Origin: Hydrogenophaga sp. SL48
GTDB taxonomy: Bacteria > Pseudomonadota > Gammaproteobacteria > Burkholderiales > Burkholderiaceae_C
Reading direction: 5' to 3'
Assembly (NCBI RefSeq): GCF_021729865.1
Contig: NZ_CP063400.1
Coordinates: 4,526,001-4,590,000 of the forward strand
Length of the DNA: 64,000 nt
Under the pieces are notes generated by a model that was not told the origin of the DNA, made no database searches, and saw nothing but the letters and a program-made list of their open reading frames with translations. This document shows, piece by piece, positions 1 to 64,000 of the stretch. A program made the position numbers and the translations under genes. Numbering within the stretch: the stretch's first letter is position 1; every line of letters starts with the position of its first letter.

Positions 1-71
1 TCGGCGACGTGTTCGCCGACGACGGCGCCCCAGGAGGCTTGGCCTTGGTGTTCAAACGACAGCAGTTTCAT
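1..71 (-). CDS. Fumarylacetoacetate hydrolase family protein, N-terminal fragment
   Basis: Only the first 23 codons lie in the window; the gene runs off the left edge. The visible start reads MKLLSFEHQGQASWGAVV, a typical opening of short FAH-family enzymes in Burkholderiales, which cleave or decarboxylate acylpyruvate-like and oxo-diacid intermediates. The start lies 58 bases after the stop of the upstream CoA-transferase gene on the same strand, so it is probably the next gene of the glutarate/aromatic-acid operon. The substrate cannot be told from this fragment. Family assignment is moderately sure. Confidence 0.7.
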   Translation of the reverse strand, partial: MKLLSFEHQGQASWGAVVGEHVA

Positions 72-129
72 GGGGTGCTTTCAAAAAGTGAGATGAGAGG
101 AAGGGGACGTTGCCCCGTGGACAAAAAGA

Positions 130-1344
130 TCAGGCGTCTGGCACAGAGGATTCCCGCAGGCGCGCCAGTATCGGTTCGGTGTGGGCGCCCAGCGCGGGCG
201 CGGCCCAGCGGTACTGCACCGGCGTGCGCGAAAAGCGCAGCGGGCTGGCCACCGCCGGGGCCGTGCCCGCGAGCGGGTGCGGCAGGTCCACGCGCAGGCC
301 GCGCGCCTGCACCTGCGGGTCGGCAAACACCTGCTCCAGCGTGTTGATCGGACCGCAGGGCACGTTGGCTTTCTCCAGCGCTTCGATCCACTGCGCCGTG
401 CTGCGCTGCACCGTCACCTGGCGCAGCAGCGGCACCAGCTCGCCGCGGTGCGCCACGCGCGCAGCGTTGGTGGCGAAACGCGGATCGGCGGCCCACCCGG
501 CGTGCCCCGCTTCATGGCACAGCGAGGCGAACTGGCTGTCGTTGCCGACGGCCAGGATCATCTCGCCGTCGGCGGTGGGGAAGGACTGGTAGGGCACGAT
601 GCTCGGGTGGGCGTTGCCCAGGCGGCGCGGCGACTGGCCAGTCACCAGGTGGCTGAGCGCCTGGTTGGCCAGGCACGCCACCTGCACGTCCAGCAGGGCC
701 AGGTCGATGTGCTGGCCCAGGCCCGAGCGCTCGCGCCAGGCGACTGCGGCCAGGATGCCGGCCACCGCGTGCAGGCCGGTGAGCACGTCGGTCAGCGCCA
801 CACCCACCTTCATCGGGCCGGCGCCGTCTTCACCGTCGGGCACACCGGTCAGGCTCATCAGCCCGCCCATGCCCTGCACCATGAAGTCGTAGCCGGGGCG
901 CTGCGCGTAGGGGCCGGTCTGGCCGAAGCCGGTGATCGAGCAGTAGATCAGGCGCGGGTTGAGCGCGCTCAGGGTGGCGTGGTCCAGCCCGTAGCGCGCC
1001 AGGCCGCCGACCTTGAAGTTCTCGATCAGCACGTCGGCGCGCAGCGCCAGCTCGCGGATCTGGCGCTGGCCCTCGGGTGTGGCCATGTCGAGCGCGACCG
1101 ACTGCTTGTTGCGGTTGGTGCACAGGAAGTAGGCCGATTCGAGGTCGTTGCCCTGCGGGTCCTTCAGGTAGGGCGGGCCCCAGCCGCGCGTGTCGTCGCC
1201 GCGCTCCGGGTGCTCGATCTTGATCACCTCGGCGCCCATGTCGGCCAGCATCTGGCTGGCCCAGGGGCCGGCGAGCACGCGCGAGAGGTCGAGCACCTTC
1301 AGGTGCGAGAGCGCGCCGTCGGTGGTGGTGGATGCTTGGGTCAT
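130..1344 (-). CDS. CaiB/BaiF family CoA-transferase, probably glutarate-specific
   Basis: A 404-residue class III CoA-transferase, full length for the family. The N-terminal part carries the usual [17 protein letters not shown] opening, and Asp153 in the GYDFMVQ motif corresponds to the aspartate that forms the acyl-aspartyl intermediate. The ATG overlaps the stop of gcdH as ATGA, so the two are translationally coupled. Linkage to glutaryl-CoA dehydrogenase suggests it activates glutarate using succinyl-CoA, like the SUGCT family; this role is inferred from context. A longer upstream reading frame exists, but it only covers antisense-like sequence of gcdH and was not used. Confidence 0.9.
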
Positions 1345-2537
1345 GATGCAAACGCCTGCAGGCCGGTCTGTGCGCGACCGAGGATCAGCGCGTGGATGTC
1401 GTGCGTGCCTTCGTAGGTGTTGACCACCTCCAGGTTCACCAGGTGGCGGGCCACGCCGTATTCGTCGCTGATGCCGTTGCCGCCGAGCATGTCGCGCGCG
1501 ACGCGGGCGATGTCCAGCGCCTTGCCGCAGCTGTTGCGCTTGAGCATGCTGGTGAGCTCCACCGAGGCGGTGCCCGCGTCCTTCATGCGGCCAAAGCGTA
1601 GGCAACCCTGCAGCCCCAGCGCGATCTCGGTCTGCATGTCGGCGAGCTTCTTCTGCACCAGCTGGTTGGCTGCGAGCGGGCGGCCGAACTGCTGGCGGTC
1701 GAGCACGTAGCGGCGCGCGCGGTGCCAGCAGTCTTCGGCCGCGCCGAACGCGCCCCAGGCGATGCCGTAGCGCGCGCTGTCCAGGCAGGTGAACGGGCCC
1801 TTCAGGCCGCGCACGCCGGGCAGCAGGTTCTCGTCCGGCACGAACACCGCGTCCATCACGATCTGGCCGGTGACCGAGGCCCGCATGCCGACCTTGCCCT
1901 CGATCACGGGTGCGCTCAGGCCCTTCCAGCCCTTTTCCAGGATGAAGCCGCGGATCTGGTTCCGCCCGCTGTCCTCGTCGGCCAGTTGGGCCCAGACCAC
2001 GAACACATCGGCGATGGGGCTGTTGGTGATCCACATCTTGGCGCCGCTCAGGCTGAAGCCGCCGGGCACGCGGGTGGCGCGGGTGGACAGGCTCGCCGGG
2101 TCGGAGCCGCTGTCGGGTTCGGTGAGGCCGAAGCAGCCAATCCACTCGCCCGAGGCGAGGCGCGGCAGGTATCGCTGGCGCTGTTCATCGCTGCCAAACG
2201 CGTGGATGGGCAGCATCACCAGGCTGGACTGCACGCTGAGCATGGTGCGGTAGCCCGAGTCCACGCGCTCGATCTCGCGGGCGATCAGCCCGTAGCACAC
2301 GTGGTTCAGGCCCGCGCCGCCGTGGGTGGTCGGCAGCGTGGCCCCGAGCAGGCCGAGGGCGCCCATTTCGCGGAACAGGGCGGGGTCGGTGCGGCCTTCG
2401 CGAAAGGCCATCAGCACGCGCGGCGCGAGCTCGGATTGCGCATACGCCGCGGCGGCGTCGCGCACCGCGCGCTCGTCGGCGTCGAGCTGTTGTTCAAGCA
2501 GGAACGGATCGTCCCAGAGGAAGGGCGTGGTGGGCAT
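1341..2537 (-). CDS. gcdH: Glutaryl-CoA dehydrogenase
   Basis: A 398-residue acyl-CoA dehydrogenase that oxidises and decarboxylates glutaryl-CoA to crotonyl-CoA in lysine, tryptophan and aromatic-acid breakdown. The opening [20 protein letters not shown] is characteristic of this subfamily. The FAD-binding segment [13 protein letters not shown] is present, and the catalytic base is the Glu of [16 protein letters not shown] near residue 376. The chosen ATG gives the normal family length; the open frame continues upstream without similarity. It begins 22 bases after the esterase stop and overlaps the next gene by four bases, so all are one transcription unit. The assignment to glutaryl-CoA rather than another acyl-CoA is strong. 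Confidence 0.95.
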
Positions 2538-2559
2538 GGATGAGGACTTGAAAGATGGA

Positions 2560-4290
2560 TCAGCGCTGGCAGGCGAAGCTGGCGGCGGACTCGGTGTCGC
2601 CGGTGGTGTAGCGCGCCAGCAGCGGCCAGGGGCACAGCGGGCGGGTGCGGCTGGGTGACCAGCCGGCCGGGACGTCGGGGTTGGCGCCGCCGGGGTTGCC
2701 CGCGCCGCGTGCGCCGGCCACGATGCGTTCGGGCGCACGGCCGTGCTCCACCCAGTCGACCAGCGCGTCCAGGCCGTCGTACTGCTCGGTGGCCGGACCG
2801 CCGCGCGAATGGCCCTGGCCCGGCACCAGGAACAGGCGGGCGAACTCCGCGGCGCGGCCCTGCTGGTGCGCGTCCAGCGCGCGGTACCAGGCCTGGGTGT
2901 GGTCGCTGGAGAAGATCGGGTCGGCCGTGCCATGGAACACCAGCACCTTGCCGCCGCGCTGGCGCAGGCGGTCGAACTCGTGCGCTTCCAGCGTGCCCAT
3001 GAAGTCCAGGGCCTTGTCGGTGTAGACGCCGCTGGTGGCGAAGACCTTGCTGCCGTCGCGGTCGATGTCGAAGGCCAGCGCGAAGGCGGCGCTCTTGCGG
3101 GTGTCGGTGGCCATGGTCAGGTCGGCCACCGGCGGTGAGGAAAAGATGAAGCCCACCGACACCGGATTGCGCGCCGTGCGTACCGAGCTGCGGAACTTCC
3201 ACTCGGCCCAGCCGGGGTGCCGGATGCCCGGGTCGAAGGGGAAGCCGCTGTAGACCACCTCGCCCGCGCCATTGCGTGCCGGCGCATGCACCGCGGCCAG
3301 CACGGTCTTCTGCGCCGCGCTCAGGCAGCTGCCGTCGCGCGCGCCGCTGCAGGTGGGCAGGTCGCGCGCCGGATCGAACGCGGTGCGGCAGGCTTCCACA
3401 TCGTTCACCAGCCCGTCACGCAAACCGTCGAGCGCATCGCAGCGCGCCAGCACGGCGCGCGCCACCAGCTCGCGCTCCACCGGGGGCAGGGCCGATTCGT
3501 AATCGGGCTGGCCGTTGACCTCGCGGGTGGTCACCACCGTGTCCCAGCGCCTGACGTTGGAGAGGTTGGCCACCGAAGCGCGCGGCAGGTGGATGCCGGG
3601 CGACTGGGCGAGCACGCCGTCGAACTGCTCGGCATAGCGGGTGGCCGCCACCAGCGCCTGCCGGCCACCGTTGGAGGTGCCGCCGATGTAGGAGCGGTCG
3701 GGTGCCTTGCCGTAGGCGCGCTGGATCAGGGCCTTGGCCATGGGCGTGAGCGTGCCGATGGCGTTGTAACCATAGTCCCGGCGTGCCTGCGGGTCCAGGC
3801 CGAACAGCGGGTTCTGCGCGCTGCTGTGGCCGGCGTCGGAGCTGATCACGGCAAAGCCCTTCTGCAAGGCGTTGCGCAGCAGGCCGCCGCTGCCCAGCGA
3901 GTTGCCGCCGTCGGCGGTGACGACGTTGCCGTCGGTGCCGCCGTTGCCTTGGTAGAGGAAGCGCCCGTTCCAGTCCCGGGGCAGGCGCATCTCGAAGCCG
4001 ATGGCGTAGGCCTGGCCATCGACAGGGCTGACACGCTCGTTCATCTTGCCGATCACGCGGCAGTGTTCGCCCACCGGCTGACCGGCGTTGCTCAGGCGGC
4101 CGGCCGGCTCCAGCGTGGTGGCGGTGAGGCGGGTGCTGGCGAAGCCGAACGCGCCGGCCAGTTCGCTGCACTGTTGCAGCGGCGCGGGCGTGGCTGCGCC
4201 CAGCCGCGGCGGCTGGGCGGTGGTGGCGCAACCCGAGACCAGGGTCAGGGTGGCGAGCGCGGTGCTCAACAAGGCAAACGGTGTGTGCAT
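2560..4290 (-). CDS. Tannase/feruloyl esterase family lipoprotein
   Basis: A 576-residue secreted esterase. Residues 1-20 form a lipoprotein signal ending in LVSGC, so it is probably membrane-anchored on the outer side. The nucleophile Ser sits in GGTSNGG, the acid in FHGTADP and the His in PGQGHSRGG, the tannase-family triad. Cysteines around CSGARDGSC fit the disulfide that brings Asp and His together in these enzymes. It is the first gene of the operon leading into gcdH, suggesting release of an aromatic or ester-bound acid that feeds the acyl-CoA steps. The true ester substrate is unknown; PHB-type or aromatic ester hydrolysis are alternatives. Confidence 0.85.
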
Positions 4291-4341
4291 GGGTGATGTC
4301 TCCGTCGGGTGCAGGGGTCTGCACGGGTGTCGATTTTTTGA

Positions 4342-4361
4342 AGTGCGATAAACGAACTTCG
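4342..4361. promoter_or_regulatory. Candidate LysR operator, copy 1
   Basis: This 20-base site, AGTGC-N8-GA-ACTTCG, matches copy 2 at 4427-4446 at 16 of 20 positions. Extended by two bases to the left it contains the inverted repeat GAAGT-N11-ACTTC (4340-4360). It lies 52 bases upstream of the esterase start, in the divergent promoter shared with the LysR gene. LysR regulators commonly bind paired sites like this; the binding protein is inferred from position. Confidence 0.5.
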
Positions 4362-4426
4362 TGATTGACTTTTCCGAAATGTACGGGCCAGAATCAGGCG
4401 CATCAAACGATTTGTTTGCAATCATT

Positions 4427-4446
4427 AGTGCATAAAACGCACTTCG
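4427..4446. promoter_or_regulatory. Candidate LysR operator, copy 2
   Basis: Second copy of the 20-base site, with the inverted repeat AGTGC-N7-GCACT at 4427-4443. It ends only 11 bases before the lysR ATG, a place where binding would block the regulator's own expression, while copy 1 sits closer to the regulated operon. The two copies are 85 bases apart, about eight helical turns. Confidence 0.5.
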
Positions 4447-4456
4447 AAGGCCAGTC

Positions 4457-5416
4457 ATGACCTCCCGACGCAAGATTCCCAGCACCGCCGCCCTGAGTGC
4501 TTTCGAGGCCGCAGCGCGGCACGCGAGCTTCACCGAGGCGGCCGAAGAGCTGTCGCTGACCCAGAGCGCGATCTGCCGCCAGATCGCGGGGCTGGAGCAG
4601 TTTCTGGGCGTGAGCCTGTTCCGCCGCTCGCGGCGTGGCGTGCTGCTCACCGAAGCCGGCGTGACCTACCACCGCCAGGTGTCGCGCCACCTCGAACAGA
4701 TCGAACTCGACACGCTGAACCTCATGACGCGCGGCGGGCGTGGCGGCCGGCTCGAACTGGCCGTCGTGCCCACCTTCGGCACGCGCTGGCTGCTGCCGCG
4801 ACTGGCCGGCTTCGCCCAGCTGCACCCCGACATCACGCTCAACCTCTCCAGCCGCACGCGGCCCTTCCTGTTCGACGACACCACGATGGACGCCGCGATC
4901 TACGCCGGTGACGGGCACTGGCCCGGCGCCGTGACCACCCACCTGATGGCGGAGACCCTGGTGCCGGTGTGCAGCCCCGCACTGATCGCGCCGCGCAAGA
5001 AGCTCACGCCGCAGCAGCTGGCCGAGCTGCCGCTGCTGCAGCAGAGCACCCGGCCCTACGCCTGGCGCCAGTGGTTCGAGTCCATCGGCTTCGTGCCGGG
5101 CAACGAACTGGCCGGGCCGCGCTACGAGCTGTTCTTCATGTCGTTGGAGGCCGCCGCGGTGGGGCTGGGCGTGGCCCTGGTGCCCGAGTACGACATCGGC
5201 GACGACCTGACCTCCGGGCGCCTGGTGATCCCGGTGCAGCACTTCTGCCCCAGCGACCGCGCGTACTACCTCTCGATTCCCGAGCGCAAGGCCGACAACC
5301 CGGTGCTGGAGGTGTTCAAGGCCTGGCTGATCGAAGAGATGGCCACCTACAACGCCACAGCCGAGCAGGAGCGCCTGCTGCGCGCCAAGCCGCGGCCCCG
5401 CACCCGCGCCGCCTGA
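4457..5416 (+). CDS. LysR family transcriptional regulator (GcvA-like)
   Basis: A 319-residue regulator with the N-terminal winged helix (LSAFEAAARHASFTEAAEEL, then LTQSAICRQIAGLEQFLG) and a periplasmic-binding-like effector domain from about residue 95. The pattern of the first 60 residues resembles the GcvA subgroup. It is divergent from the esterase-gcdH-CoA-transferase operon with 166 bases between starts, the usual arrangement for a LysR protein and its target. A GAAGG ribosome-binding sequence precedes the ATG. The ligand is probably an intermediate of the divergent pathway; this is inference. Confidence 0.92.
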   Translation: MTSRRKIPSTAALSAFEAAARHASFTEAAEELSLTQSAICRQIAGLEQFLGVSLFRRSRRGVLLTEAGVTYHRQVSRHLEQIELDTLNLMTRGGRGGRLELAVVPTFGTRWLLPRLAGFAQLHPDITLNLSSRTRPFLFDDTTMDAAIYAGDGHWPGAVTTHLMAETLVPVCSPALIAPRKKLTPQQLAELPLLQQSTRPYAWRQWFESIGFVPGNELAGPRYELFFMSLEAAAVGLGVALVPEYDIGDDLTSGRLVIPVQHFCPSDRAYYLSIPERKADNPVLEVFKAWLIEEMATYNATAEQERLLRAKPRPRTRAA

Positions 5417-5473
5417 TCCCGGCTCTGTTTTTCTTCCACCCTTTTCTTCAACCCCTTACAAGGTCATCCCGCC

Positions 5474-6052
5474 ATGTCACTGATCCAGGTTCGCAAACGC
5501 CAGCTGCTGGTCGAAACCATCTTTCACGAGGGCGGCCCGCCGGCCGCCGTGCCGCTGCGCATGGCCGCCGCGCTGGCCGTGGTGCGCAACCCGTATGCGG
5601 GCCGTTATGAGCCCGACCTGCTGCCGTTCATGGCCGAGCTGCGCACGCTCGGCCGCGAGCTGGCCGAAGAGCTGGTGCAGGTGCTCGGGCGCGACCGTGT
5701 CCAGGCCTACGGCAAGGCGGCCATCGTGGGCGTGAACGGCGAGCTGGAACACGGCGCCGTGTGGCACGAAGCCGGCGGCTGGGCCATGCGCGCGGCGCTG
5801 GGCGAACCCAAGGCCATCGTGCCGGCCGCCAAGGCCGTGGCCAGCGCCGGTTACCGGCTGATGGTGCCGCTGCACCACACCCAGGCAGCCTACGTGCGCA
5901 GCCACTTCAACGCCATGGAGGTGGGCGTGCAGGACGGGCCGCGGCCCGACGAAATCGTGTTCGGCCTGGTGATGGCGAACGGCGGGCGCGTGCATTCGCG
6001 CCTGGGCGGCCTCACGGTGGACCAGATCCGGGTGAACGACGGTCAGCGCTGA
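5474..6052 (+). CDS. AA_synth (DUF1185) family protein
   Basis: A 192-residue protein of the amino acid synthesis (AA_synth, DUF1185) family, a set of conserved proteins with no proven reaction. The sequence is compact, without signal or membrane segment. Conserved stretches include ALAVVRNPYAGRY, KAAIVGVNGELEHGA and EIVFGLVMANGGRVHSR. It starts 57 bases after the LysR gene on the same strand and is followed by a clear hairpin terminator at 6062-6083, so it probably shares a transcript with the regulator. Relatives often sit beside genes for aromatic and amino-acid catabolism, in keeping with the neighbourhood. Function remains unknown. Confidence 0.85.
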   Translation: MSLIQVRKRQLLVETIFHEGGPPAAVPLRMAAALAVVRNPYAGRYEPDLLPFMAELRTLGRELAEELVQVLGRDRVQAYGKAAIVGVNGELEHGAVWHEAGGWAMRAALGEPKAIVPAAKAVASAGYRLMVPLHHTQAAYVRSHFNAMEVGVQDGPRPDEIVFGLVMANGGRVHSRLGGLTVDQIRVNDGQR

Positions 6053-6061
6053 GCGCGAACG

Positions 6062-6083
6062 ACCGCCCGGAGGGCGGTTTTTT
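6062..6083 (+). terminator. Intrinsic terminator after the AA_synth gene
   Basis: The stem ACCGCCC-GGA-GGGCGGT is followed by six T residues, 9 bases after the stop codon. It ends rightward transcription just before the duplicated DnaA-box region. Confidence 0.85.
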
Positions 6084-6290
6084 GCACAAAGCTGTGTATA
6101 ACTTTTTAAGAAGCAGGTAGTTATCCACATCACCTGGACAAGTTCGCCAGTTGTCCCCGTTGGCGCGCGCCAGCAACAGGGCCCTCTGCACACGGTTTCT
6201 GGCGACGCAAGTGCTTGATTCGTCAAAAGAAAAGCCGCTTGTCCACAAAAAATGACGCCCTCTACTACTACGACTACTTTTAAATAAGAC
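6083..6290 (+). repeat. Origin-like unit A
   Basis: First copy of the 319-base-offset repeat. It begins TGCACAAAGCTGTGTATAA. It aligns without gaps to unit B through the shared word GCAAGTGCTTGA (6207-6218) and the CTA-triplet tract, then loses gap-free alignment in the AT-rich flank. Between the boxes the two copies have diverged, while box sequence and spacing stayed fixed. Confidence 0.8.
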
Positions 6291-6401
6291 AGTAAGAGCT
6301 GGTAGCAGAACAACCCGAAAACCGAACCCCCTGCGCCGGCCTGAACACTGTTTTTTGAAAAACGGCCGTCGGACCGGTTCCGGAGTCCCATCGATGGGTT
6401 C

Positions 6402-6609
6402 TGCACAAGGCTGTGTATAAATTTCCAATAACCCGGTGGTTATCCACAGACTGTGGTCAAAGTCGGGATTTGTCCCCGTTTCAAGACACGGGCAACAGCC
6501 CCCGCTCAACAGCCTTTTTTGCGGTGCAAGTGCTTGAAAAATATCAAGAAAACCCGCTTGTCCACACAAAACCGCGCCCTCTACTACTACGACTATTTTT
6601 ATTAAAGCT
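6402..6609 (+). repeat. Origin-like unit B
   Basis: Second copy, beginning TGCACAAGGCTGTGTATAA. Box spacing equals unit A: 28 bases between the first two boxes, 118 to the TTGTCCACA box, 23 to the CTA tract. The AT-rich flank after the triplets (TTTTTATTAAAG) precedes a strong hairpin at 6634-6666. The 90-base linker between the units contains the 12-base palindrome CCCATCGATGGG (6387-6398). Confidence 0.8.
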
Positions 6610-6633
6610 ATAGAGAGATAGCAGAGGGAAAAA

Positions 6634-6666
6634 AAAACGCCCACCAGGCGGGCCTGGGGGCGTTTT
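6634..6666. terminator. Bidirectional intrinsic terminator bordering the origin-like region
   Basis: A long, nearly perfect hairpin: outer arms AAAACGCCC and GGGCGTTTT, inner arms CCAGGC and GCCTGG around a GG loop. An A-run on the left and T-run on the right make it active in both directions. It would stop leftward transcription from the acetyltransferase gene before it enters the DnaA-box region. Confidence 0.8.
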
Positions 6667-6716
6667 GAACAGCGTCCAGTTTCCCTGAACATCCTTGCGT
6701 ACGAAGCAACCCCCCA

Positions 6717-6803
6717 GGGCACCGCCGGGCCGCCCTTCGACAGGCTCAGGACGGACGGCCAGTGCCGCCCCCCTGGGGGGGTCGCGCGCAGCGCGGCAGG
6801 GGG
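6717..6803 (-). repeat. Stop-anchored stem-loop repeat, copy R1 (composite)
   Basis: Starts 3 bases after the stop of the acetyltransferase gene, reading on the minus strand. Basal arms GGCAC (6718-6722) and GTGCC (6762-6766) pair. Unlike the other copies, its apical part is replaced by a different sequence, CCTTCGACAGGCTCAGGAC (6734-6752), which resembles a short repeat dispersed in many Burkholderiales genomes. This makes it a repeat within a repeat. Confidence 0.75.
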
Positions 6804-6807
6804 GCCT

Positions 6808-9486
6808 TCAGAGCGTGTGCGTCACCAATTTGAAGTCCGGGTCTTCCGGGAAAGGCTTGATCTGGTAGCCCAGGCCCTTCATGAGCTTGAGCATGCCGGG
6901 GTTGTTGGCCAGCACCAGGCCCTCGATCTCGGCCAGGCCTTTGTCGCGGGCCTCTTCCATGATGCTGAGCATCAGGCGCGAGCCCAGGCCCTTGCCGTTG
7001 AAGTCGTCGGCCACCACCAGCGAGAACTCGCAGCTCGACTTGTCGGGGTTGGTGATGTAGCGCGAAACGCCCACGATGCGCTCGGTCTCGACCATGTCGC
7101 CGTCTTCGCCGGCCTGCCGGGTGCGGTGGATAGCCACCAGCGCCATTTCGCGGTCGTAGTCGATCAGGGTCAGGCGCGAGAGCATGGAGGCCGGCAGCTC
7201 GGTCATGCTGGACACGAAGCGGTAGTAGCGGCTTTCGGGCGAGAGGTTCTGCACCAGGTCCTGCAGCATCTGCGCGTCGTCGGGGTGGATCGGACGGATG
7301 GTGTACTCGCCGCCGCCGCGCAGCGGCCAGACCTGCTCGTAACGCGCCGGGTAGGGCAGGATGGCCAGGTGGGCGTAGTTGCGGGCCGTGGCGGGCGCGC
7401 TCTCGATCACGATGCGCGCGTCCACGGCGACCGCGCCGTTTTCGTCCACGATGATCGGGTTGATGTCCATCTCGCGCAGCTGCGGCAGCTCACACACCAT
7501 TTCCGAGACGCGCAGCAGCACATGCTCCAGCATGTCCATGTCCACCGCGCTGGCGCCGCGCCACTCGCCCAGGGTCTCGGCCACGCGCGAGCGCTCGATC
7601 AGGCGGCGCGCCAGGAACTGGTTGAGCGGCGGCAGCTCCATGGCGCGGTCGTTGATCAGCTCGATCATGGTGCCGCCGGCGCCGAAGGCGATCACCGGGC
7701 CGAAGGGGTCGTCGGTCACCAGGCCGATGCAGAGCTCGCGCCCGCGCCTGCTCTGCGCCATCTTCTGGATCGTCACGCCGTTGATCTTCGCGCCCGGCTG
7801 CAGCCTGGCCACGGCCTGCAGCATGGTGTTGTAGACGTCGCGCACGGCGGTGGCGTTCATGACGTTGAGCGCCACGCCGTTGACGTCGCTCTTGTGGCTG
7901 ATGTCGGGCGAGTCGATCTTGAGCGCCACCGGGTAACCCAGCTGGGTCGCGATCATCATGGCCTCGTTGGCGCTGCGCGCCAGGATGGTCTGGGTGACCG
8001 GGATGTGGAAGGCCGAGAGCAGGGCCTTGGACTCCATCTCGGTCAGCACCTTGCGGCGCTCGGTGAGCACGTTTTCGATCAGCAGGCGCGCGCCCTCGAT
8101 GTCGGGCTGGGCCAGGGTCGAGAGCGGTGGCGGCGTCTGCTGCAGCAGCTGCTGGTTCTGGTAGAAGCTGGCGATGTTGCCGAAGGCGCCCACGGCGGCC
8201 TCGGGCGTGCGGAAACTGGGGATGTTGGCCTGGGCCAGCACCTCGCGCGCCTCGCCCACCGAGGCGTCGCCCATCCAGCAGCACAGCAGGGGCTTGCTCA
8301 GCTGGGTCTTGAGATCGGCCATGGCGCGGGCGACATCAGCCGCGTCCACGCCGGCCTTGGGCGAATGCACCACCAGCACACCGTCCACCGAGCGGTCGCG
8401 GCCGGCGGCGTCAATGGCCGCGCGGTAGTGCTCGGCGCTGGCCTCCTCGGACACGTCGATCAGGTCGTGGAGCGTGGCCAGGGCCGGCATCTGGGGCTGC
8501 AGGGCGGCGACCGCCTCAGGCGAGAGCTTGCCCAGCTGCAGACCGATCTCGCTGGCCCAGTCGGCCGCCAGCACGCCCGGGCCGCCGCCGTTGGTCACGA
8601 TGGCCAGGCGCTTGCCCACGGGGCGGTAGCGCGAGGCCAGGCATTTGGCGGCGGAAAACAACTCGACGAAGGACCGCACGCGCACCGCGCCGGCGCGGCG
8701 CAGGGCCGAGTCGAACACGTCGTCGCTGCCCACGATGGCGCCGCTGTGGGTCTGCGCGGCCTCGTTGCCGGCGGGCTTGCGGCCGGCCTTCAGCACCACC
8801 ACCGGCTTGGCGTTGGCCGCGGCGCGCAGCGCGCTCATGAAGCGGCGCGCGTTGGAGATGCCCTCCATGTAGACCACGATGCTGTGCGTTTGCGCGTCGG
8901 AGGCGAGGAAGTCGAGCACCTGGGCGATGTCCACCGCCGTCTTGGGGCCGAGCGAGACCACGGTGGAAAACCCCACGCCGTTCTGGCTCGCCCAGTCCAG
9001 GATCGACGAGGTGAGCGCGCCCGACTGCGACACCAGCGCCAGCGGGCCGATGGTGGTCAGCGGGCCGGCCACGCTGGCGTTCAGGCCGATGCGTGGGCGC
9101 TGGAAACCCAGGCTGTTGGGGCCGAGCAGCTGCATGCCGTGGCGCCGTGCCACCTGGTGCATGTCGGACGCCACGTCGGCGTTGGCGCCGCTGCCGATCA
9201 CCAGCGCGGCCTTGCACTTGATGCGCCCGGCGATCTCCAGCGCCGCCACCGCCTCGGCGGGTGGCAGGGCAATGATGGCGAGGTCGGCACGCGTCTGGGC
9301 CAATTCAGCCAGCGTGCCGCTGGTGTGGATGTCGAGGAAGACGAATTTGCCGGTGAAGCGCTGCGCGGTCAGCGCGGCCGTCAGGTTGCGCGCGTGGGCG
9401 GTCTGTCCGTCGGGGTCGTCGTGGTTGCCCACGAAGACCGCGATGGTGTCGGGTTGAAACAGCGGGGTGAGGTAGTGTTTGTCCAT
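6808..9486 (-). CDS. Protein lysine acetyltransferase, Pat/PatZ type (NDP-forming acyl-CoA synthetase-GNAT fusion)
   Basis: An 892-residue fusion. Residues 1 to about 700 form the ADP-forming acetyl-CoA synthetase-like part: CoA-binding fold, ligase segment with QTHSGAIVGSDD, and ATP-grasp region with HKSDVNGVALN. From about 730 a GNAT acetyltransferase domain follows (YTIRPIHPDDAQMLQ, then VVADDFNGKGLGSRLM for acetyl-CoA). Such proteins acetylate lysines of metabolic enzymes, classically acetyl-CoA synthetase. Translation may start at this ATG or at an upstream in-frame TTG at 9504; the ATG is preferred because it gives the usual family N-terminus. It follows the deacetylase-family gene on the same strand, hinting at paired control of protein acetylation. 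Confidence 0.92.
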   Translation of the reverse strand: MDKHYLTPLFQPDTIAVFVGNHDDPDGQTAHARNLTAALTAQRFTGKFVFLDIHTSGTLAELAQTRADLAIIALPPAEAVAALEIAGRIKCKAALVIGSGANADVASDMHQVARRHGMQLLGPNSLGFQRPRIGLNASVAGPLTTIGPLALVSQSGALTSSILDWASQNGVGFSTVVSLGPKTAVDIAQVLDFLASDAQTHSIVVYMEGISNARRFMSALRAAANAKPVVVLKAGRKPAGNEAAQTHSGAIVGSDDVFDSALRRAGAVRVRSFVELFSAAKCLASRYRPVGKRLAIVTNGGGPGVLAADWASEIGLQLGKLSPEAVAALQPQMPALATLHDLIDVSEEASAEHYRAAIDAAGRDRSVDGVLVVHSPKAGVDAADVARAMADLKTQLSKPLLCCWMGDASVGEAREVLAQANIPSFRTPEAAVGAFGNIASFYQNQQLLQQTPPPLSTLAQPDIEGARLLIENVLTERRKVLTEMESKALLSAFHIPVTQTILARSANEAMMIATQLGYPVALKIDSPDISHKSDVNGVALNVMNATAVRDVYNTMLQAVARLQPGAKINGVTIQKMAQSRRGRELCIGLVTDDPFGPVIAFGAGGTMIELINDRAMELPPLNQFLARRLIERSRVAETLGEWRGASAVDMDMLEHVLLRVSEMVCELPQLREMDINPIIVDENGAVAVDARIVIESAPATARNYAHLAILPYPARYEQVWPLRGGGEYTIRPIHPDDAQMLQDLVQNLSPESRYYRFVSSMTELPASMLSRLTLIDYDREMALVAIHRTRQAGEDGDMVETERIVGVSRYITNPDKSSCEFSLVVADDFNGKGLGSRLMLSIMEEARDKGLAEIEGLVLANNPGMLKLMKGLGYQIKPFPEDPDFKLVTHTL

Positions 9487-9528
9487 AAGAGGTGTTGTTG
9501 TCAACGGAGCGCGTGACCGGATTCAGCA

Positions 9529-9605
9529 CACGCCGAAGATCCGGCTCTGCCGGTCCAAGGGCGTGGTCCCCCAGGGGGGAAGACGCGAAGCGGCGCAGAG
9601 GGGTT
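9529..9605 (-). repeat. Stop-anchored stem-loop repeat, copy R2
   Basis: Begins a few bases after the tandem stop TGATGA of the deacetylase-family gene, in the direction of that gene. Basal arms CACGCC (9529-9534) and GGCGTG (9560-9565) pair around a CCGGCTCTGCCGG apical hairpin. The C-rich block and GCGCC/GGCGC segment are on the gene-proximal side. Confidence 0.75.
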
Positions 9606-9607
9606 CA

Positions 9608-10534
9608 TCAATCCGCGCCGATGAGCACGCGCACGTGTGCCGCCACGCTGCGCGCCAGCGGGCTCAAGACGTAGCCGCCCTCCAGGCAGGAGATCACGCG
9701 GCCCTGGCAGTGTTTGTCGGCGACTTTCATCAGTTCTTTGGTGACCCAGGCGTAGTCGGCCTCGACCAGGCCGAGGTTGCCCATGTCGTCTTCGCGGTGG
9801 GCATCGAAGCCGGCCGAGATGTAGATCAGCTGCGGCGCAAAGGCGTCGAGCGCGGGCAACCACTCGTTGGTCACGGCCTCGCGGAAGGCGTCGCTGCCCG
9901 AACGACTGGGCAGGCCGACGTTGACCATGTTGGTACCCACGGCGTTTTCGCCGTTGAAGGGGTAGAGGCCTTTTTCGAAGATGGAGCACATCAGCACGCG
10001 CTCATCGCCGCGGAAGATGTCTTCGCTGCCGTTGCCGTGGTGCACGTCGAAGTCGATCAGCGCCACGCGCTCCAGGCCGTGCACATTGAGCGCGTGGCGC
10101 ATGCCCACGGCGACGTTGTTGAAGAAACAGAAACCCATGGCGGCCGAGCGTTCGGCGTGGTGGCCGGGTGGACGCACGCAGCAGAAGGCGGTGGGCGCGT
10201 CGCCCGCGAGCACCAGATCGGTCGCCTGCACCGCCGCGCCCGCCGCGCGCAGGGCGGCGGTCAGCGTGTGGGGGCACATGTTGGTGTCGGGGTCGACCGC
10301 GTGCAGGCCTTCGGCCGGCGAGGCCTCGAAGATCTCGCTCACGTAGAGCGAGGCGTGGGCGCGGCTGAGCTGCTCCTTGGTGGCCAGCGGCGCGTCGTAG
10401 GGGACCATGTAGTCCAGCAGCCCCTTGACCAGCAGGTGGTCGTTGATGGCGCCCAGACGCTCGGGACATTCCGGGTGGTGCGCGCCCATGTCGTGGCGGG
10501 CACAGTCGGCGTGGGTGATGTAGGCGGACAGCAT
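9608..10534 (-). CDS. Histone deacetylase family protein
   Basis: A 308-residue zinc hydrolase of the arginase/deacetylase fold, related to HDAC-like amidohydrolases and AcuC. Visible active-site elements are RPPGHHAE (paired His), DFDVHHGNG (zinc Asp and His) and SAGFDAH (second zinc Asp). The length suits the single-domain bacterial group. Substrates in bacteria include acetylated lysine, acetylpolyamines and other amides. It lies upstream of the PatZ-type acetyltransferase on the same strand, so protein deacetylation is an attractive guess, while acetylpolyamine hydrolysis is also possible given the polyamine genes further along. The ATG at 10534 matches the usual start. Confidence 0.9.
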   Translation of the reverse strand: MLSAYITHADCARHDMGAHHPECPERLGAINDHLLVKGLLDYMVPYDAPLATKEQLSRAHASLYVSEIFEASPAEGLHAVDPDTNMCPHTLTAALRAAGAAVQATDLVLAGDAPTAFCCVRPPGHHAERSAAMGFCFFNNVAVGMRHALNVHGLERVALIDFDVHHGNGSEDIFRGDERVLMCSIFEKGLYPFNGENAVGTNMVNVGLPSRSGSDAFREAVTNEWLPALDAFAPQLIYISAGFDAHREDDMGNLGLVEADYAWVTKELMKVADKHCQGRVISCLEGGYVLSPLARSVAAHVRVLIGAD

Positions 10535-10692
10535 GTGGTTGTGGTCTCCTCGGGCGGTGATGACCGGCCGGGTGTCTGCGCACCCATGCCGATTGACTTT
10601 CATCAATCTAGACCCGAATGCTGACGCACGCCTTGATGCAGAGCAACAAGGCCCTGCCGAAGAGAGGGCACCGGAGCGCGTGCCTCCCATCA

Positions 10693-10768
10693 GGATGCGG
10701 TGGAACCGGCTCTGCCGGGCCACTCGCATCGCCCCCTGGGGGTGACGCGAAGCGGCGCGGGGGGGTCT
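10693..10768 (-). repeat. Stop-anchored stem-loop repeat, copy R3
   Basis: Begins one base after the ubiM stop codon, in the same direction. Basal arms GATGCG (10694-10699) and CGCATC (10725-10730) pair. It shares this arm word with copies R7 and R8 in the pot operon. Confidence 0.8.
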
Positions 10769-11972
10769 ACCTGAGCCCCGTCAGGGACCCAGCCACCAGG
10801 CGCTTGAACGGCGTGAAGCGTTCGCCCGCCTGCACCAGCACCTGGCGCAGCACGCGCGCCGGGCCTTGTTCGTTGGTGTAGAGCGTGGCCAGGGCGTGCG
10901 TGGCGAGGTAGAGGCCGCGGCTGGCGCCCTGGTGGGTCCGCTGGTAACGCGCCAGCAAAGCAGGCGAAGCGATGTCCTGGCCCCGCTGCTGGGCCTGGAT
11001 CAGCGCCCCGGACAGGGCCTCGATGCTGCGCAGGCCGAGGTTGAAGCCGTGCGCGGTGACCGGGTGCATGCCCACGGCGGCGTCGCCGACCACCGCGAAA
11101 CGCTGCGCGACCAGGCGGCGGGCCCAGACGCCCACCAGCGGGTAGGCGTGGCGCGTGCTGGCCAGGGCCATGGGGCCGAGCTGACTGCCGAAGCGCTGCG
11201 TCATCTCGCGGTTGAAGGCGTCTTCGGGCAGGTCCATCAGCGGCTGCAGGGCCTGGCTGGGCAGGGTCAGCACGACCGACGAGCGCGGCAGGCCGGTCAG
11301 CGGGCAGGGGTTCATGGGCAGCAGGGCCAGCGTCTGGCCATGGTCGAACCACTCCCAGGCGGTCTCGTGGTGGGGCAACGCGTGCGTCATGTTGCAGACC
11401 AGCATGGTGCGGCCGTGGTCGTGCATGTCGGCGGCGATGCCCATGGCCCGGCGGGTGCTGGAGTGGCGGCTGTCGGCGGCGACCACCAGCGCGGAGGTCA
11501 GCGTTTCACCGCTGGACAGGGTGAGCTGCGCTGAGTGAGCGTCGGTCTGGATGTGGGTCACCTGCTCGCCGCAGCGCAATGTCGGTTGGCCCGGACCTTC
11601 GGCCATCGCGGCCTCGAACGCGGCGCGCCGGATGTGGTGGTTGGCCACCAGAAAGCCGAGCTCGGGTTGGTGGCTGAGCGCGTGGCTGATGGTCATGCGC
11701 GACTGCCGCGTGCCCACGCCACCGTCGATCACCAGCGCGTCCTTCAGCGGCGCGATGTTCGCGTCGCCCAGCAGGGGCCAGAGGTCGAGGGAGCGCAGCA
11801 GGGCCGCGCTGTGCTGGGTGAGGGCGATTTCGCGGCCGTCGAAAGCGGGGTGCTGCAGGGCGTCGAGAGATTGTTGTTCGATCAGGCAGATCCGCAGACC
11901 GCTCTCGCGCAGCGCACGAGCGAGGCACAGGCCCGCCGGGCCGGCGCCCACGATGATGAGGTGAAAGTCCAT
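10767..11972 (-). CDS. ubiM: FAD-dependent 5-demethoxyubiquinol hydroxylase, UbiM type
   Basis: A 401-residue flavoprotein monooxygenase of the UbiH/UbiF/UbiM group that hydroxylates the ring of ubiquinone precursors. The FAD-binding motif VGAGPAGLCLARAL is at residues 8-21. The segment FDGREIALTQHS and the second FAD motif GDAAVGMHPVTAHGFNLGL, with VTAHGFN in place of the usual GQGLN, point to the UbiM subgroup rather than UbiH. A TTGAC-N4-GTCAA palindrome lies 37 bases upstream of the ATG and could give oxygen-responsive control. It is a single gene between a convergent-side terminator and the deacetylase gene. Which ring position it hydroxylates cannot be read from sequence alone. Confidence 0.85.
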   Translation of the reverse strand: MDFHLIIVGAGPAGLCLARALRESGLRICLIEQQSLDALQHPAFDGREIALTQHSAALLRSLDLWPLLGDANIAPLKDALVIDGGVGTRQSRMTISHALSHQPELGFLVANHHIRRAAFEAAMAEGPGQPTLRCGEQVTHIQTDAHSAQLTLSSGETLTSALVVAADSRHSSTRRAMGIAADMHDHGRTMLVCNMTHALPHHETAWEWFDHGQTLALLPMNPCPLTGLPRSSVVLTLPSQALQPLMDLPEDAFNREMTQRFGSQLGPMALASTRHAYPLVGVWARRLVAQRFAVVGDAAVGMHPVTAHGFNLGLRSIEALSGALIQAQQRGQDIASPALLARYQRTHQGASRGLYLATHALATLYTNEQGPARVLRQVLVQAGERFTPFKRLVAGSLTGLR

Positions 11973-12008
11973 GGCGCGGCAGCTTACGCGCGGGTCCTCT
12001 GTCGGGGC

Positions 12009-12022
12009 TTGACTCAGGTCAA
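12009..12022. promoter_or_regulatory. FNR/ANR-type palindrome upstream of ubiM
   Basis: TTGACTCAGGTCAA is a perfect 5-4-5 dyad of the TTGAY-N4-RTCAA type bound by FNR, ANR and FixK-class regulators. It is 37 bases from the ubiM start, close enough to act as repressor or near-promoter activator site. A second dyad of the same class precedes the hemerythrin gene. Confidence 0.5.
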
Positions 12023-12048
12023 GCGGGCCACGCCCGCCAGGCGCCCAC

Positions 12049-12076
12049 AAAAAAGCCCCGGACGGGCCGGGGCTTT
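12049..12076 (-). terminator. Intrinsic terminator of the Spy/CpxP-like gene
   Basis: Arms AAAGCCCCGG (12052-12061) and CCGGGGCTTT (12067-12076) flank a five-base loop, with a run of six A on the left that becomes a U tract in the minus-strand transcript. It starts 18 bases after the stop of the upstream-transcribed gene. Confidence 0.85.
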
Positions 12077-12093
12077 GAGAGATGCGGAAAGGA

Positions 12094-12732
12094 TCAGCCG
12101 CGTTTCTGCATCGGGCCTTCACAGCCCGGCTCGCCACCCTGGCCGCGCATGCCGTGGTGACCGCCGTGGCCACCTTGGCCACCCATGCGGTGCTCACCCT
12201 TCATGCCGGCGCGGTGGAAGCCGCTGTGGCCCTGGGTGTCGAACACCTTCTGCTGCTCGGGCGTGAGCGCGGCGTAGAAGGTCTTGACGGCGTCGACCCG
12301 CTTGCTCATCTGGGCGTCGCGCTCGGCCTTGTGGGCCTGCATCTTGTCCAGGCGTTGCGGCGTGGTCAGCTTGGACCAGTCTTCGCCGGCGGTCTTGCCC
12401 ATGCGCGGTGTGTGCGCCGTGCCGGCCACGTAGGCGTTCCAGGCGGGTTCCTGGGCTGCGGTGATCTTCAGCGTGGTTTTGAGTTGCGCCTGGTGCTCGG
12501 CGTGGCGCTTTTGCATCTGCTCCATGCGTTGTGCCAACTTGCCGGCCATGTCGCCCTGGCCTTTGCCGGCTTCGGTGCCGCGCTGGGCCATGTGCTGGGC
12601 GTGCATGTCGGCCGACATGCCCTGGTGGTTGCCCGGACCGCCGGCGTTCTGGGCGATGGCGGTGGCCGAGAGGCCGACGAAGGCGGCCGCGAGCGAGGCG
12701 GCGATGAGGGTGCGTTTGGTGAACAGTTTCAT
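12094..12732 (-). CDS. Spy/CpxP family periplasmic protein with LTxxQ motif
   Basis: A 212-residue exported protein. Residues 1-27 are a Sec signal ending in TAIAQ. The helical middle contains ALTPEQQKVF, the LTxxQ signature of Spy/CpxP chaperones, and a related LTTPQRLDKM. The tail is rich in Gly, His and Met with a GGHGGHHGMRGQGG run and a Cys near the end, features that suggest binding of copper or other soft metals. The neighbouring cueR-copZ-copA genes support a role in periplasmic copper stress, either as a chaperone or metal sink. A strong AGGAG precedes the ATG and a terminator follows the gene. No confident promoter is visible in the 222 bases before it. Confidence 0.85.
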   Translation of the reverse strand: MKLFTKRTLIAASLAAAFVGLSATAIAQNAGGPGNHQGMSADMHAQHMAQRGTEAGKGQGDMAGKLAQRMEQMQKRHAEHQAQLKTTLKITAAQEPAWNAYVAGTAHTPRMGKTAGEDWSKLTTPQRLDKMQAHKAERDAQMSKRVDAVKTFYAALTPEQQKVFDTQGHSGFHRAGMKGEHRMGGQGGHGGHHGMRGQGGEPGCEGPMQKRG

Positions 12733-12954
12733 GGGTCACTCCTGAAAGGTGGGAAAAGCCGTTCCAGGGATCTCAGCGGGAGGCTGTCTCTGGAATGGCT
12801 CCAGTGTGGAAGTGCCGTGTAAGCGCTTTGCGGCCTTGTGCTGCGGGTTTGTAAAGATATGTTCCGTTTTTCAGCAACCCGCAGTGGCGACGTGCGGCGG
12901 GCCGCGATCCGGCGCAGGGCCGCCCCAAGCCGGATGGAGAGCAAGCCACCCAGG

Positions 12955-13407
12955 TTATGGAGCGGCGAGATCGTCCAGGATGGGGCAGTCGGGGCGGTCG
13001 TCGCCGGGGCAGTGGCAGACCAGTTCGCCCAGGGTGCGCTGCATGGCCTGCAGCGCGGCGATGCGCTGGCCCAGCTCGTCAAGGTGCTTCTGGGCGATGC
13101 GCTGCACGCTGGCGCTGCTGCGGCGCCGGTTGTGCCACAGGCCCACGAGCTCGGTGATCGCGTCCAGCCCGAAGCCCATGTCGCGCGCGCGGCGGATGAA
13201 GCGCAGGCTGTGCACGTCGGCCAGGCTGTACTGGCGGTAGTTGCTGTCGGTGCGCGCCACCTCGCCCAGCAGGCCCAGCGATTCGTAGTGGCGCAGCATC
13301 TTGGGCGAGATGCCGCTGAGCGCGGCGGCGGTGCCGATGTTGACCGGCCAGGCCATGCGGCCGTCGAGCGCGGGCTCCTGGGCGGCTGGCGCTGCGCCAG
13401 TTTTCAT
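12955..13407 (-). CDS. cueR: CueR-type copper-responsive MerR regulator
   Basis: A 150-residue MerR regulator. The N-terminal helix-turn-helix reads NIGTAAALSGISPKMLRHYE; a long dimerisation helix follows; and the metal loop near the C-terminus is CHCPGDDRPDCPIL, whose two outer cysteines match the Cu(I)-binding pair of CueR. It carries about 25 extra residues before the usual start, which depends on which ATG is used; the ATG chosen overlaps the stop of copZ as ATGA. Together they form a copZ-cueR operon divergent from copA. It should twist and activate the two 19-base-spaced promoters in the divergent region. Confidence 0.93.
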   Translation of the reverse strand: MKTGAAPAAQEPALDGRMAWPVNIGTAAALSGISPKMLRHYESLGLLGEVARTDSNYRQYSLADVHSLRFIRRARDMGFGLDAITELVGLWHNRRRSSASVQRIAQKHLDELGQRIAALQAMQRTLGELVCHCPGDDRPDCPILDDLAAP

Positions 13408-13601
13408 GCCGTGACCGCGTAGCCTTCTTCGCGGATCGCGGCGGCGAGCGCTTCGCGTGGCTGTTCGCTCTGCACCTCGACGCGGTTCTGGCTGCGGTCG
13501 ATCGTCACTTCGGCCTTCGGGTCCAGCGTCTTGATGGCGGTGGTGACCGCCTTTTCGCAGTGGCCGCAGGTCATGCCTTGCACGGTGAGGGTCTGGTTCA
13601 T
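13404..13601 (-). CDS. copZ: Copper chaperone CopZ (heavy-metal-associated domain protein)
   Basis: A 65-residue single HMA domain with the Cu(I)-binding motif MTCGHC at residues 10-15. It ferries Cu(I) in the cytosol to the CopA exporter and to the CueR sensor. The ATG is preceded by AGGAG; the open frame continues upstream without similarity, so the shorter start is used. It is the first gene of the minus-strand copZ-cueR pair and faces copA across 282 bases. Confidence 0.95.
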   Translation of the reverse strand: MNQTLTVQGMTCGHCEKAVTTAIKTLDPKAEVTIDRSQNRVEVQSEQPREALAAAIREEGYAVTA

Positions 13602-13636
13602 GGTGAAACTCCTGGGTTGAAAACCCGATGCTGCAG

Positions 13637-13658
13637 CTTGACATGGTGTCAAGGTCAA
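13637..13658 (-). promoter_or_regulatory. CueR/MerR-type operator of copZ-cueR
   Basis: On the minus strand a TTGACC minus-35 (13653-13658) overlaps the perfect dyad CTTGACA-CCA-TGTCAAG (13637-13653). The minus-10 expected 19 bases further is weak (CAGCAT). Long 19-base spacing with a dyad between the hexamers is the hallmark of MerR-family promoters. Confidence 0.65.
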
Positions 13659-13689
13659 GCCGTGGTCGCCGGAAGATACACCTTGTGGC

Positions 13690-13720
13690 TTGACCTTGCC
13701 ATGGGGGTAAAGCTTATAAC
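13690..13720 (+). promoter_or_regulatory. CueR/MerR-type promoter of copA
   Basis: TTGACC (13690-13695) and TATAAC (13715-13720) are separated by exactly 19 bases, with the imperfect dyad CCTTGCC-N5-GGTAAAG between them. This is the layout of copper-activated MerR promoters. The transcript would start near 13727, so the repeat R4 falls in the copA leader. Confidence 0.75.
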
Positions 13721-13729
13721 CGGAGGAAT

Positions 13730-13802
13730 CCCCCCGCGCCGCTGCGCGTCACCCCCCAAGGGGCGATGCCTGTGGCCCGGCGAAGCCGGTTCCACGGCAT
13801 CC
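13730..13802 (+). repeat. Stem-loop repeat, copy R4, in the copA leader
   Basis: One of only two copies not placed after a gene. It lies between the copA promoter and the copA ATG, in the orientation of copA. Basal arms GATGCC (13765-13770) and GGCATC (13796-13801) pair around CCGGCGAAGCCGG. Confidence 0.8.
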
Positions 13803-13883
13803 TCGAATGAAGACACGTGCGCCAGAACAGGACCTGATGTTTCCTGGGAAGCCCACTGTCTGGTATCCGTCTGATTTGTCTCC

Positions 13884-16238
13884 ATGAACACAGCCACCTT
13901 AGAAACCTCCGACCCCTCCGCCTTCCAGATCGACCTGGGCATTGGCGGCATGACCTGCGCCTCCTGCGTTTCGCGGGTGGAAAAAGCGCTCAAGAAACAA
14001 CCCGGTGTGAGTGAAGCGACGGTGAACCTCGCCACCGAGTCGGCGCGCATCCGTGTGAGCGGCAGCGACGCGATCCACGCGACCGCCCTGCTCAAGCGCG
14101 CGATCCGCGACGCCGGCTACGAGCCGCGCGCCATGGACGCGATGGACCACGAGGAGCGCGAGCGCTGGCACGGCATTCCGGTGGACCTGCTGCCGGTGCT
14201 GGTGGGTGCGCTGCTGTCGGCGCCGCTGGCGCTGCCCATGGTCGGCGACCTGTTCGGGAAGCACTGGATGCTGCCGGCCTGGCTGCAGTTCGCGCTGGCC
14301 ACGCCGGTGCAGTTCTGGCTCGGCGCGCGCTTCTACCGGGCGGGCTGGCACGCGCTCAAGGCGCTCACCGGCAACATGGAGCTGCTGGTGGCCATCGGCA
14401 CCACGGCGGGCTGGGCGCTCTCGACCTGGCTGTGGCTGAAGGCCGAACCGGGCGAGATGGTGCACCTGTATTACGAAGGCTCGGCGGTGGTGATCACGCT
14501 GGTGCTGCTGGGCAAGTGGCTGGAGGCGCGCGCCAAGCGCCAGACCACCAGCGCCATCCGCGCGCTGCACGCGCTGCGCCCCGAACGCGCACACCTGCTG
14601 CCGGACGGCATCAAGCGCATCGAGATCACCGACGTGGCGGTGGACGAGCTGCTGCCAGGCGACATCATCCGCGTGCTGCCGGGCGAGCGTTTCGCCGCCG
14701 ACGGCGAGCTGCTGCTGGGCCAGACCCAGGCCGACGAATCCATGCTCACCGGCGAGGCGATGCCGGTGCCCAAGCAGCCGGGCGATTTCGTCACCGGGGG
14801 TTCGCTCAATGGCGAGGGCTCGGTCGAGGTGAGCGTGCGCGCGGTGGGCGCGCAGAGCGTGTTGGCGCACATCATCGCGCTGGTGCAGGACGCCCAGGCC
14901 GGCAAGGCGCCGGTGCAACGGCTGGTCGACCAGGTGGCGGCGGTGTTTGTGCCGGTGGTGCTGGTGATCGCGCTGGTCACGCTCGGTGGCTGGCTCTACG
15001 CCGGCGCGCCGGTGGAAGAAGCGCTGCTGCACGCCGTGTCGGTGCTGGTGATCGCCTGCCCGTGTGCGCTGGGCCTGGCCACGCCCGCGGCCATCATGGC
15101 CGGCACCGGCGTGGCGGCGAAACACGGCATCCTGATCAAGGACGCGCAGGCGCTGGAGATCGCGCACCGCGTGGACACGGTGGCCTTTGACAAGACCGGC
15201 ACGCTCACGCTCGGGCGCCCGCGCCTGCTGTCGATCGAAGCGGTGCCGGGGGTGGACGAAGAGGCGGTGCTGCGCGCGGCGGCCGCGCTGCAGGCGCAGA
15301 GCGCCCACCCGCTGGCCCGCGCGGTGATGGACGCGGCCGGTGCACGCGACTGCCTGCCCGCGCCCGATGCGGCCCAGGACGTGCAGGCCGTCACCGGGCG
15401 CGGCAGCCTGGGGCGCGTGGGCGGCGTCACGCTGGCGCTGGGCAGCCTGCGCTGGATGGACGAGCTGGGCGTGCCCATGGGGCCGCTCGCGCTGGCGGTG
15501 CACCAGCGCCAGGGCGCGGGCGCCACGGTGTCGCTGCTGGCCAGCCAGACCGACGAGACCTCGCCCTGGACCCCGCTGGCGCTGCTGGCCTTCGGCGACG
15601 AGCCCAAGCCCGGCGCCCGCGAGGCGCTCGCGCAGTTGCGCGCGAAGGGCATGCGGCTGTTCATGGTGTCGGGCGACAACCAGGGCGCGGCCGACGCCAT
15701 GGCGCGCACCCTGGGGCTCAACGCCGACGGCGGCGAGGTGATCGCCGAGGTGCTGCCGGGCGACAAGGCGGCGGTGGTGCAGCGGCTTCGGGAAGGACGG
15801 ACCGATCCCGCACCCGGCCGGCCCAAAACCGACCAGCCGCTGGAGGGCGCCGCGACCCGCGAAGCGGTGCAGCGCGGGGGCCATGTCGTGGCCATGGTGG
15901 GCGACGGCGTGAACGACGCGCCCGCGCTCGCGGCGGCCGACGTGGGCATGGCCATGGGCAGCCGCGAGGGCGGCTCCGACGTGGCGATGCACGCCGCCGG
16001 CATCACGCTGATGCGCGGTGATCCGATGATGGTGGCCGCCGCGCTGGACATCTCGCGCCGCACCGTGAGCAAGATCCGCCAGAACCTGTTCTGGGCCTTT
16101 GCGTACAACGCGGCCGGCATCCCGCTGGCCGCGCTGGGCTACCTGAGCCCGGTGCTGGCGGGCGCGGCGATGGCGCTGAGTTCGGTGAGCGTGGTGAGCA
16201 ACGCGCTGTTGCTCAAGCGCTGGAAGCCGGGGCGGTGA
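13884..16238 (+). CDS. copA: Copper-exporting P1B-type ATPase CopA
   Basis: A 784-residue Cu(I) exporter of the inner membrane. There is one N-terminal HMA domain (MTCASC near residue 24), then the membrane domain with the ion-site CPC in VIACPCALGLATP, the phosphorylation site DKTGT, the hinge VSGDN, and GDGVNDAPAL in the P domain. Eight membrane segments are expected. Between the KAAVVQRL and VAMVGDG segments there is an insertion of about 30 polar, proline-containing residues not usual in the family. The promoter carries a CueR-type operator. A perfect 7-3-7 inverted repeat (16247-16263) overlaps the end of the convergent neighbour but lacks a U tract. Confidence 0.96.
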   Translation: MNTATLETSDPSAFQIDLGIGGMTCASCVSRVEKALKKQPGVSEATVNLATESARIRVSGSDAIHATALLKRAIRDAGYEPRAMDAMDHEERERWHGIPVDLLPVLVGALLSAPLALPMVGDLFGKHWMLPAWLQFALATPVQFWLGARFYRAGWHALKALTGNMELLVAIGTTAGWALSTWLWLKAEPGEMVHLYYEGSAVVITLVLLGKWLEARAKRQTTSAIRALHALRPERAHLLPDGIKRIEITDVAVDELLPGDIIRVLPGERFAADGELLLGQTQADESMLTGEAMPVPKQPGDFVTGGSLNGEGSVEVSVRAVGAQSVLAHIIALVQDAQAGKAPVQRLVDQVAAVFVPVVLVIALVTLGGWLYAGAPVEEALLHAVSVLVIACPCALGLATPAAIMAGTGVAAKHGILIKDAQALEIAHRVDTVAFDKTGTLTLGRPRLLSIEAVPGVDEEAVLRAAAALQAQSAHPLARAVMDAAGARDCLPAPDAAQDVQAVTGRGSLGRVGGVTLALGSLRWMDELGVPMGPLALAVHQRQGAGATVSLLASQTDETSPWTPLALLAFGDEPKPGAREALAQLRAKGMRLFMVSGDNQGAADAMARTLGLNADGGEVIAEVLPGDKAAVVQRLREGRTDPAPGRPKTDQPLEGAATREAVQRGGHVVAMVGDGVNDAPALAAADVGMAMGSREGGSDVAMHAAGITLMRGDPMMVAAALDISRRTVSKIRQNLFWAFAYNAAGIPLAALGYLSPVLAGAAMALSSVSVVSNALLLKRWKPGR

Positions 16239-16255
16239 GGGGACCTGACACTGGC

Positions 16256-17674
16256 TCAGTGTCGGACGGCTTCGGCCGTGCGTTCCGTCGCCGGCGTGGG
16301 CCCGGGGACCGGTGCCTCGACCAGGGGCCGGGCTGGCACGTACCCGTGAAGCGCCTGCTGGGTGTCGAGTTCGCGCATCTGCTTGAAATCGTTCAGGAAC
16401 AGGATCTTCTGCCCGTCGTTGCGAAGCTGGATGTGGGTGACCTCGCCCAAGGCCGCGCGGTGCTCCAGCAGGTAGTTGCGGGACGACTCGGCGATGTGGG
16501 CGAGCTGGTCTTCGTTGAAGCGGCCACCCGCTTGCAGTGACCCGATCATGCGGTCCAGCGCGGCACCGCTTCGGGCGTCCAGTGCCGGCGCCAGGCCCAG
16601 CGCCTTCAGGGTGGCGTGGTCGCCGAAGCCAGAGGGCGCCAGCCGGTGCTCGCGCTGGAAATCGGTGAGCGTGCGTTCGGTTCCTGCGCCGAAGCCGCCA
16701 TCGTCTTTCAACGCCTTGCCCTCCCGCTGCAGGGCCTGCTGCAGCAGCCTCACATCGTCGCCCTTGTCGCCTCGGTCGAGCACCGACGGGTCGTTGACGT
16801 CGCGCCGATAGGCGGCGAGAGCGGTCTGGATCTCGGGGATGTGGCGTTCGTCGGAGGGTCGGTAGCCGCTGCTCGCGACCTGGCGGTGAGCCTCTTCCAT
16901 CGCGACGGCGTTGCCGGGCTTCTGGAAGTTCTCCTGGTACTGGCGGGCGAGTTCGCCGGCTTTGTCACCGTGATAGCCCTTGTATTTCTTGACGCTCGAA
17001 TCGACGACCTGAATGATCCCTTCGTAGTCGGCACCGCTTTTGAGGGACTCGACCAGCTTGTTGTATGTCAGAGGGTGTTGGTTGGCCGATTTGGCCAAGA
17101 TGCACATCACCTCGAATTTGCGCTCTTCAGAGATGTTTGACCCATAGCGGTCGATCACCTGCTGTGAAGAGTCTGCGATCGCTTGGACCTGCGGAAAGTC
17201 GATGTTTTGATGAATCCATTGCTTACCGGTGTCCGAACTGGCCCAGGCATTGAACGTGGCACGGTGTTCGTCTGAGATGAACCGGATCTCTGTCCGGCCC
17301 TCAAGACCGTTGCCATGGGACAGTAGGTCGCTGCGCAACGCAGCCAGCCCAGCGGCATCTCTTGGAAAAGGCAGCTGGTTTTCTCTGGCGAAAGCAGATG
17401 CATGGCCAATGATGGCGTCAACATATGTCGTTTCGCCCGGATTCGAGGCTCGCTGCTTCACGGACCCCAGAGGCCATGTCCCGCGTTGTCCAAGGTCCAC
17501 CTGGATCGTTCCGAGGGAATAGCCACTGTTGGCAATCACCGAGGACGGATCGCCCCATTTGTTCGCAGCCACGGACAGCCGGAACGCCGCGTTGCCACCT
17601 TCGGTGCCTCGCCCCACCACAAAGTACATCGCGCCGTTACGTTGCGCGGGGTCTTTGATATCAATTTGACGCAT
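16256..17674 (-). CDS. Putative secreted peptidoglycan hydrolase: lysozyme-like, PG-binding and XVIPCD-like domains
   Basis: A 472-residue soluble protein without a Sec signal. Residues 20-62 contain RGTEGGNA and NSGYSLGTIQVDLG, resembling lysozyme-like modules of Xanthomonadales type IV secretion effectors; Glu25 is the candidate catalytic acid. Residues about 300-360 form a peptidoglycan-binding domain (GDKGDDVRLLQQAL, then TLTDFQREHRL). The C-terminal 100 residues (LDRMIGSLQAGGRFNEDQ and the THIQLRNDGQKILFL segment) resemble the XVIPCD secretion signal. A strong GGAGG precedes the ATG. The gene lies 44 bases after an LprI-type inhibitor gene on the same strand. Base composition in the N-terminal half looks less GC-rich than the neighbours. 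The effector role is inferred; no secretion genes are in the window. Confidence 0.7.
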   Translation of the reverse strand: MRQIDIKDPAQRNGAMYFVVGRGTEGGNAAFRLSVAANKWGDPSSVIANSGYSLGTIQVDLGQRGTWPLGSVKQRASNPGETTYVDAIIGHASAFARENQLPFPRDAAGLAALRSDLLSHGNGLEGRTEIRFISDEHRATFNAWASSDTGKQWIHQNIDFPQVQAIADSSQQVIDRYGSNISEERKFEVMCILAKSANQHPLTYNKLVESLKSGADYEGIIQVVDSSVKKYKGYHGDKAGELARQYQENFQKPGNAVAMEEAHRQVASSGYRPSDERHIPEIQTALAAYRRDVNDPSVLDRGDKGDDVRLLQQALQREGKALKDDGGFGAGTERTLTDFQREHRLAPSGFGDHATLKALGLAPALDARSGAALDRMIGSLQAGGRFNEDQLAHIAESSRNYLLEHRAALGEVTHIQLRNDGQKILFLNDFKQMRELDTQQALHGYVPARPLVEAPVPGPTPATERTAEAVRH

Positions 17675-17718
17675 GTTTTCCCTCCTCTGATTTTCAGTTT
17701 CTCAGCCCACATGCGTTT

Positions 17719-18144
17719 TCAAAGATCAAGGTGGTAATACAGCTGCTGGCGACGCTGGGTGATCCACATGATCTTGTTGGTGCCGACGGTCAGGTCTGAA
17801 TCGCCTCCCAGTGGGTCATAGAAGGACACCGAAAACCGGCTTTCAGCATCCAGAAACACTTCCCATGCCTTCTGTGATTTGGCCAGCTCAACTCGCTGTA
17901 CTTCATTGAGTTTGGCCGACAGGCGTCCAAAGAGTTGGTTCATCTGGGTTCGTTGCCACTTGATCTCTTCGTTGATGCAGTTGCCTTGCTCCAGCCGCCC
18001 ATTGGCTTTTTTCATGCACGCCAGGTAAGTCTTGCTCTCCAGCTGGCCCAGTGCGGGTGGGGCTTCAAGCGTTTCATTGGCCACCGTGGCGCAGCTGGCG
18101 GCACCGAGGGAGAGGGCGAGGAGGGCGATTCGGATCGGCTTCAT
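17719..18144 (-). CDS. LprI-type lysozyme-inhibitor (DUF1311) lipoprotein, putative immunity protein
   Basis: A 141-residue exported protein. Residues 1-19 look like a signal ending AASC, a weak lipobox, so it may be a lipoprotein. The mature part has the LprI/DUF1311 pattern: cysteine pair (YLACMKKA and QGNCINEE), MNQLFGRLSAKL, and AKSQKAWEVFLDAE. Members inhibit lysozymes in the periplasm and, in Xanthomonadales, neutralise lysozyme-like T4SS effectors. It is immediately upstream of the lysozyme-like gene and probably co-transcribed, as expected for immunity. Both are flanked by unrelated housekeeping-type genes, suggesting acquisition as a unit. Immunity is an inference from family and neighbour. 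Confidence 0.75.
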   Translation of the reverse strand: MKPIRIALLALSLGAASCATVANETLEAPPALGQLESKTYLACMKKANGRLEQGNCINEEIKWQRTQMNQLFGRLSAKLNEVQRVELAKSQKAWEVFLDAESRFSVSFYDPLGGDSDLTVGTNKIMWITQRRQQLYYHLDL

Positions 18145-18267
18145 GGTGTGGGTGTGTGACAGCAGAGACCGGGCCAGCGGCGGCCCGTAGTGGTCGAAAA
18201 TGCTAACACTTTGGTTTGCAACCGGATGTAAAAGCAACCCCTGTCAGCGGGAGGCTCAGGGGCAGGC

Positions 18268-18281
18268 TTGACATGGGTCAA
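18268..18281. promoter_or_regulatory. FNR/ANR-type palindrome upstream of the hemerythrin gene
   Basis: TTGACATGGGTCAA is a 5-4-5 dyad of the TTGAY-N4-RTCAA class, centred about 89 bases before the hemerythrin ATG. With activation from minus 41.5 this would leave a leader of roughly 50 bases. It has the same arms as the dyad before ubiM. Confidence 0.5.
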
Positions 18282-18363
18282 GGCTGAGCGGAGCGTGCTC
18301 GGGCACAGTCCCGGAACCATTCACCGACCGATCGGTCGGGATCGCCTTGCCGGAGACAACACC

Positions 18364-18957
18364 ATGACCCACGAAGCCCTGCGCGTCATTCGCGAAGAAC
18401 ACGCCACCCTGGCTGCCATGTTGCAGTCGCTCATGCAGATGGTCCGGCGCGGCCCGGTGCACGAGGGGCAGGACGATTCGGCGCGGTTTTTCGATGTGTT
18501 GCGGGCCATGCTGTTCTATATCGACGAGTTCCCCGAGACGCACCACCACCCCAAGGAGTCGGACCTGCTGTTTCCCCGGGTGGTGCGCGCCGCGCCGCAT
18601 GTCATGGCCACCATCGACCAGCTGGAGCGCGATCACGCCACCGGCGAGGCGCGGGTGCGCAAGATCATGCACCTGCTGCTGGCCTGGGAGCTGCTGGGCG
18701 AGGCGCGGCGGCCGGTCTTCATCGACGAGGTGACGCGCTACGTGGATTTCTACCTGGAGCACATGCGGCTGGAAGAAACCATCGTGCTGCCCGAGGCCGA
18801 GCGCCACCTGGGCGAGGCCGACTGGCACGCGCTCAACGCCGCCTTCGCGACCAACCAGGACCCGCTGAACCACCGCGTGCCGCGCGACCCGCAGTTCGAC
18901 CGCCTGTTCACCCGCATCGTGATGAAGGCGCCCGCGCCGGTCGGGCTGGGTCAGTAG
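18364..18957 (+). CDS. Hemerythrin-like (HHE) domain protein
   Basis: A 197-residue cytosolic four-helix protein that probably binds a di-iron centre. Likely ligands are the His of REEHATL, the His cluster in ETHHHPKE, the His of ERDHATGE and the EHMRLEE segment. Such proteins act in oxygen sensing, nitric oxide or oxidative stress, or iron-sulfur repair. The FNR-type palindrome upstream suggests expression changes with oxygen. The open frame extends upstream through the promoter region; the ATG at 18364 gives the family start. The gene stands alone before the MFS gene with about 90 bases between. Confidence 0.88.
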   Translation: MTHEALRVIREEHATLAAMLQSLMQMVRRGPVHEGQDDSARFFDVLRAMLFYIDEFPETHHHPKESDLLFPRVVRAAPHVMATIDQLERDHATGEARVRKIMHLLLAWELLGEARRPVFIDEVTRYVDFYLEHMRLEETIVLPEAERHLGEADWHALNAAFATNQDPLNHRVPRDPQFDRLFTRIVMKAPAPVGLGQ

Positions 18958-19048
18958 GCCCTTCTCGCTCGCCAGGGCTGTGGTGGCGGCCCGCGCTGTC
19001 CCGCAGACCACACGCTGGCGCGCCGCCCGGGCCGACAATGGCCCGGCC

Positions 19049-20284
19049 ATGCCACGCAGCACCCTCACCGCCGCCCTGACACCCGAGCCCCCGGAGCGCA
19101 CGCCCTTTGTGCGTCTCGCGCTTGCGCTCTCGCTGGGTGCGGCGGTCTCGCTGGGCATCACCCGCTTCGCCTACGGCCTGTTGCTGCCACCCATGCGCGA
19201 CGACCTCGGCTGGAGCTACACGCTGGCCGGCGCCATGAACACCGCCAACGCCGTGGGCTACCTGATCGGGGCGCTGGCCATGTCGTGGCTGCTGCGGCGC
19301 ACGTCGCCCACGCGCGTGCTCATGGCCGGCGCGCTGTTCGCCACCCTGTTCATGGCGGCCAGCGGTTTTTTCACGAGCGCCTGGGCGCTGATGGGGCAGC
19401 GCGCACTCGCGGGCGTGGCGAGCGCGCTGGTGTTCAGCACCGGCGGTTTGCTGGCGGCGCGCCTGGGTGCGCGCCAGCCCGCGCGCAGCGGATTCCTGCT
19501 CGGGCTGTATTACGGCGGCACCGGCCTGGGCATCGTGGCCTCGGCGCTGGTCGTTCCCCTGGTCTTGCAGGCGGCCCGGGGGCAGGCCCACGCCTGGGCC
19601 TGGGCGTGGTGGGTGCTGGCGCTGGTGTGTGCGCTGGCCACCGCGCTCATGGTCTGGCCGGCGCAGGTGCTCGCGCGGCACGAGGCGGCCACCCCGGCGC
19701 AGGCCGCCGCAGCAGGGCCACCGGACCGGCGCGTGTTCCACTTGCGCGACTTTGCCTTCGGCCTGCTGGGCTACGCGGGCTTCGGCGTGGGCTACATCGG
19801 CTACATGACCTTCGTGGTCGCGCTGCTGCGCGAGCAGGGCGCGAGCCCGGGCGCGGTGACGGCGTTTTACGCGCTGCTGGGGTTGGCGGTGGTGGCGTCG
19901 TCGCGCATCTGGGCCGGTTTGCTGGACCGCCACCGGAACGGCCTCGCGCTCGCCCTGCTCAACGCCCTGCTCGGCGTGGCCGCCATCCTGCCCGCGCTCA
20001 CCAGCGCCTGGCCGCTGATCATGGTCTCGGGCCTGCTGTTTGGCGGGGTGTTCCTGTCGGTGGTGGCGAGCACGACGGCGCTGGTGCGCCACAACCTGCC
20101 GCCCTCGCAATGGGCCGCGGGCATCAGCGCGTTCACGGTGGTCTTCGCGGCAGGCCAGATCGTGGGCCCCACGGTGGTGGGCCTGATCGCCGACGGTGCC
20201 GGCGGCCTGGCGCGTGGCCTGGTGTTTTCGGCGGTGGCGCTGTGGGCGGGCGCGGCGCTGGCGTGGCGCCAGCGGGCGTTGTGA
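19049..20284 (+). CDS. YbfB/YjiJ family MFS transporter
   Basis: A 411-residue inner-membrane carrier with twelve predicted hydrophobic segments, beginning near residue 25 with LALALSLGAAVSLGITRFAYG, the characteristic first helix of the YbfB/YjiJ (MFS_4) group. The loop after helix 2 has the LLRRTSPTRVL basic stretch typical of the superfamily. An in-frame GTG 69 bases upstream would add an unlikely N-terminus. Substrates in this family are mostly unknown. The neighbour on the left is hemerythrin, and the CotH gene ends convergently 10 bases to the right; no functional link is evident. Confidence 0.88.
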   Translation: MPRSTLTAALTPEPPERTPFVRLALALSLGAAVSLGITRFAYGLLLPPMRDDLGWSYTLAGAMNTANAVGYLIGALAMSWLLRRTSPTRVLMAGALFATLFMAASGFFTSAWALMGQRALAGVASALVFSTGGLLAARLGARQPARSGFLLGLYYGGTGLGIVASALVVPLVLQAARGQAHAWAWAWWVLALVCALATALMVWPAQVLARHEAATPAQAAAAGPPDRRVFHLRDFAFGLLGYAGFGVGYIGYMTFVVALLREQGASPGAVTAFYALLGLAVVASSRIWAGLLDRHRNGLALALLNALLGVAAILPALTSAWPLIMVSGLLFGGVFLSVVASTTALVRHNLPPSQWAAGISAFTVVFAAGQIVGPTVVGLIADGAGGLARGLVFSAVALWAGAALAWRQRAL

Positions 20285-20294
20285 CCGGTCGGGG

Positions 20295-22448
20295 TCAGGG
20301 TGCGCACACGGGCTCGAATTCGGCCCGGACGGACAGGCGCTGGCTTGCCGTGACGCGCGCCGTCGCGCTGGTTGCGCCGATGCCGTGCCAGCGCTTGAAC
20401 GCGTAGCAAGGCTTGGCCACCGCTTCGAGTTCGAGCGGCACCCCGGCGAAATAGGTGCCGGTCCACGCGCCGTCCTGACCGCTGCGCTCCGCCAGATCGC
20501 GGGTCTGCAGGGAGTTGACCCGGATCGAGCCCTGCGTGGCGTCGGGCGTGGTGACCGTCAGGCTGTAGGTGCCTTTCAACCCGAATTGCCCCATCAGCTG
20601 CGCGCGCTGGATGGCGGGGCGCTGCTGCACAAAGCTGCGCATCTTCTGCACGTGCTGGTCCCACTCGTCCACCGTGGTCGGTACCTTCCAGCGTTCCAGG
20701 TGGCGCGGCATTTCCAGGCGGATGTGGTCCTGCATGCGCTGGATGACGGCGGACGTGCGCTCGGGCTGGAACGTGGTGTTGAGCAGGTCGGCGAAGCGGT
20801 TGATGAAGCGGGCCTTGAAGTCCGGGTTCTCCATCAGCTTGCGCAGCAGCAGGGTGGACCACTCGACGCCATCGAGGTCCCGGGTGCCCCTCGGGTCCAG
20901 CGCGCCGGCCAGGGTGTTGGTGGCGGGCATCGTCAGGGCCAGGTCGGCGTCGTATTGCAGCCAGCGCCAGCGGCCGTCCAGCACGCCTTTGCTGGTGTAC
21001 TGGGCGCTGTCGCCCCGGTAGCGCCAGGCCTTGACGTTGTTGTGCGGCCAGTCCACGTTGCCCATGAAGATGTTGGCGATCTGGTGGTCGATGAAGCTGT
21101 CGATGTCGATCAGGCTGCCGGCCTGCTGGTACGACGCCTCACGCCGCAGATCGGACTTCTCGAAGAAGGTCATGACCTGCTTCCAGTGCGCCGGGTCGCC
21201 CTCGATCACCGCGTTGTTCTCGACCAGCTCGATGTCCTTTTCGGGGATGGCGTATTTCTCGGAAAAGTAGTCGGTGTCGAAGTGCTCTCGCACGTTCAGG
21301 ATGCCCCAGTACTCGCCGTTGAGGAAGGTCACCACCGGCTGGTAGCCCTGGGTCTCGATGTTCAGGCTTTTCACCACGGCCTGCGCGGCGGCGTCCTTGA
21401 ACATGGTCTTCTGGAAGTCGTTGCCCGAGTTGCGCAGGATCAGCTTCTTGTGGTTGTAGTCCTCGCCGAACACCGGGTGCTGGAACTTGTTCTTGCCATA
21501 GCGTTTGCGGGCGTAGAGGCGCAGCGATTTGCTCGCGTTGGCCCGGCTGAAGCCGCCGTGCACCCGCACACCGATGCGCTGGTCCATGCTGGCTTCCGCC
21601 GGCTTGTCGGTGTCTGAAAAAAACTGGAAATGGGCGGGGGTGTCGTCGCCCCGGGCGTGCCAGTTGGCGGGGGCGTTGCCGCCGCGGATGGGTTGCCCCG
21701 GGTGCTGGCGGCGAAAGTCGTCGAAGGCCTTGCCCGCGACCAGGATCCCCTTGTCGTGGTCGAACAGCAGGTCCTCCTGCGCCACCAGCGACACCACCGG
21801 CAGAGTGAAGGTGTCGCGCGGCATGACGAAGTAGGTGGCGGTGGCCACGGCGCTGCGCGCGCCGCCCTTTTTGACCGCCATGGCCCGTAGCACCGTGCCC
21901 TTGAGCAGGCGCGCCTGGGGGCGCGGGGCGACGGTGGGCAGCTGAACCGGCCCCGGCAAGGACCGGTTGATCGAACCGAGCAGCCCGTTCAGGCGCTGCT
22001 CGCCGGCGCTCAGGGCCGCCAGCGGGGTGACGTAGTAGGGCTCGACGTCGTGGTGCGTGGTCGAGATCCGGGCGATCCGGTCGGGTTCCTTGGATCGGTC
22101 AGAGATGGCGATGCGGTGTTTGTAGCGCAGGCTCTGGTAGGTCTGCTCGTGGAACGCACCGAACGGGTCGCCCGGCTCCCTGGGGTATTGCAGCTTGTAG
22201 CGGTAGGTGGTGCCGTTGACGTTGCCCGGGTCGGGCTCGGAGCCGTCGAGCGTGTAATACACCGCCACCGTCGGATCGGGGTGCGACAGGCCGACGCTGA
22301 TGTCGGCCTCGTAGAAGCCACTGTCGTGCGAAAAGCGGGGCTCGTCCAGCGGCAGGGGATGGGCCGTGGGCTCGCTGGCGCTGAAATCGACGCAGGCCGA
22401 CAGCAGCAGCGCGGCGAGCAGGGCGATGGCGGGGCGGTGGAGGGTCAT
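20295..22448 (-). CDS. CotH kinase family lipoprotein
   Basis: A 717-residue exported protein. The signal ends in LLLSAC, a good lipobox. A chitobiase-type beta-hairpin module (YYTLDGSEPD, residues 40-80) precedes the CotH kinase-like domain (about 180-560), which shows GVRVHGGFSRANASKSLRLY, the EYWGILNVREHFD segment and QYDADLAL with candidate metal aspartates. A C-terminal beta domain with a Cys pair follows. CotH proteins are atypical kinases first known from spore coats; in proteobacteria they often accompany VTC and DUF4956 genes, as here. It is the last gene of that operon, starting 49 bases after the VTC stop. Its target outside the cell membrane is unknown. Confidence 0.88.
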   Translation of the reverse strand: MTLHRPAIALLAALLLSACVDFSASEPTAHPLPLDEPRFSHDSGFYEADISVGLSHPDPTVAVYYTLDGSEPDPGNVNGTTYRYKLQYPREPGDPFGAFHEQTYQSLRYKHRIAISDRSKEPDRIARISTTHHDVEPYYVTPLAALSAGEQRLNGLLGSINRSLPGPVQLPTVAPRPQARLLKGTVLRAMAVKKGGARSAVATATYFVMPRDTFTLPVVSLVAQEDLLFDHDKGILVAGKAFDDFRRQHPGQPIRGGNAPANWHARGDDTPAHFQFFSDTDKPAEASMDQRIGVRVHGGFSRANASKSLRLYARKRYGKNKFQHPVFGEDYNHKKLILRNSGNDFQKTMFKDAAAQAVVKSLNIETQGYQPVVTFLNGEYWGILNVREHFDTDYFSEKYAIPEKDIELVENNAVIEGDPAHWKQVMTFFEKSDLRREASYQQAGSLIDIDSFIDHQIANIFMGNVDWPHNNVKAWRYRGDSAQYTSKGVLDGRWRWLQYDADLALTMPATNTLAGALDPRGTRDLDGVEWSTLLLRKLMENPDFKARFINRFADLLNTTFQPERTSAVIQRMQDHIRLEMPRHLERWKVPTTVDEWDQHVQKMRSFVQQRPAIQRAQLMGQFGLKGTYSLTVTTPDATQGSIRVNSLQTRDLAERSGQDGAWTGTYFAGVPLELEAVAKPCYAFKRWHGIGATSATARVTASQRLSVRAEFEPVCAP

Positions 22449-22497
22449 ACAAGGGGGCTGGCGCGACCGCCGGGGCTGGGCCGGCCGCGGGGGCACA

Positions 22498-23271
22498 TCA
22501 GCCCAGTGCCGCGATCTTTTTGAGGGTGGGGGTGAAGCGGCTGGACCGCTGCGCCGGCGAGGTGAGCGACAAACCCACGCAGTACTTGGAACACAGCGAC
22601 GCGGGCCGCGCGCCCAGGTCCTTCAGCACGCGGTCGGTCGCCGACACGCCCTTGGGCGACTTCACCTCGACCACCCAGAGCGATCCGCTCAGGGCGATCT
22701 CGCGGTGGCTCTGGGCGAAGTGCAGCTGGTTGTCGAGCGTGACCCGCTCGGGGCTGGCCTGGGCGATCAGGGTGGTGCGCTGGTAACGCACCTGCAGCGT
22801 CTGGCGGTAGCGGTCCGACAGTTCCCGCTGGTGGTGGTTTTTCGCCACCGATTTGAGGTACTGGTCCAGCTCGGCGGGCAGTTCGTGCGATTCAAAATGC
22901 GCCGGGGTGATGGCCCGGCGCAGTTTGGACGTTTCGCCCCCGTTGCCCTTGAGCTTGACCTCCATGAAGAACTGCTGCGTGTCCTCGTAGTGCCGGTAAC
23001 GCACCTTGAGGCGCTTGCGGCGGTTCTGGTTGTGGTCACGAAAGCAGTGCAGCGAGTCCGAATCGAAATAGGCGCTGTGGTAGCTGAAGGCGGTCTTGCC
23101 GCCGATGTCCAGCGCATCGAAGCGGTCGCCGACCTGCCCCAGAAAACCGAGCACCTGTGCCCCGGTCAGCAGGTACTTGTTGTCTTTGCGGGTCATCAGC
23201 GCGGCGCGCTGGTTGAGCTCGGCGAGGCCGATCCGCTGGAACGACGCGAGGCGGTCTTCGACGGGGCTCAT
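22498..23271 (-). CDS. VTC domain protein, putative polyphosphate polymerase
   Basis: A 257-residue soluble tunnel-fold (TTM) protein. Motifs match the catalytic domain of yeast Vtc4: MTRKDNKYLL (basic residues at the tunnel), AYFDSDSL, RRKRLKVRYRHY, FMEVKLKG, and a late VVEVKSPKG with the metal Glu. These residues bind triphosphate chains and divalent metal. In fungi the VTC domain is fused to a membrane segment that feeds polyphosphate across the membrane; here the membrane part seems to be the separate DUF4956 protein, whose stop overlaps this ATG as ATGA. Polyphosphate synthesis is inferred from the motifs; transfer of another phosphate group is possible. Confidence 0.85.
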   Translation of the reverse strand: MSPVEDRLASFQRIGLAELNQRAALMTRKDNKYLLTGAQVLGFLGQVGDRFDALDIGGKTAFSYHSAYFDSDSLHCFRDHNQNRRKRLKVRYRHYEDTQQFFMEVKLKGNGGETSKLRRAITPAHFESHELPAELDQYLKSVAKNHHQRELSDRYRQTLQVRYQRTTLIAQASPERVTLDNQLHFAQSHREIALSGSLWVVEVKSPKGVSATDRVLKDLGARPASLCSKYCVGLSLTSPAQRSSRFTPTLKKIAALG

Positions 23272-23840
23272 TTGGGGCGGAAGTCCACTTCGGCCTGGAT
23301 GACTTCGGTCACGTAGCACACGCTGCGCACGCGGTAGGACAGCACCTCCACCCCCAGGCGCTCGGACAGCAGCGCCTTGAAGCGCTCGGGGTTGGACATG
23401 AAGTTCTCCGGGATCGAATCCAGCTTCACGTCGATCTGGTTGACGGACTTCAGGATCTCGGGGTGGTCGATGATGAACACCCCCAGAAGCACGGCGGCGG
23501 TCAGCATCGCGGTCAGCGTCAGGCTGGTGCCGTCGATGGCGGAGATCACGGCGATGGAGATGCTGCCGAAGAAGTACGCCATGTCCGACTTGCTGATCGG
23601 CTCGGAGCGCAGGGTGAACAGCGCGAGGATGGCGAACAGGCCGAAACCGGCGGCCATGCCGAACTCCAGGTTGGAGAGGATGGCCAGCACCGCGAAGATG
23701 AAGATGTTGAAGAGCGCCGCCGAGATCGCGGTTTCCTTGTGCTTGTACCGGGGGTAATAGATCAGGAAGATCAGGATCAGCATGGCCCCTAGGTCAAACA
23801 GGAACCGGGTCAGCAGTTCGACGTAGTTCATCAGGTTCAT
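23268..23840 (-). CDS. DUF4956 membrane protein
   Basis: A 190-residue membrane protein with four hydrophobic helices in the first 120 residues (FLFDLGAMLILIFLIYYP, AALFNIFIFAVLAILSNL, AAGFGLFAILALFTL, LTLTAMLTAAVLLGVFII) and a soluble tail with a ferredoxin-like pattern. It is the first gene of a three-gene operon with VTC and CotH. DUF4956 has no proven function; constant neighbours suggest it anchors or channels the product of the VTC enzyme. A tandem 11-base repeat lies about 146 bases upstream of the start and may bind an OmpR/PhoB-class regulator. Confidence 0.88.
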   Translation of the reverse strand: MNLMNYVELLTRFLFDLGAMLILIFLIYYPRYKHKETAISAALFNIFIFAVLAILSNLEFGMAAGFGLFAILALFTLRSEPISKSDMAYFFGSISIAVISAIDGTSLTLTAMLTAAVLLGVFIIDHPEILKSVNQIDVKLDSIPENFMSNPERFKALLSERLGVEVLSYRVRSVCYVTEVIQAEVDFRPK

Positions 23841-23985
23841 GGGTGGCGCTCGGTGGGAAGGGCTGGTCCGTTCGGGCCGGCTCACAGGGACGGGGAGGGC
23901 GCAGAACCTGTCTTCGGGCGGGTCTGCGGGTGGGCGCCGGCCTGTGCTGGCGTGGTTCGCGGCCTGCGGCGAAAAACCCGAAATT

Positions 23986-24006
23986 TTAAGGTGACGTTAA
24001 GGTGAC
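23986..24006 (-). promoter_or_regulatory. Tandem 11-base repeat, Pho-box-like
   Basis: On the minus strand GTCACCTTAA occurs twice with a period of exactly 11 bases. One helical turn between direct half-sites is the arrangement bound by OmpR/PhoB-family dimers, and GTCAC matches the conserved core of many Pho boxes. It precedes the DUF4956-VTC-CotH operon. Confidence 0.4.
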
Positions 24007-24056
24007 CGTGGCAACGATGGAGATGGTGCCGTGAACAGTGTGGCGGTCTGACCATG

Positions 24057-24080
24057 AAAAAGGGGCTCCGCGGAGCCCCT
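24057..24080 (-). terminator. Intrinsic terminator of the glutathione S-transferase gene
   Basis: AGGGGCTCCG and CGGAGCCCCT form a perfect 20-base palindrome (24061-24080) followed on the minus strand by five T. It lies 22 bases after the stop codon. Confidence 0.85.
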
Positions 24081-24102
24081 GGTGATGTCCATCGGCAAAG
24101 CC

Positions 24103-24711
24103 TTACTGGATCAGACCTTCGGCCTTCATCGCGGCCTGCACCGCCGGGCGCGCGGCCACGCGGGCGCGGAAGGCGGCCAGGTTTGCCAAGCCGGTGATGT
24201 CCATGCCCACCATGGCGGGCCAGTTGGTGACCGTGAAGAGGTAGCCGTCGGCCACGGTGAACTGGTCGCCCATCAGGTACTGCTTGCCGGCGAGTTCGCC
24301 GTCGAGCCAGGTCAGGCGGGAGAGCAAGCGGTCTTTGAAGACTTGCTTGGCTTCTGCGGGCACGGCCGGGTTGAACAGGGGGCTGAAGCCCTTGTGCAGC
24401 TCGGTGCCGATGAAGTTGAGCCAGCTTTGCAGCTGGTAGCGGGCCATGCTGCCGTTGGCGGGGGCGAGGTTTTTCTGTGGCACCTGGTCGGCGATGTACT
24501 GCACGATGGCCGGGCCTTCGCGCAGGGCTTCGCCGCTGTCGAGCACGAGGTAGGGCACGTAGCCCAGCGGGTTGACTTGGTAGTAGTCGCTGCCGTCGGG
24601 CAGGCGGTGCGTCTTGGTCGGCGCGGGAATCGCCTCGAACGCCAGGCCGGCTTCGTGCAGGGCGATGTGGGGCGAGAGCGAACAGGCGCCAGGGGAGTAG
24701 TAGAGCTTCAT
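24103..24711 (-). CDS. Glutathione S-transferase, beta class
   Basis: A 202-residue cytosolic GST. The thioredoxin-like N-terminal half reads LYYSPGACSLSPHIAL, with Cys10 characteristic of the beta class, and NPLGYVPYLVLDSG with the cis-proline region that holds glutathione. The C-terminal helical half has QYLMGDQFTVADGYLFTV, the conserved fold-stabilising motif. It is monocistronic with a clean terminator, divergent from agmatinase. Beta-class enzymes conjugate glutathione to electrophiles and help in oxidative stress; a specific substrate cannot be given. Confidence 0.93.
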   Translation of the reverse strand: MKLYYSPGACSLSPHIALHEAGLAFEAIPAPTKTHRLPDGSDYYQVNPLGYVPYLVLDSGEALREGPAIVQYIADQVPQKNLAPANGSMARYQLQSWLNFIGTELHKGFSPLFNPAVPAEAKQVFKDRLLSRLTWLDGELAGKQYLMGDQFTVADGYLFTVTNWPAMVGMDITGLANLAAFRARVAARPAVQAAMKAEGLIQ

Positions 24712-24900
24712 GGGTGTGTCCTCGGGTGTGTGATGGAAAGGCACTGCAGTGGGCAGGGCTGGGGGCATTCTGGCCCAAGGGCGGAGGCGGCGCTCGCGGG
24801 TGGGTGGACGGCGGGGTGGTGGCTCAATTGGACTCACGAAGTGGCTGTGTTGTTGGTATCTTGTGGTTCCAATTCGTCCGTCCCGTGCACAAGGACCCCC

Positions 24901-25839
24901 ATGGCCACCGGTCAATTCGCCTTCGCCAGCAACACCAACCGTTTCCTCGCCTGCGAGCCGCTGGCGGACCAGCCGTTCGCCATCGCGGGCGTGCCCTACG
25001 ACGGCGTGGTGACCAACCGGCCGGGCGCGCGCTTCGGTCCGCAGGCGATCCGCGCGGCGAGCCTGATGCTGTGCGACGGCATCCACCCGGTGTTCGACGT
25101 GTCGCCCGCCGCGCACCTGGGCGATGCGCTCGACATGCGCCTGCCCAACGCCTCGCCGCTGCCCGAGGTGCGCCGTGCCATCGAGGCGCACGCGGCGGCG
25201 CTGATGGCGAAGCACCACTGCGTGTTCCTCGGCGGCGACCACTCGGTCACGCTCTCGTTGTTGCGCGCGGCCAAGGCGAGGTACGGCGGCGGCGAGGCGC
25301 TGGCCTGTGTGCACTTCGACGCGCACTGCGACACCTGGAGCGACCACTTCGGCGAGCCCTCGGGCCACGGCACCTGGACCTTCGAGGCGCTGCAGGAGGG
25401 GCTGATCAGCCCGGCGCACACGGTGCAGATCGGCATCCGCTCCAGCGGTGAGCGCGCCGCGCGGGAGTTTGTTGCCGACCAGGGCGGGCAGATCTTCACG
25501 GCGCGCGCGTTGCGTGGGCTGGACGGCGCGGGGCTGCAACCCGTGATCGACGCGATCCGCGCGCGCATCGGCCAGCGGCGGTGTTACCTGACGCTGGACA
25601 TCGACGTGCTCGACCCGGCCTTCGCCCCCGGCACCGGCACGCCCGAGCCCGGCGGCCTGACGAGTTCGCAGGTGCTCACGCTGATGGAAGCGCTGGCCGA
25701 TCTGCACTGGGTGGGCATGGACTGCGTCGAGGTGGCCCCGGCCTACGACCACGCGGAGCTGACGAGCAACGCCGCCGCGACGTTCGTGTGGACCTACCTG
25801 AGCGGTGAGGTCGCCAAACGCCAACGCGCAGGAGGATGA
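24901..25839 (+). CDS. speB: Agmatinase (ureohydrolase family)
   Basis: A 312-residue manganese ureohydrolase converting agmatine to putrescine and urea. Metal ligands are visible in GGDHSVTLS, FDAHCDTWSD and LDIDVLDPAFAPGTGTPE. The second motif has Cys where agmatinases usually have Thr or Ala, so guanidinobutyrate or another guanidino acid cannot be excluded. The next gene is puuB, overlapping or nearly touching, and the wider region degrades putrescine, which supports agmatinase. An AAGGA lies ahead of the ATG. CCAATT words in the promoter (24821-24831 inverted, 24869-24879) resemble those in front of puuD. Confidence 0.88.
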   Translation: MATGQFAFASNTNRFLACEPLADQPFAIAGVPYDGVVTNRPGARFGPQAIRAASLMLCDGIHPVFDVSPAAHLGDALDMRLPNASPLPEVRRAIEAHAAALMAKHHCVFLGGDHSVTLSLLRAAKARYGGGEALACVHFDAHCDTWSDHFGEPSGHGTWTFEALQEGLISPAHTVQIGIRSSGERAAREFVADQGGQIFTARALRGLDGAGLQPVIDAIRARIGQRRCYLTLDIDVLDPAFAPGTGTPEPGGLTSSQVLTLMEALADLHWVGMDCVEVAPAYDHAELTSNAAATFVWTYLSGEVAKRQRAGG

Positions 25840-25841
25840 CC

Positions 25842-27152
25842 ATGTTCCAGCGCTCCCTGATCGGCTCGGACACCCAGCTCAACCAGACCAGCTACTACGA
25901 GGCCAGCGTGCAGCGGCCCGCGCCCTGCCCGCCACTGCAGGGCTCGGTGCAGGCCGACGTGGTGGTCGTGGGCGCGGGCTTCGCGGGGCTGAGTGCGGCG
26001 CTGGAACTCAGCGCACGTGGCCTTTCGGTGGTGGTGCTGGAGGCCGACCGCATCGGCTCGGGCGCGAGCGGGCGCAACGGCGGGCAGGCCATCGTGGGTT
26101 ACGCAAGCGGGCAGGGGCCGTTCGAGCAACAGCTGGGCGCGGCCGACGCGCAGCGCGCCTGGGACATGTCGGTCGAGGCCGTGGAGCTGATCGAGCAGCG
26201 CATTGCACAACACGGCATTCCATGCGACTGGCGCCGCGGCTACACCTACGTGGCCGACTCGCCGAGAAAGGCGCGCGCGCTGCGCGAAGAGTGCGATCAC
26301 CACAACGCCCGCGGCATCGCCAGCGAGTGGGCCGAGGGTGCCGACGTGGCGCGCTTCATCCAGAGCCCGCGCTACGTGGCCGCCTTTCACGAAACCACCT
26401 CGGGCCACCTGCACCCGCTGAAGTACGCGCTGGGCCTGGCGCGCGCGGCGCAGGCGACGGGCGTGCGCATCTTCGAAGGCTCGCCGGTGACCACGCTGAC
26501 GCGCGGCAGCCGCCTGGTGGCGAGCACACCGCAGGGGCAGGTGACGGCGCGCTTTGGCGTGCTGGCGGGCAACTGCATGCTGCCGGAATACGGGCCGAAG
26601 GTGGCGCCCGAGATCGCGCCGCGCATCATGCCCGTGGGCACCTACATGATCGGCACCGCGCCGCTGGACCCGGCGCTGTGTCAGCAACTGATCCCCAACC
26701 TCGCGGCCGTGTGCGACAACAACTTCGTGCTTGACTACTTCCGCTTCAGCGCCGACCACCGCATGCTGTTCGGTGGCCGCGTGAGTTACACGGCGATGAC
26801 GCCGCCGAACCTCAAGAGCCTGATGGCGCAGCGCATGGGTGAGGTGTTCCCGGCGCTGAAAGACGTGCCGGTCGAGTTCGTGTGGGGCGGCTTCGTGGAC
26901 ATCAGCATGAACCGCGCGCCCGACTTCGGGCGGCTGGGCGACAACCTCTATTACCTGCAGGGCTTCAGCGGCCACGGCGTGGCGCTCACCGGGCTGGCCG
27001 GCCAGCTGGTGGCCGAGACCATCGCGGGGCAGGCCGGGCGTTTCGACGTGTTCGCCCGCCTGAAGCACCGCGAGTTTCCCGGCGGGGCTGCGTTGCGCAC
27101 GCCCAGCCTGGCGCTGGGCATGTTGTGGCACCGGCTGAAAGACGCGCTGTAG
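25842..27152 (+). CDS. puuB: Gamma-glutamylputrescine oxidase (FAD-dependent)
   Basis: A 436-residue DAO-type flavoenzyme. VVVVGAGFAGLSAALELSARG near residue 40 is the FAD-binding motif, followed by GSGASGRNGGQ; the C-terminal NLYYLQGFSGHGVALTGL closes the FAD site. It oxidises gamma-glutamylputrescine to the aldehyde used by PuuC. Two starts are possible: ATG at 25836 overlaps the speB stop, but it abuts the AGGAGG at 25830-25835, so the ATG at 25842, six bases away, is the better one. It is coupled to speB and ends 25 bases from the convergent crystallin-like gene. Confidence 0.9.
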   Translation: MFQRSLIGSDTQLNQTSYYEASVQRPAPCPPLQGSVQADVVVVGAGFAGLSAALELSARGLSVVVLEADRIGSGASGRNGGQAIVGYASGQGPFEQQLGAADAQRAWDMSVEAVELIEQRIAQHGIPCDWRRGYTYVADSPRKARALREECDHHNARGIASEWAEGADVARFIQSPRYVAAFHETTSGHLHPLKYALGLARAAQATGVRIFEGSPVTTLTRGSRLVASTPQGQVTARFGVLAGNCMLPEYGPKVAPEIAPRIMPVGTYMIGTAPLDPALCQQLIPNLAAVCDNNFVLDYFRFSADHRMLFGGRVSYTAMTPPNLKSLMAQRMGEVFPALKDVPVEFVWGGFVDISMNRAPDFGRLGDNLYYLQGFSGHGVALTGLAGQLVAETIAGQAGRFDVFARLKHREFPGGAALRTPSLALGMLWHRLKDAL

Positions 27153-27177
27153 CCGCTCGGGCGACAGCGCGACCTCA

Positions 27178-28281
27178 TCACTGCTGGCGCGGTTCGCCCT
27201 GTTCGTTCACCGTGATGCGCTGGCCCGGTGCGCTGGTCATCTGCACGCGGTGGTCTTGCCCGCGGAAGTTGTAGGACACGTCCCAGTACGCCGGGCGTGC
27301 GCCGCCGGGCACGTCGCGGCAGCGTTGCACGTCCTGCGTGGCGGGCTGACCGTCGCGGCCCACCCTCGAACCCAGCGCGGCGCCGGCGATCACGCCGCCC
27401 ACGGTGGCGATGTCCTTGCCGCTGCCGCCACCCACCTGGTGGCCCAGGATGCCGCCGATGAGCGCACCCGCGAGGGCGGCCGGCACGTTGGCGTTGCTCT
27501 GGGCCTGACCGAGTTGCTCGCGCTCCACCCAGCATTGTTGCCCGGGCGTGGCCAGCACGGCGCGCGCCGATGTGACGTCGGCCTCATACAGGCGTTCACT
27601 GCCGCGGCGCCGGCTGTCGTAGACCGCCACAGGCTCGGGCGCCTCGCGCCGGTTGTCGGTGCGGTTGTTGCGTTCCACGGCGCGCGCCGACGAGATGCTG
27701 TTGTTCAGGCCCATGGCCGCGAGCGAGGGGTAGCGCCCCGGGCGCAGCACCACGCAGTCACCCCGGTAGCGGTTGTCTTCGCACACCTCCCAGCGTTCGC
27801 CGATCACCACGGCCGAGGTGGCGCGGTCGTTGAAACCATGGCGCTGGAAACGGGTCACCGGGGCCGTGGTGGTGAAGGACTCACCCTCGAAATCGCGGCG
27901 TTCGTAGAACGTGGCCTGGGCCGACAGGGGCAGGGGCGCGTAGCGGTCGTTGTTCACGCGGGCGTTGCGGGCAATCACCCGTGCCGACGAGACGCGGTCG
28001 TTCAGCCCCATGTCCCGGAGCGAGGCGTAGCGCCCCGGGCGCAGCACCATGCAGGACCCGCGGAAGTTGGTGTCCTCGCAAACCTCCCAGCGGTTGCCGA
28101 CGACCACCACCGATGAACTGCGGTCGTTGAAACCGTAGCGGTCAAACCGGGGCACCTGGTTGTTGGCCTGCATCGACCGGCCCTGGTAGTTGCCGTTCTC
28201 ATAGAACGTGGCCTGGGCAGCGGCGGGCGCCGTGAATGCAATGCAGGCCAAGGCCAGCAGGGTGCTTGAAGAGGTGTGCAT
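27178..28281 (-). CDS. Beta/gamma-crystallin repeat protein with glycine-zipper domain
   Basis: A 367-residue exported protein. After a signal ending AAAQ there are two beta/gamma-crystallin domains, about residues 23-105 and 120-205. Each shows ATFYE at its start, then RWEVCED, RG(S/D)C(M/V)VLRPGRY and the GLN-S-SSAR end. Such motifs bind calcium in other microbes. A long linker leads to a glycine-zipper segment (AALAGALIGGILGHQVGGGSGKD, given here as two words: AALAGALIGGILG, HQVGGGSGKD) near residues 255-300, typical of outer-membrane or envelope proteins. A GGAG ribosome site precedes the ATG. The combination suggests an envelope protein; the role is unknown. Confidence 0.85.
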   Translation of the reverse strand: MHTSSSTLLALACIAFTAPAAAQATFYENGNYQGRSMQANNQVPRFDRYGFNDRSSSVVVVGNRWEVCEDTNFRGSCMVLRPGRYASLRDMGLNDRVSSARVIARNARVNNDRYAPLPLSAQATFYERRDFEGESFTTTAPVTRFQRHGFNDRATSAVVIGERWEVCEDNRYRGDCVVLRPGRYPSLAAMGLNNSISSARAVERNNRTDNRREAPEPVAVYDSRRRGSERLYEADVTSARAVLATPGQQCWVEREQLGQAQSNANVPAALAGALIGGILGHQVGGGSGKDIATVGGVIAGAALGSRVGRDGQPATQDVQRCRDVPGGARPAYWDVSYNFRGQDHRVQMTSAPGQRITVNEQGEPRQQ

Positions 28282-28443
28282 GAGAAGTCTCCGTTGGGGT
28301 TTGTCCCGAGCCTGAACGTTCTCGGGTGCGCTGTCTGTGCGCTGGCACACAGGCAGCGCAGGGAAGGGGCGGCGGCGCGTTTGTCGGGGTCAGCGGCGCC
28401 AGCCTGCACCCTCAGCGGGTCGGGAGCGACCTGTTGCAGGCTG

Positions 28444-28854
28444 CTAGCGCAGCGTTTTGCGCACCACCAGCTTGAGCCCCGACCAGACGTCTGAGACCGC
28501 ACAGACCTTGATGTCCACCCAGCCCAGGGGCAGCCCGAGTTCGCGGATGGTGTCTTCGGTGATGTCGGTGGGCAGCTTGGACGCCTTCTTGGGCCAGGAC
28601 ACCCAGAGCGCGGCCGTGGGGTTCAGCCGCTGGCGCAGGTCGCTCAGCCGTCGCGCCAGCTCGGCCTTGTCCGTGGTGAACAGGTGGACAAGATCGGTCT
28701 GGGCGTGGGCCTGCGGTTCGAAGACCAGACCGTCCGGCAGCGGGTGGAGCCAGGCCTCGTAGCCGTCCGGCGCACCGATCACGCACACGCGCCCCGAGGG
28801 CTTGAAACCCAGTTTCTTGACCAGCGGCGTTCCGGAGTAGCCGGGGGTGGTCAT
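28444..28854 (-). CDS. DUF3052 family protein
   Basis: A 136-residue small soluble protein of the DUF3052 family, without known activity. It opens GYSGTPLVKKLGFKPSGR and ends with DVWSGLKLVVRKTLR, both conserved. The middle (ALWVSWPKKASKLPTDITED) is the family core and resembles part of a methyltransferase fold lacking the cofactor site. It begins 11 bases after the PfpI-like gene on the same strand, probably an operon headed by the MocR regulator. Confidence 0.85.
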   Translation of the reverse strand: MTTPGYSGTPLVKKLGFKPSGRVCVIGAPDGYEAWLHPLPDGLVFEPQAHAQTDLVHLFTTDKAELARRLSDLRQRLNPTAALWVSWPKKASKLPTDITEDTIRELGLPLGWVDIKVCAVSDVWSGLKLVVRKTLR

Positions 28855-28865
28855 GTCGACCTGCG

Positions 28866-29486
28866 TCAGGCGATGGGCGCCGCAGCGCCCTCCAGGTAGG
28901 GCGCCAGGTGGGCCATGGCCCGCTCGACGTAGGTGTCTTTCTCGCCCACGGGCGCCACGTAGTGCAGGGCCGCGCGGGCCGCCGCTTCACCCTCGGTGCG
29001 GGCAATGACCCAGGCCGCGAGGTAGGGTGAGGCGAGGCAGCCGCCCGCGGTCGCGACGTTGCCGGCCGCGTAGAAGGGCTGGTTCAGCACCTCGACGCCG
29101 GCGGCCTGCACCCAGGGCTTGGTGGTGAGGTCGGTGCAGGCGGGCACGGCGCCGAGCAGCCCGAGCCGGGCCAGCACCAGCGTGCCGGAGCACTGCGCGC
29201 CAATGAGCTGGCGCGTCGGGTCCAGGCGCAGGGCCGACATGATGGCGGGGTTGTCCACCACCTCCCGCGTCTGCATGCCGCTGCCCACCAGCACCACGTC
29301 CGCCGTCGCGGCCTCGGCCAGCGTGGACTGCGCGTGCACCACCACGCCGTTCATGGAGGTGACGGTGGGCTCGGGGCAGCAGATCGACACGCGCCAGCCC
29401 GGGCGCTTGATGCGGTGGAGCACGCCGAGGGCGACAAAGGAATCGAGCTCGTTGAAGCCCTGGAAGGTGAGGATGGCGATGTGCAT
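28866..29486 (-). CDS. DJ-1/PfpI family protein
   Basis: A 206-residue class I glutamine-amidotransferase-like protein. The nucleophile elbow GAQCSGTLVLARLG carries the reactive Cys near residue 100, and the N-terminal Glu of ELDSFVALGV near residue 14 is the usual partner. Relatives are chaperones, glyoxalases or isonitrile hydratases; the actual reaction here is open. It sits 43 bases after the MocR-type regulator, on the same strand, and just before the DUF3052 gene. It may be part of the regulator's own operon or a target of it. Confidence 0.85.
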   Translation of the reverse strand: MHIAILTFQGFNELDSFVALGVLHRIKRPGWRVSICCPEPTVTSMNGVVVHAQSTLAEAATADVVLVGSGMQTREVVDNPAIMSALRLDPTRQLIGAQCSGTLVLARLGLLGAVPACTDLTTKPWVQAAGVEVLNQPFYAAGNVATAGGCLASPYLAAWVIARTEGEAAARAALHYVAPVGEKDTYVERAMAHLAPYLEGAAAPIA

Positions 29487-29529
29487 GGGTGGTTGCGTCG
29501 TGTGCGTTGCAAGGGTGCGGAACCCAGGC

Positions 29530-31014
29530 TCAACGGGGGTGCCCGATCTGCCGCACCGCCGCCGCCAGCACCGGCCCGCAGCGCTGGATCTCGCTCAGCG
29601 GCGCGTAGCCGTAGCCGATCACCAGGCCCTTGAGGTCGTGGCGCGCCAGGCAGTAGGCCGAGAGCGGGCGCACGGTGAGGCCTTGCTGGGCGATGCGCTG
29701 GGCGAGGGCCTGGTCGTCCACCTGCGGGGGCAGGCGCAGGCAGAGGTGCAGGCCCTGCTCGGCGCCGCTGATGTACGTGTCCTGCGTCAGCACGGGCTTG
29801 AGCGCTTCGAGCAGGGCGGCGCGGCGCTCGCCGTAGCTTTGCCTGGCGCGGCGCAGCGCGCTGCTGAAGTGGCCCATCTCGATGAACTCGGCCAGCGCGG
29901 CCTGCAGCGGCATCTGGCCCGGGCGGTTGAGGTCGTAGTGGGCCTGCTTGAAGGCGGCCACCAGCACCTTGGGCACGATGAGGTAACCGAGCTTGATGCC
30001 GGGGTAGAGCACCTTGGAGAAGGTGCCCATGTAGAGCACGCGGCCGTCCACGTCGAGCCCCTCCAGGCTGCTGATGGGCGGGCCGCTGAAGCGGTATTCG
30101 CTGTCGTAGTCGTCTTCCAGCACCCAGGCGCCGTGGGCGCGCGCGGTGGAGAGCAGCTGGTGGCGCCGCGCCAGGCTCATCACCGCGCCGGTGGGGTACT
30201 GGTGCGAGGGCGTGAGGTAGATCAGTTTGGGCGGGTGAGTGTTGTCGGCCGGGCCGGGGTGGATGCCTTCGTCGTCCACCGGCACGGGGTGGATGGCGAG
30301 GCCGGTGGCCATGAAGGCCTTGGCCGCGCCCCAGTAGGCCGGGTCTTCCACCCACACGGTGTCGCCGTGGTCGGCGAGCAGTCGGGCGCACAGCTCCAGC
30401 GACTGCTGCGTGCCGGTGGTGACGATGACCTGGTCCGCATCCAGCTGCACGCTGCGGAACACGCGCAGGTAGTCGGCGATGGCGCGGCGCAACGGCGCGT
30501 AACCGCCGGAGTCGTTGTAGTCGAGCATGTCCGGGTAGGTCATGCGCCAGTGCTTGTTCTGCAGGCGCTGCCAGAGCGTGAGCGGGAAGGCGCTGAAGTC
30601 GGCGATGCCTGGGGTGAAGGGCTGCACTTCCAGCTGGGTGGCGCAGAAGGTGGTGGCGAGCGCCTGGCCGCGCGCCGAGAGCCGCCCGGGCGCGGGGTTC
30701 GGCGCGCCGCGCGCGTGGGGCCGGGCGGCGGCGCCGGCGTTCACGCGCGGCACGTTGTCGTTCACATAGGTGCCGCTGCCCACGCGGCTTTCCAGGTATC
30801 CCTCGACACTGAGCTGGTTGATCGCCGCGACCACGGTGTTGCGCGAGAGGTTCAGGTCCTGCGCCAGATCGCGGCTCGACGGCAACCGCTCACCCGCGCC
30901 GAGCTTGCCGTCGAGCATGGCGCGGCGCAGCGCCTCGTAGAGCTGGCGGTGCAGGGGCAGGGCGTCTTGCGCGCCCAGGCGGGTCATTTCGGTCAGCAAA
31001 AACTCAGACAGCAT
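29530..31014 (-). CDS. MocR/GabR family PLP-dependent transcriptional regulator
   Basis: A 494-residue fusion of a GntR-type winged helix (residues 20-90, LPSSRDLAQDLNLSRNTVVA) and an aminotransferase-fold domain (about 120-480). The PLP lysine is in YMGTFSKVLYPGIKLGY. MocR regulators sense PLP adducts of amino compounds; GabR responds to GABA. Its gene is divergent from puuD in a polyamine-to-GABA island, so control of the puu genes by GABA or a gamma-glutamyl intermediate is likely. Three CCAA(T/C)T(G/A)G-type direct repeats lie in the shared promoter. Repeat R5 sits in its leader. The frame is open upstream but the ATG at 31014 fits the family. Confidence 0.92.
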   Translation of the reverse strand: MLSEFLLTEMTRLGAQDALPLHRQLYEALRRAMLDGKLGAGERLPSSRDLAQDLNLSRNTVVAAINQLSVEGYLESRVGSGTYVNDNVPRVNAGAAARPHARGAPNPAPGRLSARGQALATTFCATQLEVQPFTPGIADFSAFPLTLWQRLQNKHWRMTYPDMLDYNDSGGYAPLRRAIADYLRVFRSVQLDADQVIVTTGTQQSLELCARLLADHGDTVWVEDPAYWGAAKAFMATGLAIHPVPVDDEGIHPGPADNTHPPKLIYLTPSHQYPTGAVMSLARRHQLLSTARAHGAWVLEDDYDSEYRFSGPPISSLEGLDVDGRVLYMGTFSKVLYPGIKLGYLIVPKVLVAAFKQAHYDLNRPGQMPLQAALAEFIEMGHFSSALRRARQSYGERRAALLEALKPVLTQDTYISGAEQGLHLCLRLPPQVDDQALAQRIAQQGLTVRPLSAYCLARHDLKGLVIGYGYAPLSEIQRCGPVLAAAVRQIGHPR

Positions 31015-31062
31015 GTCTTTTGATTCCAGTGCACTGTGCAGGTCGAGGTGTCTTGCCCAGCG

Positions 31063-31140
31063 CACGCCGTGGAACCGGCTTCGCCGGGCCACCAGCGTGG
31101 TCCCCCTTTCAAGGGGGAAGCCGCAAAGCGGCGCAGGGGG
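31063..31140 (-). repeat. Stem-loop repeat, copy R5, in the regulator leader
   Basis: Second of the two copies not placed after a gene. It lies between the divergent promoter and the MocR ATG, in the direction of the regulator. Basal arms CACGC (31063-31067) and GCGTG (31095-31099) pair. Confidence 0.75.
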
Positions 31141-31145
31141 TTGGC

Positions 31146-31200
31146 CCAATTGGCACCATTAAGTGCCACCAACTGGCCCTGATTGTGATCCAATTAGCCC
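31146..31200. promoter_or_regulatory. Candidate MocR/GabR-type operator with three direct repeats
   Basis: CCAATTGGCAC (31146), CCAACTGGCCC (31169) and CCAATTAGCCC (31190) are direct repeats with starts 23 and 21 bases apart, close to two helical turns. A TGGCAC-CATTAA-GTGCCA dyad (31151-31168) overlaps the first. GabR-class proteins bind spaced direct repeats, so this is probably the site of the divergent regulator. puuD starts 34 bases to the right. Confidence 0.5.
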
Positions 31201-31233
31201 GTCAGAATCAACCCACGACTGTTTGGAGATTCC

Positions 31234-32046
31234 ATGAACAAGCCGCCGCCCTGCATGGTCTGGCTGCCTGCCGACCACCGCCTCATGGGCGACCATGGGC
31301 ACCAGATGCCGTTTCTGCTGCTCGGCGACAAATACGCCCGTGCCGTCAAGCTGGGGGCACAGGCCCAGCCGGTGATGTTTCCGCTGGCCGACGCCGAGCA
31401 GATTCCCGACCTGTTGCCGATGGTGGACGGCGTGATGCTGACCGGCTCGCCGTCCAACGTGCACCCCTCCCATTTCGACGAAGACGTGGCCGACCCCAGC
31501 CTGCCGCTGGACCCGGTGCGCGACTCGCTCACGCTGGCGCTGGTCAAGGCCTGCGTGCACGAGGGTGTGCCGCTGCTGGGCGTGTGTCGCGGGTTCCAGG
31601 AGATCAACGTGGCGCTGGGTGGCACGCTGCACCAGCGTGTGCACGAGGTGCCGGGCCTGATGGACCACCGCGAGCCCAAGACGGCGCCGTTCGAGGAGCA
31701 GTACGCGCCGCGCCACGCGATTGCGCTCGCGCCGGGCAGCGTGTTCGAGACCTGGGCCGGCGGCCCCGAGACCCTGGTGAATTCGCTGCACGGCCAGGGC
31801 ATCAACCGCCTGGCCAGCGGGCTCGAAGCCATGGCCCACGCGCCCGACGGGGTGGTCGAGGCCTTCGCCGTCAAGGGCGCCCGCACCTTCGCCTACGCGG
31901 TGCAGTTCCACCCCGAGTGGCGCTGCTGGGAAACGCCGTTCTACGCCGCGATCTTTGACGCCTTCGGCCACGCCTGCCGCCAGCGCATGAGCCAGCGCCT
32001 GCAGGCGGCCGACCTGGCGCGCAGCCGCGCGGGCATCGGCGCCTGA
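31234..32046 (+). CDS. puuD: Gamma-glutamyl-gamma-aminobutyrate hydrolase
   Basis: A 270-residue class I glutamine-amidotransferase-like hydrolase that frees GABA and glutamate from gamma-glutamyl-GABA, the last step of the Puu pathway. The triad is visible: nucleophile Cys in LLGVCRGFQEIN, and His-Glu in QFHPEWRC. The TGSPSNVHPS segment is typical of the PuuD branch. A GGAG precedes the ATG. puuA follows after 44 bases. Expression is probably set by the MocR operator just upstream. Confidence 0.94.
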   Translation: MNKPPPCMVWLPADHRLMGDHGHQMPFLLLGDKYARAVKLGAQAQPVMFPLADAEQIPDLLPMVDGVMLTGSPSNVHPSHFDEDVADPSLPLDPVRDSLTLALVKACVHEGVPLLGVCRGFQEINVALGGTLHQRVHEVPGLMDHREPKTAPFEEQYAPRHAIALAPGSVFETWAGGPETLVNSLHGQGINRLASGLEAMAHAPDGVVEAFAVKGARTFAYAVQFHPEWRCWETPFYAAIFDAFGHACRQRMSQRLQAADLARSRAGIGA

Positions 32047-32090
32047 TTTCGACCCGACAGACAACCACCAACCGAGACAAGGACCGGCAC

Positions 32091-33458
32091 ATGACAGCCC
32101 CCACCGTTCAAACCTTCAACGACCTCGAAAACTGGCTCAACCAGCACCGCGTGACCGAGGTCGAGTGCCTGGTGCCCGACCTGACCGGGGTGGCCCGCGG
32201 CAAGATCCTGCCGCGCGAGAAGTTCACCGAAGACCGGGGCATGCGCCTGCCGCAGGCCATCGTGGGCATGGGCGTGACAGGCGAGTTCCCCGAGAGCGGG
32301 CCGTACTACGACGTGGTGGACCCGACCGACAAAGACATGCAGCTGCGCCCGGACCCGTCCACCGTGCGCATCGTGCCCTGGGCCACCGACCCCACGGCCC
32401 AGGTGATCCACGACTGTTTCGACCACGAAGGCAAGCTCGTGCCGTTCGCGCCGCGCAGCGTGTTGCGCAAGATCTGCGACCTGTACGCCGCCGAGGGCTG
32501 GGACCCGGTGGTCGCACCCGAGCTGGAGTTCTACCTGACCGCGCGCAACACCGACCCGAACACGCTGCTGAAGCCGCCCATCGGCCGCAGCGGTCGTGCC
32601 GAGACCTCGCGCCAGGCTTACTCCATCGACGCGGTGAACGAGTTCGACCCGCTGTTCGAAGAGATCTACGACTACTGCGACAAGATGAAGCTCAACGTGG
32701 ACACGCTGATCCACGAGGTGGGCGCGGGGCAGATGGAGATCAACTTCTTCCACGCCCACCCGCTGGGCCTGGCCGACGAGGTGTTCTTCTTCAAGCGCAC
32801 GGTGCGCGAGGCCGCGCTGCGCCACGACATGTACGCCACCTTCATGGCCAAGCCCATCGCGGGTGAGCCGGGCAGCGCCATGCACGTGCACCAGAGCATC
32901 GTGGACAAGGTCACCGGCAAGAACATCTTCAGCAACCCGGACGGCACCGCTTCCGAGGCCTTCTACCACTACATCGGTGGCCTGCAGCGCTACATCCCGG
33001 CCGCCATGGTGCTGGTGGCGCCCTACGTGAACAGCTACCGGCGCCTGAGTCGCCACACGGCCGCGCCGATCAACATCGAGTGGGGTCACGACAACCGCAC
33101 GGTGGGCATCCGCTCGCCGATCTCCAGCCCGGCCGCGCGTCGCGTGGAAAACCGTGTGATCGGTGCCGACGCCAACCCGTACGTGGCGATGGCGATGACG
33201 CTGGCCTGCGGCTACCTGGGCATGAAGAACAAGATCAAACCCAAGCCCGAGATGAAGGGCGACGCCTACCTGGCGCCGTACTCGCTGCCGCGCTCGCTGG
33301 GCGAAGCGCTGGACTGGCTGCGTCGCGAGACCGACCTGCACGACATCCTGGGCAAGGAGTTCATCACGATCTACACCGAGATCAAGGAACTGGAGTTCGA
33401 CGAGTTCATGAAGGTGATTTCGCCCTGGGAACGCGAGCACCTGCTGCTGCACGTTTGA
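32091..33458 (+). CDS. puuA: Gamma-glutamylputrescine synthetase (glutamine synthetase family)
   Basis: A 455-residue member of the glutamine-synthetase superfamily that ligates glutamate to putrescine using ATP, the entry step of the Puu pathway. The N-terminal beta domain includes TEVECLVPDLTGVARGK; catalytic-domain motifs are PELEFYLT (metal Glu), GAGQMEINFFHA, HVHQSIVD and the late NRTVGIRSPISSPAARR. The putrescine branch rather than GlnA is indicated by the lack of the adenylylation loop Tyr region and by puuD directly upstream. An AAGGA lies 9 bases before the ATG. A second GS-like gene lies at 45730. Confidence 0.92.
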   Translation: MTAPTVQTFNDLENWLNQHRVTEVECLVPDLTGVARGKILPREKFTEDRGMRLPQAIVGMGVTGEFPESGPYYDVVDPTDKDMQLRPDPSTVRIVPWATDPTAQVIHDCFDHEGKLVPFAPRSVLRKICDLYAAEGWDPVVAPELEFYLTARNTDPNTLLKPPIGRSGRAETSRQAYSIDAVNEFDPLFEEIYDYCDKMKLNVDTLIHEVGAGQMEINFFHAHPLGLADEVFFFKRTVREAALRHDMYATFMAKPIAGEPGSAMHVHQSIVDKVTGKNIFSNPDGTASEAFYHYIGGLQRYIPAAMVLVAPYVNSYRRLSRHTAAPINIEWGHDNRTVGIRSPISSPAARRVENRVIGADANPYVAMAMTLACGYLGMKNKIKPKPEMKGDAYLAPYSLPRSLGEALDWLRRETDLHDILGKEFITIYTEIKELEFDEFMKVISPWEREHLLLHV

Positions 33459-33469
33459 GGCTTGACCCA

Positions 33470-33549
33470 CCCCCGCGCCGCACCTGCGGTGCGTCACCCC
33501 CTCAAGGGGGCAACGCTGGCGGCCCGGCAAAGCTGGTTCCGCGGCGTTC
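33470..33549 (+). repeat. Stop-anchored stem-loop repeat, copy R6
   Basis: Begins 11 bases after the puuA stop. Basal arms AACGC (33512-33516) and GCGTT (33544-33548) pair; the apical CCGGC-AAA-GCTGG contains a G-U wobble, so pairing is kept in RNA. Confidence 0.75.
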
Positions 33550-33584
33550 CTGATTAACTTCCCCTCTCTGAAAGCGAGTCTGTT

Positions 33585-35024
33585 GTGAACCCCTCAACCC
33601 TCATCGCCCCGCCCGCCCTGGTTCGTCGCGCCGAGCAGCAGGACACGAAGGCCATCCAGGCGCTGGACAGCGCGCACTTCATCCACCCCTTCACCGACCA
33701 CGGTGGTCTGGCCACGCGCGGTGCGCGGGTGATCACGCGGGCCGACAACATCTACGTCTGGGACTCCGAAGGCGCGAAGATCCTCGACGCGATGAGCGGC
33801 CTGTGGTGCGTGAACGCGGGCTACGGGCGCAAGGAGCTGGCCGACGCGGCCTACCAGCAGATGATGACGCTGCCGTTCTACAACAGCTTCTTCAACACCA
33901 CCAACGTGCCGGCGGTGCAGCTGGCCGCCAAGCTGGCTTCGCTGGCGCCCAAGGTCGGCGGCCGCAGTTTTGAACACGTGTTCTTCAGCAGCAGCGGCAG
34001 CGAAAGCAACGACACCAACGTGCGCATGGTGCGCCGCTACTGGGACCTGCTGGGCCAGCCGCAGCGCAAGGTGATCATCAGCCGGAACAACGCGTACCAC
34101 GGCAGCACCATGGCGGGCGCCTCGCTGGGCGGCATGAGCGGCATGCACGCGCAGGGCGACCTGCCGATCCCCAACATCACGCACATCGAGCAACCGCACT
34201 TCTGGGACAACGCGCTGCCGGGCGAAAGCCGGGCCGACTTCGGCCGCCGCGCGGCGGGCTGGCTCGAAGCCAAGATCCTGGAGGTGGGCGCGGACAAGGT
34301 GGCGGCCTTCATCGCCGAGCCGGTGCAGGGAGCGGGCGGCGTGATCATCCCGCCCGAGACCTACTGGCCCGAGATCCAGCGCATCGTCGACCAGTACGGC
34401 ATCCTGCTGATCTCCGACGAGGTGATCTGCGCCTTCGGCCGGCTGGGCCACTGGTTCGCCTACGAAAAATTTGGCTACCGGCCCGACCTCGTGACCTTCG
34501 CCAAGGGCGTGACGAGTGGCTACATCCCGCTCGGCGGTGTGATGGTGGGCGACCGCGTGGCCCAGGTGCTGATTGAAAAAGGCGGCGAGTTCAACCATGG
34601 CTACACCTACAGCGGCCACCCCGTGGCCTGCGCGGTGGCGCTGGCCAACCTGGAGCTGATGGAGCGCGACAACCTGGTGGGCCGGGTGAAGGACGACATC
34701 GGCCCCTACCTGGCCGAGCGCTTCGAGGAGCTGAAACAGCACCCGCTGGTGGGCGACGCTGAGACCTGTGGTTTCGTGGCCGGTCTGGTGCTGGTGAAGA
34801 ACCAGGCGACGAAGCAGATGTTCGATCCGGACCTCGGCGTGGGCATGATCTGCCGTGGCCACTGCTTCAAGAACGGGCTGATCATGCGCGCCGTGGGCGA
34901 CCGCATGATCATCGCGCCGCCGCTGGTGATGACGCGTGCCCAGATCGACGAGATGATGGTGCTGATCCGCCAGTGCCTGGACGCGACGCTGGACGATCTG
35001 CGCAGCGCCGGTCAGCTGGCCTGA
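33585..35024 (+). CDS. spuC: Putrescine-pyruvate aminotransferase (class III)
   Basis: A 479-residue PLP enzyme of class III aminotransferases. It has the N-terminal substrate segment HPFTDHGGLATRGARVITRA of the SpuC/omega-transaminase branch, FFSSSGSESNDTNVRM for the phosphate, EPVQGAGGVIIPP, SDEVICAFGRLG (PLP Asp) and the Schiff-base Lys in LVTFAKGVTSGYIPLG. It moves the amino group of putrescine or related diamines to pyruvate, a route parallel to PuuA-PuuB. The start is GTG with only a weak ribosome site. Located between puuA and the transporter genes. Confidence 0.9.
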   Translation: MNPSTLIAPPALVRRAEQQDTKAIQALDSAHFIHPFTDHGGLATRGARVITRADNIYVWDSEGAKILDAMSGLWCVNAGYGRKELADAAYQQMMTLPFYNSFFNTTNVPAVQLAAKLASLAPKVGGRSFEHVFFSSSGSESNDTNVRMVRRYWDLLGQPQRKVIISRNNAYHGSTMAGASLGGMSGMHAQGDLPIPNITHIEQPHFWDNALPGESRADFGRRAAGWLEAKILEVGADKVAAFIAEPVQGAGGVIIPPETYWPEIQRIVDQYGILLISDEVICAFGRLGHWFAYEKFGYRPDLVTFAKGVTSGYIPLGGVMVGDRVAQVLIEKGGEFNHGYTYSGHPVACAVALANLELMERDNLVGRVKDDIGPYLAERFEELKQHPLVGDAETCGFVAGLVLVKNQATKQMFDPDLGVGMICRGHCFKNGLIMRAVGDRMIIAPPLVMTRAQIDEMMVLIRQCLDATLDDLRSAGQLA

Positions 35025-35178
35025 CGCTTGCAGGGGCCCGATTCTTTGTTACAGTGTTTCGCTGCCCCAAACTGGGGATAAAGTTGGTCTGCAAATTGCT
35101 TGCCACCGGGCAGGCGTTGCAGCCGGTTCCATGTGTCCGTCGACGGGTTTCCCCCACTTTTCTGGAGTGCTCACCACC

Positions 35179-36357
35179 ATGAAGAAGCAAGTTCTGGCTC
35201 TGGCCATCTCGGCGATCCTGCTCGCTGCCTGCGGCAAAAAAGAGGAGCCGGCACCGGCTGCGGCCCCGGCCGAACCGGTCGCTGCGGCGCCCGCAGCCCC
35301 GGCCGCGCCCGCTGGCCCGGTGTACGACGACGAGAAGGTCCTCAACATCTACAACTGGCCCGACTACGTGCCCGAGGGCATGATCGCCGCCTTCGAGAAA
35401 GAGTCCGGCATCAAGGTCAACTACGACACCTTCGAGACCAACGAAGCCCTGCACGCCAAGCTGGTGGCGGGCAACACCGGCTACGACATCGTCGTGCCCG
35501 GCACCGTGTTCGCCAAGGGCCAGATCGAAGGCGGTCTGCTGCAGCCGCTGAAGAAAGAACAGATCCCGAACCTGGCCAACATGGACCCGGCCATCATGGC
35601 CACCCTGGTCAAGGCCGACCCCGAGAACAAGCACCTGATCCCGTGGGCCTGGGGTTTCACCACCGTCGGCATCAACAAGACCAAGGTCGAGAAGGCGCTG
35701 GGTGGCATGGCCATGCCGGAAAACGCCTGGGACCTGGTGTTCAAGCCCGAGTACACGAGCAAGCTCAAGAGCTGCGGCATTGCCTACCTGGACTCGCCGA
35801 CCGAGATCATTCCGGTGGCGCTGCACTACATCGGCAAGGACGCCTATTCGAACGACCCGGCCGACTACAAGGCCGCGGGCGAGATGCTGGCCAAGGTGCG
35901 CAAGGACGTGCGCCTGTTCAGCTCGACCATGATCGACGACATCGCGGGTGGCAAGGCCTGCGTGGCCATTGGCTGGTCGGGTGACATCAACATCGCTGCC
36001 GGCCGTGCCACCGAAAACGGCTCCAAGGACGTGATCGAAGCCATGCTGCCCAGCACCGGCGCGCTGATCTTCTTTGACACCATGGCCGTGACCAAGGACG
36101 CCAAGCACCCGAACAACGCGATGGCCTTCATCGACTTCTACCTGCGCCCGGAAAACGCCGCGCTGATGTCGAACGAAATGGGCTACCCGACCGGCAACAA
36201 GGCGGGCGTGGCCCAGGTCAAGCCCGAGATCGCCGGCAACAAGACCATCTTTGTCGAAGCCGATTACTTCGCCAAGATGATCCCGCCGAGCAGCTTCACC
36301 AACGAAGCGCGCGAAGCCATGGCCAACGTCTACAACGGCTTCAAAAAAGGCAAGTAA
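35179..36357 (+). CDS. potF: Putrescine ABC transporter, periplasmic binding lipoprotein
   Basis: A 392-residue binding protein of the PotD/PotF family. The signal ends LLAAC, so it is lipid-anchored, and a Pro/Ala-rich linker of about 30 residues follows. The mature protein opens KVLNIYNWPDYVPEGM, the classic polyamine-binding signature with the Trp that stacks on the ligand. It also contains GYDIVVPGTVFA and the IAIGWSGDINIA-type lobe (seen as AIGWSGDINIA). It hands putrescine to PotGHI encoded next. A terminator hairpin follows at 36382-36420, which should keep the binding protein more abundant than the membrane parts. Confidence 0.94.
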   Translation: MKKQVLALAISAILLAACGKKEEPAPAAAPAEPVAAAPAAPAAPAGPVYDDEKVLNIYNWPDYVPEGMIAAFEKESGIKVNYDTFETNEALHAKLVAGNTGYDIVVPGTVFAKGQIEGGLLQPLKKEQIPNLANMDPAIMATLVKADPENKHLIPWAWGFTTVGINKTKVEKALGGMAMPENAWDLVFKPEYTSKLKSCGIAYLDSPTEIIPVALHYIGKDAYSNDPADYKAAGEMLAKVRKDVRLFSSTMIDDIAGGKACVAIGWSGDINIAAGRATENGSKDVIEAMLPSTGALIFFDTMAVTKDAKHPNNAMAFIDFYLRPENAALMSNEMGYPTGNKAGVAQVKPEIAGNKTIFVEADYFAKMIPPSSFTNEAREAMANVYNGFKKGK

Positions 36358-36381
36358 GCATTCCGCTTCGCACCTGACACC

Positions 36382-36420
36382 AGGGCTGTTTGTACGCACC
36401 GTATGAACAGCCCTTTTTCT
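36382..36420 (+). terminator. Hairpin terminator or attenuator between potF and potG
   Basis: Arms AGGGCTGTT (36382-36390) and AACAGCCCT (36406-36414) enclose a 15-base loop and are followed by TTTTTCTT. It would reduce, not abolish, transcription into potGHI, the usual way to overproduce a binding protein. Confidence 0.8.
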
Positions 36421-36460
36421 TGTCCACTCCCCCCACACAACAGCACAGCGAGGTTCACCC

Positions 36461-37564
36461 ATGGCAGATGCGGGCACACAAGCGGGTTACCTGGTCACCG
36501 AGAAACTGGTCAAGCGCTTCGACGAAGCGGTGGCCGTGGACGAGGTGTCGCTCTCCATCGGCAAGGGTGAGATCTTCGCCCTGCTCGGCAGCTCCGGCTG
36601 CGGCAAATCCACCCTGCTGCGCATGCTGGCCGGCTTCGAGAAGCCGACCTCGGGTCGCATCATGCTCGGCGGCCAGGACGTGGCGAACATGCCGCCCTAC
36701 GACCGGCCGGTGAACATGATGTTCCAGAGCTACGCGCTGTTCCCCCACCTCAACATCTGGGAGAACGTGGCCTTTGGCCTCAAGCGCGAAGGCCTGCCCA
36801 AGGCCGAGGTGCAGCAGCGCACCGACGAGATGCTGGCGCTGGTGCAGCTCACGCCCTACGCGCAGCGCAAGCCGCACCAGCTCTCGGGCGGGCAGCAGCA
36901 GCGCGTGGCGCTGGCGCGCAGCCTGGCCAAGCGGCCCAAGCTGCTGCTGCTGGACGAACCGCTGGGCGCGCTGGACAAGAAGCTGCGCGAGCAGACGCAG
37001 TTCGAGCTGGTCAACATCATCGAGAAGGTGGGCGTGACCGTGGTGATGGTGACGCACGACCAGGAAGAGGCCATGACCATGGCCAGCCGCATCGCCATCA
37101 TGAGCAAGGGCCGCGTGCTGCAGGTGGGCACGCCGGAAGAGATCTACGAGCACCCGCGCAACAAGTTCGTGGCCGACTTCATCGGCAACGTGAACCTGTT
37201 CGCCGGCAAGCTCACGGTGGACGAGCCCGACCGCTGCGCGGCCACCACCGCCATCGGCGAGGTGCACGTGGGTCACGGTGTGAGCGGCACCTTGAACATG
37301 CCGGTGTCCATCGCCGTGCGGCCCGAGAAGATCGAGATCAGCAAGACCCGGCCCGAGCACGCGGCGTTCAACCTGTTCCAGGGCAAGGTGAAAGAGATCG
37401 GTTACCTGGGCTCGTACACCACCTACATCCTGCAGGCCAGAGACGGCTCCAAGGTGCGGGTCACCGAGGCCAACACCACGCGCCAGGACCTGTCGGACAT
37501 CACCTGGGAAGACGAGGTGTATTTCTGGTGGGATGACAACGCTGCAGTGGTGCTGCGCGATTGA
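36461..37564 (+). CDS. potG: Putrescine ABC transporter, ATP-binding protein
   Basis: A 367-residue ATPase with a C-terminal TOBE domain. Walker A is GSSGCGKST, the signature LSGGQQQRVALARSLA, Walker B LLLLDEPLGALD and the switch His in VMVTHDQEEAM. The sequence FKPT-like entry FEKPTSGRIMLGG and the TOBE region after residue 240 are typical of PotA/PotG. It energises import of putrescine through PotH and PotI. Repeat R7 begins directly after its stop codon. Confidence 0.95.
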   Translation: MADAGTQAGYLVTEKLVKRFDEAVAVDEVSLSIGKGEIFALLGSSGCGKSTLLRMLAGFEKPTSGRIMLGGQDVANMPPYDRPVNMMFQSYALFPHLNIWENVAFGLKREGLPKAEVQQRTDEMLALVQLTPYAQRKPHQLSGGQQQRVALARSLAKRPKLLLLDEPLGALDKKLREQTQFELVNIIEKVGVTVVMVTHDQEEAMTMASRIAIMSKGRVLQVGTPEEIYEHPRNKFVADFIGNVNLFAGKLTVDEPDRCAATTAIGEVHVGHGVSGTLNMPVSIAVRPEKIEISKTRPEHAAFNLFQGKVKEIGYLGSYTTYILQARDGSKVRVTEANTTRQDLSDITWEDEVYFWWDDNAAVVLRD

Positions 37565-37565
37565 C

Positions 37566-37638
37566 CCCCCCGCGCCGCTTCGCGTCACCCCACAGGGGGC
37601 GATGCGAGTGGCCCGGCAAAGCCGGTTCCACCGCATCC
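37566..37638 (+). repeat. Stop-anchored stem-loop repeat, copy R7
   Basis: Begins immediately after the potG stop. Basal arms GATGCG (37601-37606) and CGCATC (37632-37637) pair around CCGGC-AAA-GCCGG. Nearly identical to R8 after potH. Confidence 0.85.
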
Positions 37639-37684
37639 TTGGTTTCAGGCTTCCTCGCTCCACCGTTTCTTCAGGAGTATCTCG

Positions 37685-38590
37685 ATGGCCACTTCATCGC
37701 TCCCCATGCCCGGCAAACGCTTCGTGATCGGCGTGCCGTATGTCTGGCTGTTTGTCTTTTTCCTGCTGCCCTTCCTGATCCTGCTGTACATCAGCTTCGT
37801 GGACCAGGGCGAGAGCATCAACCCGTTCAAGCCGATCTGGGACCCGGTGACGGGCATCCTGAGCCTGAAGTACGAGAACTACTGGACCATCTTCCGCGAC
37901 GCGGAAGGCGGCGAGCTGTTCAAGACCATCTACATCGAGGCCTACCTGCGCTCGATCTGGTACGCGCTGTGCACCGCCGTCCTGTGCCTGCTGATCGGTT
38001 ATCCGTTCGCCTACTTCATCGCGCGCTCGGCGCCGAGCGTGAGGCCCGCGCTGCTGATGATGGTGATGCTGCCGTTCTGGACCTCGTTCCTGCTGCGCGT
38101 TTATGCGTGGAAGGGCATCCTGGCCGACCAGGGCGTGATCAACCAGCTGCTGATGATGGTCGGGATCATCGACGAGCCGATCCAGATGCTCTACACCAAC
38201 GTGTCCATGCTGGTGGGCATGACCTACGTGTACCTGCCCTTCATGATCCTGCCGCTCTACGCCAACCTGGTGAAGATGGACTTCCGCCTGCTCGAAGCCG
38301 CCTACGACCTGGGCACCTCGCCCTTCAAGGCCTTCTGGCTCGTCACCGTGCCGCTGTCCAAGGCCGGCATCGTCGCCGGTTTCATGCTGGTCTTCATCCC
38401 CGCCGTGGGCGAGTTCGTGATCCCCTCGCTGCTCGGTGGGCCGGAAAACATCATGATCGGCCGCGTGGTCTGGGACGAGATGTTCACCAGCAACAACTGG
38501 CCACGTGCGTCGGCGCTGGCGGTGGTGATGATCCTGCTGATCATCGTGCCATTGGCCATCTACTACCACTTCACCGCCGAAGAAAAGTGA
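37685..38590 (+). CDS. potH: Putrescine ABC transporter, permease PotH
   Basis: A 301-residue inner-membrane permease with six hydrophobic helices. The ATPase-contact loop EAAYDLGTSPFKAFWLVTVP fits the EAA motif of import permeases, and the periplasmic segment SFVDQGESINPFKPIW is usual for PotB/PotH. AGGAG precedes the ATG. It lies between two almost identical copies of the stem-loop repeat (R7, R8). Confidence 0.94.
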   Translation: MATSSLPMPGKRFVIGVPYVWLFVFFLLPFLILLYISFVDQGESINPFKPIWDPVTGILSLKYENYWTIFRDAEGGELFKTIYIEAYLRSIWYALCTAVLCLLIGYPFAYFIARSAPSVRPALLMMVMLPFWTSFLLRVYAWKGILADQGVINQLLMMVGIIDEPIQMLYTNVSMLVGMTYVYLPFMILPLYANLVKMDFRLLEAAYDLGTSPFKAFWLVTVPLSKAGIVAGFMLVFIPAVGEFVIPSLLGGPENIMIGRVVWDEMFTSNNWPRASALAVVMILLIIVPLAIYYHFTAEEK

Positions 38591-38664
38591 CCCCCCGCGC
38601 CGCTTCGCGTCACCCCCCCAGGGGGCGATGCGAGTGGCCCGGCTAAGCCGGTTCCACCGCATCC
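38591..38664 (+). repeat. Stop-anchored stem-loop repeat, copy R8
   Basis: Begins at the first base after the potH stop. Basal arms GATGCG (38627-38632) and CGCATC (38658-38663) pair; the apical loop CTAAG differs from R7. Confidence 0.85.
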
Positions 38665-38714
38665 CCGGTGAGCTTCCCTTCGTTGAACGTCAGTTTTGCT
38701 CAGGAATCATTGCA

Positions 38715-39575
38715 ATGAAACAGCTCCTCGAAAAACACTTCGGCAAGTTCTGGTTGGCGGCGGTGTACCTGTTCCTCTACGTGCCGCTGTTCTTCATGAT
38801 CGTGTTCAGCTTCAACAGCACACGGCAGGACGCCAATTTCACCGGCTTTTCGCTGCGCTGGTACGAGGCGCTGACCCGGGACACCAAGATCGTCGAGGGC
38901 TTCTGGCTGTCGATCAAGGTGGCGGCGGTCACCGGTGTGCTGTCGGCCGTGCTCGGCACCTTCGCCGCCTTCGTGCTGGTGCGCTACCGCCGCTTTCTCG
39001 GCCGCACCGTGTTCTCCGGCATGGTGAACGCGCCGCTGGTGATGCCCGAGGTGGTGATCGGCCTGTCGCTGCTGCTGCTGATGGTGGGCGCGCAGAACGC
39101 TTTCGGCTGGCCCGAGCGCGGCATGCTGACCATCATCTTCGGCCACACCCTGCTGGGCATGGCCTACGGCATGGTGGTGATCCAGAGCCGGCTGATGGAG
39201 ATGAACCGCAGCATCGAAGAGGCCGCGATGGACCTGGGCGCTCGGCCGTTCCAGGTGTTCTTCCTCATCACGCTGCCCAACATCTTCCAGGGCATCCTGG
39301 CCGCGTTCCTGCTGTCGTTCACGCTGAGTTTCGACGACGTGGTGATTTCCGAATTCCTCTCGGGTCCGGGCGTCTCCACGCTGCCGCAGGTGATCTTCGG
39401 TTACGCGCGCCGCGGCATCAACCCCACCATCTACGCCGCGGCCACGCTGCTGATCACCACCGTGACCATCGTGATCGTGGGCTACAGCGTGTGGGTGGCG
39501 CGCCAGACCCGCAAGCGCGAGCGCGAGATCGCGGCGGCCACGCGGGCCGAGACCAAGGCCCTGGCCGCGACCTGA
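38715..39575 (+). CDS. potI: Putrescine ABC transporter, permease PotI
   Basis: A 286-residue permease with six helices, partner of PotH. The EAA loop reads EEAAMDLGARPFQVFFLITLP, here given in parts: EEAAMDLGARPF and QVFFLITLP. LSFDDVVISEFLSGPG is characteristic of PotC/PotI. The chosen ATG has AGGA upstream; an earlier in-frame codon would run through repeat R8. It ends 16 bases before the end of the convergent reverse-transcriptase gene, without a visible terminator. Confidence 0.94.
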   Translation: MKQLLEKHFGKFWLAAVYLFLYVPLFFMIVFSFNSTRQDANFTGFSLRWYEALTRDTKIVEGFWLSIKVAAVTGVLSAVLGTFAAFVLVRYRRFLGRTVFSGMVNAPLVMPEVVIGLSLLLLMVGAQNAFGWPERGMLTIIFGHTLLGMAYGMVVIQSRLMEMNRSIEEAAMDLGARPFQVFFLITLPNIFQGILAAFLLSFTLSFDDVVISEFLSGPGVSTLPQVIFGYARRGINPTIYAAATLLITTVTIVIVGYSVWVARQTRKREREIAAATRAETKALAAT

Positions 39576-39591
39576 TCGAGGGCGCCGGCCA

Positions 39592-41010
39592 TCAGGCGCG
39601 GGCTTCCACCCGGGCCAGCAGCGCCTTGAGCTTGGTGATCCGCGTGGGGGCGAGGTGCTGACTGGCCCAGGCCACCCGCCCTTGCAGCCGCGCCTGTTTT
39701 GAAGCGTCCACCGGGCCCGACCGTGCGGCCTGGTGCAGCTCGGCGCGCAGGCGGTCGTAGTCTTCGCGCGGCAGATTGGCGTGTTGATTGACCACCAGCC
39801 CGGTGATGCGCTGTTGCTGGTGGGCGCGCATCTGGCGCTGTTTGCCCGGGTGCAGCACGAACCCTTCATCGGCGGCGATGGCCTTCACCCAGGCCTGCAG
39901 GGACCGAAACTGCTGTTGCAGTGACACCGGGCCGGAGAACACCAGGTCGTCGGCGTAGCGGGAGTAGCGCGCCCCGAAACGATGGGCCAGACCGTCGAGC
40001 CGCAGGTCCAGGCCGAAGGCGCACAGGTTGGCCAGCGAGGGGGAGGTGGGCGCGCCTTGCGGCAGGTGGGGCCGGGCCAGGCGCTTGGCCGCCAGAAAGT
40101 GAAGGCCGCCGTCTTCTCGCAGGCGCTCCCGCACGGCCGCGGGGGTGCGCGTGGTGCACAGCCGGGTCAGCAGGTCCGCCGTGGGCTCGGGATAGCCCAG
40201 GCTTCGCCAGAGGGCCCTGATGCGCGCGGCACCGATGCTGGGGAAGAAGTCGCGCAGGTCAAACGCGATCACACAGGGCTGACCCGCGTGGACCGCCGCG
40301 TGGCTGTGCACGTCGCGTCCGCGCACAAAACCATGCGCGGCTTCGTGGCAGGGCAGCTGCGTCAGGCAGGTGTCGAGCAGGCGGCGCTGGGCCTGTTTGA
40401 GTTCAGGCTTGGGCGCTTCGAGCAGCCGCAGGCCGCCGCTGCGCTTGGGCAGCAGGGCGTGGCGGTAGTGCGACGCCACACGCTGGTGGGGCCGTTCGCT
40501 GGACTCGCGCCAGTGCAGCGAGGGGTGCGTCAGCCACGCCAGCCGCTCGGGCGTGAGGCTCAGCCCGTCCGCCCAGTCGCTGGCGCTGGGCCAGTCAGGG
40601 CGGTCGATGGCGGGCAGGCCCCAGACCGGGGGCACCGTGCGCGCCGGGCGCAGCAGCCACCGGCGGACACGCCATGCACTGAGCGGGAGCTTGTCCTCGT
40701 CCGGGTTGACGGCGGGGGTGTCGTCGCCTTCAGCGTCGTCATCGTCGTGGAAGAGGGCGCCCCAATCGGGCAGGTCGAGCAGCGCCTGCGCGAGCGTGTC
40801 CAGGGTGTCGATGGCGCCGTGCCGCTGCCAGCGGGTGGCGATGGACTGGGTCAGCCGCCGCAACCACGAAGGCGCTGCGCCTTCGCAACCCAGGCAGGCG
40901 CTGGCCCGGCCCAACAAGGCGGACGCGGTGAGCCCACCAGGCCGCTCGTGGTCGGCGAGCAGCGCATGGGCCAGACCGATGGCCAGGCCATGGCGGTGGG
41001 ATGTGGTCAT
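39592..41010 (-). CDS. Retron-type reverse transcriptase
   Basis: A 472-residue RNA-directed DNA polymerase. An N-terminal extension of about 190 residues, with an acidic stretch (HDDDDAEGDD), precedes the RT core. Core motifs are PKPELKQAQRRLLD, HEAAHGFVRGRDVHS, IAFDLRDFFPSIG (first catalytic Asp), LPQGAPTSPSLANL, SRYADDLVFSG (catalytic YADD) and RITGLVVNQH, the last typical of retron enzymes. The order and extension recall the myxobacterial Mx162/Sa163 retron RT. Any msr-msd RNA should be in the 269 bases upstream, where two hairpins are visible. No accessory effector gene follows. The gene interrupts the polyamine cluster. A longer start would cover the hairpins and is less likely. Confidence 0.88.
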   Translation of the reverse strand: MTTSHRHGLAIGLAHALLADHERPGGLTASALLGRASACLGCEGAAPSWLRRLTQSIATRWQRHGAIDTLDTLAQALLDLPDWGALFHDDDDAEGDDTPAVNPDEDKLPLSAWRVRRWLLRPARTVPPVWGLPAIDRPDWPSASDWADGLSLTPERLAWLTHPSLHWRESSERPHQRVASHYRHALLPKRSGGLRLLEAPKPELKQAQRRLLDTCLTQLPCHEAAHGFVRGRDVHSHAAVHAGQPCVIAFDLRDFFPSIGAARIRALWRSLGYPEPTADLLTRLCTTRTPAAVRERLREDGGLHFLAAKRLARPHLPQGAPTSPSLANLCAFGLDLRLDGLAHRFGARYSRYADDLVFSGPVSLQQQFRSLQAWVKAIAADEGFVLHPGKQRQMRAHQQQRITGLVVNQHANLPREDYDRLRAELHQAARSGPVDASKQARLQGRVAWASQHLAPTRITKLKALLARVEARA

Positions 41011-41063
41011 GGGCGACAGGCGAAGGAAAAGGTGGCCCCGGTGTTCCAACCAGCCGGTCCGGT

Positions 41064-41149
41064 GCGATCTGTCCTGCGCCAGCGGCGCAGCGCGGATCGC
41101 GCGTCGTGTGTCCAGGGAATCGTGTGTCGCCGTGGGGATGCCCCACAGC
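41064..41149 (-). ncRNA. Structured leader upstream of the reverse transcriptase, possible retron RNA part
   Basis: Two hairpins lie between the RT start and the divergent membrane gene. The first has GTGGGG-ATG-CCCCAC (41132-41146) with extra GC pairs. The second has outer arms GCGATC/GATCGC (41064-41069, 41095-41100) enclosing CTGCGCC-AGC-GGCGCAG (41074-41090). On the minus strand the word GACACACGA occurs once and its variant GACACACGAC again nearby. I could not find the long a1/a2 arms or a sure branching G, so a retron RNA is only suspected. Confidence 0.3.
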
Positions 41150-41279
41150 CCGAAAACGTCGAGCGTCTTCGAGGGTTCTTGAAACGCCAGGGCCGCCGGC
41201 ATTGTGTCAGACGGGGCTGCCTGGCGGGGGTGCTGCGTTAAGCTGCGCGGGCTTCGGCCCTCCCCACACCCCACCGACC

Positions 41280-42617
41280 ATGAACCTCCGCGACGGCCGC
41301 CTCTGGCTGGCTGGCCTGTACCTGCTGCATTTCGCGGCCCTGCACCTCGGGTTCCACGCGATCTACCTGGACGCCGACCAGCTGCTGGTGGCCGACCAGT
41401 CGAAGTGGATGTCGTTGGGTCACTTCTTCGAGCCGTTCTTTTTTGGCCAGGCCTACCTGCTGCCGTTCGAGGCCTACCTGGCGGTGCCGCTGGTCTGGGC
41501 CGGGCTGAGCCCGCTCACCGCGGTGAAGGTGGTGGCCGCGCTGTTCTTCTACCTCCCGTTTGCCTGGACGGCCTGCGCGCACGCGAAGGACCGGCCCTGG
41601 GTGTCGGTGGCGGTGACGCTGATGTTCTTCGCGCTGCCGATGGAGTACCTGCTGGCCGCGCCGATGCCGCGTGGCTTCATCGTCGCGTGCGCGCTGGCCT
41701 GGCTGGGTTTGCGGGCCTTGCTGCTGGACCGTGACCCAGCGTGGGCGCCGGTGCTGGCCTGGGGCGCGCTGGTCGGGTTCTGTCTGGGCTCGTACACCAG
41801 CGTGGCCTTGATGCTCCCGGCGCTGGTGCTGATCGAAGACCGGCGGCGCCTGCTGCAGGCCGGCCTGGGCATCGCCCTGGGCTACGCGCTGTTCAAGGGC
41901 GTGGCGCTGTTCTACGCGTTCAACCCGGAGCATGTGGTGCACCGCTTCCCCGCGCTGCGCTTCACCCGGGGCCACCTCGGTGCCCACCTGGTACACCCGA
42001 CCATCGCCCCGGCTTTTGCCTGGCTGGTGGGGCTGGGCGCGGCGGCCTGTGCGGCGGTGATGGCCCTGTACAGGCCAGACGAAGCACAACGGCGGGCGTG
42101 GGTTTTACGGCTCGCGCTGCTGGCCGTGGGGCTGGCCGGCGTGATCGGCCTGATGCTGTCCACCAACAAGATCGCCGACTTCAACGCCGGCACGCCGTTC
42201 TACTCGGTGTACCGCCTGATGCTGCCCTTGCCTTACCTGGCGCTGCTGGTGATGTCGGCGGCGGCGCTGCGCTCGCCATCCGTCGTTCGGCCGCCCGCGC
42301 TCGCCACCACAGTGACGCTGGGCGTGCTGTTCATCGGGTTGCTGGGTTGGCAGGCGGTGGGGGTCCAGCGCGACCGCGAGGCGCTGGTGCAGCTGACGTC
42401 CACCGTGCCCCCTTTGCCCTACGACCGGCTGGAGCGCCAATGCGCCCGGCTGGCCGAGGCGCTGCGGGTGTCGGGGCAGCCGCACTACACGCTGCGGGGT
42501 CGTAACGACGCGCTCGCCTACGGCTGCAGCGCGCAGTTCGGCCTGCCGGTGGTGCAGACGACGTTCGAGCGGCGGACCTGGCTCCAGGAGCACCTGGAGC
42601 GGGCGGCTCAGCCCTGA
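41280..42617 (+). CDS. Polytopic membrane protein, GT-C glycosyltransferase-like
   Basis: A 445-residue membrane protein with ten or more hydrophobic helices and a short soluble C-terminal part. The first periplasmic loop carries YLDADQLLVADQSKW, an acidic motif in the place where GT-C lipid-sugar transferases keep their catalytic Asp. The last 80 residues (PYDRLERQCARLAEALRV onward) are hydrophilic. I do not recognise a specific family. It is divergent from the reverse transcriptase with 269 bases between the starts, and both are flanked by polyamine genes, so the two may have arrived together; a functional link is not shown. Confidence 0.7.
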   Translation: MNLRDGRLWLAGLYLLHFAALHLGFHAIYLDADQLLVADQSKWMSLGHFFEPFFFGQAYLLPFEAYLAVPLVWAGLSPLTAVKVVAALFFYLPFAWTACAHAKDRPWVSVAVTLMFFALPMEYLLAAPMPRGFIVACALAWLGLRALLLDRDPAWAPVLAWGALVGFCLGSYTSVALMLPALVLIEDRRRLLQAGLGIALGYALFKGVALFYAFNPEHVVHRFPALRFTRGHLGAHLVHPTIAPAFAWLVGLGAAACAAVMALYRPDEAQRRAWVLRLALLAVGLAGVIGLMLSTNKIADFNAGTPFYSVYRLMLPLPYLALLVMSAAALRSPSVVRPPALATTVTLGVLFIGLLGWQAVGVQRDREALVQLTSTVPPLPYDRLERQCARLAEALRVSGQPHYTLRGRNDALAYGCSAQFGLPVVQTTFERRTWLQEHLERAAQP

Positions 42618-42649
42618 GGGACGGCCTGCGCGCCCGGCCTGAGCCGAGG

Positions 42650-42719
42650 CCAATGGCACGATGCTGCGAGCGCAAAGTGGTCATGTTCTTGTCGTGTATT
42701 CGGGCGTAGCATGGTGCCA
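42650..42719. promoter_or_regulatory. Possible MocR-type half-sites in front of puuC
   Basis: CCAATGGCAC (42650-42659) and TGGTGCCAC (42712-42720) repeat the TGGCAC and GTGCCA words found in the puuD/MocR promoter dyad, but 60 bases apart. They lie within the 126-base gap before puuC. Shared control is a guess. Confidence 0.3.
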
Positions 42720-42743
42720 CTTTTCCCTGCGTGAGCCCCGCCC

Positions 42744-44225
42744 ATGACCGACACCTCCAGCACCCTGACCTTCGACGGCCGCGCCGTCATCAACGGCGAA
42801 CGCGTGGCCTCGCGCGACGGCCAGACCTTTGACTGCATCTCGCCGGTGGACGGCCGTGTGCTCACGCAGGTGGCGCGCGGTGGTCAGGCCGACATCGACG
42901 CCGCCGTGGCCGCTGGGCGCGCCGCGTTTGAAGACCGGCGCTGGAGCGGCATGGCGCCCGCGCAGCGCAAGCGCGTGATGATCAAGTTCGCCGACCAGCT
43001 GCTGGCGCATGCTGACGAGCTGGCGCTGACCGAGACCCTGGACATGGGCAAGCCGGTGAAATACGCGCGGGCCGTGGACGTGAACAGCGCGGCCAACTGC
43101 ATCCGCTGGTACGGCGAGGCGGTGGACAAGGTGTACGACGAGATCGCGCCCACGCCGAGCAATTCGCTGGCGCTGATCACGCGCGAGCCGGTGGGCGTGG
43201 TGGGCATCATCGTGCCCTGGAACTACCCCATGATCATGGCGGCCTGGAAGATCGCGCCGGCCCTGGCCGCGGGCAACTCGGTGGTCTTGAAGCCGTCGGA
43301 GAAAAGCCCGCTCACCGCGCTGCGCCTCGCCGAGCTGGCGCTGGCCGCGGGCATCCCGCCCGGGGTCTTCAACGTGGTGCCGGGCTTCGGCACCGAAGCC
43401 GGCTCGCCGCTGGCGCTGCACATGGACGTGGACTGCATCGCCTTCACCGGCAGCACGCGCGTGGGCAAACAGATCCACGTGATGGCCGGGCAGAGCAACC
43501 TGAAACGCGCCTGGACCGAGCTGGGTGGCAAGTCGCCCAACATCGTGTTCGCCGATTGCCCGGACCTGGACCGCGCGGTGGAGGCAGCCGTGGGCAGCAT
43601 CTTCTTCAACCAGGGCGAGAGCTGCAACGCGCCTTCGCGCCTGTTTGTGGAGGCCTCGGTCAAGGACGCGTTCCTGGAGAAGGCGCTGAAGCTGGTGCCG
43701 AATTTCCAGCCGGGCAACCCGCTGGACAAGGGCACGGTGATGGGCGCCATCGTCGACCAGGTGCAGCTCGACAACGTGATGCGCTACATCGGCCTGGGCC
43801 AGAGCGAGGGGGCGCAGCTGATCGCGGGTGGCGCGCTGGCGTCGCCGGTGGCGGGCGGTTGTTATGTGCAGCCCACCATCTTCGACGGCGTGACGCCGCA
43901 GATGACGATCGCGCGCGAAGAGATCTTCGGCCCGGTGCTCGCGGTGCAGAGCTTCACCGACGCGGCCGACGTGGTGAAACAGGCGAACAACAGCGTCTAC
44001 GGCCTGCAGGCGGGCGTGTGGACGCGCGACATCAACAAGGCACACGGCGTGGCGCGCGCGCTGCGCGCGGGCACGGTGCACGTGAACCAGTACGACGAAG
44101 ACGACATCACCGTGCCGTTTGGTGGTTTCAAGCAGAGCGGCGTGGGGCGCGACAAGTCGCTGCACGCGTTTGACAAGTACACCGAGACGAAGACAACGTG
44201 GATAAGGATTGATAGTCCTGTGTAA
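42744..44225 (+). CDS. puuC: Gamma-glutamyl-gamma-aminobutyraldehyde dehydrogenase
   Basis: A 493-residue NAD(P)-dependent aldehyde dehydrogenase. Key features: FNVVPGFGTEAG and FTGSTRVGK for the cofactor, the general base in ELGGKSPNIVF, the nucleophile Cys in FFNQGESCNAPSRL, and EEIFGPVLAV. It oxidises the aldehyde made by PuuB to gamma-glutamyl-GABA; aldehydes from SpuC may also be substrates. The gene is separated from puuDA by the transporter and the RT insertion. Repeat R9 begins right after its stop codon and gabT follows. Confidence 0.92.
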   Translation: MTDTSSTLTFDGRAVINGERVASRDGQTFDCISPVDGRVLTQVARGGQADIDAAVAAGRAAFEDRRWSGMAPAQRKRVMIKFADQLLAHADELALTETLDMGKPVKYARAVDVNSAANCIRWYGEAVDKVYDEIAPTPSNSLALITREPVGVVGIIVPWNYPMIMAAWKIAPALAAGNSVVLKPSEKSPLTALRLAELALAAGIPPGVFNVVPGFGTEAGSPLALHMDVDCIAFTGSTRVGKQIHVMAGQSNLKRAWTELGGKSPNIVFADCPDLDRAVEAAVGSIFFNQGESCNAPSRLFVEASVKDAFLEKALKLVPNFQPGNPLDKGTVMGAIVDQVQLDNVMRYIGLGQSEGAQLIAGGALASPVAGGCYVQPTIFDGVTPQMTIAREEIFGPVLAVQSFTDAADVVKQANNSVYGLQAGVWTRDINKAHGVARALRAGTVHVNQYDEDDITVPFGGFKQSGVGRDKSLHAFDKYTETKTTWIRIDSPV

Positions 44226-44226
44226 C

Positions 44227-44331
44227 TCCCCCCTGCGCCGCTGACGCGGCTTCCCCCCTCTCTGGCGCGGCTCCGCCGCTTGGAGGGGGGACGGCACTGG
44301 CGGCCCGGCAAAGCCGGTTCCGCGGTGCCCC
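44227..44331 (+). repeat. Stop-anchored stem-loop repeat, copy R9
   Basis: Longest copy, with a second internal GGCGCGGCTCCGCCGC stem. It begins just after the puuC stop. Basal arms GGCAC (44293-44297) and GTGCC (44325-44329) pair. Confidence 0.8.
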
Positions 44332-44378
44332 TGGTTCAGACACTTCGCGCCGACTGGGTGCTTTCTCTGGAGACTTTG

Positions 44379-45677
44379 ATGAACGCCATGAACGACTTCA
44401 AGACCGCCCACACCAACGCCGCCTGGCACCAGCGCCGGCTCGACGCCACGCCGCGCGGCGTGGGTGTGATGGGCGACTTCTTCATCGACCGCGCGAAGAA
44501 CGCCGAGTTCTGGGACATCGAGGGGCGCCGCTTCATCGACTTCGCGGGTGGCATCGCGGTGCTCAACACCGGCCACGTGCATCCCAAGGTGCAGGCCGCG
44601 ATCGCGGCACAGCTGCAGCGCTTCACGCACAGCTGCTACCAGGTGGTGCCGTATGCCGAATACGTGGCGCTGGCCGAGCGCATCAACGCCATCGTGCCGA
44701 TCGAGGGCAAGGTCAAGACCGCGTTCTTTTCCACCGGCGCCGAGGCCATCGAGAACGCGGTGAAGATCGCGCGCTCGTCCACCGGGCGCAGCGGCGTGAT
44801 CGCCTTTGGCGGCGCCTTCCATGGCCGCAGCATGTTTTCGGTCGCACTCACCGGCAAGGTCCAGCCCTACAAGGCGGGCTTCGGCCCGTTCCCGCCCGAG
44901 ATCTACCACGTGCCCTTCCCCTGCCACTGCAGCTCGCTGGCCGACACGCAGAAGGCGATGGAGCAGGTGTTCAAGTGCGACATCGAGCCCAGCCGCGTGG
45001 CGGCCATCGTGTTCGAGCCGGTGCAGGGCGAGGGCGGCTTCAATCCGATCCAGCCCGCGGCCGTGAAGTGGCTGCGCGAGCTGTGCGACCAGCACGGCAT
45101 CTTGCTGATCGCCGACGAGGTGCAGACCGGCTTCGCGCGCACCGGCAAGATGTTCGCGATGGAGCACTACGGCGTGTCGCCCGACCTGATGACCATGGCG
45201 AAAAGCATGGCCGGCGGCACCACGCTGTCGGCCGTGAGCGGCAAGGCCGCGATCATGGACGGCCCGGCCCCCGGTGGTCTGGGTGGCACCTACGCGGGCA
45301 ACCCGCTGGCGATTGCCGCGTCGCACGCGGTGCTGGACGTGATGGCCGAGGAGAAGCTGCCCGAGCGCGCGCAGCTGCTGGGCGAGCGGCTGGTGGCGCA
45401 CCTGCACCAGGCGAAAGCGAGTTACGCGCGCATCGGCGACGTGCGCGGGCTGGGTGCCATGGTGGCCTGCGAGTTCATCGATCCCGCGACCGGCGCGCCC
45501 GACGCCGACACCACGAAGAAGGTGCAGGCCGCCGCCCTGAAGCGCGGTCTGCTGCTGCTGACCTGCGGCGTGTACGGCAACGTGATCCGCTACCTGTTCC
45601 CGCTGACCATTGAAGACGACGTGTTTGCCGAAGGGCTCGCGATGCTGGACGAAGCCATGGCCGAAACGCTGGCCTGA
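44379..45677 (+). CDS. gabT: 4-aminobutyrate aminotransferase
   Basis: A 432-residue class III aminotransferase that converts GABA and 2-oxoglutarate to succinate semialdehyde and glutamate. Visible are FFSTGAEAIENAVKIAR, GGAFHGRS, EPVQGEGGFNPIQP, ADEVQTGFARTGK (PLP Asp) and MTMAKSMAGGTTLS with the Schiff-base Lys. The length and the GabT-type VMGDFFIDRAKNAEFWDIEG start support GABA as substrate; delta-aminovalerate is also possible and would link to the glutarate genes at the left of the window. GGAG precedes the ATG; earlier in-frame starts run through repeat R9. A terminator follows. Confidence 0.94.
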   Translation: MNAMNDFKTAHTNAAWHQRRLDATPRGVGVMGDFFIDRAKNAEFWDIEGRRFIDFAGGIAVLNTGHVHPKVQAAIAAQLQRFTHSCYQVVPYAEYVALAERINAIVPIEGKVKTAFFSTGAEAIENAVKIARSSTGRSGVIAFGGAFHGRSMFSVALTGKVQPYKAGFGPFPPEIYHVPFPCHCSSLADTQKAMEQVFKCDIEPSRVAAIVFEPVQGEGGFNPIQPAAVKWLRELCDQHGILLIADEVQTGFARTGKMFAMEHYGVSPDLMTMAKSMAGGTTLSAVSGKAAIMDGPAPGGLGGTYAGNPLAIAASHAVLDVMAEEKLPERAQLLGERLVAHLHQAKASYARIGDVRGLGAMVACEFIDPATGAPDADTTKKVQAAALKRGLLLLTCGVYGNVIRYLFPLTIEDDVFAEGLAMLDEAMAETLA

Positions 45678-45692
45678 CCCCGCTCATTCACC

Positions 45693-45716
45693 CGCCGGGC
45701 TTGCCCGGCTTTTTTG
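45693..45716 (+). terminator. Intrinsic terminator after gabT
   Basis: GCCGGGC-TT-GCCCGGC followed by TTTTTT, 16 bases after the gabT stop. It ends only 14 bases before the next start codon, so the next gene must rely on readthrough or on a promoter inside gabT. Confidence 0.85.
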
Positions 45717-45729
45717 TGTCTGGAATCCC

Positions 45730-47067
45730 ATGGGTCAGCCCAGCCTCGATCAACGCATCAACAGCCTGCGCGCGCAGGGCATCCACTCCATCCTCACCAC
45801 CTTCACCGACCTGCACGGCGTGCCGAAGGGCAAGCTGGTGCCGCTCGAAGCGCTGCCCGACGCGGTGGCCACCGGCGCCGGGTTTGCCGGCCCCAGCATC
45901 TGGGGCACGGGCCTGCCGCGCATGGGGGCGCGTGGCGAGTATTACGGGCGCGTGGTGCCCGAGAGCCTGCGGCCATTGCCCTTCATGCCCGGTGTGGCGC
46001 ACGCCGTGTGCGACGGCTTCGCGGGCGGTGAGCCGCTGGACACCTGCTCGCGGCAATTGCTGAAGCACCAGTTGAATCGACTGCGCGAACGCGGCTGGGC
46101 CTTTCACGTCGGCATCGAGCCCGAGTTCTTCCTGCTGAAGCGGGATGCGCTGGGCCGCTGGGGCGTGGCCGACGGTGAAGACCAGCTGCACAAACCGTCC
46201 TACGACCTGAAGGCGATCCACCGCAACTTCGGTTTCCTCGACGACATGCGCCGCCACCTCACGGCGCTGGGGTTCGAGCTGCAGCAGATGGACCACGAAG
46301 ACGCCATCGGCCAGTACGAGATCAACTACCGGCACGACGAGGCCCTGGCCGCGGCCGACCGTTACCAGCTCTTCAAGCTCACCGCGCACGCGGTGGCGCA
46401 GCAGCACGGTGCCACCTTCAGCTGCATGCCCAAGCCGCTGGCGGGCGCGCCGGGCAGCGGCCTGCATTTCCACATCAGCCTCACGGACGCGCAGGGCAGG
46501 GCGGTGATGGCCGACCCGGCCGGTGCGCTGGGCCTGAGCACGGCCGGCCACCAGTTTGCCGCCGGCCTGATCCACCACGCCGACGCGCTGGCCGCGCTTT
46601 GCGCGCCCACGGTCAACAGCTACAAGCGCCTGGCCAGCAGCGCCAGCGCCTCGGGCACGACTTGGTCGCCGGTGTGGAAGACGGTGGGCGACAACAACCG
46701 CACCTGCCTCGTGCGCACGGTGGCCGGGCGCATCGAGTGGCGCCTGCCCGACCCGTCGTGCAACGTGTACGCCGCGCTCGCGGCCACGCTGGCCGCCGGG
46801 CTGGACGGCATCGACCGCGAACTGCCCCCGCCCGACGCCTGCGACGAAGACCTCTACCAGCGCCAGGCCAGCGGCCAGCCCATGCCGCCGCGCCTGCCGC
46901 GCGACCTGTTTGAGGCCCTGGCGGCGCTGCGCGGCGACGCGATCCTGTGCGACGACATCGGCGCGGCGTTCTGCGAACAATTCTTCGCGCTCAAGCAGGC
47001 CGAGTGGGATGCGTATGCGCAGCAGGTCAGCGGGTGGGAGCTGGAGCGGTACGCCGACGGGTTCTGA
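45730..47067 (+). CDS. glnT: Type III glutamine synthetase-like ligase (GlnT type)
   Basis: A 445-residue glutamine-synthetase-superfamily ligase distinct from PuuA at 32091. ILTTFTDLHGVPKGKLVPLEA opens the beta domain (seen in parts: TTFTDLHGVPKGKLVP). GIEPEFFLL holds the metal Glu, QMDHEDAIGQYEINY is the GlnT-type version of the catalytic strand, then FSCMPKP, LHFHISL, PTVNSYKRL and NNRTCLVR. GlnT enzymes make glutamine or gamma-glutamyl amides. Given the neighbours, gamma-glutamylation of a different amine (cadaverine, ethanolamine, isopropylamine) is as likely as ammonia assimilation. The start lies directly behind a terminator and lacks a good ribosome site. Confidence 0.85.
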   Translation: MGQPSLDQRINSLRAQGIHSILTTFTDLHGVPKGKLVPLEALPDAVATGAGFAGPSIWGTGLPRMGARGEYYGRVVPESLRPLPFMPGVAHAVCDGFAGGEPLDTCSRQLLKHQLNRLRERGWAFHVGIEPEFFLLKRDALGRWGVADGEDQLHKPSYDLKAIHRNFGFLDDMRRHLTALGFELQQMDHEDAIGQYEINYRHDEALAAADRYQLFKLTAHAVAQQHGATFSCMPKPLAGAPGSGLHFHISLTDAQGRAVMADPAGALGLSTAGHQFAAGLIHHADALAALCAPTVNSYKRLASSASASGTTWSPVWKTVGDNNRTCLVRTVAGRIEWRLPDPSCNVYAALAATLAAGLDGIDRELPPPDACDEDLYQRQASGQPMPPRLPRDLFEALAALRGDAILCDDIGAAFCEQFFALKQAEWDAYAQQVSGWELERYADGF

Positions 47068-47838
47068 TCAGGTCTTGTAGCCCGGGTCCAGCCGCTCCAC
47101 CTTGCGCAGCAGCGCGGGCCAGGCGAGCATCGCGCCCTGGCCCGCGGTGGCGATCTTCATGACCTCGCTCATGCCGGCGAGGATGCGCGGGTCCACCTGC
47201 GTGAGCTCACCGCCACCGGCCAGCGCGTCGATCTGGATGCGGCAGGTGTTCTCGAAGGTGTACATCGAGAGGAAGGCGTCGGGGATGCTGGTGCCCACGG
47301 TGAGCAGGCCGTGGTTGCGCAGCACCAGGAAGTTGGCCGAGCCCAGATCGGCCTGCAGGCGTGGCTTCTCGTCGGGCCGGAAGGCCACGCCTTCGTAGCC
47401 GTGGTACGCCAGCGAGGCCAGCACGAAGCTGCTCTGCTGGCTGATGGGCAGGATGCCGGCCTTTTGCGCGCTCACGGCCACGCCGGCGCGCGTGTGGGTG
47501 TGCAGCACGCACTGGGCCTCGGGCCGCGCCTCGTGCACCGCGCTGTGGATGACGAAGCCGGCGGGGTTCACCGGGAACGGCGAGTCGATCAGCTTGTTGC
47601 AGGCCATGTCCACCTTGACCAGGCTGCTGGCCGTGATCTCGTCGAACATCAGGCCGTAGGGGTTGATCAGGAACTGGTGTTCACCGCCGGTGACGCTGTC
47701 GGGCAGCTTGGCGCTGATGTGCGTGAAGACCAGATCGCTCCAGCCATAGGCCGCCACCAGCCGGTAGCAGGCCGCCAGGTCGCAGCGCAATTGCCATTCT
47801 TCGGCGCTGACGGTGTCTTTGAGGGAAGGGATGTGCAT
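47068..47838 (-). CDS. Class II aldolase/adducin family protein
   Basis: A 256-residue AraD-like protein. The metal-binding pair His-x-His is in CVLHTHTRAGVAV and a later His in LVLRNHGLLTVG; the Glu/Asp of the site is near DLVFTHISAKLP. Members are aldolases, epimerases or decarboxylases for small sugars and hydroxy acids. Two starts are possible: ATG at 47856 overlaps the stop of the binding-protein gene, but AGGAG sits six bases before the ATG at 47838, which is therefore used. It ends against glnT head to tail in opposite direction. Substrate unknown. Confidence 0.85.
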   Translation of the reverse strand: MHIPSLKDTVSAEEWQLRCDLAACYRLVAAYGWSDLVFTHISAKLPDSVTGGEHQFLINPYGLMFDEITASSLVKVDMACNKLIDSPFPVNPAGFVIHSAVHEARPEAQCVLHTHTRAGVAVSAQKAGILPISQQSSFVLASLAYHGYEGVAFRPDEKPRLQADLGSANFLVLRNHGLLTVGTSIPDAFLSMYTFENTCRIQIDALAGGGELTQVDPRILAGMSEVMKIATAGQGAMLAWPALLRKVERLDPGYKT

Positions 47839-47852
47839 GGAGGTCTCCTGGG

Positions 47853-49007
47853 TCATCGTTTGAATTTGCCATCACCATCCACGATGGTGATCTCGGCCCA
47901 GGAGCTACCGTGGAAGCGGTCCGGGCCGAAGTTCAGCACGTTGCCACCGAGGGACCAGTTGCGGATGCCCTGGATGCCTTTGATGATGGACTCGGGGGTG
48001 ACGGTGCCGCCCGCGCGCTGCAGGGCTTCGATGAGGAAGCGCGCGCCCAGGTAACCGCCGTACATGCTGTAGCTGACCGTCAGCTTCGCGGCACTGGCCA
48101 GCTGATGGAACTCACGCGCCATCGGATCGACCTGGCGCCAGGGGTAGGGCACGATCTGCGTCATGGCCAGTCCGCGCGCGTCCGCGCCCAGCGCGGTCAC
48201 GGCGCTCGCCGCGACGGACAGGGTGTAGACCGGCACATTGAGCTGGGCCTTGGCGGCTTTGACGAAGGCGGCCACCGACGGTCCGACGGCCACGAGGTAC
48301 ACCGCCTTGGGCTGGGCGGCGGCGAGGTCGGCGACCGCGGCGCTGGCGTTGCTGCCGTCCACCGCCAACGGCGCGATCCGGGTCACCGTCAGGCCCAGCG
48401 CCTTCGCCGTGGCCTCGATCACCGGCTGCATCGACTGGCCGAAGGGGTTGTCCTGCAGCGCGACGCCGATCTCGGTGAGCCGAATCGTGGCGAGGGTGCG
48501 CAGCGCGTGTTCGACCTCGTCCTTGAACGAGGCCTGAGAGGTGAAGAAGCTGGGGTGGGGCTTCAGGCGCAGCACGTGGGCGCCGGTCCAGGCCCCGACC
48601 AGCGGCATGCGCTTTTCCGCGAGGTAGGGCAGCAGGGCGCCGACGCCGGCGGTGCTGCCCAGGCCCGTGAGCGCGACGATGCGGTCTTTGTCCACCAGTT
48701 CGTGCACGTTCCGGACCGTTCGCTCCGTGTCGTAGGCGTCGTCGCGGACCAGCAGCCTGATCGGGCGCCCGCCGATGCCGCCCTTCTGGTTGATGGCGTC
48801 GATCGCCAGCTGCTGGCCGGCCAGCGGTCCCTGGAAGGCCCCGGCCACCGGACCGCTCAGGGGCACGCTCTGTCCGATGAGGATGGCCTTGTCCTGCGCG
48901 CGGGCGGTGCGGCCCAGCGACGCGAGCGCCAGCGCGCCGGAGGCCGCCAGCAGGTGGCGCCGCGGCATCACGGCCAGGCGGGTGTGGGTCGAGGTGTCGG
49001 CGTCCAT
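47853..49007 (-). CDS. ABC transporter substrate-binding protein, branched-chain amino acid type
   Basis: A 384-residue periplasmic binding protein of type I fold. The N-terminus MPRRHLLAASGALALASLG contains a twin Arg and a hydrophobic stretch ending TARAQ, so export may be through Tat. The mature part shows ILIGQSVPLSGPVAG, GQQLAIDAINQKGGIGG and LVRDDAYDTERTVRN, typical of LivK-like receptors for amino acids, urea or aromatic acids. GGAG lies six bases ahead of the chosen ATG; an upstream GTG is possible. No permease or ATPase is nearby, so it is an orphan receptor, coupled to the aldolase gene by a four-base overlap. Confidence 0.88.
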   Translation of the reverse strand: MDADTSTHTRLAVMPRRHLLAASGALALASLGRTARAQDKAILIGQSVPLSGPVAGAFQGPLAGQQLAIDAINQKGGIGGRPIRLLVRDDAYDTERTVRNVHELVDKDRIVALTGLGSTAGVGALLPYLAEKRMPLVGAWTGAHVLRLKPHPSFFTSQASFKDEVEHALRTLATIRLTEIGVALQDNPFGQSMQPVIEATAKALGLTVTRIAPLAVDGSNASAAVADLAAAQPKAVYLVAVGPSVAAFVKAAKAQLNVPVYTLSVAASAVTALGADARGLAMTQIVPYPWRQVDPMAREFHQLASAAKLTVSYSMYGGYLGARFLIEALQRAGGTVTPESIIKGIQGIRNWSLGGNVLNFGPDRFHGSSWAEITIVDGDGKFKR

Positions 49008-49148
49008 GCGTGTCTCCAGCGCCACGTCGGGGGTGCGCGGCTGTGCGACATGGTCGCGCCGACACGGCAGGTGGGCTGTCGCAGGTCGGACAAGTGGAGA
49101 TTCAGAAGGGGGACATGCGACCTCTCAGGCGCGGGTGCCTGACCCCAG

Positions 49149-49224
49149 ATCACGGCGGAACCGGCGCTGCCGGGCCGCTCGTGATGCCCCCTCGGGGGTG
49201 ACGCCGCAGGCGGCGCGGGGGGGT
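49149..49224 (-). repeat. Stop-anchored stem-loop repeat, copy R10
   Basis: Begins at the stop codon of the DUF2892 gene, in its direction. Basal arms ATCACG (49149-49154) and CGTGAT (49180-49185) pair; this word is unique among the copies. Confidence 0.8.
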
Positions 49225-49415
49225 TACTTCTTCATGCTGCAGGTGTTGAAGCCCAGCATCGCGTAGGGCGGGCACCAGCCCATCAGGCCGGTGAGCAGCG
49301 GCACCACGCCGATGTAGCCCCAGAGGCCGATGTTGCCGGTGGCGGCGGCGGCGATGAGGGCCAGGCCGACGACGATGCGCAGGGTGCGGTCGATGCCGCC
49401 GACGTTTTTGGTCAT
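49224..49415 (-). CDS. DUF2892 (YgaP-like membrane domain) protein
   Basis: A 63-residue membrane protein with two helices: RTLRIVVGLALIAAAATG and LWGYIGVVPLLTGLMGWCPP. The opening MTKNVGGIDR and the WCPPYAMLGFNTC end are the DUF2892 signature; the two cysteines may react with sulfane sulfur, as in proteins where this domain is fused to rhodanese. AGGAG precedes the ATG. A consensus CRP-type palindrome lies about 100 bases upstream, overlapping the end of the CRP/FNR gene on the same strand, so this gene is a likely target. Confidence 0.88.
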   Translation of the reverse strand: MTKNVGGIDRTLRIVVGLALIAAAATGNIGLWGYIGVVPLLTGLMGWCPPYAMLGFNTCSMKK

Positions 49416-49512
49416 GTGAATGCTCCTGTGGGAAAAGGGTCTGGGGTCACCGCCTGGCGCTGGGCCAAGCGATGGGCACAGGGGCATTGCACCGTTTTGC
49501 GCGGCGCCGGTC

Positions 49513-49528
49513 TGTGACCGGGGTCACA
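49513..49528. promoter_or_regulatory. Consensus CRP-type palindrome TGTGA-N6-TCACA
   Basis: TGTGACCGGGGTCACA matches the CRP consensus at all ten defined positions. The full dyad TCTGTGACC-GG-GGTCACAGA spans 49511-49530. It overlaps the stop codon of the adjacent CRP/FNR gene and precedes the DUF2892 gene by about 100 bases. Confidence 0.6.
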
Positions 49529-50198
49529 GAGGGATTCGGGCCGGGGAGGCCGGCTGGCCGGCGGCCAGGGAGCGCAGACCGGCGCTGTCGCGGATGGTGA
49601 TGCTCTCGCGCGACAGCTCGACCAGACCGTCGCGTTCGAAGCGGTGCAGCAGCCGGGTGACGATCTCGCGCACCGTGCCCAGCTCGTCGGCCAGGGCCTG
49701 GTGGGTGGTCCTGAGCTGCTGGCCGTGGCCGAGCAGGGCGTTGGCCAGGCGGCTGTCGAGCTTCTGGAAGGCGATGGCCTCGATCAGGCCGGTGAGGTCG
49801 GCCATGCGGGCGGCGAACAGGCCGAGCACGTAGCGGCGGAAGGCCTCGTCGCCCAGGGCGGTCTGGAAGTCGGGGGGCGACATCAGGCAGAGCGTGGTGT
49901 CGCAGGTGGTCACGCCGTGCGCGGTGAGCGGCTGGTCGGCAAACAGGCCGGCAGAAGACACCAGGCACATTTCGCCCGGGGTCACGCGGTAGAGCTCCAG
50001 CTCGCGGCCGTTGGCGGCGCTGCGCGAGACGCGCACCTCACCGGCGAGCACCAGCGGGAAGCCCTGGCAGGGGTCGTTTTCTCGAAACAGCCGGGTGCCC
50101 GCCGGCACGGTCATGGGCATGAGCCGGGCCCGCAGCGGGGCCAGCGCGCCCAATGCCGGGTACAGCGACAGCAGGTCGGACGGGTCGGTGGCGGGCAT
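49524..50198 (-). CDS. Crp/Fnr family transcriptional regulator
   Basis: A 224-residue regulator: cyclic-nucleotide-binding-like domain (about 15-130, with GTRLFRENDPCQGFPLVLAG) and a C-terminal helix-turn-helix (ALADELGTVREIVTRLLHRF). The recognition helix has R-E-x-x-x-R, the residues by which CRP reads TGTGA, rather than the E-x-x-S-R of FNR. The four-cysteine cluster of FNR is absent. A consensus TGTGA-N6-TCACA site lies right at its 3-prime end. The ligand may be cAMP, another effector or redox state of its few Cys. The ATG at 50198 gives the usual length; the frame is open further upstream. Confidence 0.9.
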   Translation of the reverse strand: MPATDPSDLLSLYPALGALAPLRARLMPMTVPAGTRLFRENDPCQGFPLVLAGEVRVSRSAANGRELELYRVTPGEMCLVSSAGLFADQPLTAHGVTTCDTTLCLMSPPDFQTALGDEAFRRYVLGLFAARMADLTGLIEAIAFQKLDSRLANALLGHGQQLRTTHQALADELGTVREIVTRLLHRFERDGLVELSRESITIRDSAGLRSLAAGQPASPARIPL

Positions 50199-50332
50199 CG
50201 GCGCATTGTAGGAGGAGACCCGGCGATGGGGTGGGAGATCCGAACGGCAAGCCAAAGTTCGTTCGAAATATTTGAATGAAGGCTTCAAGGCATTTCACCC
50301 TTGGCACGCGAGGGGCTCCCTACACTGCCGCC

Positions 50333-50890
50333 ATGCCTTCAATTGCCGTCACCCGTTACCACCCGCTGGCCCGCGCGCTGCACTGGCTGTTGGCCCTGGC
50401 CCTGGTGGGCAACTTTGCCCTGGGCCTGTACATGGCCGACCTGCCCTTTTCGCCTGAGCGCCTGCAGTACTACAGCTGGCACAAGTGGGCCGGTGTGTTG
50501 GTGCTCGCTTTCTCGGCAGCCCGTCTGCTCACTCGCCTGATGGCGCCGCCGCCCGCTTTGCCCAAGGCCATCGAGTCGGCGATGCCGGCCTGGCAACGCA
50601 TGGCCCACCACGCCACCCACCACGGCCTGTACCTGCTGTTTTTCGCGGTGCCGCTGCTGGGCTGGGCCTACAGCTCGGCCGCGGGCTTCCCCATCGTGCT
50701 GTTCCGCCTGTGGCAGCTGCCCGACTTCGTGCCGGTGAGCGAGGCGCTGTCTGATGTGCTGAAAGAGCTGCACGAGCTCTCGGCCTTCGCCATGGCCGCC
50801 CTGGTGCTGCTGCACATCGGCGGCGCGCTCAAACACCACTTCATCGACCGCGACGGTCTGCTCCAGCGCATCGGCTTTGGTCGCGGCTGA
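50333..50890 (+). CDS. Cytochrome b561 family protein
   Basis: A 185-residue inner-membrane diheme cytochrome b with four helices. Likely heme ligands are the His in ARALHWLLAL (first helix), SWHKWAG, HHATHHGLYLL and VLLHIGGALKHHF. It moves electrons between quinol and periplasmic acceptors. It is followed after 26 bases by two YceI genes, a common trio in proteobacteria. The gene is divergent from the Crp/Fnr regulator with 134 bases between starts, so it may also be under its control, although no consensus site is seen there. Confidence 0.93.
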   Translation: MPSIAVTRYHPLARALHWLLALALVGNFALGLYMADLPFSPERLQYYSWHKWAGVLVLAFSAARLLTRLMAPPPALPKAIESAMPAWQRMAHHATHHGLYLLFFAVPLLGWAYSSAAGFPIVLFRLWQLPDFVPVSEALSDVLKELHELSAFAMAALVLLHIGGALKHHFIDRDGLLQRIGFGRG

Positions 50891-50916
50891 TCCTTGTTTT
50901 TCAGGAATCTTTGTAC

Positions 50917-51480
50917 ATGAACACCCGTTGGATGCCTTTGGCGCTGGTCGCCGTTAGCTTGTTCCCCTTCGCCGCCCAGGCCCAGCAGGCGCTGATCCCT
51001 GCCCAGAGCGAGGTGACCTTCACCAGCCGCCAGATGGGCGTGCCCGTGGACGGCAAGTTCAAGACCTTCAGCGCCCAGGTGGCGTTCGACCCGGCCAAAC
51101 TGGCGACCAGCAAGATCGCCTTCACGGTGGACACCGGCAGCGCCGACATCAGCCGCGAGGCCAACGCCGAGCTGCCCAAGGCGACCTGGTTCAACGTGGC
51201 GGCTTTCCCCAAGGCGACGTTCGCCTCCAGCAGCATCAAGAAGCTGGATGCCACCAAGTACGAGGTCGCCGGCAAGCTGGCGATCAAGGGCGTGAGCAGC
51301 GACGTGGTCGTGCCGGTGACGCTGGCGCAGAACGGCGCCACCACGGTCGCCTCTGGCGCGTTCCCGATCAAGCGCCTGACCTTCCGCATCGGCGAGAAGG
51401 AATGGGCCGACACCTCGATGGTCGCCGACGAGGTGCAGGTTAAGTTCAAGATCGCCCTCACGGGGGTACCCAAGCTCTGA
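50917..51480 (+). CDS. YceI family periplasmic protein (first copy)
   Basis: A 187-residue lipocalin-like periplasmic protein that probably binds a polyprenyl or other long lipid. Signal peptide to AAQAQ near residue 23; mature part has SEVTFTSRQMGVPVDGKFKT, FTVDTGSAD and KGVSSDVVVPVTL. A TTG two codons earlier is possible but the ATG fits the AGGAA ribosome site better. Second gene of the cytochrome b561-YceI-YceI operon. This copy has the shorter VPVDGKF version of the family start, unlike the next one. Confidence 0.92.
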   Translation: MNTRWMPLALVAVSLFPFAAQAQQALIPAQSEVTFTSRQMGVPVDGKFKTFSAQVAFDPAKLATSKIAFTVDTGSADISREANAELPKATWFNVAAFPKATFASSSIKKLDATKYEVAGKLAIKGVSSDVVVPVTLAQNGATTVASGAFPIKRLTFRIGEKEWADTSMVADEVQVKFKIALTGVPKL

Positions 51481-51528
51481 TCCGTTTCTGTTTTCCGTTT
51501 CCCCAACCCTTTTGACTGGATTCATCCC

Positions 51529-52101
51529 ATGCGCATTTCCCTGACCCTGCTGGCCGCGGCCGCCGTTCTGTCCACCGCTGGCATCGCCCAGGCCGCCGAC
51601 TACGCGATCGACCCGACGCACACCTTCGCGACCTTCGAGATCGGCCACATGGGCGCGACCACGAACCGCGCCCGCTTCGATAAGAAGGACGGCAAGATCA
51701 GCTTCGACAAGGCCGCCAAGACCGGCAAGGTCGACATCAGCTTCGAGACCGCTTCGGTGAACTCCGGCACCGCCATGTTCGACAAGCACCTGCAGAGCGC
51801 CGAGATCCTGGACGCCGCCAAGTACCCCAAGGCCCAGTTCGTCTCCAGCAAGTTCGTCTTCACCGGCGACAAGGTCAGCGCGGTCGAAGGCAACCTGACG
51901 CTGCTGGGCAAGACCCAGCCCGTGACCCTGAAGGCCAACCAGTTCAACTGCTACGAGAGCCCCATGCTCAAGCGCGAAGTCTGTGGCGGCGACTTTGAAA
52001 CCACCATCGATCGCACCGCCTTCGGCGTGAACTACGGCATCGACTGGGGTTTCCCGAAGAACGTGCGCCTGGTGCTGCAGGTCGAAGCCGTAAAGCAGTA
52101 A
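51529..52101 (+). CDS. YceI family periplasmic protein (second copy)
   Basis: A 190-residue YceI protein with signal to AQAAD and the classical DYAIDPTHTFATFEIGHMG start. Two cysteines (FNCYESP and REVCGGDF) may form a disulfide. It shares the fold but little sequence with the preceding copy, so the pair is an old duplication. YceI proteins carry isoprenoid lipids in the periplasm and may give cytochrome b561 its quinone-like partner; that is inference from the conserved operon. Repeat R11 starts two bases after its stop. Confidence 0.93.
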   Translation: MRISLTLLAAAAVLSTAGIAQAADYAIDPTHTFATFEIGHMGATTNRARFDKKDGKISFDKAAKTGKVDISFETASVNSGTAMFDKHLQSAEILDAAKYPKAQFVSSKFVFTGDKVSAVEGNLTLLGKTQPVTLKANQFNCYESPMLKREVCGGDFETTIDRTAFGVNYGIDWGFPKNVRLVLQVEAVKQ

Positions 52102-52102
52102 G

Positions 52103-52184
52103 ACCCCCCTGCGCCGCTTCGCGGCTTCCCCCCTGGGAGGGGGGACCACGCCCTGTGGCCCGGCGGAGCCGGTTCCACGGCGTG
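52103..52184 (+). repeat. Stop-anchored stem-loop repeat, copy R11
   Basis: Begins two bases after the stop of the second YceI gene. Basal arms CACGCC (52147-52152) and GGCGTG (52179-52184) pair. The first half shows GCCGC-TTC-GCGGC inside a C-run and G-run that can also pair. Confidence 0.85.
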
Positions 52185-52238
52185 TGCTGGGTGGGGCACT
52201 CGCCTCCGGTGAGGCTTGTTTCGCAGTGCTGTTTGTTC

Positions 52239-52260
52239 AAGGCCCGCTCGTGCGGGCCTT
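52239..52260. terminator. Hairpin between convergent YceI and YkgJ genes
   Basis: AAGGCCCGC-TCGT-GCGGGCCTT, symmetrical, with short T and A runs on either side. It lies 2 bases from the end of the YkgJ-type gene and 137 bases after the YceI gene; a weak bidirectional terminator. Confidence 0.6.
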
Positions 52261-52262
52261 TG

Positions 52263-52541
52263 TCATGGGCGGGTGGCTTGCTCCAGGCGCTCCAGGAAAT
52301 GCAGCGCGTGTTCGCGGGTGTCGCCGCACATCTCCCGGCTGGGCGGCAGTGATCCGCACACCTTCGGCCGCTCGGGCCGGCCGAACAGGCGGCAGCGCAG
52401 GGCCTCGTCCAGGTGCGGGCAGGGAACCCCTGCCGGTTTGCCGCCCGGAAGGCCCGGCATCGGGCTGCTGATGGACGGCGCGATGCAGCAGGCGGCGCAG
52501 CCGGGTCGGCAGGCGAGGGTGGGTGCGGAAGTTGCTGGCAT
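52263..52541 (-). CDS. YkgJ family cysteine cluster protein
   Basis: A 92-residue protein with eight cysteines: CRPGCAACCIAPS, VPCPHL, RCRLF, KVCGSL and MCGD. The CxxxCxxCC start and spacing are those of the YkgJ (Fe/Zn-chelating) family. Members occur next to many unrelated genes; some modify or load metal proteins. It overlaps no other gene, and its promoter must lie in the 110 bases before mprF on the opposite strand. Function unknown. Confidence 0.85.
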   Translation of the reverse strand: MPATSAPTLACRPGCAACCIAPSISSPMPGLPGGKPAGVPCPHLDEALRCRLFGRPERPKVCGSLPPSREMCGDTREHALHFLERLEQATRP

Positions 52542-52657
52542 GGCACCCGATTGTCATGGGTTCACCGCGGGTCGGGCGCTACACTCGGCCGCCGGCTTGA
52601 GATTCGGGTGGGCCTGCCGATGACCCTCTGTACCCGCTCGATGCCCCGGCCCACCCC

Positions 52658-55225
52658 GTGAAGATCCCCACCCCAGAACTGCTGATTGCGCAACTGACCC
52701 GTTGGCGCATCTGGATGTACGCCGCGCTCGCCTTGCTGCTGGGCGCCCTGCTGGTGCAGGCGGCGCACAAGGTGATGGTGGAGCTGAGCTACGGCGCCAT
52801 CGTCGAGGCGGTGCGCGGCACGCCGCCGGCCACCCTGCTGCTGTCGGTGCTGGCCACGGCGCTGAGCTTTCTGGCGCTGACCTTTTACGACCGCTCCGCC
52901 CTGCGGTACGCGGGCGCCCGGCTGCCCTACCGGGTGGTCGCCGAAACCTCTTTCATCGCCTATGCGCTGTCCAACACCATGGGGCTGGGCGTGCTCACGG
53001 GCGGTGCGGTGCGCATGCGCCTGTATGGCGCGGCGGGGCTGGAGGCGGGGCTGATCACCCGCGCCATCGCGTTCAACGCCATCGGTTTCACCATCGGCAT
53101 CGTGGTGGTGGGGGCGGCCTCGCTGGTGTGGGGCGCCGGTGCGGTGGCGGCCATGGTGGGGCTGTCGGCCGGGCTGCTGAAGGCCCTGGGTGTGGCGGTG
53201 CTGGTCGCCGCTGCGGTTTTTGTGGGCATGTGCCGTGGCGGGGGTGACGACCTGCGCCTGGCGGGCTGGTCGCTGCGCCTGCCCAGTGCGTCCATCGCCG
53301 CCCAGCAGCTGCTGATCTCGGCCGTGGACGTGGTGGCGGCGGCGGCGGCGCTGTGGTTCCTGCTGCCCGAGGGGGCGATCGGCTTCCCGGCCTTCGTGGG
53401 TTTCTATTCGCTGGCCATCGCCCTGGGCGTGATCAGCCACGTGCCGGGAGGCCTGGGGGTGTTCGAGTCGGTGATGCTGCTGGCCCTGGGCCAGCAGGTG
53501 CCGCCCCACCAGCTGGTGAGCGCGCTGGTGCTGTACCGCGCGGTGTACCACCTGCTGCCGTTGGTGCTGGCGCTGGGCTTGCTGGTGCTGTCCGAGCTGC
53601 AGCGCGGTGCCGCCACGCCGGTGGTGCGGGCGGCGGCGAGTTTGTCGCCGCTGCTGCTCTCGGCGTTCACCTTTGTGGTCGGCGTGATGCTCCTGGTGTC
53701 GGGCGTGACGCCGGCCAATGAAGACGCGACCGCGTTGCTCGCGCAGCTCATGCCGCTGCCCATCGTCGAAGCGGCCCACTTTCTGGGCAGCATCATCGGG
53801 CTGGCGCTGCTGTTCGTGGCCCGGGGCATGTTCCTGCGGCTCGACGCGTCGTGGTGGGTGGGCCTGATCCTCGCGCTGGTGAGCCTGGTGCTTTGCCTGC
53901 CCAAGGGCATCGCGGTGTCCGAGGCGGTGCTGCTCAGCGTGCTGACGGCGAGCCTGGCGCTGTCGCGCCGGCAGTTCAACCGCAAGGCGGCGCTGTTTTC
54001 GCAGGCCTTCACGGGCGGCTGGCTGGCCGCGGTGGCGGTGGTGGTGGCGGCCACCGGTGCCCTGCTGTTCTTTGTCTACCGCGACGTCGCCTACGTGAAC
54101 CAGGTCTGGTGGCAGTTCGCGTTCGACGGCCACGCGCCGCGCTCGCTGCGGGCCATGGTGGCGGTGGCGCTGATGGCGTTTTTCGTGGCTCTGGTCCAGC
54201 TGCTGCGCCGGCCCCATCCGGCGCTCATCAAACCCAGCGCCGGTGCACTGGACCAGGCCGCGCGCATCGTGCGCGCGCAGGGGTCGGCGGGCGCGGGGCT
54301 GGTGATGATGGGCGACAAGAGCCTGATGGTCTCCGAGTCGCAGCGGGCATTTGTCATGTTCGGCCGGCGTGGCCGCTCCTGGGTAGCGCTGTACGATCCG
54401 GTGGGGCCCGCGAGCGAGTGGCCCGAGCTGGTGTGGCGCTTCGTCGAGCAGGCCCGCGAGTCCGGCGGGCGGGCGGCGTTTTACCAGGTGCGCCCCGAGG
54501 CGCTGCCGGTCTACCTGGACGCCGGTCTGCGCGTCTACAAGCTGGGCGAGTGCGCCCTGGTGGACCTGCCCGGCTTCAGCCTGCAGGGCAAGCCCCGCGC
54601 CAACCTGCGCCACGGCGTGGCGCGTGCGCAGCGCGAAGGCCTGTGTTTCGAGGTGCTGGCGCCCGGCGCGGTGGCGCCGGTGTTCGACGAGTTGCAGGCG
54701 ATTTCGGACGCCTGGCTGAACGACCACAACACGGCCGAAAAGGCCTTTTCGCTCGGCGCGTTCCAGCGCGACTATGTGCTGGGCCAGCCGGTCGCGCTGG
54801 TGCGTCAGGCGGGGCGGGCGGTGGCGTTTGCCACCCTGATGTGCACCGACCAGAAGATCGAAGCCAGCGTGGACCTGATGCGCCAGCTGCCCGATGCGCC
54901 GCGCAGTTCGATGGATTTCCTGTTTGCCCAGGTGATCCTGCACTTCCAGGCCCAGGGCTTCCAGCGCTTCAACCTCGGCATGGTGCCGCTGTCGGGCATG
55001 GCCCAGCACCCGCTGGCGCCCCACTGGCAGCGCCTGGCGCGCCTGCTCTTCAACCACGGCGAAAACTTCTACAACTTCCAGGGCCTGCGCGCCTTCAAGG
55101 CGAAGTTCGATCCGGTCTGGGAGCCGCGTTACCTTACCGCGCCGGGCGGGCTGGCGCCCTTCATCATCCTCACCGACATCGCCGCCCTGATCGCCGGTGG
55201 CTTCCGACGGGTCATGTCCAAATGA
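52658..55225 (+). CDS. mprF: Lysylphosphatidylglycerol synthase/flippase MprF (LpiA type)
   Basis: An 855-residue membrane enzyme. About fourteen hydrophobic helices in the first 540 residues form the flippase, with SNTMGLGVLTGGAVRMRLYG and SHVPGGLGVFESVMLL as family motifs. The C-terminal DUF2156 transferase domain (about 560-850) contains KSLMVSESQRAFVMFG, GYSR-like GAFQRDYVLG, SMDFLF and NLGMVPLSGM. It adds lysine or another aminoacyl group from tRNA to phosphatidylglycerol, lowering surface charge. The start is GTG; no in-frame ATG is near. The next gene, acvB, overlaps the stop as ATGA, as in the Agrobacterium lpiA-acvB pair. Confidence 0.94.
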   Translation: MKIPTPELLIAQLTRWRIWMYAALALLLGALLVQAAHKVMVELSYGAIVEAVRGTPPATLLLSVLATALSFLALTFYDRSALRYAGARLPYRVVAETSFIAYALSNTMGLGVLTGGAVRMRLYGAAGLEAGLITRAIAFNAIGFTIGIVVVGAASLVWGAGAVAAMVGLSAGLLKALGVAVLVAAAVFVGMCRGGGDDLRLAGWSLRLPSASIAAQQLLISAVDVVAAAAALWFLLPEGAIGFPAFVGFYSLAIALGVISHVPGGLGVFESVMLLALGQQVPPHQLVSALVLYRAVYHLLPLVLALGLLVLSELQRGAATPVVRAAASLSPLLLSAFTFVVGVMLLVSGVTPANEDATALLAQLMPLPIVEAAHFLGSIIGLALLFVARGMFLRLDASWWVGLILALVSLVLCLPKGIAVSEAVLLSVLTASLALSRRQFNRKAALFSQAFTGGWLAAVAVVVAATGALLFFVYRDVAYVNQVWWQFAFDGHAPRSLRAMVAVALMAFFVALVQLLRRPHPALIKPSAGALDQAARIVRAQGSAGAGLVMMGDKSLMVSESQRAFVMFGRRGRSWVALYDPVGPASEWPELVWRFVEQARESGGRAAFYQVRPEALPVYLDAGLRVYKLGECALVDLPGFSLQGKPRANLRHGVARAQREGLCFEVLAPGAVAPVFDELQAISDAWLNDHNTAEKAFSLGAFQRDYVLGQPVALVRQAGRAVAFATLMCTDQKIEASVDLMRQLPDAPRSSMDFLFAQVILHFQAQGFQRFNLGMVPLSGMAQHPLAPHWQRLARLLFNHGENFYNFQGLRAFKAKFDPVWEPRYLTAPGGLAPFIILTDIAALIAGGFRRVMSK

Positions 55226-56619
55226 ACACCTTTGCCACCGCCTTGCTGGCGTTTTGTTGTGCACTGAGCGCGCCGGGTCTGGCCCAGGCGCAGGAAAAAA
55301 TCTCGCACGGCCGCTTCAAGGACGTGCAGCTCTACCGCCCCAAGGGCGAGGTGAAGTCGTTCGCCATCCTGCTCTCCGGCGAAGCGGGCTGGACGCCCGC
55401 CATGACCGCGATGACCAAGCCGCTGGTGGAGCAGGGCGCGGTCGTGGCGGGTGTGAACACGCCGCAGCTGCTGGCGCTGCTGGAGAAAGACGGCGGCGAC
55501 TGCGCGCTGCCCGACGGCGATTTCGAGAACCTCTCACACTTCCTGCAGGGCTACGCGCAGCTGCGGGCCTACTACCCGCCGCTGCTGGTGGGGCAGGGCT
55601 CGGGCGCCAGCCTGGCCTACGCCTTGAACGCCCAGGCGCCCGAAGGCACTTTCGGCGGCGTCCTGTCGGCGGGCTTCTGCCCCGAGCTGGTGTTTGCCAA
55701 GCCCTTGTGCAAGGGCGATGGGGTTCATTTCAGGCAGAGTAGCGACAAGCGTGCGCTCACTCTGCTGCCTGCTGGCAAGCTGCGGGCGCCGTGGATCGCC
55801 CTGCACGGCAGTGACGACAAGGTGTGCGAGGCCAGGGCCGCCCAGGCCTTCGTGGCCCAGGTGCCCGGGGCCGAGCTCGTGCCGCTGCCGGGGGCCATCG
55901 AACACGGTGTGCTGTCCGGCAAGGGTGCGCTGCCGGCTTACCAGGCCGCCTACCGCCAGCTCGCGGCGGGGGTGGTGGTCAAGCCGCAGGGCGCTGGCAG
56001 CGACATCGCCGATCTGCCGCTGGTGGAGGTGCCGTCCAGCGTGCCGTCCGACGTGTTTGCGGTGCTGGTGTCGGGGGACGGCGGCTGGGCCGGCCTGGAC
56101 AAGAAGGTGGCCGCTGTCATGGCCGCGCGCGGCGTGCCGGTGGTCGGGCTGGACTCGCTGCGCTATTTCTGGAAGCTGCGCACGCCTCAGGGGCTGGCCA
56201 CCGACATGGACCGCCTGTTGCGCCATTACGCCGGGCAGTGGAAGAAGAGCCGGGTGGTGCTGGTCGGCTACTCCCAGGGGGCCGACGTGCTGCCGTTCGC
56301 GCTGAACCGGCTGTCCAGCGCCTCCCGAAGCCTGGTGGTGCACACGGTGCTGATCGGGCCGGGCGAGAAGGCCTCGTTCGAGTTCAAGCTGTCCAACTGG
56401 GTGGTGCGCAACCACCTGGGCACGCGGCTCAAGCCCGAGCTGGCCAGCCTGTCGGCCGCCACCACCACCTGCCTCTACGGCAGCGACGACCGCGACACCA
56501 TCTGCCCCACGACCCCGACCGAACTCGTGACCCCGGTGCAGCTCAAGGGCGACCACCACTTCGGCGGCAACTACGAGCTGCTGGCCGAGCAAATATTGCA
56601 ACAAGCCAAGGTGCCTTAG
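55222..56619 (+). CDS. acvB: AcvB/VirJ family protein, putative lysylphosphatidylglycerol hydrolase
   Basis: A 465-residue periplasmic protein with signal to LAQAQ near residue 26. It holds two alpha/beta-hydrolase halves: an N-terminal one (VGQGSGASLAYAL) that seems degenerate and a C-terminal VirJ domain with nucleophile Ser in VGYSQGADVLPF and His in GDHHFGGNY. Paired cysteines are seen near TTTCLYGSDDRDTIC. In Agrobacterium AcvB removes the lysyl group from Lys-PG made by LpiA, and the coupled order here (mprF then acvB) matches. Synthesis and removal in one operon gives adjustable membrane charge. Confidence 0.9.
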   Translation: MNTFATALLAFCCALSAPGLAQAQEKISHGRFKDVQLYRPKGEVKSFAILLSGEAGWTPAMTAMTKPLVEQGAVVAGVNTPQLLALLEKDGGDCALPDGDFENLSHFLQGYAQLRAYYPPLLVGQGSGASLAYALNAQAPEGTFGGVLSAGFCPELVFAKPLCKGDGVHFRQSSDKRALTLLPAGKLRAPWIALHGSDDKVCEARAAQAFVAQVPGAELVPLPGAIEHGVLSGKGALPAYQAAYRQLAAGVVVKPQGAGSDIADLPLVEVPSSVPSDVFAVLVSGDGGWAGLDKKVAAVMAARGVPVVGLDSLRYFWKLRTPQGLATDMDRLLRHYAGQWKKSRVVLVGYSQGADVLPFALNRLSSASRSLVVHTVLIGPGEKASFEFKLSNWVVRNHLGTRLKPELASLSAATTTCLYGSDDRDTICPTTPTELVTPVQLKGDHHFGGNYELLAEQILQQAKVP

Positions 56620-56623
56620 ACCG

Positions 56624-56700
56624 GCCCCCCCGCCGCGCTGCGCGCGACCCCCCGAGGGGGCGGCACTGGCCGTCCGGCGAAGCCGGCCCGGCGGTGCCCT
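56624..56700 (+). repeat. Stop-anchored stem-loop repeat, copy R12
   Basis: Begins five bases after the acvB stop. Basal arms GGCAC (56662-56666) and GTGCC (56694-56698) pair around CCGGCGAAGCCGG. Confidence 0.8.
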
Positions 56701-56800
56701 GGGGCGGGTCACCTCATGCGGCGCGTTTCGCGCTCCGGCAAGGTGAGCAGCCGGGGGCCGGCACTTTGACATGCCGTGCGTTCCGTTGCGCTGCGCCGTG

Positions 56801-57391
56801 TCAGCCGTTCAAGCGCTGTGCGGCGTTGAGGACCTGATCCACCACGCCCTGCACGCTGCTGCGGGCGGACTCGGCGACCAGCTGACCCTCGCTATCAAAC
56901 GCGTCCCCGGCCTTGGACAGGGCGAACTGTTTCGGCGCCACCCAGCATTGCAGGTTCATCAGCAGCGGTGCGAGGTGGCTCAGACTGCGCAGGCCCCCGA
57001 GCGCGCCGGGCGACGCCGAGAGCAGGCCCACGACCTTGCCCGCGAAGGGCTTGGTGCCGCTCGACCAGTTCGGGTCGCCCTTGATGGGGCTGGACACCCA
57101 GTCGATGGTGTTTTTCAACAGCGCGGTGTAGCTGCCGTTGTACTCGGGCGAGACCACCAGCCACGCCGGGTGGGCGAAGAAGATTTCCTTGAGCCTGACG
57201 ACGTCGCGCGGCGTGCCTTGGGCTTCGAGGTCGGCGTTGTACATCGGCACGTCGAAGTCGGCCAGCTCGATGTGCGTGACCTGCGCGCCGGCCGCGCCGG
57301 CCAGGGCGGCGGCCTGGGTGGCCAGCTTGCGGTTGAAGGACTGGGCGCGCGTGCTGCCCGCGAAGACGAGGAGGGGGGTGGAGGTGCTCAT
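56801..57391 (-). CDS. NADPH-dependent FMN reductase family protein
   Basis: A 196-residue flavodoxin-like reductase. FAGSTRAQSFNRKLA holds the FMN phosphate, SPEYNGSYTALLKNTIDWVS is the conserved flavin-ring motif and GLLSASPGALGGLRS completes it. It reduces quinones, azo compounds, chromate or free flavin. The open frame extends 16 codons upstream, but the ATG at 57391 gives the family start. It stands alone between acvB and the TfoX-like gene. A related enzyme, more distant, is encoded at 61694. Confidence 0.92.
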   Translation of the reverse strand: MSTSTPLLVFAGSTRAQSFNRKLATQAAALAGAAGAQVTHIELADFDVPMYNADLEAQGTPRDVVRLKEIFFAHPAWLVVSPEYNGSYTALLKNTIDWVSSPIKGDPNWSSGTKPFAGKVVGLLSASPGALGGLRSLSHLAPLLMNLQCWVAPKQFALSKAGDAFDSEGQLVAESARSSVQGVVDQVLNAAQRLNG

Positions 57392-57537
57392 GCGATCGAT
57401 TGTGGCAGCGTACCTGCGCAGGATTCCTGCGCCTGCCATGTTGGCCTTTGACGGCGCCGCCCGCTTGGGCTGGACTGTCTATGGGTCAAGCGCTGTGTGA
57501 CGTTGTGCCGAGGGGCGACGAGCAAGCAGAAGCCGGT

Positions 57538-57813
57538 TCACCGGCGTGTGGCTTCTTGGGCCGCGTCCAGCGCCAGCAGCAGGCGGGTGCGCTCCTCGCG
57601 CGCCACGGTCTGCCAGGGTTGCCCGGTGAGCGCACCTTCGAGCGCCCAGAGCAGGTTGAGGCTGGCGGGCTGACCGGCACGTTTCACTTGCAGGTAGGCG
57701 GCCACCGCGCCCAGCCGTTCGAGCGCCGTGCGGTCCGGTATGCCCGCAGCGGCCAGCATGGCCAGCGACTTGGGGCCGAGTCCCGGCAGGGGGTGGCGCA
57801 AGGGCATGCTCAT
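57538..57813 (-). CDS. TfoX C-terminal-like domain protein
   Basis: A 91-residue protein made almost only of a helix-hairpin-helix module: LPGLGPKSLAMLAAAGI then LERLGAVAAYLQVKR and SLNLLWALEGALTG. This is the C-terminal domain of TfoX/Sxy competence regulators, here without the N-terminal half. Such stand-alone versions are common in Burkholderiales near mnmG. Start choice is uncertain: TTG (57819), ATG 57813 and ATG 57807 are in frame. It is divergent from mnmG, and parS site 1 lies between. Function unknown. Confidence 0.75.
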   Translation of the reverse strand: MSMPLRHPLPGLGPKSLAMLAAAGIPDRTALERLGAVAAYLQVKRAGQPASLNLLWALEGALTGQPWQTVAREERTRLLLALDAAQEATRR

Positions 57814-57890
57814 CGGCAAAGAAGCGGCAAAGGCGGGTTGATGGGAAAATAGCGGGCTTTCCGCCGGGCCGGGTCTGGTCCGCCGGGGTG

Positions 57891-57906
57891 TGTTTCACGT
57901 GAAACA
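57891..57906. other. parS site 1
   Basis: TGTTTCACGTGAAACA is a perfect 16-base palindrome identical to the canonical chromosomal ParB-binding parS sequence. It lies 55 bases before the mnmG start in the divergent promoter. Confidence 0.95.
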
Positions 57907-57961
57907 TCGCCGCCTGCATTGTCGGGCACAGACCCCCCGCTTGTGTCCCTGGAGCCGTTTC

Positions 57962-59959
57962 ATGTTGTACCCCCAAGAGTTTGATGTCATCGTCGTCGGT
58001 GGTGGCCACGCCGGCACAGAGGCCGCGCTGGCGGCCGCGCGCATGGGCTGCACCACGCTGCTGCTCACGCACAACATCGAAACGCTGGGCCAGATGAGCT
58101 GCAACCCCAGCATCGGCGGCATCGGCAAGGGCCACCTGGTGAAAGAGGTGGACGCGCTGGGCGGGGCGATGGCGCTGGCCACGGACGAGGGCGGCATCCA
58201 GTTCCGAATCCTCAACAGCAGCAAAGGCCCTGCGGTGCGCGCGACCCGCGCCCAGGCCGACCGCATTCTGTACAAGGCCGCCATCCGCCGCATGCTGGAG
58301 AACCAGCCGAACCTGTGGCTGTTCCAGCAGGCGGTGGACGACCTGATGGTGGAGGGCGACCGGGTGGTGGGCGCCGTCACGCAGGTGGGCATCAAATTCC
58401 GCAGCCGCACAGTGGTGCTGACCGCGGGCACTTTTCTGGATGGCAAGATCCACGTCGGCCTGAACAACTATGCCGCTGGCCGCGCGGGCGATCCACCGGC
58501 CGTGTCGCTCTCGGCCAGGCTCAAGGAGTTGAAACTGCCGCAGGCGCGCCTGAAAACCGGCACGCCGCCGCGCCTGGACGGCCGCAGCATCGACTATTCG
58601 AAGTGCACCGAACAGCCCGGCGACGGCGTGCCCGGCGGCATGAACCCCGACCAGCCGGTGCCGGTGTTCAGCTTCATGGGGCAATCGGTGCCGCACCCGA
58701 AACAGGTGCCGTGCTGGATCACCCACACCAACCTGCGCACGCACGAGATCATCCGCTCCGGCTTCGACCGCAGCCCCATGTTCACCGGCAAGATCGAGGG
58801 CGTGGGTCCGCGCTACTGCCCGAGCGTGGAAGACAAGATCAACCGCTTCGCCGACAAGGACAGCCACCAGATCTTCCTGGAGCCCGAGGGCCTGACGACG
58901 CACGAGGTCTACCCCAACGGCATCAGCACCAGCCTGCCGTTCGACATTCAGTACGCGCTGGTGCGCAGCATGCCGGGGCTGGAAAACGCCCACATCCTGC
59001 GCCCGGGCTACGCCATCGAATACGACTACTTCGACCCGCGCTCGCTCAAGAACAGCTTCGAGACGAAACAGATCCAGGGCCTGTTCTTCGCCGGTCAGAT
59101 CAACGGCACCACGGGCTACGAAGAAGCTGCCGCCCAGGGCCTGTTCGCCGGGCTCAACGCCGCGCTGCAGGTGAAAGGCGAGGCGCCTTGGCTGCCGCGC
59201 CGCGACGAGGCTTACCTGGGTGTGCTGGTGGACGACCTGGTGACTCAGGGCGTGACCGAGCCCTACCGCATGTTCACCAGCCGGGCCGAGTTCCGTCTGC
59301 AGCTGCGCGAAGACAACGCCGACATGCGCTTGACCGAAGTCGGTCGTCAGCTGGGCCTGGTGGACGACGCGCGTTGGAACGCCTTCAGCCGCAAACGCGA
59401 CGCCGTGGCGCGGGAAACCGAACGCCTCAAGTCCACCTGGGTGAACCCGCGCAACCTGCCGGCGGCCGAGAGCGAGCGGGTGCTGGGCAAGACCATCGAA
59501 CACGAACACAACCTGTTCGACCTGCTGCGCCGCCCGGGCGTGGGTTACGCCGACCTGCTGGGCATGGACGGGGGCAAGTACCACCCGGTGGCTCGGCCGG
59601 ACGATGAAGACGCCCGTCCGGTGGTTTCACGTGAAACACTGGGCGAGCTGCACGACCCGGTGGTGGAACAGGTGGAGATCGCGGCCAAGTACTCGGGCTA
59701 CATCGACCGCCAGAAGGACGAGGTGGAGCGCGCCTCGCACCACGAGCACCTGAAGCTGCCGGCCGAGCTGGACTACGCGCAGGTCACGGCCCTGTCGTTC
59801 GAGGCGCGGCAGAAGCTGGCGAAACACCGGCCGGAGACCCTGGGTCAGGCCGCACGCATCTCGGGCATCACCCCGGCCAGCATTTCGCTGTTGATGATTC
59901 ACCTGAAAAAAGGTGGCTTCAAGGGGTTCGCGCGTTTGACGGAAGAGCAGGGCGCATGA
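57962..59959 (+). CDS. mnmG: tRNA uridine-5-carboxymethylaminomethyl synthesis enzyme MnmG (GidA)
   Basis: A 665-residue FAD enzyme that, with MnmE, modifies wobble uridine 34 of several tRNAs. [21 protein letters not shown] is the FAD-binding motif, followed by [37 protein letters not shown] (in parts) and [19 protein letters not shown]. The C-terminal helical part binds MnmE and tRNA. The ATG at 57962 is the usual start; the frame is open upstream across parS 1. rsmG overlaps the stop as ATGA. parS site 2 lies inside the coding region. The gene is a marker of the origin region in many bacteria. Confidence 0.97.
59623..59638. other. parS site 2, inside mnmG
   Basis: GGTTTCACGTGAAACA differs from the consensus only at the first base. 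It lies in the C-terminal coding part of mnmG, reading VVSRETLG in the protein. Confidence 0.9.
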
Positions 59960-60621
59960 GTTCATCGGCTTTGAAGCCGGCCCTGGAGGCTGGGCTGAAT
60001 CAACTCGGCTTGGCCTTGTCGGCCGCACAGATCGACCAGTTGCTGGCCTACCAGGACCTGATCGCCAAGTGGAACAAGGTCTACAACCTGACCGCAGTGC
60101 GCGACCCGCAGGAAATGCTCACCCACCATCTGCTGGACAGCCTCGCCGCCATCCCGCCGCTGCTGCGCCAGACCGGCGGGCAGTCCGTGAAGTTGCTGGA
60201 TGTCGGTTCGGGCGGCGGGCTGCCGGGTGTGGTGATCGCCATCACCTGCCCGCAGATTCAGGTGCATTGTGTGGACACGGTGCTCAAGAAGGCCACCTTC
60301 ATCCAGCAGGTGGCGGCATCGCTCAAGCTGCCGAACCTGCGCGGCATCCATGCGCGGGTGGAATCCTTGAAAGCAGAAGAGGGCGGTGGTTACGACGTGG
60401 TCTGCTCCCGCGCGTTCGCCTCGCTGGTGGACTTCACCACCTGGTCGCGTCCGGCGCTGAAACCCGGGGCGGTGTGGATGGCGATGAAAGGCAAACACCC
60501 TGCGGATGAGCTGGCCGCCTTGCCCTCTGAGGTGTCGGTGTTTCACGTGGAACAGTTGGTGGTTCCGGGGTTGGATGCTGAGCGGTGCATCGTGTGGCTT
60601 CGGCCTGCTTCGTTGGCTTGA
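59956..60621 (+). CDS. rsmG: 16S rRNA (guanine527-N7)-methyltransferase RsmG (GidB)
   Basis: A 221-residue SAM-dependent methyltransferase that makes m7G527 in 16S r[23 protein letters not shown] is the conserved substrate-side motif and [17 protein letters not shown] binds [14 protein letters not shown] is the third conserved block. The start overlaps the mnmG stop by four bases. parS site 3 is within its 3-prime part. The coupled mnmG-rsmG pair ahead of parA is the standard origin-proximal order. Confidence 0.96.
60539..60554. other. parS site 3, inside rsmG
   Basis: TGTTTCACGTGGAACA matches the parS consensus with one mismatch in the right arm. It is the third site in 2.7 kb. Confidence 0.85.
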
Positions 60622-61082
60622 GTTCTGTTTCTCGCTGAGACCTCGCGCCAGGCCGATGGCGACATGCGCGTTCTCCGGCCCAGGTATTCGAATCTCCCCC
60701 TGTGCCGCTTGCGGCCCGGCAAAGCCGGTTCCGCGGCATGTCTTGCTGAGCGCGCCGCCGCACATCGCAACCGCCCTGTGAGCAGCGCCCGGGTGTTGTT
60801 CTGAAAGAAAGCCATTGCGCCACTGGAGGGGGCTGTGGCGTGTGGAGGGGCGGCGGGACGATTCGCGGTTGCCACAGAGTGGGCGTCCCAGGGCGGTGTT
60901 GACGCACGGGCAGATGCGCCCAGCCCCATTCGCCTGCGAGCGAGACCAGAGCCCAGCCACGCGACGCAGCCCCCTCGTAAGCAACATCTCAGAGCACGCA
61001 GAAGCACAAACCCCAGAAAGCCAAGCAGAAGAAAACAGCGCTCACGTAAACTCCCCGTTCCACCCGAGAGAGAAAGCCCACC
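60622..61082. other. 461-base intergenic region with truncated repeat R13
   Basis: A truncated copy of the stem-loop repeat lies at about 60697-60742 (CCCCCTGTGCCGC, then CCCGGC-AAA-GCCGG), 75 bases after the rsmG stop; the left basal arm is missing. The remaining 340 bases show no convincing reading frame, terminator or DnaA box. It may be a decayed gene. The lysE promoter should be near its right end but cannot be pinned down. Confidence 0.5.
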
Positions 61083-61697
61083 ATGTTCGGCATCGCTGAC
61101 TACGGCGCGTTCGTCGCCGCCATCATCCTGTTCCTCGCCATTCCCGGCCCGGGCAACCTGGCGCTCATCACCTCCACCGGCAAAGGCGGCATCAAAGGGG
61201 GGCTCGCGGCCACCCTGGGCCTGATCGCTGGCGACCAGGTGCTCATGTGGGCCGCCGTGGCCGGTGTGGCCGCGCTGCTGACCGCCTACCCGGCCGCCTT
61301 CAACGCCGTGCAATGGCTCGGCGCCGCGTACCTCGCCTGGATCGGTTTCAAGATGCTCACCGCCAAGCCCGGCGACGCGCCCATCCTCAACATCCAGCCC
61401 CGCCAGTACTTCAGGCAGGCCTTTGTCATCACCCTGCTCAACCCCAAGGCCATCGTCTTCTACATGGCCTTCTTCCCGCTGTTCGTGGACCCGGCCAAGC
61501 ACCAGGGCCTGGTCACCTTCGGCGCCATGGCCATCACCATCGCGGTGCTGACCCTGGCCTACTGCGTCACCGTCATCCTGCTGACCCACTTTCTGGCCGA
61601 GCGCATGCGCGCCAACCCGAAGATCGGGCACACGCTGGAAAAGCTCGCTGGTGTCTTCCTCATCGGCTTCGGCATCAAGCTGGCCATCTCCAAATGA
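61083..61697 (+). CDS. LysE family translocator
   Basis: A 204-residue inner-membrane exporter with six hydrophobic helices. AIPGPGNLALITSTGKGGIKGG (in parts: AIPGPGNLALI, KGGIKGGLAATLG) is the LysE/RhtB signature near residues 20-45, and LNPKAIVFYMAFFPLFVDP is the second conserved block. Members export amino acids such as lysine, threonine, homoserine or cysteine; the substrate is not clear. GAGAGAG precedes the ATG. The stop overlaps the start of the next gene as ATGA. Confidence 0.93.
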   Translation: MFGIADYGAFVAAIILFLAIPGPGNLALITSTGKGGIKGGLAATLGLIAGDQVLMWAAVAGVAALLTAYPAAFNAVQWLGAAYLAWIGFKMLTAKPGDAPILNIQPRQYFRQAFVITLLNPKAIVFYMAFFPLFVDPAKHQGLVTFGAMAITIAVLTLAYCVTVILLTHFLAERMRANPKIGHTLEKLAGVFLIGFGIKLAISK

Positions 61698-62341
61698 CAT
61701 CCGCAGCCCAGCGCGCTCTGGCTTCCAGGCCCAGCAGGCTGCTCGGCCTGTGCGGCAGCCTTCGCCGGCAGTCCCGAAGCCGCGCCCTGCTGGACGCCAC
61801 CGGGCTGTTGGCACCTTGTTCGGCGGTGCCAGACCCGGTGGTTTTCAGGACCTTTGACCAGCTCGGGCAACTGCCCTTGTTCAACCCCGACGAAATGGCC
61901 TTGCCGACGGCCCATGTGCTGGCGCTGTGGGCGGCTGTTGACGACGCCGACGCCCTGGTCATTGCCAGCCCCGAATACGCGCACGGTGTCACCGGAACCC
62001 TCAAGAACGCCTTGGACTGGCTCGTGGGATACCCGCCGTTTGCCGACAAGCCCGTCGCGGTCTTCAACCCCTCGCACCGGGCGGACCACGCCGATCTGTC
62101 TCTGAAAGAAACCCTGCGCACCATGGCCGCCGACCTGATTCCCGGCGCCTGCCTGCGCATTCCTGTCACCGCCTGCGACCTGAGCGCGCCACAGCTGGCG
62201 TCCAGCTCGCCCTATCGCGAGCTGATCACGGAGGCGCTGCAGGCGGTGGGGCGGCATCTTCGGGAGCGATCCGGTTCACCGGGACTCCAGAATCGGGCGA
62301 CCGAACAAGGCAAACACTTCGACGCGAAAGAGACGGCGTGA
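61694..62341 (+). CDS. NADPH-dependent FMN reductase family protein
   Basis: A 215-residue flavodoxin-like oxidoreductase: LLGLCGSLRRQSRSRALLDA binds the FMN phosphate (in part GLCGSLRRQSRSRALL), ASPEYAHGVTGTLKNALDWLV is the flavin motif (in part SPEYAHGVTGTLKNALDW). The C-terminal 30 residues are polar and not conserved. Its start overlaps the lysE stop, and its stop shares one base with the parA ATG, so lysE, this gene and parA form one coupled run. Substrate unknown. Confidence 0.9.
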   Translation: MTSAAQRALASRPSRLLGLCGSLRRQSRSRALLDATGLLAPCSAVPDPVVFRTFDQLGQLPLFNPDEMALPTAHVLALWAAVDDADALVIASPEYAHGVTGTLKNALDWLVGYPPFADKPVAVFNPSHRADHADLSLKETLRTMAADLIPGACLRIPVTACDLSAPQLASSSPYRELITEALQAVGRHLRERSGSPGLQNRATEQGKHFDAKETA

Positions 62342-63111
62342 TGGCAAAGATATTCTGTGTGGCCAATCAGAAGGGCGGCGTCGGCAAGACCACCACCACC
62401 GTCAACCTCGCCGCCGGTCTGGCCAAGGTCGGGCAGCGCGTGCTGATGGTCGACCTCGACCCGCAGGGCAACGCGACCATGGGCTCGGGCGTGGACAAAC
62501 GCAGCATGGCGCTCTCGGTCTACGACGTGTTGCTGGAGTCGGCCACGGTCGCCGAAGCCGCCATCCTGTCCGAAAGATGCGGTTACAGCGTGCTCGGCGC
62601 CAACCGCGAACTGGCCGGTGCCGAGGTCGAGCTGGTCGAGCTGGAGCGACGCGACAAGCGCCTCAAGACCGCGCTCGCTGCCGTTGATGCCGACTATGAC
62701 TTCGTGCTGATCGATTGCCCGCCGAGCTTGAGCATGCTCACCCTCAACGGCCTGTGCGCGGCCCACGGCGTGATCGTGCCCATGCAGTGCGAGTACTTCG
62801 CGCTCGAAGGCCTGACCGACCTGGTGAACACCATCAAGCAGGTGCACGCCAACCTCAACCCCGACCTGCAGATCATCGGCCTGCTGCGCGTCATGTTCGA
62901 CCCGCGCATCACCCTGCAGCAGCAGGTCAGCGACCAGCTCAAGGCCCACTTCGGCGACAAGGTGTTCGACAGCGTGATCCCGCGCAACGTGCGCCTGGCC
63001 GAAGCGCCGAGCTACGGCCTGCCCGGCGTGGTGTTTGATCCGTCGGCGCGCGGCAGCCAGGCCTTCGTGGCCTTTGCCACCGAGATGGTGGCTCGCATCA
63101 ACCAGATGTGA
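62341..63111 (+). CDS. parA: Chromosome partitioning ATPase ParA (Soj)
   Basis: A 256-residue ParA with the deviant Walker A KGGVGKTTTT at residues 11-20, Walker A-prime MVDLDPQGNATMGSG and Walker B VLIDCPPSLSMLTLNG. The lack of an N-terminal helix-turn-helix marks it as a chromosomal, not plasmid P1-type, ParA. It drives segregation of ParB-bound parS DNA. The three parS sites lie 1.8-4.5 kb upstream. parB is not in the window and is expected just to the right. Confidence 0.96.
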   Translation: MAKIFCVANQKGGVGKTTTTVNLAAGLAKVGQRVLMVDLDPQGNATMGSGVDKRSMALSVYDVLLESATVAEAAILSERCGYSVLGANRELAGAEVELVELERRDKRLKTALAAVDADYDFVLIDCPPSLSMLTLNGLCAAHGVIVPMQCEYFALEGLTDLVNTIKQVHANLNPDLQIIGLLRVMFDPRITLQQQVSDQLKAHFGDKVFDSVIPRNVRLAEAPSYGLPGVVFDPSARGSQAFVAFATEMVARINQM

Positions 63112-63135
63112 GCGCCGGCTTTCGTTGAACACCCT

Positions 63136-63687
63136 ATGAAGTCTGACAACGTCCTCATCCTGCCCGGTTGGCAGAACAGCGGCCCCGACCACTGGCAGAG
63201 CCGCTGGGAAGCCGGGCACGGCTTCCGCCGCGTCGACCAGCACGACTGGATGACCCCCAGGCGTGGTGACTGGATCGCCCGACTGGAAGACGTGATCCTC
63301 GGCACCGACGGCCCGGTGGTGCTGGTGGCCCACAGCCTGGGCTGCATCCTCACCGCCGCCTGGGCGCAGGTCTCGCGCAGCACCCACCGCGTGCAGGGCG
63401 CGCTGCTGGTCGCGCCGGGCGACCCCGAACGCGAGGAGCTGTGCGGCCTGCTGCCCAGCTGGGCACCCATCGTGCGCCAGCGCCTGCCGTTTCCCAGCGT
63501 GCTGGTCGGCAGCCGCAACGACCCGTACTGCGACTTCACCAAAGCCCGAAGCCTGGCCGACAGCTGGGGCTCGCGCTTCATCGACCTCGGCGAGCGCGGC
63601 CACATCAACGCCGAATCCGGCCTGGGCGACTGGCCCGAGGGGCTGGCCATGCTCTGCGACCTGACCCCCGTGCAAGGCCCTCGATGA
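63136..63687 (+). CDS. RBBP9/YdeN family serine hydrolase
   Basis: A 183-residue alpha/beta hydrolase of the RBBP9/YdeN family. ILPGWQNSGPDHWQSRWE is the family start, the nucleophile is in LVAHSLGCILTA, Asp in VGSRNDPYC and His in RGHINAESGLGDWPEG. Substrates are not known. Located 24 bases after parA, as commonly seen between parA and parB in this order of bacteria. Its stop overlaps the start of the next frame as ATGA. Confidence 0.93.
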   Translation: MKSDNVLILPGWQNSGPDHWQSRWEAGHGFRRVDQHDWMTPRRGDWIARLEDVILGTDGPVVLVAHSLGCILTAAWAQVSRSTHRVQGALLVAPGDPEREELCGLLPSWAPIVRQRLPFPSVLVGSRNDPYCDFTKARSLADSWGSRFIDLGERGHINAESGLGDWPEGLAMLCDLTPVQGPR

Positions 63688-64000
63688 GGCTGCTGCGCAG
63701 TTCGAGGAGCAGTCCACAGTTCCTGGTGGCCGGAGCCGGGCAGAACATGGGCTGGTTGGCCCGCACGAAGGCGGCTGTCCAGGGCCGTGTGCTCCTGGTG
63801 GTCGAGGCCGTGGGCACGTTGGCCTCGGTGCTGGGCGTGCCTCTTGCTGCTTTGACCGGCAAGGCGTACCTGGCCGTGCTGGTCGCCTTGTTTGGGCTGG
63901 GCTGCTGTTTGCGTTTTGTGCGCTTGCGACAAAAGTTGCGCCCGACCGATGGAGCGCCTGTTTCGATGTGGCAGTCCACTCCAGCATGGCTGACACCGGC
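63684..64000 (+). CDS. Possible membrane protein, 3-prime end outside the window
   Basis: From the ATG that overlaps the hydrolase stop, the frame stays open to the edge (105 codons). It encodes two hydrophobic stretches, VLLVVEAVGTLASVLGVPL and LAVLVALFGLGCCLRFV, followed by basic residues. I do not recognise it. The overlap and hydrophobic pattern favour a real gene, but in DNA this GC-rich a chance frame is possible. Confidence 0.4.
   Translation, partial: MRLLRSSRSSPQFLVAGAGQNMGWLARTKAAVQGRVLLVVEAVGTLASVLGVPLAALTGKAYLAVLVALFGLGCCLRFVRLRQKLRPTDGAPVSMWQSTPAWLTP

Follow-up and report, generated by a model that had tools for sequence, protein, structure and literature searches.

The intergenic interval described here is, with high likelihood, the origin (oriC) from which a Hydrogenophaga-like bacterium replicates its chromosome. 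It comprises two complete DnaA-box/DnaA-trio modules, arranged in tandem and facing the same way. The usual view gives a bacterial chromosome a single origin and, within it, a single unwinding site. The evidence for the origin comes from the anatomy of the interval, the density of DnaA boxes, the conservation of both copies and the distribution of the module across the family. From these features one would predict that DnaA binds, unwinds and fires here and that both copies are used in vivo; that both elements act is likewise a prediction, made from their conservation. The interval lies near the left end of the window, which is the whole 64-kb stretch of DNA analysed (C1:4,526,001-4,590,000 of the single 5,433,040-bp contig of genome G000).

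Each unit carries, in order, a reverse TTATACACA, a forward TTATCCACA, TTGTCCCCG, GCAAGTGCTTG, TTGTCCACA, a 14-nt spacer, CTACTACTACGACTA and AT-rich DNA (Table 1). The shift of every motif from unit 1 to unit 2 is exactly 319 bases, so that TTATCCACA and TTGTCCACA stand 118 bp apart in both. The two units are identical at 161 of 226 positions, the best of 2000 shuffles reaching 84; identity is 76% in one sub-block (6080-6161 against 6399-6480) and 73% in another (6173-6305 against 6492-6624). The tandem arrangement with a 319-base offset that the earlier note had proposed is therefore confirmed, and its further suggestion of two complete unwinding elements fits the anatomy. The motif GCAAGTGCTTG occupies 6207-6217 in unit 1 and 6526-6536 in unit 2, and similar forms occur in many aligned units. 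Searches of the interval for Rfam RNA elements and for promoters returned nothing, and its three terminator-like sites do not differ significantly from the 1.6 found in shuffled sequence.

Table 1. Features of the two-unit interval and its surroundings, in window coordinates
Feature	Position	Strand	Remarks
Left flanking gene, AA_synth family (PF06684)	5474..6052	+	
Origin unit 1	6080..6305	+	complete DnaA-box/DnaA-trio module; repeat of unit 2 at offset 319
DnaA box TTATACACA, unit 1	6093..6101	-	
DnaA box TTATCCACA, unit 1	6121..6129	+	
TTGTCCCCG, unit 1	6151..6159	+	conserved motif, possible weak DnaA box
Trio-proximal DnaA box TTGTCCACA, unit 1	6239..6247	+	
14-nt spacer, unit 1	6248..6261	+	
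DnaA-trios CTACTACTACGACTA, unit 1	6262..6276	+	
AT-rich stretch past trios, unit 1	6277..6300	+	presumed melting region
Origin unit 2	6399..6624	+	second complete DnaA-box/DnaA-trio module, orientation as unit 1
DnaA box TTATACACA, unit 2	6412..6420	-	
DnaA box TTATCCACA, unit 2	6440..6448	+	
TTGTCCCCG, unit 2	6470..6478	+	conserved motif, possible weak DnaA box
Trio-proximal DnaA box TTGTCCACA, unit 2	6558..6566	+	
14-nt spacer, unit 2	6567..6580	+	
DnaA-trios CTACTACTACGACTA, unit 2	6581..6595	+	
AT-rich stretch past trios, unit 2	6596..6620	+	presumed melting region
Right flanking gene, CoA-ligase-like plus GNAT acetyltransferase (Pat-like)	6808..9504	-	
mnmG, rsmG, LysE-family exporter, ParA-like ATPase	57890..63108	+	origin-domain genes 51 kb from units
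parS-like sites	57891, 59623, 60539		57891 perfect; the others with one mismatch each
ParA-like ATPase	62338-63108		after mnmG/rsmG

The arrangement of a DnaA box, a spacer and DnaA-trios is that of the basal origin unwinding system (BUS), which the available portions of two papers describe for B. subtilis and other bacteria (PMC6669920, PMC8287927). The rule given in the accessible part of the second, a DnaA box at most 16 bp from at least three trios, holds in 1755 of 2070 predicted origins, and DnaA proteins from several species were used to test it in vitro (PMC8287927). Both units of the window conform, with a distance of 14 nt and with five triplets in CTACTACTACGACTA, and both continue beyond the trios into AT-rich DNA (CTTTTAAATAAG and TTTTTATTAAAG) in a window that is itself 60-70% GC. 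The departure from the BUS, as it is described in the available portions of these sources (PMC6669920, PMC8287927), is the presence of two complete tandem modules.

DnaA boxes are concentrated at this site. All four perfect TTATNCACA sites of the window fall within the two-unit interval. Chromosome-wide, the pattern TTRTNCACA has 88 sites (65 for the pattern read backwards as a control), and the six that lie inside the 474 bp of the units form the densest group, as is looked for in the intergenic DNA of a chromosomal oriC. The next densest group seen in the chromosome list has three sites in 279 bp (C1:2606322-2606600). Another small group, at C1:4447451-4447516, has two sites in 66 bp; it is possible that both groups are regulatory or titration sites. 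Runs of five C[TG]A triplets occur within 384 kb only in units 1 and 2.

The unit is conserved well beyond the present genome. An exact regular expression missed units with variant trios, and a looser scan and a sequence-only profile of 165 nt, R1, were used instead. R1 was derived from an alignment of 86 units from relatives and named records; 87 units had been scanned, and one from an Eremiobacterota record (L059) was excluded. It matches unit 1 at 6121-6284 (E=1.5e-29) and unit 2 at 6440-6602 (E=1.2e-27). Matches were found in 39 of 40 genomes of the window's genus and in 283 of 299 family genomes covering 122 of 126 genera, with no match in the other 16; since the sources of R1 are mostly Acidovorax and the window's genus, and the 299-genome and order surveys were filtered more strictly, weak units may be missed in these counts. 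All four sampled genomes of genus g67 (G101, G207, G280, G342) are without an R1 match, which suggests a diverged or different origin in that genus. In an order-wide sample of 200 genomes, 26 have a match at E<=0.001, and seven of those 26 belong to the family. Exact matches to the box-spacer-trio pattern are present as well in Merdimmobilis hominis, in an Eremiobacterota record and in a Clostridia record (L051, L059, L073).

Among single-contig family genomes R1 matches 40 of 40 at E<1e-9, the best non-unit match having E=0.0068; these 40, four of the genus and 36 from the 299-genome survey (G000 included), were picked by contig number among genomes that already matched or were of the same genus, and the single-contig genomes G289, G292, G319, G323, G331 and G332 were left out. 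The comparison with related Comamonadaceae that the earlier note had named as a check on the interval and its box spacing is thus strongly passed.

Doubling is frequent in the family. Two or three units (E<1e-5) are present in 20 of the 40 single-contig genomes, four of which have three; a single unit is all that was found in the other 20, in keeping with the sufficiency of one. Neighbouring units in the 20 multi-unit genomes are 267 bp to 28.6 kb apart, and in 18 of these genomes all units have the same orientation. By a hand count that includes some weak matches, 99 of the 299 family genomes have at least two R1 matches at E<=0.01. Within the window's genus, eight of 40 genomes have two units, one pair being 14 kb apart and another inverted at 12.4 kb. 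Among 37 exact-pattern stretches of named genomes two units were seen in 22, and in two more by a cruder regular expression; these stretches were picked for having one unit, and the two-unit share is not a rate. Genes, rdgC among them, lie between separated units in G291 and G263; in these two genomes and in G063 the modules are 4-10 kb apart. Outside the family, G042, G383 and G479 have two or three nearby weak matches.

Pairs in opposite orientation, 0.3-46 kb apart, occur in G341 (98512/119002), G205 (48958/95400), G527 (107647/120058) and G202 (2591202/2591515). Separated units with rdgC and other genes between them occur in two genera (L182, 4973-14218; L183, 5658-9904).

Both copies are kept in Hydrogenophaga sp. 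A37. A pair of units sits there between the same two genes, and each unit is identical to its counterpart at 211 of 226 positions; the spacer between the units is identical at 70 of 93 and the right spacer at 140 of 168. Within the boxes, TTGTCCCCG and the trios, 101 of 102 bases are identical, and the one substitution, at 6416, falls on the free position of the reverse box in unit 2. In a tree of all 86 units, whose bootstrap is not fully settled, 17 Acidovorax records have their upstream units together in a clade of 18 rows (99/99) and their downstream units in another of 22 rows (88/90), and the units of the window's genus, both window units included, are in a third (97/95). Since Acidovorax has two conserved types and the window's pair groups elsewhere, either the doubling recurred, the window's pair having arisen apart from that of Acidovorax, or the copies were homogenised.

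It is quite possible that the interval is oriC and that only one of its units fires, the other being a DnaA-loading or titrating arm, or a relic. The upstream (U1) and downstream (U2) units of Acidovorax have diverged: nine columns, one of them a gap, are fixed differently, the 17 records (L053-L086) have AAGTTGTTGTC in U1 against TTTTGTCCCCG in U2, and the fourth trio is CTG upstream against CGA downstream. The nine fixed differences would suggest a division of labour sooner than decay. The single-unit half of the complete relatives points the same way, as do the origins of B. subtilis and H. pylori, which in the available portion of one source have two box clusters and one unwinding site (PMC8235120). 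Yet at least 90% of the Acidovorax rows, in U1 and in U2 alike, conserve both boxes (box 1 and box 2) as well as the first trios. In the window and in A37, moreover, both units retain the boxes, the 14-nt spacing and the trios, and trios at a fixed spacing would be needless in a pure titrating arm.

The position of the unit relative to dnaA bears most directly on its identity as oriC. With distances counted from the start of the DnaA ATPase-domain match, a unit lies within 2.5 kb of dnaA in 12 of the 40 single-contig genomes; in 11 of the 40 it lies inside the dnaA-dnaN gap (tblastn), and in G166 it is upstream of dnaA. Ten of the 11 genomes with a unit in the gap carry none far from dnaA. In 28 of the 40 every unit is at least 17 kb away, the nearest being at 17-300 kb (median 60 kb). 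Because the same unit occupies the dnaA-dnaN gap in some genomes and is remote from dnaA in others, the present interval is very probably oriC. Relatives conserve it, and in some of them its homologue is an origin next to dnaA; the alternation between genomes is best read, from the sequences compared, as an oriC that moved. In the window's genome R1 finds no unit in the dnaA-dnaN gap, and its next match elsewhere has E=0.04. The box density, the presence of R1 in all of the single-contig genomes and the units in the gap together support the chromosome-origin claim of the earlier note.

Neither dnaA, mnmG (gidA) nor par genes adjoin the interval. Such neighbours are the usual companions of oriC and not a strict requirement. 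In this chromosome dnaA is at 4,411,456, about 121 kb from the units, the identity of dnaA and dnaN being confirmed by family model; mnmG and the parS-like sites are 51 kb off. Upstream of dnaA are two opposed boxes, TTATCCACA and TTGTCCACA (C1:4410977-4411035), which are likely to serve autoregulation. The lack of an adjacent dnaA, regarded as an oddity in the earlier note, is thus real, and it is less odd than it seemed because 28 of 40 relatives share it. Other elements of that description were found as expected: the flanking genes converge, and the region at 58-63 kb has a ParA-like ATPase and three parS-like sites, placed at the mnmG start, inside mnmG and in rsmG. Of 28 genus loci (L021-L048), 12 likewise have the CoA-ligase/GNAT gene of the right flank next to the unit; some of the 28 end before they could include it.

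A GC-skew minimum at the interval, which the earlier note expected, was not confirmed. In 60 samples of 20 kb, with linear drift removed, the minimum fell in the 4.27-Mb sample (C1:4265882), whose distance is about 0.27 Mb to the units and 0.15 Mb to dnaA; the maximum, at 1.55 Mb, stands diametrically opposite, and the undetrended minimum was at 0.19 Mb. Local tests are inconsistent. A contiguous skew curve over 4.33-4.71 Mb does not reach a minimum where the units lie. For strand-balanced fourfold-site skew the best break is at 4.60 Mb and its step is negative; a break at the unit position fits 14.7 log units worse and one at dnaA 15.8 worse. Pooled octamers give a change point at 4,539,387 (interval 4,535,034-4,546,235), 3-14 kb from the units, which lie outside the interval; single octamer motifs, GGGNAGGG included, disagree with the pooled set and show no break near the units.

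Two relatives gave no clearer picture. The best fourfold-site break in G267 is at 792 kb, against 673 kb for the unit and 973 kb for dnaA, and in G072 it is at 105 kb, with a negative step, the unit being at 139 kb. Neither raw local skew (G267, G072) nor fourfold-site skew (three genomes) switches cleanly at unit or dnaA. Searches for a doubled KOPS-like pattern and for an E. coli-type dif pattern found nothing.

These results might be taken to mean that the interval is a datA- or DARS-like site for titration or reactivation of DnaA and that the true origin is elsewhere, for example at dnaA, with its two upstream boxes 121 kb away, or near the skew minimum at 4.27 Mb. Such a reading is improbable. 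The chromosome has no other unit detectable with R1, and 11 of 40 relatives have a unit in the dnaA-dnaN gap, 10 of them with none far from dnaA. Around 4.27 Mb the closest listed boxes stand singly, at 4,226,581 and 4,244,620; since no cluster is listed there, the origin is still placed at the interval despite the skew, and the minimum at 4.27 Mb is perhaps noise or the trace of a past rearrangement. Derivation of the locus from an integrated plasmid or phage, or an assembly artefact as the source of the doubling, can be set aside almost entirely, nothing having been found in favour of either: a search of 72,556 plasmid records gave no hit, the genes on both sides have ordinary metabolic functions, and A37, a separate assembly, has the same doubling between the same genes.

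With the interval taken as oriC, a course of initiation can be proposed. DnaA would bind the boxes of each module and extend as a filament from TTGTCCACA over the 14-nt spacer onto the trio strand; the AT-rich DNA past the trios would then melt, and helicase would be loaded. One module is probably enough for this, since a single unit is all that was seen in half of the complete relatives examined. Same-strand tandem modules do not by themselves explain the loading of two opposed helicases. One helicase per module was considered as a general reason for doubling and rejected, all modules pointing the same way in 18 of the 20 multi-unit genomes. Because modules facing the same way leave the loading of the second helicase unsolved, the second copy would most likely provide redundancy, together with a higher chance or sharper timing of initiation. 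Loading of the second helicase is called unclear for B. subtilis as well, in the available part of one account (PMC10201434).

Comparison with known origins places the interval more precisely. It resembles the bipartite oriC of B. subtilis and Helicobacter pylori, where two DnaA-box clusters belong to one origin; in the portion of the source available, these clusters flank dnaA and one half has the unwinding site (PMC8235120). In the window, unlike in these bacteria, both halves have boxes and trios, and no gene, dnaA or other, lies between them. Cupriavidus metallidurans belongs to the same order as the window's bacterium. In its strain CH34 a GC-skew switch and three perfect DnaA boxes in 213 nt lie about 90 kb from dnaA (PMC2864759, in the part available), so that an oriC remote from dnaA has already been reported in a related genus and is not new; no duplicated trio module is described in the accessible part of that paper.

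Two oriC-like regions on one chromosome, for example in Ralstonia pickettii 12D, were proposed by Gao in 2015 from skew, neighbouring genes and box counts in four representative genomes, two of the pairs being 291 and 882 kb apart; that paper reports no evidence that two functional origins are used on one chromosome (PMC4403523). The copies described here differ from those pairs in being homologous modules that recur through the family, mostly 0.3-30 kb apart. Searches of openly licensed PMC papers listed no report of duplicated complete unwinding modules or of the oriC of the window's family. The interval is thus very probably ordinary as an oriC, unusual in having two complete modules, and an instance of a pattern that recurs family-wide.

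One genome may catch the origin in motion. G307 has a unit in the dnaA-dnaN gap (L185, 6492) and an inverted unit about 29 kb away (L251, 2131), near genes similar to the window's mnmG, rsmG and parA, and seems a candidate intermediate of relocation. The coexistence of the two positions in one genome suggests that the origin moves by duplication and loss. A bolder proposal, offered tentatively, is that chromosomes of this family are naturally multi-origin, with two or three complete and individually competent oriC modules working in parallel, in some cases with several genes between them, and that the origin migrates by duplication, use of both copies and loss of the old one. In practice, when such a chromosome is numbered from dnaA, its base 1 may be separated from the origin by tens to hundreds of kilobases. 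At least two homologous modules, in some cases kilobases apart with genes between, are present in between a third (99 of 299) and a half (20 of 40) of the family genomes examined, and the family would thus offer natural material for the study of two-origin use in one bacterium, of once-per-cycle initiation and of origin relocation.
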